Part shown: positions 1-26,490 of the stretch, piece after piece
How positions within the stretch are numbered: the first letter of the stretch is position 1
Layout of the letters: each line of letters starts with the position of its first letter
Source: a virus
Reading direction: 5' to 3' (one strand)
DNA length: 26,490 bases
Virus record (IMG/VR): IMGVR_UViG_3300035072_000124
Span: 1-26,490 of that record
The notes under the pieces: generated by a model
Databases searched by the model: none
What the model saw: the letters and a program-made list of their open reading frames with translations, nothing else
What the model was told of the DNA's origin: nothing
Translations under genes and position numbers: made by a program

Positions 1-15
1 CTACAAGAGGTTATT

Positions 16-225
16 TTGACCAAAGGAACGAAAAATCCGCCAAAATCCCATGTCGTCGTTGGCAGAACGGCGGCGGGCAAGGTTTTCGCGGGTGCGAATA
101 TTAGAGGCGATCGCATTACGGTCATGAACGCGGGTGTGTTTGATCGAGCGATCCAACGCGCCGCGCGCAGTTTGCATACGACAGTTCCATCAAAGAAAAA
201 AACTAATGACGGTCCCGGAAGATAA
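16..225 (+). CDS. Small basic protein of unknown function (69 aa)
   Basis: The frame opens at a TTG preceded by AGAGG, a fair ribosome binding site. The protein is basic and has a central 'HVVVGRTAAGKVF' stretch. Its last 20 nt overlap the start of the next gene, so the two are probably translated as a pair. I recall short proteins with a similar 'VVGRxAxxKI' segment next to homologues of the following gene, but I cannot name a function. The window begins only 15 nt upstream, so a start further left cannot be excluded. Confidence 0.5.
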   Translation: MTKGTKNPPKSHVVVGRTAAGKVFAGANIRGDRITVMNAGVFDRAIQRAARSLHTTVPSKKKTNDGPGR

Positions 226-661
226 TCCCAATTACAACAAGCTGTTCAGCATTTTTGTCGACCCTGAAAGCTCTGAAGGCGAGCAGCTCCAGGGAATGAT
301 CGCCTACGGTCTATACAAGCGGGCAAAGTCGGAGTGGGCGAAGAGTATATGGAACGCAAACGGGCATCCCCCTACGCCTGAGGAACTCGCCTCCTATCAC
401 GCCACATGGACCGCTACGAATATCAGGTCTATGTCGGACTTGGCAGCTAGCTCTCTCGCTGAGTTCGCTCAAAGCGTCATAGACGAGGCTACACCGGCTA
501 TTCAACGCAAGGCTCTGGAAGGAAACTTCTGGAAAAACGTTGGGACGAACATGTTCGCGGCGTTTCTATATTCTGTTGTGCTTATTCTATTGGTCTTAGT
601 ACTAAGGTGGATCGGCGTTGATATTCTAGGCTTGTTCCAGAAGCTCGGGCCTGCAAATTAG
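206..661 (+). CDS. Tail-anchored membrane protein of a widespread unknown family (151 aa)
   Basis: The frame is open from position 134, but the ATG at 206 fits best: it follows an A-rich AAAGAAAAA stretch, and the 24 residues before it look non-coding. The soluble part (residues 1-110) has the pattern 'MIAYGLYKRAKSEWAKS' followed by 'GHPPTPEELASYHATW', which I recognise as a common bacterial family of unknown function. A single hydrophobic helix at residues 116-136 sits near the C terminus, so it is probably anchored in the inner membrane with its N terminus in the cytoplasm. It overlaps the preceding small gene by 20 nt. The role is unknown. Confidence 0.7.
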   Translation: MTVPEDNPNYNKLFSIFVDPESSEGEQLQGMIAYGLYKRAKSEWAKSIWNANGHPPTPEELASYHATWTATNIRSMSDLAASSLAEFAQSVIDEATPAIQRKALEGNFWKNVGTNMFAAFLYSVVLILLVLVLRWIGVDILGLFQKLGPAN

Positions 662-778
662 TGGGCAGTTGCTTAGAAGTCGACAGGAAGCGGCTGTCTG
701 GTCGCTCACCGACCCCGGTAGTTTGGCCTTCGGTGAAGGGATACGACGGCGACGACTTTTCCCAGGAGAAAAGAGCTA

Positions 779-1060
779 ATGAGCGGTGAGCCAAGCCCGC
801 AGACCGTCGGATATGCGCTCTTGGCAATGGGCTTTTCGGCGTCTCTCGCTGATGCCTTAGTTGAAATCGGGAAAGTCAAGGGTATCGAAGATCTAGCTTG
901 GCTCGATGCGATCGAAGCGAAATTTTTTCAAGATCTGAAGAACTCTCACGCCGAAGGAACCAGCGAGTCCTTCGAAGCCGACGCCGTGACCAAGGCGCTT
1001 GAGGAGGCGACGCGACTGTGGAGCACCATCCGCGCTGAGGTCATCAGCGAAGCGGGTTGA
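779..1060 (+). CDS. Small acidic helical protein of unknown function (93 aa)
   Basis: The ATG follows a clear AGGAG ribosome binding site about 12 nt upstream. The 93-aa product is acidic, rich in Ala, Glu and Leu, and predicted to be mostly helical. It has no membrane segment and no motif I recognise. It lies 117 nt behind the membrane-protein gene on the same strand and converges on the methyltransferase gene, with about 100 nt between the two stops. I see no strong terminator in that gap. The function is unknown; the ribosome binding site and composition make it a believable gene. Confidence 0.6.
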   Translation: MSGEPSPQTVGYALLAMGFSASLADALVEIGKVKGIEDLAWLDAIEAKFFQDLKNSHAEGTSESFEADAVTKALEEATRLWSTIRAEVISEAG

Positions 1061-1162
1061 TTCGGTTCCGCACAGAACGATCTTGCGCGCTCTTGCGCCT
1101 CCGAGAACGACTGAAATCTTTTCCATCTCGCTAGCCTTTGCCACTTTTATGTTGCGACCCGA

Positions 1163-2008
1163 TCACGCAAGCGCCAACGCCGCCTGACGCGGCGAATTTT
1201 TCCTCAGCACTGACGGCGCAACGAAACCCGGCACAGAACGCAGCGCGAGCGCGCGATCTTCGAGCTTGGTGAGTCGCGCGCGGCACGGCGGAATATGTTG
1301 GAGCGGAAAGGACGGATCAGCTCCGGCGAGAAGCCTGCAGCGCTTCGGCTCGCTCCAGATAAACCAGGCGTAATCGGTGGCCGTCGACCCGTCCGGATCA
1401 TAACCGCCGAGACACATCGGCACGCGCTCGACGAACGGCGCGACGACGGTGGGCGGCATGCGCGAATAAACTTCGCGCCAGCGCTCTTCCGTCGTGAGCC
1501 ATTGCAGCCGCAGCAGCAGCGCGACGCCGTCGACGCCGTCGAGTGCCAACGCCTTGGCGAGCATGCACGCCGCCGGAACGAAGGGCGGATTGGCGATGAT
1601 CCACCCGCGCTGCGGCGACGGCCAGACAGCTTCGTCGTCGAATAAATCCGCGCGCTTGATGCCGAAGCCCGCCGTCGTCAATGGCGCGTCACGAAATCTC
1701 GGCTCGCGTGGATCATGCTCGGCTGGCAGCGGCGCGAGCTCGTAGATATGGACGTCGCTCGCGTGAACGGTCGCATATTCCGACAGCGGCTCCGCCATAT
1801 GGCCGAGCCCGGCGCACGGATCCCACACGAATGTGGGACGCTCGTCGACGATTCGCGGCAGGGCAATTTCCATAAGCGCCCGCGTCGCCCATGGCGGCGT
1901 CGGAAACAGCTCCAAGTTCTCCCAGGCCGTGCCTTCCGAGAGCTTTGCCGGCTTTTTCATCGCCCGAACGGCGCTATGGCCTTTGGCTACTGTAGTCATT
2001 CCGATCAA
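1163..2008 (-). CDS. Class I SAM-dependent DNA N6-adenine-type methyltransferase
   Basis: Motif I, which binds S-adenosylmethionine, is 'DPCAG' at residues 63-67. Motif IV, the catalytic NPPF tetrad, is at residues 140-143 ('IIANPPFVPA'). The N-terminal 'FPTPPW' (35-40) is common in phage-borne members. NPPF is typical of amino-methyltransferases acting on adenine in DNA. At 281 aa it is a stand-alone enzyme without a recognisable target-recognition domain or a restriction partner nearby, so it may modify element or host DNA to evade restriction. It starts with TTG behind GGAAGG and overlaps the stop of the upstream gene as TTGA, so translation is coupled. An ATG three codons later is an alternative start. 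It is the last gene of the leftward operon. Confidence 0.85.
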   Translation of the reverse strand: MIGMTTVAKGHSAVRAMKKPAKLSEGTAWENLELFPTPPWATRALMEIALPRIVDERPTFVWDPCAGLGHMAEPLSEYATVHASDVHIYELAPLPAEHDPREPRFRDAPLTTAGFGIKRADLFDDEAVWPSPQRGWIIANPPFVPAACMLAKALALDGVDGVALLLRLQWLTTEERWREVYSRMPPTVVAPFVERVPMCLGGYDPDGSTATDYAWFIWSEPKRCRLLAGADPSFPLQHIPPCRARLTKLEDRALALRSVPGFVAPSVLRKNSPRQAALALA

Positions 2009-2670
2009 TTTTTCCTTCCGAGATCGTCGTCAGTCGGGTCGTCGTCGCTGTCGTCTTCGATAAATTCCGGCTCGGCGGCGGCAAGCTCGGCGAATTCTGC
2101 GGCGACGCGCGAGCGTATCTTGCGGAATTCAGCGCGCAGCAGATGCGTCACGTCGCGAGCCGGTATCTGCCATTTTGCAGAGATCGCCGCGGCGAGTTCG
2201 GGGATGCGGCCATCAAATGAGGCGACGAGCTGCGCTGCGGCGCGAGTCGTTGCATCACGCGCGTCGGAGGCGATGACATAGACGCCGCGCGAGAGCCGGT
2301 CCTGCTCCTTCGCTCGCGAAGTTGCGAGCTGCGCCTGGATGAGCTTCTCCCGCTTGATCTGGTCTTCGACCGACGGTTCAAAGGGCTGCGCCGGAGGCCG
2401 AGCGGATGACGGTGGCGGGGAATGACCATGTGGCGTCGCCGGCGCGTCGTCGAGCTTCGTCGAGATGCCGTTGAGGCCGAAGCGCTGGCTTGGGTCCAGC
2501 CGCTCCTTTAATTGAGCCATCGCGACGTCGAATTTGATTCGCTCGCCGCGCCCCTCGCCGACCAAGGCCTCGCGGCCGATCTTGCCGCGCGCGATCCAGT
2601 TCGCGACCGCGCTTGGCGTGACGTTGCACGCCGCCGCGAAGTCGGACTTGGACACGATCTTTTCTGCCAT
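2005..2670 (-). CDS. Nu1/TerS-like helix-turn-helix protein (221 aa)
   Basis: Residues 5-32 form a helix-turn-helix ('SDFAAACNVTPSAVANWIARGKI') of the type seen at the N terminus of lambda Nu1 small terminase subunits. A Pro-rich linker (about 75-95) is followed by a long helical region starting 'DQIKREKLIQAQLATSRAKEQ', which is the usual Nu1 layout, and an Asp-rich acidic tail. It may be a DNA-recognising packaging subunit or simply a regulator of this operon. It sits between the replication and methyltransferase genes rather than beside a large terminase, which is unusual for TerS. A second Nu1-like gene lies at 20263-20787. A 15-bp palindrome lies 28 nt upstream of its start. Confidence 0.55.
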   Translation of the reverse strand: MAEKIVSKSDFAAACNVTPSAVANWIARGKIGREALVGEGRGERIKFDVAMAQLKERLDPSQRFGLNGISTKLDDAPATPHGHSPPPSSARPPAQPFEPSVEDQIKREKLIQAQLATSRAKEQDRLSRGVYVIASDARDATTRAAAQLVASFDGRIPELAAAISAKWQIPARDVTHLLRAEFRKIRSRVAAEFAELAAAEPEFIEDDSDDDPTDDDLGRKN

Positions 2671-2697
2671 TTTCCGCCCCGTTAATTCACAAACATC

Positions 2698-2712
2698 GCG
2701 TGAACTTCACGC
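2698..2712. promoter_or_regulatory. Palindromic operator candidate upstream of the Nu1-like gene
   Basis: GCGTGAA-C-TTCACGC is a perfect 7-bp inverted repeat with a 1-nt centre. It lies 28 nt before the ATG of the leftward HTH gene, in the 125-nt gap that separates it from the replication gene. A related half-site (TTCACA) follows at about 2686-2691. A self-regulating HTH protein is the obvious candidate ligand, but this is inference. Confidence 0.4.
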
Positions 2713-2795
2713 TTTGAATTCTACTGTGACTGCCGGAATCCCGGGGCGCGGCGGCCCGCAGGCGGAGGAGGACGTGGAAGGACCCGCGAACATGG

Positions 2796-3962
2796 TCACG
2801 CCATCGCCGATCCCAAAGCATTACTAACGCTAGACGGTGGGCGACTCGCGTCAAAGGTCCCGGCCGCTACCCCGATGTCCGGCGGCCATTCGGCTGGGCG
2901 CGTTAGTCCGAGACGCGCGCGGCCGTGCATGCGGCGTTCGTATGCATGCCAAGCCGCGAGTTGCTCAGAACTGGGGTGAAGGACAACGCGCCGATCTCGC
3001 TCAAGCGGCGGGACTGACAAAGCGCCGGCTGGCTTGGTTGGTTTGAGCCGAGTGGCTTCGAGATCGATTATGTTTTCGTCCCCACCAGGTGCGCCGGCGT
3101 CGGGACCAAAGTAGGAGTCAGCAAGCAGCAGGCCGACGCCGTTTTTGAACGTGGCCATTGGTCTGGCCCACGCCGATGCAGCCGACGCGTTTCGAGCTTG
3201 GAAGGCCCACTTCCGCTCGGCGAGGTATGTTGATGCGTGGGGCGGGTGTTGGCGTCCGGCGAGCGCGCTTTGAAAGGCTGGAGCGCCTCGGATAGCGCTG
3301 TCGCGATCGCCCTCGCCTAGCCGGTGGAATGCAGCTCGCGCCGCCTTGACGCTCTCACCCTGTCCCCACTGCCAGGCCGCCTCGAAGCGACCGAACGCGT
3401 CCGGCGTTTCCTCGGAAGTGGAAGCTTGCGTTTTACCGGAAGGCAAATCTTTGCCCTCCCGCCCCCTGGGGGGCTGGGGGGAAAATTCCCGGAGTTCATT
3501 TACCGGAGTTCCATTCCCGGAGTTAGTAGGCTCATGGTGAGCCTGGGTCCCCGGCTCATGGTGAGCCTGGGGGGTAGGCTCATGGTGAGCCTGGGTGGCT
3601 CGATACCCCGGCTCATGGTGAGCCTGGGGGGTAGCCCCGGGGCCGAGCTTCTCGCCATCGAAATACTGTTCGGCAATTCGATAGCGAGTCGTCCCGCCGG
3701 CCTTTCGTTCGGCGATAAGGTGGCCGCGCTCCAAGAGGGAGTAGAGCGCTTGGCGCACTGCCCTCTCCGAGGACACACCAAGGTCACAGCAAAGGCGCTT
3801 GGCGGCCGGCCACGCCTCGCCGCCATTGTCGGCGCACATGTATTGGCCGACGAAAATGTTAGCGACGCGCAGCGCGAGCTTGGGAAGTTCGGCGTCGAGG
3901 CCGACCCCAAGCACAAAGTTCAGTTTTGCCGCAGCGAAATTCGTCCGGTCGAGGGGCGTCAT
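2796..3962 (-). CDS. Winged-helix replication initiator-like protein with internal repeats
   Basis: Residues 28-97 form a winged helix-turn-helix ('EAWPAAKRLCCDLGVSSER' then 'ALYSLLERGHLIAERKAGG') typical of phage replication proteins. Residues 112-145 contain four copies of QAHHEP, followed by a linker. The C-terminal half (about 198-262) has the 'FEAAWQWGQGESVKAARAAF' to 'STYLAERKW' pattern common to phage helicase-loader or initiator-like proteins. The repeats are encoded by four DNA palindromes spaced by multiples of 3 nt, like the iterons inside lambda gene O. The protein may therefore bind its own gene as origin. The ATG overlaps the stop of the upstream gene as ATGA. Function is assigned from architecture, not from a close homologue. 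Confidence 0.7.
   Translation of the reverse strand: MTPLDRTNFAAAKLNFVLGVGLDAELPKLALRVANIFVGQYMCADNGGEAWPAAKRLCCDLGVSSERAVRQALYSLLERGHLIAERKAGGTTRYRIAEQYFDGEKLGPGATPQAHHEPGYRATQAHHEPTPQAHHEPGTQAHHEPTNSGNGTPVNELREFSPQPPRGREGKDLPSGKTQASTSEETPDAFGRFEAAWQWGQGESVKAARAAFHRLGEGDRDSAIRGAPAFQSALAGRQHPPHASTYLAERKWAFQARNASAASAWARPMATFKNGVGLLLADSYFGPDAGAPGGDENIIDLEATRLKPTKPAGALSVPPLERDRRVVLHPSSEQLAAWHAYERRMHGRARLGLTRPAEWPPDIGVAAGTFDASRPPSSVSNALGSAMA
3442..3624. repeat. Iteron cluster inside the replication gene: candidate origin
   Basis: Four identical copies of GGCTCATGGTGAGCC start at 3529, 3553, 3577 and 3610. Each is an inverted repeat (GGCTCA/TGAGCC) with a 3-nt centre. Spacings are 24, 24 and 33 nt. 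Beside them, CCGGAGTT occurs at 3489, 3503 and 3517, a 14-nt period that is not a multiple of a codon. Two further perfect hairpins follow: GGCAAA-TC-TTTGCC at 3442-3455 and GCCCCC-TG-GGGGGC at 3461-3474. Lambda ori likewise consists of four inverted-repeat iterons inside the initiator gene O. Origin function is inferred. Confidence 0.65.
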
Positions 3963-4285
3963 CGCGCGGCCCTCCCGTCGATAAAGGCCTTCAGCGACGT
4001 GATGTCGTTGCCACTGGCGCCGCTGGCGTCATCGCGCCAGCGCCACGTCAGGCGATTGATGCGAAGGCGGGGCCATTTCTTGGCGAGCGTGGCCCGGCTC
4101 GGCAATCGTCGCGTGTCAGAAGTATCACGCGCTGCCTGTAGCTCAGTTGTTCCGCCGCGGGGGCCCGACCAAGTCATTCGTAAATCCATTCGCCGATCGC
4201 GGGCGCGGGCCTCAGGAGCAGCTAGCCACAATGGCACTCCGTCTTCCCCGCGCCGCCGACGATTACTCCGCCGCGAATTTTTCAC
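3959..4285 (-). CDS. Small basic protein of unknown function in the replication operon
   Basis: The stop codon overlaps the ATG of the replication gene as ATGA, which argues for a real coupled gene. The frame runs back to the stop codon of the coiled-coil gene with no shift. The first start available is a GTG at 4285, without a good ribosome binding site; an internal ATG giving 'MDLRMTWSG' is an alternative. The product is very Arg-rich, especially at the N terminus, which makes the early start doubtful. No domain is recognised. The C-terminal segment 'NDITSLKAFIDGRAAR' looks most protein-like. Confidence 0.45.
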   Translation of the reverse strand: MKNSRRSNRRRRGEDGVPLWLAAPEARARDRRMDLRMTWSGPRGGTTELQAARDTSDTRRLPSRATLAKKWPRLRINRLTWRWRDDASGASGNDITSLKAFIDGRAAR

Positions 4286-4318
4286 GCCATCGCAGAGTGC
4301 GAAAAGCGGACTGCGAGC

Positions 4319-5152
4319 TTAGCGCTCGATCACAAGCTTGCGCGGCTCTTGTGTCGCTAGAACGCGAGCATACTTTTCTTTTCGCTGGCGTTCTGTGCGC
4401 GCTTCACGCTCCTCGTGCCACTGCCTCGCCGCTTCAGCATTCCGTGCCTGCAGCTCCGCGTGGCGCCGTTCCCATTCTTCGCTTTCCTCATTAACGCTGA
4501 CCGGCGGCGGCGGCGGCGCGAGGACGAGTGGCCGCTCCTCCGCTTTCGCACGTGCGAGCAAAGCGCGCTCGTCAGTCAATGTCTCAAAATCAGTTTGGTT
4601 CAATGACTTCAAAGGCGACGGTGCTGACAATCCAGCTGGCGAACGGGAAATAAAGTCGCGAAGGAAAACGATCTCAGCCTGGATGGCGGCGCCAACCGAT
4701 AAGGCTACCTCACACCACTCCTCAATTCCTCGCTTCGCCTCATTATGTTTCGACCATGCGGCGCGGTCCGCCTCGCTGAGGACATTCAAAAGGCCTCCAA
4801 AGAGTTCCGGTGCAGCCGCGATCGCCGCTGTCACTTGACGGAGTTCTTCTTCCACACCGTTCAACTTTGACCGCACCCCCGCCACATCAACGCTTGTCGC
4901 CTGAGCGACGCATTCGGAGAGTCCCAAAACTTTGGACGCTAGAGCAGCGCCGCCAACAGTGGATTGTTGCTTACGAAGGTCGCTCGCCTGTTCTTCAAGT
5001 TTGAGTGATCGAGCTTTCAAATCAGCGAAGCCGGCCCGCGCTGCGGCGACGTGTTCAAGCACTTTAGCCAAATTCTCGAACGCCGCGGTCCGATCGTGGT
5101 CGGCTGAGACGTCTGCGCTAGAAATGAGAAATGCATATTGCGACTTGTTCAT
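4319..5152 (-). CDS. Coiled-coil protein of unknown function (277 aa)
   Basis: The ATG follows AAAGGA about 9 nt upstream. Residues 25-115 and 220-265 are rich in Ala, Glu, Leu, Lys and Arg in heptad-like patterns, consistent with two coiled-coil segments separated by a middle region and a short polyproline stretch ('APPPPPPV'). There is no signal peptide, membrane segment or catalytic motif. It lies 45 nt after the AlpA-like gene in the same direction and before the replication gene, so it belongs to the early operon of the element. A structural or accessory replication role is possible but unsupported. Confidence 0.65.
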   Translation of the reverse strand: MNKSQYAFLISSADVSADHDRTAAFENLAKVLEHVAAARAGFADLKARSLKLEEQASDLRKQQSTVGGAALASKVLGLSECVAQATSVDVAGVRSKLNGVEEELRQVTAAIAAAPELFGGLLNVLSEADRAAWSKHNEAKRGIEEWCEVALSVGAAIQAEIVFLRDFISRSPAGLSAPSPLKSLNQTDFETLTDERALLARAKAEERPLVLAPPPPPVSVNEESEEWERRHAELQARNAEAARQWHEEREARTERQRKEKYARVLATQEPRKLVIER

Positions 5153-5197
5153 CTTCCGAGTCCTTTCTCAATTGCTTCGGCCCAGGAGGCTTGTTGC

Positions 5198-5419
5198 TCA
5201 GGCGTTATGATCAGCCTGCGCAGCTAGCCTCGCGTCGCGCTTGGCGATGATCGATTGTTCCCAGGCTTCGACTTCTTCCCTGAGCCAAGCGTTGGCGCGC
5301 ACCCCTATCTTCACGGGGGCAGGAAAGGATTGATCTTTGACTTTGCGATGGAGAGTCGGCTTGGAGAAGGGAACAATCGTGAGCAGTTCGGGCTCACGAA
5401 GAAACTTCGGTTTATACAT
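5198..5419 (-). CDS. AlpA-family phage transcriptional regulator / excisionase-like protein
   Basis: The 73-aa protein has the classic AlpA layout: 'FLREPELLTIVPFSKPTLHR' containing the helix-turn-helix, then 'KDQSFPAPVKIGVRANAWL', then 'REEVEAWEQ'. AlpA proteins of P4-like prophages and islands bind DNA near the integrase gene and activate int expression or act in excision. The start ATG has GGAG 8 nt upstream. It lies in the same direction as the integrase and is probably served by its own promoter at 5452-5479. The integrase region carries repeats (7706-7806) that could be its target. Confidence 0.85.
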   Translation of the reverse strand: MYKPKFLREPELLTIVPFSKPTLHRKVKDQSFPAPVKIGVRANAWLREEVEAWEQSIIAKRDARLAAQADHNA

Positions 5420-5451
5420 TGTGTCGCTCCGATTCGTTGCGGGCGACCTCT

Positions 5452-5479
5452 TTAATAGTCACAAATAATCGTTTGTCGA
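5452..5479 (-). promoter_or_regulatory. Sigma70-like promoter with embedded inverted repeat, alpA
   Basis: Reading leftward, TCGACA is followed after 16 nt by TATTAA, placing a transcription start about 25 nt before the AlpA ATG. The spacer contains ACAAA-N6-TTTGT, an inverted repeat positioned between the -35 and -10 boxes where a repressor could act. This stretch is also AT-rich compared with its surroundings. Confidence 0.4.
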
Positions 5480-5507
5480 AAAGAACAACAAACCAGAAAA
5501 AACCAAG

Positions 5508-6407
5508 CTACCTCGCTACCGATTTTCTGCCTTGTTTACCATCAATATTCAATGCTTTAATGCGACTAATTATTTCCTCGCGCTTTTCCAAAAAGCCATG
5601 AGTTCGCGCAATTTGTTCGGCGTTTTTCTGGCCGATTGTGCCACCTTTCCGATTTGCTTCGGCGAGCAACAATTCATCGAGAGAATTGCGCAACTCCCAT
5701 TCCGCCAAAATCTGTGTTGCCGGCAATCGAACATCGAAATAAAGCACGCCGCGCGCGGATCGCACCGCGTCAGGCCCGTCGCATTTCCAGTCGAACAGCC
5801 GCACAGCATTCAATGCACGGCTTTCGTTCAAACCCATCGGCCCTTCTGAAAGCGCACGCGGCGTGTCGCTTGGCATATGCAGATCAGTCCAATTACGCGC
5901 GTCAATCTCTTGCCGTTCGGCGTCGAGCGGACGCATGGCCTCTTGGTCGAGGGAGTATTCTGCTCCATCAAATTGAATCCGCCCTTTCAGCCCTGACGCG
6001 GCTATCCTTCCTTGCGATAGCTTCGACCAAAGATCAGCTCGAGCAGCGCCAACCCCTGGCCATTGCTTCGCGGCGTCACAAAAGCAGGCAGGACGGACTG
6101 GACACTGACGCCAAATGAGCCGCGTGCGTGCAGTAAGCGTGCCGGGCAGGAACGGGCTCCAGTTTCCATCCTCGTCATAGGGATAGTCTTGGACCTTGCG
6201 TTTCCATATGACCCAGTTCGCCCGAAAAAAGGGGGCGACGTCGCGAACCACATTCACGTCGCGAGTTGCGATCCAAACAATGGCCTCAAGGGGAGTCCAA
6301 TGCGTCGCCATCATTGGATCGTAAACTGACGGGTCCGGTCGAATGTCACCCGGCTTCGCGTCGCTCAGCATGACTGATTCGATATCCTTGATCGAAACGC
6401 CCTTCAT
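5508..6407 (-). CDS. Protein of unknown function coupled to the integrase (299 aa)
   Basis: The frame is open further upstream, but the ATG at 6407 is chosen because GGAGGG lies 5 nt before it and it overlaps the integrase stop as TGATG. The protein starts 'MKGVSIKDIESVML' and includes 'ATHWTPLEAIVWIATRDVN' near residue 35, a segment I recall from proteins of unknown function on rhizobial mobile elements. It ends in a basic helical tail. There is no membrane segment or catalytic motif I can name. Tight coupling to int suggests a role in the mobility or early programme of the element. Confidence 0.7.
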   Translation of the reverse strand: MKGVSIKDIESVMLSDAKPGDIRPDPSVYDPMMATHWTPLEAIVWIATRDVNVVRDVAPFFRANWVIWKRKVQDYPYDEDGNWSPFLPGTLTARTRLIWRQCPVRPACFCDAAKQWPGVGAARADLWSKLSQGRIAASGLKGRIQFDGAEYSLDQEAMRPLDAERQEIDARNWTDLHMPSDTPRALSEGPMGLNESRALNAVRLFDWKCDGPDAVRSARGVLYFDVRLPATQILAEWELRNSLDELLLAEANRKGGTIGQKNAEQIARTHGFLEKREEIISRIKALNIDGKQGRKSVAR

Positions 6408-7693
6408 CACCGCCCTCCGATCTTGACGACGTTCGCCGCCGAAGACGCCGGCATAATGATCTCCGCGACATACGCTTCCCAAAGCTCGAGCGCTTTGCGC
6501 TTCTCTTTGAGACGCCCATACCTGTCGTAGTGGACCCCGTGAACGTCGGCTTGCGCGTGGGCCAAGACGGCTAGTCGATCTTCCCGCGGCACGCCGAGCG
6601 CCGCGAGTCCGGTCGCAACTGTGCGGCGGAAATCATGAGGCGTTGGCGGGTTTGCTCGAAGCGACGCTATTGCTTCCGCGTCGGCTTCTTCGACCGCGGA
6701 TAGACTCGCGATGATCCGACCGAGCCCCTGCGAAAGCGAGTGGCGCGCAATGCCGCCCCTATCGGCGAAGTGCGAAGGGAATAGATGGGCCTGCCCTTCG
6801 CAGCGCCGCGCCAATTGCTCGCGGACGATCGCCCGCGCCATTGTCGCCAGCGGGACGATATGGGCGCGGCGGCCCTTCATTCGCGCAGCGGAGACTTCCA
6901 GCCGCGCTTGAGAAGGGTCTTCGATATCCCTCACCTCGGCGATCTCGACGCCCGCGACCTCGCCTGGCCGCAATCCGGTCAGAATGAGAAATCGCAGCGC
7001 AGCGCTGATGCTTTCATAGACCTTCCCCTGCCCTATCGAACGCCAAACGACCTGGATCTCGCTGGAAGAAAGGACGCGGTCCTTCGCGGTTTCCTTCGCT
7101 CTCTTTTTCATTCGAGCGACTGGATTGGACTCGAGATAACCGGTCTCGATCGCCCAATTGAAAAGCTTCGATAGAATGCTTTGGGTGCGATTGGCGCTCG
7201 GGGGGGCGCGCTTGGCGATTTCATCTAGCAACGCCGCCGCGTCAGCCCGGGTGAGTTTCCCAGCCTTCCGACCGCCCCAAGCTGAGCGGACGTGCGCATT
7301 AATCAGCAGCTTGTCATTTTTCCAACTCACCTTGTGCGCTTTTGCATAGCGCTCGAGGTATTGATCCGCCAGAGCTCCGAACGTAAGCGCGCGCGCCTCC
7401 GCCTCCTTTTTCGCGCGACGCTCACCTTGTGGATCGCCGCCGTCGGCAATCTCGACGCGCTTCTTTTCGGCGCGCTCACGCGCAAGTGCGAGACCGACTT
7501 CGGGGTAACGACCAAGTCCTAGACGCTTGAACGACAACGAGTCCCTTGGACGATAGCGAAATGTCCACGTGCGCACGCCACCGGGCGTGACGCGAAGGCA
7601 GAGGCCCGGAACGCGCCGATCCCAAAATTCAGTAAGCTTTTCGCCAACCGCAACTTTGCGCAAGAAGGCGTCCGAAAGCAGCAAGGATGGCAC
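6407..7693 (-). CDS. int: P4-type tyrosine integrase
   Basis: The 428-aa protein has the N-terminal DUF4102-type arm-binding domain ('GLCLRVTPGGVRTWTFRYR', residues 30-48), a central SAM-like core-binding domain (about 103-200) and a C-terminal catalytic domain. Catalytic residues visible are R242 ('TGLRPGEV'), probably K273, H353 and R356 ('PHDFRRT'), H379 ('LAHA') and the nucleophile Y389 ('HYDRY'). All are present, so the enzyme looks intact. It starts with GTG behind AAGGGG. Between its start and a tRNA-Pro fragment lies a 200-bp region of repeats, so integration at the tRNA gene is well supported. Its stop overlaps the next gene, so int is the first gene of the leftward operon. Confidence 0.95.
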   Translation of the reverse strand: MPSLLLSDAFLRKVAVGEKLTEFWDRRVPGLCLRVTPGGVRTWTFRYRPRDSLSFKRLGLGRYPEVGLALARERAEKKRVEIADGGDPQGERRAKKEAEARALTFGALADQYLERYAKAHKVSWKNDKLLINAHVRSAWGGRKAGKLTRADAAALLDEIAKRAPPSANRTQSILSKLFNWAIETGYLESNPVARMKKRAKETAKDRVLSSSEIQVVWRSIGQGKVYESISAALRFLILTGLRPGEVAGVEIAEVRDIEDPSQARLEVSAARMKGRRAHIVPLATMARAIVREQLARRCEGQAHLFPSHFADRGGIARHSLSQGLGRIIASLSAVEEADAEAIASLRANPPTPHDFRRTVATGLAALGVPREDRLAVLAHAQADVHGVHYDRYGRLKEKRKALELWEAYVAEIIMPASSAANVVKIGGR

Positions 7694-7705
7694 TGGCCCG
7701 CCCCT

Positions 7706-7806
7706 TTGAACCCACGCAGCGCACTTGTCCTATTCGCACTTGTCACGGCGCCGTGGGTTCAACTTGGGTTCAAAATTGATGAGACGCTACGAAACGGCTT
7801 GAACCC
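7706..7806. repeat. GGGTTCAA repeat cluster: candidate integrase arm / AlpA sites
   Basis: The octamer GGGTTCAA occurs at 7755-7762 and 7766-7773, and its reverse complement at 7706-7713 and 7799-7806. The first and second copies by position extend to an 11-bp inverted repeat (TTGAACCCACG and CGTGGGTTCAA). A separate 9-bp direct repeat, GCACTTGTC, occurs at 7721 and 7736. Such a cluster between int and the attachment site is what arm-type integrase and excision-factor sites look like. It also overlaps the int promoter region, allowing autoregulation. Confidence 0.55.
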
Positions 7807-7903
7807 TTACGATTGAATATGAACCACGTTCTTCCCGGATTACAAGGGGAGGACGACCACTTATGAACAAGCCCGATAAACCCTGAAATGAGGCTCTACA
7901 CTT

Positions 7904-7948
7904 CTGGGGGACAAGGGGTCGTGGGTTCGAATCCCGCCACTCCGACCA
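7904..7948 (+). other. Attachment site: 3' fragment of tRNA-Pro(GGG)
   Basis: These 45 nt match the 3' part of a proline tRNA: anticodon loop CTGGGGG with anticodon GGG, the 3' anticodon-stem strand ACAAG, variable loop, T-arm (GTGGG-TTCGAAT-CCCGC), acceptor strand CACTCCG, discriminator A and encoded CCA. The 5' half is absent: the preceding bases do not form the D-arm or 5' acceptor strand. This is the signature of a phage or island att site in a tRNA gene. Because the fragment reads rightward and the intact gene must lie at the opposite end, the element belongs to the left. No functional tRNA is made from this copy. Confidence 0.85.
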
Positions 7949-8044
7949 TTTTATGGAATAATATCAATAAGTTAGCTCTGTAGACCCTTTGTCATAGAGA
8001 GCCGAATCGACCATTTGGGCTAGGAATGGGCTAAAGCCGCCGGA

Positions 8045-8785
8045 GTGACGCAATTGATTTTGTGGCGGGCGGCTGCGGGGATGGCCTTTGTCGGATTGTC
8101 CTCCGCCATTGTGCTTCCCTATGTCGTCGTCGACTACCTAGACGGCAGCGCGCGCCACTTATCCGCGAGCGATTGGGCAGCATGGGCCCAAGCAATACTT
8201 AGCGCTACAAGCGTGGCCGCCGCAGCCTTCATAGCGGTTTATCAGCAGGAAAGTGAGCGGCGTCGCCAAGAAGACATGCGTCATCGGAAGAATGCCGCGG
8301 CGCGCGCAATGTTACCCGCGGCGCTTTCTGAATTGTGCAATTATACATGGCGCTGCTTTAAATATTTGAGATGGTGCAAGGATTTCAATTCCGAGAACCC
8401 GATAGATATCGACCTCTCCCCACCTAACATGCCTTCCGATTTAATATTGAATTTCAAGGATTGTATTGAGTTCGCGGACAAAGGGCCTCGGGATCGCTTA
8501 TGCGAGTTGATAGAGAAGATTCAAATTCAAAATGACAGGCTCACTTTGGTCCGCCCGCTGGCAACACCACACACCATAAATACTTCAATAGTCGACACGA
8601 CAGAAATCTACGCGCGGGTCGACCTGCTATTTCCGTATGCTCGCCGAGAAAATGATGGCGACCCTGGGTCGCCAACGCTAGCGAAAATGCAAACCGCCGC
8701 GAACATAAATCAGGTCATTCACTACCCGGATGTATCGACTCTCATCGAGAGACGATATGGACAGGCAACGACGAATTGCCGGTAG
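8045..8785 (+). CDS. Two-TM membrane protein of unknown function (246 aa)
   Basis: Two hydrophobic helices at residues 9-30 and 46-66 are followed by a charged helix ('QESERRRQEDMRHRK') and a cytoplasmic-looking domain with several Cys and Trp residues. The layout resembles small phage-exclusion or sensor membrane proteins, but no family is recognised. The GTG at 8045 has no good ribosome binding site; an ATG at 8081 is an alternative that would shorten the first membrane helix. Base composition is less GC-rich than the flanking phage genes, which suggests separate acquisition. It lies about 100 nt to the right of the tRNA fragment. Confidence 0.55.
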   Translation: MTQLILWRAAAGMAFVGLSSAIVLPYVVVDYLDGSARHLSASDWAAWAQAILSATSVAAAAFIAVYQQESERRRQEDMRHRKNAAARAMLPAALSELCNYTWRCFKYLRWCKDFNSENPIDIDLSPPNMPSDLILNFKDCIEFADKGPRDRLCELIEKIQIQNDRLTLVRPLATPHTINTSIVDTTEIYARVDLLFPYARRENDGDPGSPTLAKMQTAANINQVIHYPDVSTLIERRYGQATTNCR

Positions 8786-9042
8786 AACCGTCACTCACCT
8801 CTCACCATACCCCACCCCGCCCACGGTCGCCGACCTGCAAAGCCAAGGCGTTCAAGCCGCGAGGGCGTTTTTGCCTGAATCAAACTTGCCAACGTTGCGG
8901 GGTTATCCCATTCGATGCGCTGCGGAACGTCGCCGAGCTTCCTTTCATCCGCTTGGCGAGGTCCCGGCGCTTCGTCTGTTCAGCGTGCGGGTCCCGCGAA
9001 GTGCATCTCATGCCGGATTGGCCGCGGTATCGGTCGAACTAA
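8776..9042 (+). CDS. Small zinc-ribbon-like protein (up to 88 aa)
   Basis: The C-terminal half carries 'CQRCG' and, about 40 residues later, 'FVCSACGSREVHLMPDW', two CxxC knuckles that would bind zinc. The pattern 'IRLARSRRFVCSACGSREV' is one I recall from small proteins of unknown function in rhizobial genomes. The frame overlaps the end of the preceding gene by 10 nt. The TTG at 8776 is the first possible start, but the Pro- and Lys-rich N-terminal 30 residues may not be translated. The role is unknown. Confidence 0.5.
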   Translation: MPVEPSLTSHHTPPRPRSPTCKAKAFKPRGRFCLNQTCQRCGVIPFDALRNVAELPFIRLARSRRFVCSACGSREVHLMPDWPRYRSN

Positions 9043-9080
9043 AGAAATCGGACCTGGCGAAGCTATTTCTGAACATTTTG

Positions 9081-9105
9081 GGAACAAACCCGCCCCGGAG
9101 CCGTT
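9081..9105 (+). promoter_or_regulatory. Sigma-EcfG (general stress response) promoter
   Basis: GGAAC at 9081-9085 and CGTT at 9102-9105 are separated by exactly 16 nt. This is the consensus for the alphaproteobacterial general stress sigma factor EcfG (GGAAC-N16/17-CGTT). It places a transcription start near 9112, about 15 nt before the ATG of the NepR-like gene. A stress-induced anti-sigma paralogue would fit feedback control of that response. Confidence 0.65.
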
Positions 9106-9126
9106 GGCATAGAGGGCGGAAATATC

Positions 9127-9312
9127 ATGAAAAACATAAAGCCGGACTGGCGGAGCGCAGTCTCTCGCGAGTTTCACCCTGGCTCTGCTGCTACGCTCGA
9201 TAAAATCGGGACGCAACTGCGGTTCAAGCTCGCCAAGATCATCGCCGAACCCTTGCCTGTGGAGCTTCAAGAGCTAGTGAGGGATTTGGAACACAAACTT
9301 GAGGAGAGGTAG
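9127..9312 (+). CDS. NepR-like anti-sigma factor paralogue (61 aa)
   Basis: Residues 23-56 ('TLDKIGTQLRFKLAKIIAEP' then 'LPVELQELVRDLEHKL') follow the NepR pattern IGxQLRxxYxxVVxEPVPxRFxxLLxxLE. NepR proteins bind and inhibit the general stress sigma factor EcfG until the response regulator PhyR sequesters them. Length (61 aa) is typical of the family. The ATG has an AGGGCGGA ribosome binding site, and the gene sits behind a consensus EcfG promoter. The Tyr usually present after LR is replaced (LRFKL), so it could be a diverged or decoy paralogue. Family assignment is by pattern, not by search. Confidence 0.6.
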   Translation: MKNIKPDWRSAVSREFHPGSAATLDKIGTQLRFKLAKIIAEPLPVELQELVRDLEHKLEER

Positions 9313-9339
9313 GGCGGTCGCGCTCTCTGTGCCGGCTGC

Positions 9340-9684
9340 TCAGTGGCGGCAGCGGACGAAACCCCGATAGAAGCAGGCGGTCATGACCGCCACAGTGACG
9401 TCGGGATCGTGCGCCGCTTCGCAAATAGCAGGTGGCGCCCTGTCCCCGTTGCAATCGAATATGAAATAACCATCAGAGTCATCGTTCCCTGAGAATGGAA
9501 CGAATTCGTAAGCTTGACCGGCATGGCCGCAGTTCTTATCGAGCAGGCGAGCGGCTCGGATTGCTAACTCTTCGATGTTGCCGTCCAGAGCCGCGATATC
9601 AGCCCATTCGCGCGAGCGTAACGCCAACTCCGCCGTATCGCCGCGAATGCGGTTCTCTTTGTCGAGAAGAACGAAACGCGCCAA
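9340..9684 (-). CDS. Protein of unknown function (114 aa)
   Basis: The TTG at 9684 is preceded by AGGGG about 9 nt upstream and opens a 114-aa frame starting 'MARFVLLDKENRIRGDTAEL'. The composition looks like a folded soluble protein: a mixed alpha/beta pattern and three Cys in the second half ('DCNGDRAPPAICEAAHDPD'). It converges on the NepR-like gene with 27 nt between stops. No domain is recognised and no operon partner is visible. Confidence 0.5.
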   Translation of the reverse strand: MARFVLLDKENRIRGDTAELALRSREWADIAALDGNIEELAIRAARLLDKNCGHAGQAYEFVPFSGNDDSDGYFIFDCNGDRAPPAICEAAHDPDVTVAVMTACFYRGFVRCRH

Positions 9685-9852
9685 CGCGGAAACCCCTAAA
9701 CCGCAAAGCCCAAGTGGTTGTTTAAAATAGCATGAGCCTCAACGTGAGCAAGGACCATTGCACATGCTGGCGAACATTATCGTTGCTGCAGCGCCGAGAG
9801 CAGCAGCGTAGAAACGCTTAAGCCTTGGCTTGATTTGCCGCGCCTTCAAGCG

Positions 9853-9891
9853 AAAAAGGCGGCCCTGCTCTCGGTCGAAAGCAAGGCCGCC
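9853..9891 (-). terminator. Intrinsic terminator after the second NepR-like gene
   Basis: Reading leftward, a 7-bp stem GGCGGCC/GGCCGCC with a further inner stem (TTGCT/AGCAG) is followed by TTTTT. It lies about 70 nt past the stop of the 59-aa gene. The remaining 9,685-9,960 gap holds no gene that I can support. Confidence 0.7.
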
Positions 9892-9960
9892 AGCGAGGCC
9901 GGAAGAAGAGCGACGTAGGAAGGTCGTCTAACCAATAAATTTGGGTGACTTCGCCCTTCG

Positions 9961-10140
9961 TCAAGCCTCGATTTCCTGCAATCGAACGCGCTGCTCAATC
10001 TGCCGCAGGAGCTTCTCCATTGCGGGTGGCAGAGGCTCGGCGACGACGCCTGAAAACATGGCTCGCAAGTGGTCGGCGATAGTCGTGACCCGCGTATTAT
10101 CGAGCAAACGTTGCTTATGAGTTTTGTTATTCGTCAACAC
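9961..10140 (-). CDS. Second NepR-like anti-sigma factor paralogue (59 aa)
   Basis: Residues 20-50 ('TIADHLRAMFSGVVAEPLPP' then 'AMEKLLRQIEQRV') match the NepR core closely: LRAMF aligns with the usual LRAMY, and VVAEPLP with VVxEPVP. The start is taken as the GTG at 10140, with AAGGGAG 9 nt upstream; this gives 59 aa, the typical family length, although the frame stays open to 10200. No EcfG consensus is seen upstream: a GGAAC is present at about 10,191 on this strand but lacks a CGTT at the right distance. A 110-nt structured element lies upstream (10292-10402). It probably binds an EcfG-type sigma factor. Confidence 0.6.
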   Translation of the reverse strand: MLTNNKTHKQRLLDNTRVTTIADHLRAMFSGVVAEPLPPAMEKLLRQIEQRVRLQEIEA

Positions 10141-10291
10141 TGTCCGGTTCTCCCTTTCAGGACATATAATTCCTGAAGCGCGCTCACGGTTCCGCTTCAA
10201 AGACGGAACTGCCCGCGCCTATTCGACGCGGGCCGCCCCCTCCCTCGCGGTATGATCGATCACCGCCGCGCGATTGAGTTCGGAAGTGCTC

Positions 10292-10402
10292 AAAAAAAAA
10301 GGCCCGGCCATTGCTGACAGGGCCTAAGTCTTGATAGAGGCTCGCCACCCGGTCTAGACAGCGAACGACACGAGTGTCGCGCCACGATGGCCGGGGCGTC
10401 AA
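10292..10402 (-). ncRNA. Duplicated structured element, copy A (sRNA or leader with terminator)
   Basis: This 111-nt stretch is about three-quarters identical over its whole length to 11220-11331, although neither copy is convincingly coding. Reading leftward it has a perfect hairpin CGACAC-TC-GTGTCG, a conserved TCTATCAAG segment, and then GGCCC-N14-GGGCC followed by nine T, a strong intrinsic terminator. A segment before the terminator (GCCT...AGGC) could pair alternatively with its 5' arm. It ends about 150 nt before the NepR-like gene at 10140. It could be a small RNA, an attenuating leader or a mobile terminator. The rest of the 10,141-10,482 gap shows nothing else. Confidence 0.5.
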
Positions 10403-10482
10403 ATTCTTTTAGGCAGTAGACGCACATCTTCTCGTGCTGATAGCGTTGCTATCCTAACGCAGAGCACGGGCGCGGGGGTGTT

Positions 10483-10734
10483 GTGTCAATTATCTTTGAG
10501 TTTTTCCGTGAGTCGCCTGACAACGAGCGCATCACTCTCGCGACCGAAAAGAGAAATATCCGGACAGCTGACACCGCGGTATCCTACGCGCGCGGCGCCC
10601 TAAACAATGTTTTGTTTAACGGAGAAATGGCTGACGTCTGCTCAATTAGAACCCAAAAAGGGCTACTAATTTGCGAGGTGAGAAGTGCCGCTCGCCGGCC
10701 GCAAAAGGCGCGGGAAACAATTTCGAGCTTGTGA
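10483..10734 (+). CDS. Small protein of unknown function (83 aa)
   Basis: It starts with GTG ('MSIIFEFFRESPDNERITLA'). The segment 'ARGALNNVLFNGEMADVC' followed by 'SIRTQKGLLICEVRS' resembles small proteins I recall from Bradyrhizobium-like genomes whose function is unknown. The expected fold is alpha/beta with an edge strand at the C terminus. The 3' end overlaps the convergent 140-aa gene by 69 nt, so one of the two C termini may be misplaced or the pair may interfere transcriptionally. It lies between a helical-protein gene and structured element A, breaking up what looks like a duplicated gene-plus-element unit. Confidence 0.55.
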   Translation: MSIIFEFFRESPDNERITLATEKRNIRTADTAVSYARGALNNVLFNGEMADVCSIRTQKGLLICEVRSAARRPQKARETISSL

Positions 10735-11088
10735 TGGGGTGTCGCCCTCATAGCTACCAGAGACAACCACCTTCGTCCTGATTTCATTGGCTGCTTCGCG
10801 AACACATTTTTCAAAGTGTGCGCTCGCAACGCCTTCGTAATTCTTGTTGAGCAAATCCTGCACGCACCGCTCGCAACTCATTAGATACGCGAGTGCCAAC
10901 GGCGGAACGGACTCAATGCTCGTTAGATCGGCCGCCTCTTGCCATTCTCGTTCGAACAATTGGCGCGCAAAACCGGGCAACGCTTCCGCAACGGATGACC
11001 TGAAGAGTTCCCGGAGCTGTCTCGCCGCGTCTTCAAAATGCTCGACGGCTTCACGATTCGGCGGAAGCGAAACTGGACGCAGGTTCAT
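10666..11088 (-). CDS. Helical protein with NepR-like N-terminal segment (140 aa)
   Basis: The ATG at 11088 has GGGAG 6 nt upstream; the frame stays open to 11136, but those residues look non-coding. Residues 18-46 ('FEDAARQLRELFRSSVAEAL' then 'PGFARQLFE') resemble the NepR core (LRxxF, VAExLP), and a longer C-terminal helical domain follows. Its 'HFEKCVREAANEI' matches 'SFNDCAQAALLEI' in the protein at 11328-11681, so the two may be diverged paralogues. The last 69 nt overlap the convergent gene at 10483-10734. It may be an accessory regulator of stress signalling, but this is inference. Confidence 0.55.
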   Translation of the reverse strand: MNLRPVSLPPNREAVEHFEDAARQLRELFRSSVAEALPGFARQLFEREWQEAADLTSIESVPPLALAYLMSCERCVQDLLNKNYEGVASAHFEKCVREAANEIRTKVVVSGSYEGDTPSQARNCFPRLLRPASGTSHLAN

Positions 11089-11219
11089 AATAAGCTCCCA
11101 TGTGGGGGCATGACGCAATGTCGGGCCTTGAAACAATTGTCTAATAGATATCTTAGCTTACACGGAACGGGGAGGCAAGCTTATGTAAGTTCCCTAAGCA
11201 TTGCACGTTGTTTAGCGCT

Positions 11220-11331
11220 AAAAAAAAACCGGCCCCGCCATTGCTGACAGGGCCGAAGGCTTGATAGAGGCCCGCCGTCTGTTCCTACAGCGAGCGTCAA
11301 GAGTGTTGCGCGGCGATGGCCGGGCGGTCAA
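11220..11331 (-). ncRNA. Duplicated structured element, copy B (sRNA, 3'UTR or leader with terminator)
   Basis: This copy overlaps the stop codon of the 117-aa gene and reads in the same direction. Near its 5' end, the hairpin seen in copy A reappears with a changed but still paired base (CAA...TTG against CGA...TCG). It ends with CGGCCC-N14-GGGCCG plus nine T, a strong intrinsic terminator. GGGCC and GGCCC upstream of the terminator could form a competing hairpin that shares the terminator's 5' arm. It could be the 3' end of the 117-aa mRNA, a processed small RNA, or a leader of the 140-aa gene that starts 132 nt further on. Confidence 0.5.
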
Positions 11332-11681
11332 TCCTCTTTCACCGGGCGGAACGCCACAACGTTGTCCTCGTCATCGCCGATCGCAGCCTTTATTTCGAGC
11401 AGAGCGGCTTGGGCGCAGTCATTGAATGACCGATCGGCTTCCCGCTTAAATGCTCCAGCCATCGCCGCACAGGCGCTTTGGAAATGTGTCCGCACGATTT
11501 CCGCCAAGGCGTTCACCTCGCCGTCATCGTCGGCATTCATCGCCGCTTCAAGCGCGCGCCGCTGGAAGGGCGCCAGCCGATCGTAAATCGCACATTCGAA
11601 AGACGCGCGAAGCATCCGGTCGGCGACAATCCATTCGTCAACGGCCGGCTCAATAGTGCGGCGTGTAGGCGTATCCGTCAT
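11328..11681 (-). CDS. Acidic helical protein of unknown function (117 aa)
   Basis: The ATG is preceded by AGGAG at 8 nt. The protein is all-helical and Ala-rich. Its C-terminal half, with 'SFNDCAQAALLEIKAAI', resembles the end of the 140-aa protein encoded next in the same direction. The stop codon falls inside structured element B, so gene and element may be one transcriptional unit ending at that terminator. No catalytic or membrane features are visible. The function is unknown; its position between stress-type regulators suggests a related role. Confidence 0.6.
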   Translation of the reverse strand: MTDTPTRRTIEPAVDEWIVADRMLRASFECAIYDRLAPFQRRALEAAMNADDDGEVNALAEIVRTHFQSACAAMAGAFKREADRSFNDCAQAALLEIKAAIGDDEDNVVAFRPVKED

Positions 11682-11708
11682 CGGTTGGCTCCTAACGTTG
11701 GGAGAAAG

Positions 11709-11897
11709 TCAGGCGGCTCGGCGAGCCGCGGTTTGTGATCGGCGAGCGGCAAGGTCGCGACGATCCTTGGCCACGCGATGCGCATACCGGAGCGCTTCGC
11801 CGAAGGTGTCGAATAGCCGGCGTCGAAAGAGGCTGTGCGCGTAAGTCATGATCTGCGCGCGATCGATTGGCGCGGTTCGCGCAGACGTTTTGCTCAT
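11709..11897 (-). CDS. Small basic protein of unknown function (62 aa)
   Basis: The start at 11897 ('MSKTSARTAPIDRAQIMTYA') is chosen over upstream starts because GGGAG lies about 9 nt before it and the earlier residues look non-coding. The middle, 'AHSLFRRRLFDTFGEALRYA', is the kind of short amphipathic helix pair seen in small unknown proteins of alphaproteobacterial accessory regions. The tail is Arg- and Ala-rich. A TTGACA box with a weak -10 lies about 85 nt upstream. It is followed after 27 nt by the 117-aa gene in the same direction. Confidence 0.5.
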   Translation of the reverse strand: MSKTSARTAPIDRAQIMTYAHSLFRRRLFDTFGEALRYAHRVAKDRRDLAARRSQTAARRAA

Positions 11898-12071
11898 CGC
11901 CCCAAGCTCCCTTCCGGCTCGCCATTTCCGTGACGACCTCAAGCTTAGCTACCTATTCAGCGCAACCTTGTCAAGCTTTCGTCTTGTCTAATTCGCACAC
12001 ATACTTTGTAATGACTTGTATAGTTCATCATTCTACATGTCACAACATTCACACAACAAAGAATAGAGACG

Positions 12072-12105
12072 AAAAAAGCGCCGCCGACCTTTCGGCCGGC
12101 GGCGC
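12072..12105 (-). terminator. Intrinsic terminator closing the leftward packaging/tail operon
   Basis: Reading leftward, GCGCCGCC-N12-GGCGGCGC is followed by six T. This is a strong GC stem with a clean U-tract, about 120 nt beyond the last gene of the structural operon. It marks the left boundary of that transcription unit. Between 11,942 and 12,072 the sequence is AT-rich and I see no gene. Confidence 0.75.
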
Positions 12106-12133
12106 TCCCCACCTCTCAGGAGATTTTGCTGAT

Positions 12134-12192
12134 CCTGCGAGCGGCATGACTACGCGCCCGTTTGAAAAGCGCCGCCGGGCTCCGCTCGCAGG
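12134..12192. repeat. 11-bp perfect inverted repeat
   Basis: CCTGCGAGCGG at 12134-12144 and its exact reverse complement at 12182-12192 enclose 37 nt that themselves contain GC-rich complementary stretches. The structure lies between the last structural gene and the operon terminator. It could be an RNA structure in the 3' UTR or a relic of a deletion. I assign no function. Confidence 0.4.
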
Positions 12193-12224
12193 TTCGCCGT
12201 CAGCACGACGTGGAGTCTGCCCGG

Positions 12225-12425
12225 CTATTCGTGAAACTTGGATAGGTCTGGAAATCGTGACGCGCGCAGATGGCGCGGCGTGCGAACGAAGCTGATGACT
12301 TGCAATAGACCGATCACTACGCCCGAAAAGAAGCAGGTCGCCACAAACCAAAGGAAGGCGACAACGACGGCCACGCCGATCTGCGCGACGACAGGATATT
12401 CACTGCTGATGTAGCTCATACGCAT
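12225..12425 (-). CDS. Small membrane protein (66 aa)
   Basis: Residues 12-48 ('VVAQIGVAVVVAFLWFVATC' then 'FFSGVVIGLLQVISFV') are strongly hydrophobic and could form one long or two short membrane helices. A basic C-terminal tail follows ('RTPRHLRASRF'). GAGG lies upstream, and either the ATG at 12425 or the one two codons later could be used. It starts 6 nt after the tape-measure stop, so it is in that operon, where tail-completion or lysis genes would usually follow. A holin-like role is conceivable from position and hydrophobicity, but nothing confirms it. Confidence 0.55.
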   Translation of the reverse strand: MRMSYISSEYPVVAQIGVAVVVAFLWFVATCFFSGVVIGLLQVISFVRTPRHLRASRFPDLSKFHE

Positions 12426-12431
12426 TCGCCT

Positions 12432-14801
12432 CTATCGAGTGCCTGCAGGCCCAAACCCAAAGCTCGAATGCAGCGGCGCAGCATGTGGAGCGCCAGCGCC
12501 GCCCGATCTCGTGGGTGCGTTGCCGCCGCCCTGCATGGTTGTTCCGAGCTTCCCGACGAGTTGCATTCGCGCCGATGCGTCCGCGAACCGCCGCTCGATT
12601 GACGCCAAGAACTGCGGACTGGCGTCGACCCGCACATGATTTTCCACGCTGACATGGGCCTCCCCCTGAACGGTTCCTTGAACGGAAATCTCGCGCGGAA
12701 CGGCCCATGTGCTCCCATGCGGTTCGATACCCGGCCATTTGGGTCTGTCAGCCTGAGACGCCGGCAAGCTCGGCAACGGCCCAGCCGAATAGCCGGTGCC
12801 GCTCAATCGGCTGTTGAGCGCGAAACGAGCGCCGTCTGTCGCGCCGCGGAACGCAGATGCGCGAATGATCTCCGCCGTTCCGAACAAACGGTTGAACGCG
12901 CCCTGGCGCGCAGGATCGATCTCCCGCGGCGACCATACGTTGAGCGCTCTAAGATATCGCTCGCGTGCTGCGCGATCGTATTCACCTTGGCGGGACTCGT
13001 CGTAGGCCGAAGGACGAGGTCCACGACGCTTTTCCTCCTGGGCGCGATCGAACAATCTTGCGTCTTCGACCATCAGCTTCGCGACCGTTCCGATCACGAT
13101 CGTCGTGGCAGTCAGAGCGATCCCTTGCGGCGTGAGCAGTCGCGAGAGCAGACCGGCGGTCCTGGCGGTCGCGCCGACCGCGCCCGCAGCGCCGGCGCCT
13201 TGCGCCGCCGTCCCGCCGACACCCAACGCGCCGACCGCTTTGCCGAGCAAGTCGCCGCCGCCCAGACGCGCTGCAGCCGTCTCTAAGGCGACTGCCGCGA
13301 CGTTGAGGTTCGCCGCCGAGACGTTCAATCCGAAGTCGCCACGAAGCGCCTTCAGCACGCCGTCGCCCAAGCGATAAAGCTGGAGGCCCGCGACTCCGGG
13401 AATCCCCACGGGCACAGCGCCGAGCGCCTGCGCGCCCAATGGGTGTTCTTTCTGGAACTGCTGCAGCGAACCGCCTAAAGACGCAACGCCCGATGCAAGC
13501 CCGCTCATGACTTGCGCAGCTTTTTCCATGTTCGGCGCGGTCAAGGTGCCCGCGAAGTCGCCGATCGCTGTCGAGAGCGATTTGGCCGCCGAGATCGGGT
13601 CGCCTGCAGCCGTCTTTAGAGCGCCGTCCACGCCGGCCGCCTGATCGAACAGCGCCATATGACGTTTGAACGTCTGCTCTTGGTTGATGAGCACTTCGGC
13701 GAGGCGCGCGGCGTTGCTGTTCGGGAAGAGGCGCTGCGCCTCTATGATCTGGTCTTCCTTGTCCGTGAAGCCTTTGGCTTTGAGAGCAGGAAGCAGTGTG
13801 GTCCAGACCCATTGGGCCGGATCATGCGCCGCTGCCTCGTGGCCTTGGATGAAATGGCCGGGCAGCAACCCGAGCGCCTTGCCCTTCCCGCTAAATTCAA
13901 TGTCTTTGTCTGTGATGAGCTCGAGATTGCGGAACTCTTCCAAGGCCGGATGCGATGTCGGACCTTTGAGGTTCGACGTGAGCAGCTTGAAAAACGATCG
14001 AATGCCAAGGCCGGCGGTCGACCCGCCGAGTTCCTGCGCCAAACCTGCGGCGGTCTTGTTGAGGAACTGTTCGGACAAGAGCGGCGCGGCGGCGCCGGAG
14101 TATTTCACGACATCGGCAAGCTGTTCGAAGCTGACCGTCTTGCCCATGATCTGAACGGCGCGAACGGCGCCGTCGAGATAGCGCGAGAGCTTTTCAATAT
14201 CCTGCCCAAAGCCGGCGATCTCCGCCGCCTTCAGCATCCAAGGCAAGCCATGCGCCGCCTGCCCTGTCGGATCGCTCTGGAGAACCGCCGCCTCGGTTCG
14301 CGCGACCATCGGCATGACGTGCGCGGCTTCCTCGGGGCTAGGCAGGATCGATCTGACTTCCTTGTAGCGCTCCAGCAGCTTGGTTTGATCCAAGATCGGA
14401 GTCATGCGCTGTAACTGCGCGGCAAGTTCCTTGGCGTGCTCCAATTCCGCGCCACGAATGCCGGCGAGAGTCAGACGGAACTGCTCAGACGTGCGCTCGG
14501 CGCCAAGATGCAGGGACTGCTCCGCCCCATGCAGGATGGCCGGCGACGCTAGCACGGCGACGTTGGACGCGAACTGCTTGGCAGCAACGGCGAGGCGATG
14601 ATAGTTCGACTCGATGCGCGCCAACGCGCGGGCATGGGCGTCCAGCGCCGGATTGTTGAACGCCTTCGCGAGGCCAGATTGAACGCCGAGCCTGTTTAGC
14701 TGATCTGCGATTTTGTGGATTCGCTCCGCGATCTTCGCAAGCTCGGGGCTCGCATGGTCGACCGCGGAAACGGTAGCTGTGATTGACGGGCCGCCGGCCA
14801 T
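12432..14801 (-). CDS. Phage tail tape measure protein (789 aa)
   Basis: The start 'MAGGPSITATVSAVDHASPE' and the long helical, Ala-rich body are typical of P2/Mu-type tape measure proteins, which set tail length and occupy the tail lumen. A hydrophobic region near residues 535-580 ('GIALTATTIVIGTVAKLMV') fits the membrane-active segment of such proteins. At 789 aa the predicted tail would be short to medium. AGGAG lies 7 nt before the ATG. It directly follows the two tail assembly chaperone genes, the conserved order in P2- and Mu-like phages. No tail tube, baseplate or fibre gene follows; the operon ends after one small membrane protein. Confidence 0.85.
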   Translation of the reverse strand: MAGGPSITATVSAVDHASPELAKIAERIHKIADQLNRLGVQSGLAKAFNNPALDAHARALARIESNYHRLAVAAKQFASNVAVLASPAILHGAEQSLHLGAERTSEQFRLTLAGIRGAELEHAKELAAQLQRMTPILDQTKLLERYKEVRSILPSPEEAAHVMPMVARTEAAVLQSDPTGQAAHGLPWMLKAAEIAGFGQDIEKLSRYLDGAVRAVQIMGKTVSFEQLADVVKYSGAAAPLLSEQFLNKTAAGLAQELGGSTAGLGIRSFFKLLTSNLKGPTSHPALEEFRNLELITDKDIEFSGKGKALGLLPGHFIQGHEAAAHDPAQWVWTTLLPALKAKGFTDKEDQIIEAQRLFPNSNAARLAEVLINQEQTFKRHMALFDQAAGVDGALKTAAGDPISAAKSLSTAIGDFAGTLTAPNMEKAAQVMSGLASGVASLGGSLQQFQKEHPLGAQALGAVPVGIPGVAGLQLYRLGDGVLKALRGDFGLNVSAANLNVAAVALETAAARLGGGDLLGKAVGALGVGGTAAQGAGAAGAVGATARTAGLLSRLLTPQGIALTATTIVIGTVAKLMVEDARLFDRAQEEKRRGPRPSAYDESRQGEYDRAARERYLRALNVWSPREIDPARQGAFNRLFGTAEIIRASAFRGATDGARFALNSRLSGTGYSAGPLPSLPASQADRPKWPGIEPHGSTWAVPREISVQGTVQGEAHVSVENHVRVDASPQFLASIERRFADASARMQLVGKLGTTMQGGGNAPTRSGGAGAPHAAPLHSSFGFGPAGTR

Positions 14802-14854
14802 ATTGAAACTCCTGGGCCGCCCATGTGCGGCGTCATCTGAAAATTGATCGAACG

Positions 14855-14879
14855 AAAAAAGCGCGCTTAGGCGGCGCGC
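14855..14879 (-). terminator. Terminator-like hairpin between tail chaperone and tape measure
   Basis: Reading leftward, GCGCGC-N7-GCGCGC is followed by six T. The loop includes the stop codon of the 43-aa chaperone gene, so a ribosome finishing that gene would melt the stem. It lies about 54 nt before the tape-measure ATG, so it could lower tape-measure expression or link it to translation of the chaperone. Inferred from sequence only. Confidence 0.6.
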
Positions 14880-14998
14880 TCTTTCTGCAATTTCGAAATG
14901 TGTTCGAGATAGAAAGTCGCTTGCGTGACGGTCATGGCCTCGATGTCAAAAACCGGCATATGCAGGTCATAGACATACGAAGCCATCAGGCGCGTCAC
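14867..14998 (-). CDS. P2 gpE-like second tail assembly chaperone (43 aa)
   Basis: A GTG overlapping the previous gene's stop as GTGA opens a 43-codon frame in the -1 frame relative to that gene. The product starts 'MTRLMASYVYDLHMPVFDIE' and includes 'AMTVTQATFYLEHISKL', matching the short GpE family (aspartate, 'M-T' turn, then an amphipathic helix) found between the chaperone and tape measure of P2-type tails. In P2 the E' frame is made by -1 frameshifting from E. Here start-stop overlap is the simpler explanation, and I see no perfect slippery heptamer. It is easily missed because of its size. Confidence 0.65.
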   Translation of the reverse strand: MTRLMASYVYDLHMPVFDIEAMTVTQATFYLEHISKLQKERAA

Positions 14999-15312
14999 GC
15001 TGCTGTAGGGCGGTCGCCGGCAACTCCCATCAGTAGCTCTACCATCGCTTGGCGCACAGATATCCAGTCCCGCGCAGGCATAGTTTCCAGAACGACGATA
15101 TCGTGTCCGCTCATGTCGACCAGAAATCCCGTCAACGCGGCATTATCGAACTCAGTCGAATGACCATCCTTGTTGCTCGTCAGTTTCCACGGCTCGCCAT
15201 ACTGGCGAAACGTTCGGAGCGTCGGCTCGTTCAAGACGATCTCTTTGATTGGGCCTCTGTGCGTCTGAAGTTCTCGCGAGAGCGGAACGGTTCGGGAGGC
15301 AGGCTTCGACAT
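14995..15312 (-). CDS. Phage tail assembly chaperone, Mu gp41-like (105 aa)
   Basis: The pattern 'RTVPLSRELQTHRGPIKEIV' followed by 'LNEPTLRTFRQYGEPW' fits the Phage_TAC_7 / Mu gp41 family, in which a tail assembly chaperone coats the tape measure before tube polymerisation. The start at 15312 ('MSKPAS') has GGAGG 8 nt upstream. An earlier ATG at 15327 overlaps the preceding stop as TAATG, but its ribosome binding site is poorer. It sits just before the GpE-like gene and the tape measure, as expected. The major tail tube normally found upstream is missing. Confidence 0.75.
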   Translation of the reverse strand: MSKPASRTVPLSRELQTHRGPIKEIVLNEPTLRTFRQYGEPWKLTSNKDGHSTEFDNAALTGFLVDMSGHDIVVLETMPARDWISVRQAMVELLMGVAGDRPTAA

Positions 15313-15326
15313 TGCGTTCGCCTCCA

Positions 15327-16172
15327 TTAAGCAGCGCGCGCCGCACGCCGAGCCTGATCCGCGATCGGCGCGACATCCGCTCCCGCGGCGTTGAGAGCAG
15401 CCACGATGTTTGCCCCGCTCGATCGATGATCCTGAAGCGCAGCACTCAGTTTGCGCGCTTCGGCCTTGGCGTTGGCGTCGCCGTAGCGAGCGGCGCGCAT
15501 CGAAAGCGCTTGCTGGCGCAATTCGGCCACGCGAACGAGCAAGGCGTGAGCGGCAGCATCTTCGGCAGTGTGTGAATATGACAAAGGGACCTCAATAGAT
15601 TGGCGGGTCTCAAAAGGAAGCGCCGCCAGAATGGCGGCAGCTTGGTGAATGGGAAGCGACGACTCGTCGCTGTGCATCTCCAGGAGCACGCGCGCGGCTT
15701 GCGGCCGAACACGTGCTTCGTCGAGAGACAGGACCGCGGCTTCGTATGCAGTTAGAGTTTGGTCCGGTTCGGACGACGGCGCAGATGTTTGGGGCGTTTC
15801 CACCGTAGTGGCTTTCCGGTCCAATCTCTGCTTCTGCTTAGCGGCGAACGCGGTGTCTTCCGCAGCCCACCTCGCATTCTCCCGATCGATCGCCGTGCGC
15901 ATCGCCTTCGGCATGGACTTTATTGAAAATCCGCGCGCCTCCGCTTTCTCCCGCGAGCCGAGCGCCATGTCCGCATAGCGCACCATCTCACGTCCATTGC
16001 TCATGACGTGATCTAGCCAAGCGACGCGCTTCACCTCGGCGCCCATTGCTTCCGCTTCGCCAAGCGATATCGGCGACGCGACGCCATCGATGTGAACGGC
16101 TTCGATAGCGTCAGCATCAGTGCCCGGAATCCAGCGCTCGCCAAGCGCAAACGCTAGAAGTTCCTTTGCCAT
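15327..16172 (-). CDS. Scaffold-like phage morphogenesis protein (281 aa)
   Basis: The protein is helical and Ala/Glu-rich. Residues around 145-190 ('YEAAVLSLDEARVRPQAARV', 'HQAAAILAALP') resemble the C-terminal scaffold segment of phage S49/ClpP-type head maturation proteases, where a 'LPEAxGRxxLA' and 'AxxxLAAAP' pair recurs. No Ser/His/Lys protease domain is present. It occupies the slot between gpW and the tail chaperones where protease, capsid and tail-tube genes should be, so it could be a fusion left after a deletion or a true small structural protein. AGGGG precedes the ATG. It overlaps gpW by 19 nt and the next frame by 1 nt. Confidence 0.5.
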   Translation of the reverse strand: MAKELLAFALGERWIPGTDADAIEAVHIDGVASPISLGEAEAMGAEVKRVAWLDHVMSNGREMVRYADMALGSREKAEARGFSIKSMPKAMRTAIDRENARWAAEDTAFAAKQKQRLDRKATTVETPQTSAPSSEPDQTLTAYEAAVLSLDEARVRPQAARVLLEMHSDESSLPIHQAAAILAALPFETRQSIEVPLSYSHTAEDAAAHALLVRVAELRQQALSMRAARYGDANAKAEARKLSAALQDHRSSGANIVAALNAAGADVAPIADQARRAARAA

Positions 16173-16468
16173 CCGTATCCCCTATGTTGTGGCTGCTGCC
16201 CGCCGGCTCTGATGGCGTAACGTTTCGGCCCGTGATAGACGCCGCAGATCGACTCCAGCCGTCGAATCTCGCTCTGCAACGCTCGCGCGTCTGCCCGATG
16301 ATATCGAATCCGCCTCTCGCGAAATTGAATCTCTTCAGCTTGGGAACCAGCTAGGAGCGCGTAATAAGCCGCGCGCAAATTTGGGAGCATCGCGCAAGGG
16401 TCATCAACCTCCGGCTGCGGGCTTTGGCAGCCTTGCTGTGGTTGTCGATTGAATGGCCGACTCCTCAT
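16154..16468 (-). CDS. gpW-like head-tail joining protein (104 aa)
   Basis: Residues 27-74 ('MLPNLRAAYYALLAGSQAEE', 'RIRYHRADARALQSEI') follow the gpW family pattern: a helix, a beta hairpin with xxYxxA, then a second helix. gpW joins the head vertex to the tail after packaging in lambda-like phages. The ATG overlaps the portal stop as ATGA. The N-terminal 26 residues are extra compared with the 68-aa lambda protein; an ATG at 16390 would give a length closer to lambda. In lambda W precedes the portal gene, whereas here it follows. Confidence 0.65.
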   Translation of the reverse strand: MRSRPFNRQPQQGCQSPQPEVDDPCAMLPNLRAAYYALLAGSQAEEIQFRERRIRYHRADARALQSEIRRLESICGVYHGPKRYAIRAGGQQPQHRGYGWQRNF

Positions 16469-18093
16469 GCTGTTTTCGCCCTCTTACGTTGCTGCGCGGC
16501 AAAGAATGGGTGCTCCAAACCAACGCTTTCGAGATATTGCTTCTCATGTTGGAGCGTTTCCATCTGAGCCTCAAAATCTTTGCCGTCTTCGGCATAGGCT
16601 TCCGTCATGCTGATAAGGCCGGTTTCCAGACCAAGGATTGTCGCCTCGCGCGTCTTCTTTTCGTCCGGCGATACCCTGCCTTTTCCAAGGAACCGCGCGC
16701 AGCAATATGCGTCTTTCGCTACATAGAAATCGCGTGCGCCGCCCGGCAGTTTGATCGTCGCCGTCGCAATCGCTTCCTCTAGCCATGCTTCGAACACAGC
16801 TCGATAGAAGCGCTCGGCGATATCCTTCCGCCTACGCAGATTGATCTCGTGAGGCAGCGCGGTCGCGAGTCGTGAAGCGCTAAACGACGTGTCGGCGTAG
16901 TCGCCCGAGATGTCCTCATAGGCGGCGCCGGCAGCTTTCGCCGTCTTGCGAAGAAGCGACTTGTCAAAGGCTTCGAAATTGTTGCTCGGCGACTCTGACT
17001 CATGCTGCATGAGCTTGTCGCCCGGCATGAGATGTGTGACCGTTCCTACCTGCGGCGTAATCTTCGCCTTCGAATAGAATTGCTCATGGGAGTCGAGCCA
17101 CTCGCCAACGGTCGACGCAATTCCGCCCGCGCGATCATTCACGCTGAGCGAGTCGAGCGCTACCGACGTGGGCAACGAGGACTCAATCGTCGTCGTGAAG
17201 CTCGCATCAATCAAAGCTTTGCCAAGGGTGAACTCGGCTAGCGTATCCTCTTCCTTGGCCGGGGTGAGCGCGCCGGTCAAAGGCGACAGTCCGCGGACCT
17301 GCCGCGGATCGTCAAACTGAAAAGCGTGAATGACTTTGCAGCGGCCCCAAGAGGTGAACCCCTCCACATAAGTCGCCTGCGGCGCGCTGCGTTGAGCGCC
17401 CAAAGGTAACGGCCGCAACATATAACCAGCGACACGCCCGTGTTGGTCGAACGCCACGCCTTGAATGATGTTGCGCCCATTCTCACTTCGGGTGATGGAT
17501 CGATCTAGTTGCGAGATATCGAGGACATTGACCTTCGTCTTCGTCTTCGCGTCTCTCAGAGCAAGCCATTCAAGCGTTGCCAGCGACTCGCCGTTTAGGA
17601 GCCAATTGCGGTAGAACGCTCCGGCCATCTGATGAACATCGAAACGTCCGGCGATATCGCATTCGAGCGGGTTTCCAGCCCAAGCCGCCCATCTGGTTTC
17701 GATCTGATTCGAAAGCTCGCGCGCCTGCTCCGGCGTTACGCCGATCTCGTCGGCGCGCGGCTTGCTGGAGAGCGTGAGGCCCGTGCCGATCGCCTGAGTT
17801 GTGAGGTTCAGGAGCAGCGTCGCAATGGGCGCGTTGCTTGTCGCGAGATCGTTGCCGACTCGGCTGGCGAGCGCGGCGTCACGGGCAGTCCGGCCGCCCA
17901 TGTTAAGCGTCCACAGGCCCCCGTCCGAAAAGGAGAAGCCCGCGCCGTGAGTCGAACGCGCCCATGCCAGACGCGGTTCGGCCCCATTGGTCGCGGTAGT
18001 AAAGTCGGCGCGTGGCGCTTGCTCGAATGTGGCGGTAAGGGACTCGGGCGCGTCGGGCCTTGGCGGCGCGAACCCTTCATAGGTGATCTGCAT
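16465..18093 (-). CDS. Lambda-type phage portal protein (542 aa)
   Basis: The protein matches the lambda gpB / Phage_portal_2 family: an N-terminal segment with 'NDLATSNAPIATLLLNLTTQ', a core 'GESLATLEWLAL' and 'VIHAFQFDDPRQVRGLSPLT', and the late 'YADTSFSASRLATALPHEIN' containing the conserved S-x-R after the long helix. Twelve portal subunits form the DNA channel and docking site for terminase. At 542 aa the length is normal for the family. The ATG overlaps the preceding stop as TGATG, with GAGGG upstream. It looks intact, although no capsid gene accompanies it. Confidence 0.9.
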   Translation of the reverse strand: MQITYEGFAPPRPDAPESLTATFEQAPRADFTTATNGAEPRLAWARSTHGAGFSFSDGGLWTLNMGGRTARDAALASRVGNDLATSNAPIATLLLNLTTQAIGTGLTLSSKPRADEIGVTPEQARELSNQIETRWAAWAGNPLECDIAGRFDVHQMAGAFYRNWLLNGESLATLEWLALRDAKTKTKVNVLDISQLDRSITRSENGRNIIQGVAFDQHGRVAGYMLRPLPLGAQRSAPQATYVEGFTSWGRCKVIHAFQFDDPRQVRGLSPLTGALTPAKEEDTLAEFTLGKALIDASFTTTIESSLPTSVALDSLSVNDRAGGIASTVGEWLDSHEQFYSKAKITPQVGTVTHLMPGDKLMQHESESPSNNFEAFDKSLLRKTAKAAGAAYEDISGDYADTSFSASRLATALPHEINLRRRKDIAERFYRAVFEAWLEEAIATATIKLPGGARDFYVAKDAYCCARFLGKGRVSPDEKKTREATILGLETGLISMTEAYAEDGKDFEAQMETLQHEKQYLESVGLEHPFFAAQQRKRAKTA

Positions 18094-18482
18094 CAGGCCC
18101 TCGCATCGACGCCGCGCGCTCTCGCTTCCGCTGGCGTAAGGTAGCCGCGGGCGACGTTGTGGCGGTTCGCCGCTTCTTTGAGTTCCGCCAGACGCTGTGA
18201 CTTCGGATCGTCGGACGCGACCGCGGCGCCGAGTGGCGCGACGACGCTGGTCCTGCCTTCCCGCTCCATAGCCGCCAGGAACGGACTTTCCGCCGGGAGA
18301 TCGGCCAACATCTCCCGAATGATCTCCGGCGGCGTTTGGCCGTATAGGGCAAGCCTTAACGCCGTCTTCGGACGCGCCTGCGCCTCTGGACTTTCCATGA
18401 TGGCCTTGAAGCGCATCCTTTCTTCAGCCCGAACGGTCGCTTCAGTCTTCGCGATGGGCTTGGTCGTCTTCGGTTCGGACAT
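18093..18482 (-). CDS. Scaffold-like protein resembling the C terminus of head proteases (129 aa)
   Basis: The start at 18482 ('MSEPKTTKPIAKTEATVRAE') is 5 nt after the terminase gene; earlier in-frame starts lie inside that gene. The central 'ERMRFKAIMESPEAQARPKT' and 'LPAESPFLAAMEREG' match the ERxRxxAIxxxPEAxGR to FxxxMxxxG pattern at the C terminus of phage S49-family proteases, the part that acts as internal scaffold in lambda C/Nu3. The protease domain itself is absent. It sits between terminase and portal and is translationally coupled to the portal gene. It may be a free-standing scaffold or a remnant. Confidence 0.55.
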   Translation of the reverse strand: MSEPKTTKPIAKTEATVRAEERMRFKAIMESPEAQARPKTALRLALYGQTPPEIIREMLADLPAESPFLAAMEREGRTSVVAPLGAAVASDDPKSQRLAELKEAANRHNVARGYLTPAEARARGVDARA

Positions 18483-18486
18483 GGGC

Positions 18487-20256
18487 TTAAGCAGCCTTTC
18501 GTGTGTGCAATGATTGGAGCCGGGCTGCGCGCTCGGCGATGGAAAGGGATTGAGTTTTCGCCTTGTCTGCAGGCGCCGCACGGCCGTTAACGAGTGAAGC
18601 CGCAGCGACCGCCAGCACAAGGCAATCGAACGCTTCGTTTCGAACGTCCGACGACTTCTCCCACTGCTGGCGAGGAAACCCGCGAACGTATTTGACTGCT
18701 AGACGCTCGGCGCTTAGCTGTTCGAAGAAATCGGCGTCGAGATGATTTGGCGTTTTGATTGCGCCGCTTTGAAGCGCCTTCGCTACATTCATCTTAATGT
18801 TGTCGACGCCTACGATTAGCCCGCGCAAGAGCCCGCGGATTTTGGCGCCTTCCTTCACGTTGGCGCGATCGAAGCCGGCGCGGCCGAACGTGATATGGCA
18901 GCGGCGGCCTCTGGCGCGTTGGCGCAAGACGAAGCGCGCGACAGTTTCAGTCATGAACCCGCCGTCGACGAAGGTCACTTGCGACTGCAGCACGCGACCA
19001 TCCTGCGTTTTGAAGACTCGCTCAAGCAAGCCGTCGAGGTCATCCCAAACTTGCGTCCCGGATGTGTCGCCATGCAAGACGATGTGATCCAGGATCGAAC
19101 GCTCTAGACCGGACGTTTGATGAGCGACGAATTGCGCCTCGATACGGTTCGATTGAACGTCGACGCCGCACGTTAGGAAGTCTATTGTCTTCTCATATGG
19201 AGCTTGGATAGGTTCGGCCATCGCCATGAGCGCGGACGGATCGTTTTTGACTTCCGACGAAGCCTCGAACGGCAGACCCCAACAAAGGTTTTGAACGGAC
19301 TTTTTCTGCTCCAGCGATTTGGCCCTGTCGACTTGGGCCGCGACCTTCGCGAGTGAACTGAACTCGCTGCAAAGCTCGTTTGCATTTATCGAGACGACGC
19401 CCGGCTCGCCTTGTGCAGTTGAGCGCAACTCGCCCTTTCCGACCATCCGCAAGCGCTCGGCTTCATCGGCGAGTGCTCCGCACCCTTGGCACAACAGCCG
19501 CGCGCCTTCAGGCTTGCCCGGCTCGAAAAGCAGACGATCTTTCGTGATTGGCGCTTCGTTGTGACAGTGTTCGCAGCGGACGAAGAAAAGCCGTTTGTCG
19601 CCCCGCTCATAGTTCGCCGCGATGCGCGATGTCGCGCCAAACGTCGGCGTGCTGGCGAGCAACAGCAAAGAACGTCGATAGGTGTGAAGGCGGCGCCGGA
19701 CTAAATCTTCCGGCCGTCCCTCTCCATTCGAGGTCACAACCGCGCAGCGGTCGAGTTCGTCGATAATGCCGAACCTGATGGCTTTTCCTGATAGCTGCGG
19801 CGCCTTGTAAGACGACGCCAGCGCGAGCGACCCTCCGGCGAACGTTTTCAGGTTCGCATTGCTGTGCGCGACCGCGCCTTTGAGAGCCGGCGACGCTGCG
19901 ATTAGCGGGTCCAGCGTTTCTTTGACATAGGAGCCGATATCGCCTTCGTCCGGTCGGACGAGCAATAGTGGCCCACCCTCTCCGCAAATCGCGTGACCGA
20001 TGATCGAATGCAGACCGGTCGTTTTGCCGATCTGCGCACTGGTCATGAGAACGAGTTCGCGCGTTGTCGGCTCGGCTGCGGCGTCGATGATCTGCCTTTG
20101 GAGACTGGTTAGGCGTAACTTCCCAGGGCGGGCATTCGACTCTCTTGGTAGAACGAGGTTCTGCTCCGCCCATTCACTTGGTTTAATATTGGGCGGCGGC
20201 GCGATCGCGCGCAGCATCGCCGCGAAAATCGCGGACGCGTCAGATATCGATGGCAT
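18487..20256 (-). CDS. Terminase large subunit, GpA family (589 aa)
   Basis: The N-terminal ATPase has Walker A 'TSAQIGKTT' (residues 72-80, K78) and Walker B 'GIIDELDR' (163-170, D166 and catalytic E167), with 'ASTPT' as coupling motif near 201-205. A zinc-binding pair follows (CEHC at 228-231, CQGC at 255-258). The C-terminal nuclease begins around 'LTCGVDVQSNRIEAQ'. This is the lambda gpA type that cuts and packages DNA into the prohead. The gene looks full-length and intact. It lies 6 nt after the small subunit gene in the same operon. Confidence 0.95.
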   Translation of the reverse strand: MPSISDASAIFAAMLRAIAPPPNIKPSEWAEQNLVLPRESNARPGKLRLTSLQRQIIDAAAEPTTRELVLMTSAQIGKTTGLHSIIGHAICGEGGPLLLVRPDEGDIGSYVKETLDPLIAASPALKGAVAHSNANLKTFAGGSLALASSYKAPQLSGKAIRFGIIDELDRCAVVTSNGEGRPEDLVRRRLHTYRRSLLLLASTPTFGATSRIAANYERGDKRLFFVRCEHCHNEAPITKDRLLFEPGKPEGARLLCQGCGALADEAERLRMVGKGELRSTAQGEPGVVSINANELCSEFSSLAKVAAQVDRAKSLEQKKSVQNLCWGLPFEASSEVKNDPSALMAMAEPIQAPYEKTIDFLTCGVDVQSNRIEAQFVAHQTSGLERSILDHIVLHGDTSGTQVWDDLDGLLERVFKTQDGRVLQSQVTFVDGGFMTETVARFVLRQRARGRRCHITFGRAGFDRANVKEGAKIRGLLRGLIVGVDNIKMNVAKALQSGAIKTPNHLDADFFEQLSAERLAVKYVRGFPRQQWEKSSDVRNEAFDCLVLAVAAASLVNGRAAPADKAKTQSLSIAERAARLQSLHTRKAA

Positions 20257-20262
20257 GAGGTG

Positions 20263-20787
20263 TCAGTCGCTTAGTGCGTAAAGGTCGATGTCCGACAGCG
20301 CGGCCAACTCTTCGCGGATAGCGTCATCCAGGACGCGCTCTATCTCGTCGGCGCTTTGGCTTCCGACGAGTCTGTGAGCAATACGAGCGGGGAAGCCGAG
20401 CAGCCCGTTCCTGATGTGCGTCGAGAACTCGACGGCCGCTTGGTTGACGGCTTCGCGCGAGACGAGCCGACCTTCTTTGCTGGCGACTTCTAGTTCAATT
20501 TTTCTGGCCCTAGCCGCCTCGGCGGTCGCGCGAGCAGCGGCGAGCGCCTGCATGTGATCATTGCGTGTGTCGGGATTGCCGTAGCCATTCAGGGCGTGGC
20601 CGGTCGCTTTGCCCGCGTCGCTGAACGCGAGCAACGCCTGCATTGCCAATTCGGTCGGATACTTGCGATATTTGTCGCGTTTGATCTTCGCGGTATCGAG
20701 GACCTGCTTCGCCCGGTCGCGCGAAAGGCCCGCTGATTCCGCAAGCTCGGTTATTCCCGCCTCGGGCGGGAGGTCGTATGTGTGCAT
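20263..20787 (-). CDS. Terminase small subunit, Nu1-like (174 aa)
   Basis: The N-terminal half includes a predicted DNA-binding helical region ('GITELAESAGLSRDRAKQVL'). The C-terminal half, 'ARKIELEVASKEGRLVSREA' then 'FSTHIRNGLLGFPARIAHRL', is the common Nu1-type assembly domain found beside GpA-type large subunits. It recognises the packaging site and recruits the large subunit. The ATG has only a weak ribosome binding site (CAGTAAG). It is divergent from a rightward gene 30 nt away, so its promoter must lie inside that neighbour or further right. Confidence 0.85.
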   Translation of the reverse strand: MHTYDLPPEAGITELAESAGLSRDRAKQVLDTAKIKRDKYRKYPTELAMQALLAFSDAGKATGHALNGYGNPDTRNDHMQALAAARATAEAARARKIELEVASKEGRLVSREAVNQAAVEFSTHIRNGLLGFPARIAHRLVGSQSADEIERVLDDAIREELAALSDIDLYALSD

Positions 20788-20816
20788 GTGCTTACTGCGA
20801 TTGCGGGAGATTCAAA

Positions 20817-21182
20817 ATGGGGTTCCTCCGAAACTTTTTCTTTCTAAGAGAATTGCGTGCGACGAAGAATGCATTTTCAAAACTTCCGCGTGCGTCACGA
20901 CAGGTAGCAATGCACGAATTTAGTGACCTCGTAGTGATGAGCAGATTGAGCACCTCTAAAGATGCGTTCGGCGCTTTTGTCATCGCAGCCATACAACGTC
21001 GCCAAGAGCTTGCCCGCGTCGGTATGGCAACCCCTGAGTGGGTGGGCGCTTGCCTTGCCGAAAGCTACTTGATTATGCGGCACATGGCGTGGGGCGGTGA
21101 TTCCAAATGGCAATCTGAACTTGCCAAACTTGAGTCGTGGGCCGAGCAATTCGTTTCAGACGATAAAGACGGAGATTGTTGA
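20817..21182 (+). CDS. Opposite-strand inserted gene of unknown function (121 aa)
   Basis: The ATG follows CGGGAG at about 8 nt. The product starts 'MGFLRNFFFLRELRATKNAF' and continues as a helical protein with several Trp and Met residues; 'GMATPEWVGACLAESYLIMR' is the most distinctive segment. It reads rightward inside a leftward phage operon, and its codon use is visibly less GC-rich than its neighbours. Both points are typical of a 'moron' acquired by a prophage. Function is unknown. The 85-nt gap after its stop holds nothing recognisable. Confidence 0.6.
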   Translation: MGFLRNFFFLRELRATKNAFSKLPRASRQVAMHEFSDLVVMSRLSTSKDAFGAFVIAAIQRRQELARVGMATPEWVGACLAESYLIMRHMAWGGDSKWQSELAKLESWAEQFVSDDKDGDC

Positions 21183-21267
21183 CACCATTGAAAACGTCTT
21201 CGTATTTAATGAAAATCATGCGGCAGCGGACCCGCGGCGCGTTTTAGGGGCCTCTGGAAGGACCCGC

Positions 21268-21876
21268 TCACTCACCTTGTGAGGTTGTGGGGACTGTGCC
21301 GCCGCCGAGAACTACACCAAGGTTCGCCGCGACCTCTTTCGCGAGTTCGCGCTCGGCAGCGTTTTGCCATTTCAATCGCGGCGCGCCGTGCGTCTGTTCC
21401 ATTCCGGTTCGCGGCATTTCGGCATAGACGCCCTTGATCGCAGACCGGCCGTTGCCTTGCCTGACCATCAAGAGCGGTCCACCCTTTACGTTCATCACGA
21501 AGGCTTTAGGGATACTAAGCGACGATGATCCGCCACCCGTGAGACGGAACGTTGAGCCCAGAAACGAGCCCCGCAACTTGGACGGCCCCGGCTGGAGCTT
21601 GCCTACCTTCAGCGCGCTGATGCGCGCCTTCGATACCACCCACGTCGCTGATAGGTTGCTCTGCGTCGAACCCTTGACCGGCGGAGTAGCTTTGGCGAAG
21701 ACGCTCTTGCTCACGCCAATGTCGGCCGCCATGATCGGAATAGTCTCTCTGCGCGCGGTCCTTGCCGCGCGGTCGACGGATCGGCGCAAAGCATTGCGCG
21801 TCTCTCGTGACGCGAGATCGACGACGTTCTCAAACTGCTTCGTGTCGAACTCGACCTTTAGCCCGATGTCGCCCAT
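21268..21876 (-). CDS. Phage minor tail / tail-completion protein (Z-like, 202 aa)
   Basis: The N terminus 'LKVEFDTKQFENVVDLASRE' followed by 'LRRSVDRAARTARRETIPIM' and the later 'AFVMNVKGGPLLMVRQG' resemble lambda minor tail protein Z and related tail-completion proteins, which finish the head-proximal end of the tail. The length of 202 aa fits. The ATG is 1 nt after the stop of the preceding frame (TGA-G-ATG). Its place upstream of the terminase genes rather than after the capsid genes is unusual and suggests gene shuffling. Confidence 0.65.
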   Translation of the reverse strand: MGDIGLKVEFDTKQFENVVDLASRETRNALRRSVDRAARTARRETIPIMAADIGVSKSVFAKATPPVKGSTQSNLSATWVVSKARISALKVGKLQPGPSKLRGSFLGSTFRLTGGGSSSLSIPKAFVMNVKGGPLLMVRQGNGRSAIKGVYAEMPRTGMEQTHGAPRLKWQNAAERELAKEVAANLGVVLGGGTVPTTSQGE

Positions 21877-21877
21877 C

Positions 21878-22373
21878 TCACTTTTCCATCCGTGTCGGCG
21901 CGACGAAGCTCCTACGGTCGACGATCGGTCCGCGCGGCGTCTCGACGGTTAAAGCAAGGTGAACCTTGTCCCCGGCTTGAATCTCGATACGCTGGAACAT
22001 GCCCCACAAGGCAACACTGGCGTTCTGGCGCACTCTGCTCTGAAAGGCTTCGTCGACTAGGCGCGGCGATGTGAACGACTAACTGCTCGCCATCGGCTTC
22101 GCCTATCGAGATGTTGATCCAGGGCGAGTCGCAAATGATGCGAACAGGAGGCGACGGCGAGCGCCGCGGCGGCTCTGAAACGGTCTCGCGAAATATCTCG
22201 CCGATGGTCGGAATGCGCTCGCCGCGCAAGTTGAACTTCGGTTCCGTCTCGGGCGCCGGGGTCATGTATCGAGCGTGCGCTTGTGCGGTGTCGTCGGCTA
22301 GCCGCGCAAGGGTCGAATAGGCGCGCAGTGTCGCCGGGCCAAGTAGATCGGCCGGATCGTGGTTCGATTGCAT
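21878..22373 (-). pseudogene. Frameshifted phage gene of unknown function
   Basis: From ATG 22373 the first part reads 'MQSNHDPADLLGPATLRAYS' onward to 'EADGEQLVVHI'. After about 22,060 that frame turns into Arg- and Ser-rich non-coding-looking sequence, while the +1 frame becomes clearly protein-like ('RLVDEAFQSRVRQNASVALW' to 'RRSFVAPTRMEK') and ends 1 nt before the tail gene. The second part has no start of its own, and its frame is closed upstream by a TAG at 22079-22081. A single missing or extra base, or a +1 programmed shift, between 22,079 and about 22,040 explains both halves. The joined product would be about 165 aa. Function unknown. Confidence 0.6.
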
Positions 22374-22539
22374 CTGATGTCCAACGGCAATGAGCGCTCG
22401 GCGGTTGGACCGCCGGCGCACAGGAAGATTGCTGACAGAAGATCGGCGCCGCATCGGCCGTCTGGCCGGAAGGCGCGTGAGGCGTCGGAATTGCCCCTCT
22501 ACCCTATAGGTCATTTCCGCCGATATTTTTTCAAATGCT

Positions 22540-22579
22540 TTGACAAATCAAATCTGGCAGCCTATATGAACGGTGTTCA
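22540..22579 (+). promoter_or_regulatory. Sigma70 promoter with operator for the 205-aa gene
   Basis: TTGACA (22540-22545) and TATATG (22563-22568) are separated by 17 nt, a near-consensus promoter reading rightward. Directly over the -10 edge and expected start lies TGAAC-GGT-GTTCA (22567-22579), a perfect 5-bp inverted repeat suited to a repressor. The gene starts at 22651. The 137-nt divergent gap is clearly AT-richer than its surroundings. Confidence 0.55.
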
Positions 22580-22650
22580 GATAAGCAAATATGGGCGGTT
22601 TCGCCGTCAGCATCTCTTGTGGTTTTCAAATATTTTGGAGGTTTCGTCGG

Positions 22651-23268
22651 ATGGATTTGATCAAGATTCCATCGAAACGCGGTGGCGCCCGTCCTGGCGC
22701 CGGTCGCAAGCCGAGAGCAAAAACGCCTAGCGGCATTCCCGTTGATCTCATCGAACAAGCGCGCGCCCTCGGGTTGAAGGATTTGGCAATTGCGTGGCTC
22801 GAATGGTGCGCGCCGAGCACGCCTTCGCCAGCAGCTTTGCGCGCCGCGAGCTACCGGCCAACGGGTCTGCGGCAGATAAAGGCGCTCGCGCTCAACAACG
22901 TCATGCAGGCGCGCGGCGCCCGCGTCGACTCCTCGCCTACCGCGGATGATTGGCGAGGAGCAGATGCAACCGCATCAGCGGACGCTCTGCGGCGGTCGCT
23001 TGGCGAGGCATTCTCTCCCACTATCGATGCGGACGTCGCGTTGGAGCCGGAGGCGCCCAAGGCGACCGATCCGGCGCGCGATTGCGTCCTGATCAAGGCC
23101 GCCGATCTCCGCTCTACACGGCCCATTAAAACTCCGCCGGACCTGCGCTCGCTGTTTGGGCTTGATGACGATGATGCGCCTTTGGCTGATGATGACGGCG
23201 GTCATTGGATGGACCTGACAGAACCGCCGTCATGGGATGACTACGGCGGTCATTGCTCGGACGATTGA
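22651..23268 (+). CDS. Putative DNA-binding protein with GGARPGAGRK motif (205 aa)
   Basis: The ATG at 22651 has TTGGAGG 9 nt upstream; an earlier frame start is less likely. Residues 9-20 contain GGARPGAGRKP, a motif common at the N terminus of phage small terminase and DNA-binding proteins. The C-terminal 50 residues are strongly acidic with two GGH-containing repeats ('DDDGGHWMDL' and 'DDYGGHCSDD'). It reads rightward, opposite to the structural genes, from its own promoter and operator, so it may be a regulator or packaging accessory. It converges on the primase gene across the iteron region. Confidence 0.6.
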   Translation: MDLIKIPSKRGGARPGAGRKPRAKTPSGIPVDLIEQARALGLKDLAIAWLEWCAPSTPSPAALRAASYRPTGLRQIKALALNNVMQARGARVDSSPTADDWRGADATASADALRRSLGEAFSPTIDADVALEPEAPKATDPARDCVLIKAADLRSTRPIKTPPDLRSLFGLDDDDAPLADDDGGHWMDLTEPPSWDDYGGHCSDD

Positions 23269-23294
23269 AGGTCCACGTCCTCGATATCAATTTT

Positions 23295-23527
23295 TGCCGG
23301 GACATGCCGGGACAGTGCCGGGACTCCAAAAATGCTGTCCCGGCGCCCCATCTCATTGGTTTAGCTTTTCTTTTTGACGTCTGCCGGGACTGCCGGGACT
23401 CTTTTACTATCTCAGCGTGCGAACCTTCTATTCACACATGCAATGTGTGATTCATGAATCATGTCTCTCCAATAATAAGATTCAAAAACTGAGGAAAGAG
23501 TCCCGGCATGTCCCGGCAGTCCCGGCG
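23295..23527. repeat. TGCCGGGAC iteron array with AT-rich palindromic core: candidate origin
   Basis: TGCCGGGAC occurs at 23295, 23305, 23316, 23382 and 23391. In the opposite orientation it occurs at 23500 and 23510, with slightly shortened copies at 23337 and 23519. The two main blocks face each other across about 100 nt of AT-richer DNA holding TCACACAT-GCA-ATGTGTGA (23432-23450) and the 12-bp palindrome GATTCATGAATC (23449-23460). The array fills most of the 354-nt gap between two convergent genes, so promoter control is unlikely. P4-like elements place iterons of this kind in ori and crr, bound by their primase-helicase. Confidence 0.65.
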
Positions 23528-23565
23528 CCTATGGGGCTAAACGTCGTCGGTCGCGGCGGTCGCAT

Positions 23566-23595
23566 AAAAAAGGGCCAGACGACATGCGTCCGGCC
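23566..23595 (-). terminator. Intrinsic terminator of the primase-helicase gene
   Basis: Reading leftward, GGCC-G-GACG-N5-CGTC-T-GGCC is followed by C and six T. The stem has one internal mismatch. It lies about 28 nt after the stop of the primase gene and keeps its transcripts out of the iteron array. Confidence 0.75.
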
Positions 23596-23622
23596 TTCTG
23601 ATCGCTGATCGCTCTCGTCTCG

Positions 23623-26415
23623 CTACGCCGGAACTGTGCGCCACGTCTGGACGCCCTTGCGATCTCGGCCGCCGTCGACCAGCCGCAGGCCGCCAGCGAT
23701 CACGCCCTTGTGCTTTCGCAGGTAGTTGCCGAGCGCGTGCTTGCCCGCGTCCTCTCCACGAGCGCCCGGAGCCTTGGGGACGTGCTCCAGGAGAACCGCG
23801 CGGGCCTCCGCACGCTCGCGCTCGATTGCCTCTGCTTCTGCGTCCTCGGGCGCCGGCGTGAAGGCGGAGCCCCTATCGAGGACATCGCGGACGCGAGCCG
23901 CCTCGCCGCCGGTCAGTTCATTCCATGCCTGGAATATAGCTGCCCGGCGTTGTGCTTCGGGATCGTCCGCTGCGACCGTCAATTGAGTGGCGATGGGGTC
24001 TGCCCTGCCGAGCCAGATCAGCGGCGAGCGAACATAGAAGCTCCAGAAGCTGAAGCCTGGAAAATCGTTGGCCGGCTTTGCTTCCCCTCGGAGATACGCT
24101 TGAATGAACGCGCGAACGATTGTGAGTCCTGCTCCGATCAGTCCCGCCCGCTGTTTACCGATGCGATCCCGCAACTCCGCCGCCGATTGTTTGAACACAC
24201 GCTGTTCCGGCCGCTCCATTCCTGCGTCGAGAGAACACAGCAGGGTTCGCCGGATCATGTCATCTGGCAAGCGGACGTTGTTCCCGGTCGCAACGATCGT
24301 GGATCGATTCACGCATTCGACGTTCTCGGACTTGCCAAGGCGACGACACTGGTAGTTTGGAGCCGTAACCGCCTGACATAGAGCATCCCCACGCAAGACG
24401 CCGTTGACGTTATCCAGAGCGATGATGGGGTATCCCGCCAGCATCGCCGAGTCGATGCGCTTCGCCAGTTCCTCTTCGTTTGCGCCTGCAGCCATCGCAG
24501 GAAGCTCCCGGCCTTGCGCGATACGAGTAGCGATTGCGGCAAGCTCTGACTTGCCCGTTCCCGGCGCCGGCGCTGTGATGGCGTGAAGCGGCGCAACATC
24601 CATAAGATTGCGTGTCAAAGTTGTCAGCACGAGGCTCAATGCGACCGACTTGCTGGCCTCGTCGACGAATGGAAACTCTTCGAACAGGCCTTCGACGAAG
24701 GTCAAAGCCTCCAGCGCATTTTCCTTAGTTGGGTTCTCCGGCAGGTTCGGTTGTAGCGCCACGCTCGAATGAAGGACGATTAACGTCTCAGGGTCGTATC
24801 CCTGTTCGGTCACGATGCGCCCCGATGGCAGCAGATATGGGGCTTCCGCAATCTGGAATGCAGGCGGAACGCCCCATGTGTCTGGAGCAGCGACGATCAG
24901 TTTCGTTTCATGATGTGGCGGCGATGCTGCACGAATCTTCCCAGTGTGATCCATGCGCCGGCAGTCCGCATGCTTGGCGAACTTCGCGACAAGCCAATCG
25001 GGCGACACAGGAATGAAGGCCGCCGTCTCGTGAGCGTGCGGCGTATGATCTGCTCCAGGCAATTGAGGTCGGGCTTGCGCGGAGGTCGACGCAACCGTGA
25101 CCAGTGACCTCCCGCGGACATAGAGCGGAATTTTTCCATCGATCGCATTCAGTAGTTTCGTAGCGTTCGAGTTGTCTTGGCCGGCGTGCAGCATGATCTT
25201 TTTGACCCCATCACTGGAACTGTCGTCGTCTTCGTCGTCGACGGCCGCGAAGGCGGAGCCGTCCGAGATATGCCCCGCACGGCCAGCCGCTTCGCTGCGG
25301 TAGAAGTCGCGTGCGAGCGAGCGATAGGAGAACTCGCCTTCCCGCGGCGCTTCATCCCCCACAAAGGTTCCGAACCGGCCTTCGGTCGGGCCTTCGGAGT
25401 TCAGGTGTTCGATGAGCGCAGCGAAGTCCGTGATTGTGAAGACATCGCCATATTCACCCCACAAGGCGAGCGCGAGGTGCCAGCGGTTTTCGCTGAGCGT
25501 CATGTCCCCGCCTGTCGCCAATAAATTGCACAGGCGAGCGTCCTTCGCGGCGAGCCGGCTCAGATCATATCTGCCGTCGACATCGTCGATTAGATCGGCC
25601 CCGTCCGGCCAATCGTCAGAGCGAAGCGTTTCGATCAGCTCGTGTTCGCGTGATCTCTCGTTCTTTGCCGACTGAGGCGCAGATTTTAGCGCGGCGACGA
25701 TCGCTGCAGGCGCTTCCTCCAGCGTCGGATCATATGCACTGAGCAGCGGATGTGCGGGGTCTGCGCGGTAGACCTTGATTGCCGGCTTGCCTGCCTCGTC
25801 CTTCGCATCAAGAATGGCTCCGGGCGACAGCACGAATCCGCCGTTTCCTTTGACATCGGACCCGCACTCGCGCCTGAAGATTCCTGCAGCACAGCCGTGC
25901 TGAAGATCGACATTCGGCAGATAGAAATGTGCGCCACCCGATTGTGTGAGCGTGCACGGGAACTGCTTCAGGTCGACTCCGTTGCGTTCCGCCCATGCGG
26001 CAAGCTTGTTTGGGCCATCAAGCTTTGCATCTGCATCAATCACGACGAAGCCTGAAGGGCCGGCGCTGATCCCAGGATACGCCATGCGTCCGTCTGCGAA
26101 CCAAGCACGTATCTTTTCGGGATTTCTCGTGGCGCCGTAGTAGGTCGGATCAATTCCGTCTGGCGCCGCCGGAAGGTCGACATCCTTCGTCGGAAACTCC
26201 TTTGCGAGCGGAACCTTTTTCGCGTCGCACGGGATGACCCACAGCCCCGCCGCGGCGAGCCCCAAGGCGAGATCGCGATTGTGCCGGCGTCGCAAAGCCG
26301 GATTGCTTTGTGCTGCTGCGATCGTCTCATCAGACGGCGCCATTAGCGCGAGAAGTCGCGCGAGAAGATCGGCGTCGCCCGGTCGATAATCATTGACATC
26401 AAATTTGTGGATCAC
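23623..26415 (-). CDS. Bifunctional primase-polymerase / helicase (about 930 aa)
   Basis: Numbering is from the open frame at the right edge (955 residues). Residues 70-200 form a Prim-Pol (archaeo-eukaryotic primase) domain with catalytic 'VIDADAK' (D152, D154) and 'SGGAHFY' (H188). A second half has Walker A 'PGTGKS' (643-648), Walker B-like 'IIALDN' (689-693), a sensor 'ATGNN' (734-738) and an Arg pair at 747-748, typical of a phage replicative helicase or DUF927-type ATPase. It would open and prime an origin, probably the nearby iterons. The frame is open to the window edge. The GTG at 26415, with GGGGG 8 nt upstream, is preferred because a hairpin occupies the sequence before it. An upstream start cannot be excluded. 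Confidence 0.85.
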   Translation of the reverse strand: MIHKFDVNDYRPGDADLLARLLALMAPSDETIAAAQSNPALRRRHNRDLALGLAAAGLWVIPCDAKKVPLAKEFPTKDVDLPAAPDGIDPTYYGATRNPEKIRAWFADGRMAYPGISAGPSGFVVIDADAKLDGPNKLAAWAERNGVDLKQFPCTLTQSGGAHFYLPNVDLQHGCAAGIFRRECGSDVKGNGGFVLSPGAILDAKDEAGKPAIKVYRADPAHPLLSAYDPTLEEAPAAIVAALKSAPQSAKNERSREHELIETLRSDDWPDGADLIDDVDGRYDLSRLAAKDARLCNLLATGGDMTLSENRWHLALALWGEYGDVFTITDFAALIEHLNSEGPTEGRFGTFVGDEAPREGEFSYRSLARDFYRSEAAGRAGHISDGSAFAAVDDEDDDSSSDGVKKIMLHAGQDNSNATKLLNAIDGKIPLYVRGRSLVTVASTSAQARPQLPGADHTPHAHETAAFIPVSPDWLVAKFAKHADCRRMDHTGKIRAASPPHHETKLIVAAPDTWGVPPAFQIAEAPYLLPSGRIVTEQGYDPETLIVLHSSVALQPNLPENPTKENALEALTFVEGLFEEFPFVDEASKSVALSLVLTTLTRNLMDVAPLHAITAPAPGTGKSELAAIATRIAQGRELPAMAAGANEEELAKRIDSAMLAGYPIIALDNVNGVLRGDALCQAVTAPNYQCRRLGKSENVECVNRSTIVATGNNVRLPDDMIRRTLLCSLDAGMERPEQRVFKQSAAELRDRIGKQRAGLIGAGLTIVRAFIQAYLRGEAKPANDFPGFSFWSFYVRSPLIWLGRADPIATQLTVAADDPEAQRRAAIFQAWNELTGGEAARVRDVLDRGSAFTPAPEDAEAEAIERERAEARAVLLEHVPKAPGARGEDAGKHALGNYLRKHKGVIAGGLRLVDGGRDRKGVQTWRTVPA

Positions 26416-26448
26416 TAAGTGAGCCCCCGTATCCTGTTCGAACTCAAC

Positions 26449-26483
26449 GCCCGGCCGCTTGTCAGAGCGAGCCGGGCTTTTTT
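26449..26483 (+). terminator. Rightward intrinsic terminator at the window edge
   Basis: GCCCGGC and GCCGGGC form a 7-bp stem, extended by CGCT/AGCG with one bulged A, followed by six T on the + strand. It would end rightward transcripts, yet no rightward gene precedes it within 3 kb. It lies just before the likely start of the leftward primase gene. Confidence 0.55.
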
Positions 26484-26490
26484 GTTTCAA

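Follow-up and report, generated by a model that had tools for sequence, protein, structure and literature searches.

Two related, terminator-ended RNA elements in a prophage-like contig as candidate sibling small RNAs

We found that a prophage-like contig holds, on its minus strand, two related copies of a structured element closed by a strong intrinsic terminator. Small-RNA-like transcripts are probably made from these copies, which possibly serve as terminators only. The interpretation that we prefer, and to which we give an even chance, is that the copies are 112-nt non-coding 3' RNA modules acting as sibling small RNAs, their transcription, stability and base pairing being deduced from the DNA. 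A first look at the letters without database searches (hereafter the sequence-only reading) had offered an attenuating leader, a pair of sibling small RNAs or a mobile 3' element; the second fits best, with homologues, compensatory changes, three hairpins and a strong terminator in its favor and the transcripts themselves presumed.

Results

The DNA analysed, called the window throughout, is a virus record of 26.5 kb (26,490 nt) with genes for an integrase, a portal protein, a primase-polymerase and a terminase of the GpA type. The terminase shares 94% identity with that of two IMG/VR contigs and 77% identical to that of a Methylocystis MAG, and the most likely host is therefore Methylocystis, a methane-eating genus. 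On the minus strand, the order is X, copy 2, Y, copy 1 and NepR, with copy 1 lying between a divergent small ORF and the NepR gene, as follows.

11328-11681, minus strand: gene X, 117 aa, a small all-helical protein, directly upstream of copy 2
11219-11332, minus strand: element copy 2, its first bases overlapping the stop codon of the 117-aa gene X
11306-11331, minus strand: 5' hairpin P0 of copy 2
11260-11301, minus strand: central hairpin SL1 of copy 2, outer helix CUUGA/UCAAG
11220-11256, minus strand: intrinsic terminator of copy 2, nine U
10666-11136, minus strand: gene Y, 156 aa, a relative of X, downstream of copy 2
10483-10734, plus strand: divergent ORF, 83 aa, overlapping the end of Y; same protein sequence in Methylocystis genome G206
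10439-10453, no strand: perfect palindrome GATAGCGTTGCTATC, a possible operator, separating copy 1 from the divergent ORF of 83 aa
10292-10403, minus strand: element copy 1, 112 nt
10377-10402, minus strand: 5' hairpin P0 of copy 1 (UUG.CGC / GCG.CRA)
10330-10372, minus strand: central hairpin SL1 of copy 1, with CUCUA on the 3' side at 10335-10339 and the outer helix partly broken
10292-10325, minus strand: intrinsic terminator of copy 1, with a stem, a GCAA (GNRA-type) loop and nine U
10141-10291, minus strand: upstream region of the NepR cassette, conserved and also present where the element is absent
9961-10140, minus strand: NepR anti-sigma factor gene, 59 aa from a GTG, downstream of copy 1

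The two copies, which had been put at roughly three-quarters identity, are 83% identical in a global alignment of 111 bases, and a blastn query of the record with copy 2 returned copy 1 at 81% identity (E 1.6e-25), a similarity that we judge to be far beyond chance. Coding was rejected, as the copies differ by single-base indels (one base is missing from the central loop in copy 2 and in the G206 homologue, L096) and no shared frame persists. Both copies carry the segment TCTATCAAG and a strong terminator ending in nine T, and the hairpin position matches between them, with a paired base change in which the closing pair of the terminator goes from A-U in copy 1 to C-G in copy 2. On all these points the sequence-only reading was borne out.

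That reading had also made itself depend on further homologues with covarying stems, and a search by blastn and with a covariance model found both homologues and compensatory changes. By blastn, which covered 298 genomes of the family and 39 of Methylocystis, clear homologues occurred in Methylocystis only, in 4 of the 39 genomes, each with no more than one or two intact copies. Identity was 90-91% to copy 2 in G206 (L096), 86% in G001 (L091), 89% over the 3' half alone in G270 (L097) and 73% in G275 (L098). The covariance model (R2) added G229 (L121, 51 bits) and G311 (L139, 35 bits). The start ATTGACGC and the segment GCGCAACACTC of L139 are the same as in the element and its terminator sequence is different, and over the 5' two thirds it makes a convincing divergent homologue. 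In total, two homologues are full length, one is 5'-truncated, two are decayed and one is divergent. Other matches to the model, which scored about 20-43 bits within Methylocystis and 34-38 bits in further genera of the family, were mostly or wholly terminator and were not accepted; L136, at 42.9 bits, and L128, a terminator-only match, were likewise left out. In phage and plasmid collections, blastn returned only chance matches of 26-37 bases. As a side observation, L098:1090-1878, on a 3.8-Mb contig, carries a 262-aa open frame that starts in what looks by eye like a fragment of an IS110-like transposase, crosses the decayed element and continues into NepR with no stop.

Across eight aligned sequences, standard pairs filled 92.4% of the pair cells of the three hairpins, and sliding the partners by 1-3 columns lowered pairing to 38-50%. 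Double-sided changes affected 7 pairs against a shuffled mean of 3.6 (a count reached by 2/500 shuffles) and the covariation score of the three-hairpin structure was reached by 0/500 shuffles, figures that lean towards structure, as the alignment was partly fitted to the model, the shuffles ignore relatedness and some sequences are decaying copies. The three hairpins are thus supported by compensatory changes. Within the central hairpin, four pairs are altered on one side only between copies 1 and 2, with pairing kept. The outer helix of SL1 is broken at two pairs in copy 1, and the central stem of L139 is an unbroken 12-bp helix. Fold z-scores were -3.2 for copy 2 and -1.5, which is unremarkable, for copy 1.

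We looked at the genes around the copies. NepR inhibits the sigma factor of the general stress response in alphaproteobacteria. A NepR-like gene had been placed after each copy; this holds for copy 1, whose neighbor scores 26.1 bits with Pfam PF18557 (cut-off 25.7), but not for copy 2, as Y had no NepR match and its segment LRxxF..VAEALP, aligned to NepR with hhalign, gave P = 0.026 and a probability of 1.9%. A NepR domain in Y is thus not supported. The NepR cassette occurs in 7 of the 39 Methylocystis genomes, with or without the element, and has a conserved upstream region of roughly 100-150 nt. In the window, this cassette and its upstream region (9961-10291) hold the palindrome TGATCGATCA and GCGGAACC...CTTCAGGAATTATA. 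Two of the seven genomes have an in-frame stop in the cassette, and at some loci a second NepR-like gene lies on the opposite strand.

X and Y belong to one small-protein family, restricted to Methylocystis among the 298 family genomes, with prophage members and chromosomal members of 144 aa; the latter had no element match. The protein model of X has four helices (mean pLDDT 82), and no significant structural match to it was found. The 3' end of an X-type gene mostly lies just upstream of full-length copies, with X intact at copy 2 and as a relic in L091, with a possible short relic upstream of copy 1 and L096. Upstream of copy 1, L096 and L091 there is at most an X coding fragment, yet the element persists there, and L139 follows a Y-type gene. 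In phages L003 and L005 and in G206, X has no element downstream, so X does not always bring the element with it.

The sister phage L003 keeps copy 1 at 99% identity and lacks copy 2, whose spot is filled by an unrelated terminator, AGGCCTCGCCCTCACAGGCGAGGCCT; in G206 the copy-2 spot likewise has this terminator and no element. Neither copy was found in phage L005/L007, and the 18 bases shared with L004 were dismissed as chance. A terminator seems to be needed at the copy-2 spot, given this other terminator in L003 and G206, and plain termination is a serious rival to the small-RNA interpretation. The element would then be a structured 3' UTR with an intrinsic terminator, a cassette insulating prophage genes, with its similarity due to recent cassette exchange. 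We regard this as a real, though minority, possibility. Its terminator loop, CAGCAATG, a tetraloop of the GNRA type with a closing A-U pair, is shared by many Methylocystis terminators, which makes the terminator, taken by itself, ordinary. However, the 75 nt upstream are conserved along with the terminator, compensatory changes are also found in the stem upstream of it, and L139 retains the central stem though its terminator sequence differs.

The element has the sequence traits of a prophage small RNA, being non-coding, structured, conserved with compensatory changes and ended by an intrinsic terminator. In the region 9900-11800, no sigma-70-type promoter was found; the EcfG-type motif (GGAAC N16-17 CGTT) was sought and was neither enriched nor placed at the element. 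For a candidate seed, CCUCUAUCAAG, a complementary stretch that differs at a single base, CTCGATAGAGGC, overlaps with the ribosome-binding site of the gene at 12225-12425. This site is kept in L003 and L007, and the seed variant of L096 matches it at 12/12. Nevertheless, for the window copies only a short core beats shuffled seeds (5/300), and duplex energies at the target for longer segments of copies 1 and 2 were not better than shuffles. At 12428-12439 three features coincide, namely the stop codon of a 789-aa gene, the ribosome-binding site of the gene after it and a stretch complementary to CCUCUAUC of the element, and the conservation of the candidate site may be explained by the overlap with the stop codon of the upstream gene. 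Moreover, CCUCUA is invariant in five close copies and missing from L139, L098 and L121; the supposed seed therefore seems not to be conserved through the family.

An attenuating leader, in which the terminator and a 5' antiterminator segment would compete to set readthrough into NepR (and Y), is very unlikely in our view. The competing hairpin that had been suggested is possible in copy 1, where CCCGGCCAU pairs perfectly with AUGGCCGGG of the terminator 3' arm and this is the minimum-energy fold, but it is not the best fold in copy 2, L096, L091 or L139. Its pairing showed covariation no better than shuffles, and the complementarity beats shuffles only marginally, and does not beat them in L096, L098 or L121. 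The element is not consistently upstream of NepR, and the next ORF after L139 is on the other strand. Moreover, the NepR cassettes of L120, L122 and L123 keep their own conserved upstream region with no element; attenuation of NepR is unlikely because its cassette also occurs without the element.

The third suggestion, a mobile 3' element, proved partly right. The window and G206 are 96% identical over 77 bases upstream of the element and 330 bases of the NepR cassette, and only 83% identical over the element between. Since the G206 element is nearer to copy 2 (90%) within flanks of 96%, this is best explained by replacement through recombination with another copy. The element thus seems to be exchanged as a block between related prophages, and its similarity partly reflects this exchange. 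Homologous replacement is more likely than autonomous mobility, as no transposition features were seen. A short non-autonomous element spread by its own or a borrowed transposase would be compatible with the sharp boundaries of both copies, the absence of copy 2 in L003 and the block replaced at a conserved G206 site. It is nonetheless highly improbable: we noticed neither terminal inverted repeats nor target duplications at the junctions, intact copies are few in the few blastn-positive genomes, and replacement at the same site fits homologous recombination.

Finally, the Rfam scan of the window gave no family at its gathering threshold; the best weak match was suhB (RF00519), found with both copies in register at 23.8 and 17.6 bits, far below the suhB/mmgR gathering score of 41 bits. 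The architecture agrees with this family, with a hairpin, a single-stranded segment (CCUC..AGACUU) and an intrinsic terminator in the same order, but the match is partly the common terminator. The conserved alpha-r8 10-mer, which we take to be UUUCCUCCCU with the Rfam consensus line as a guide, is not present, the aligned segment in copy 1 being GAGCCUCUAUC. In 38 of the 39 Methylocystis genomes, suhB/mmgR matches represent canonical mmgR, separate from the element and with higher scores. Up to eight matches of this type each were seen in G301, G307, G314 and others, some above the gathering score, which suggests that the family is multi-copy in Methylocystis. That the element is a divergent phage member of suhB/mmgR (alpha-r8), sharing its targets or competing for Hfq, is extremely unlikely; it may work in the way of suhB/mmgR, with membership unsupported.

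Discussion

We propose that each module opens with a 5' hairpin, continues with a longer central hairpin in which CCUCUA stays unpaired, and closes with a strong intrinsic terminator. The 117-aa X transcript would have copy 2 as its 3' end, and copy 1 would end a transcript begun in the short stretch that faces the divergent ORF of 83 aa. With each unit closed by its terminator, the gene that follows (Y or NepR) would be expressed from a promoter of its own. The released three-hairpin RNAs would probably be stable and may act as two prophage small RNAs that base-pair with targets in the Hfq-type manner; CCUCUAUCAAG is their likely seed, and a weak candidate target is the ribosome-binding site in front of the 66-aa gene (12225-12425). 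More speculatively, and with little confidence, they could form a genus-specific prophage family lying beside NepR and Methylocystis-only small proteins, in which the RNA is block-swapped while the flanks stay fixed, and RNA and NepR together adjust the general stress response of the host.

Should the two elements be expressed, a methanotroph would have phage small RNAs beside a phage-borne NepR; our literature search returned almost no small-RNA work in methanotrophs. The exchange of the RNA unit within conserved flanks offers a testable case of RNA alleles swapped between prophages. As a terminator cassette and nothing more, the element would be ordinary.

Compared with ordinary Methylocystis intrinsic terminators, the element has the same GC-rich stem, GNRA-type CAGCAATG loop and U tract, but it embeds the terminator in a 112-nt unit, alongside two other conserved hairpins. 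The suhB/mmgR (alpha-r8) siblings include SisA-D in Caulobacter (PMC12559287). Like the element, these combine an alphaproteobacterial hairpin, a pyrimidine-rich single strand and an intrinsic terminator, and sibling copies of suhB/mmgR occur across many genera; the element differs by its low scores against the family model, the missing 10-mer and the host mmgR genes located elsewhere. Phage precedents for such RNAs, DicF, ipeX and StxS, are cut from or end phage transcripts (reviewed in PMC12197685). These too are non-coding RNAs of prophages that lie beside small accessory genes or form their 3' ends, and their own 3' end is terminator-like. Unlike them, the element is present as two sibling copies, with presumed expression and targets, and we claim no sequence relation to them.
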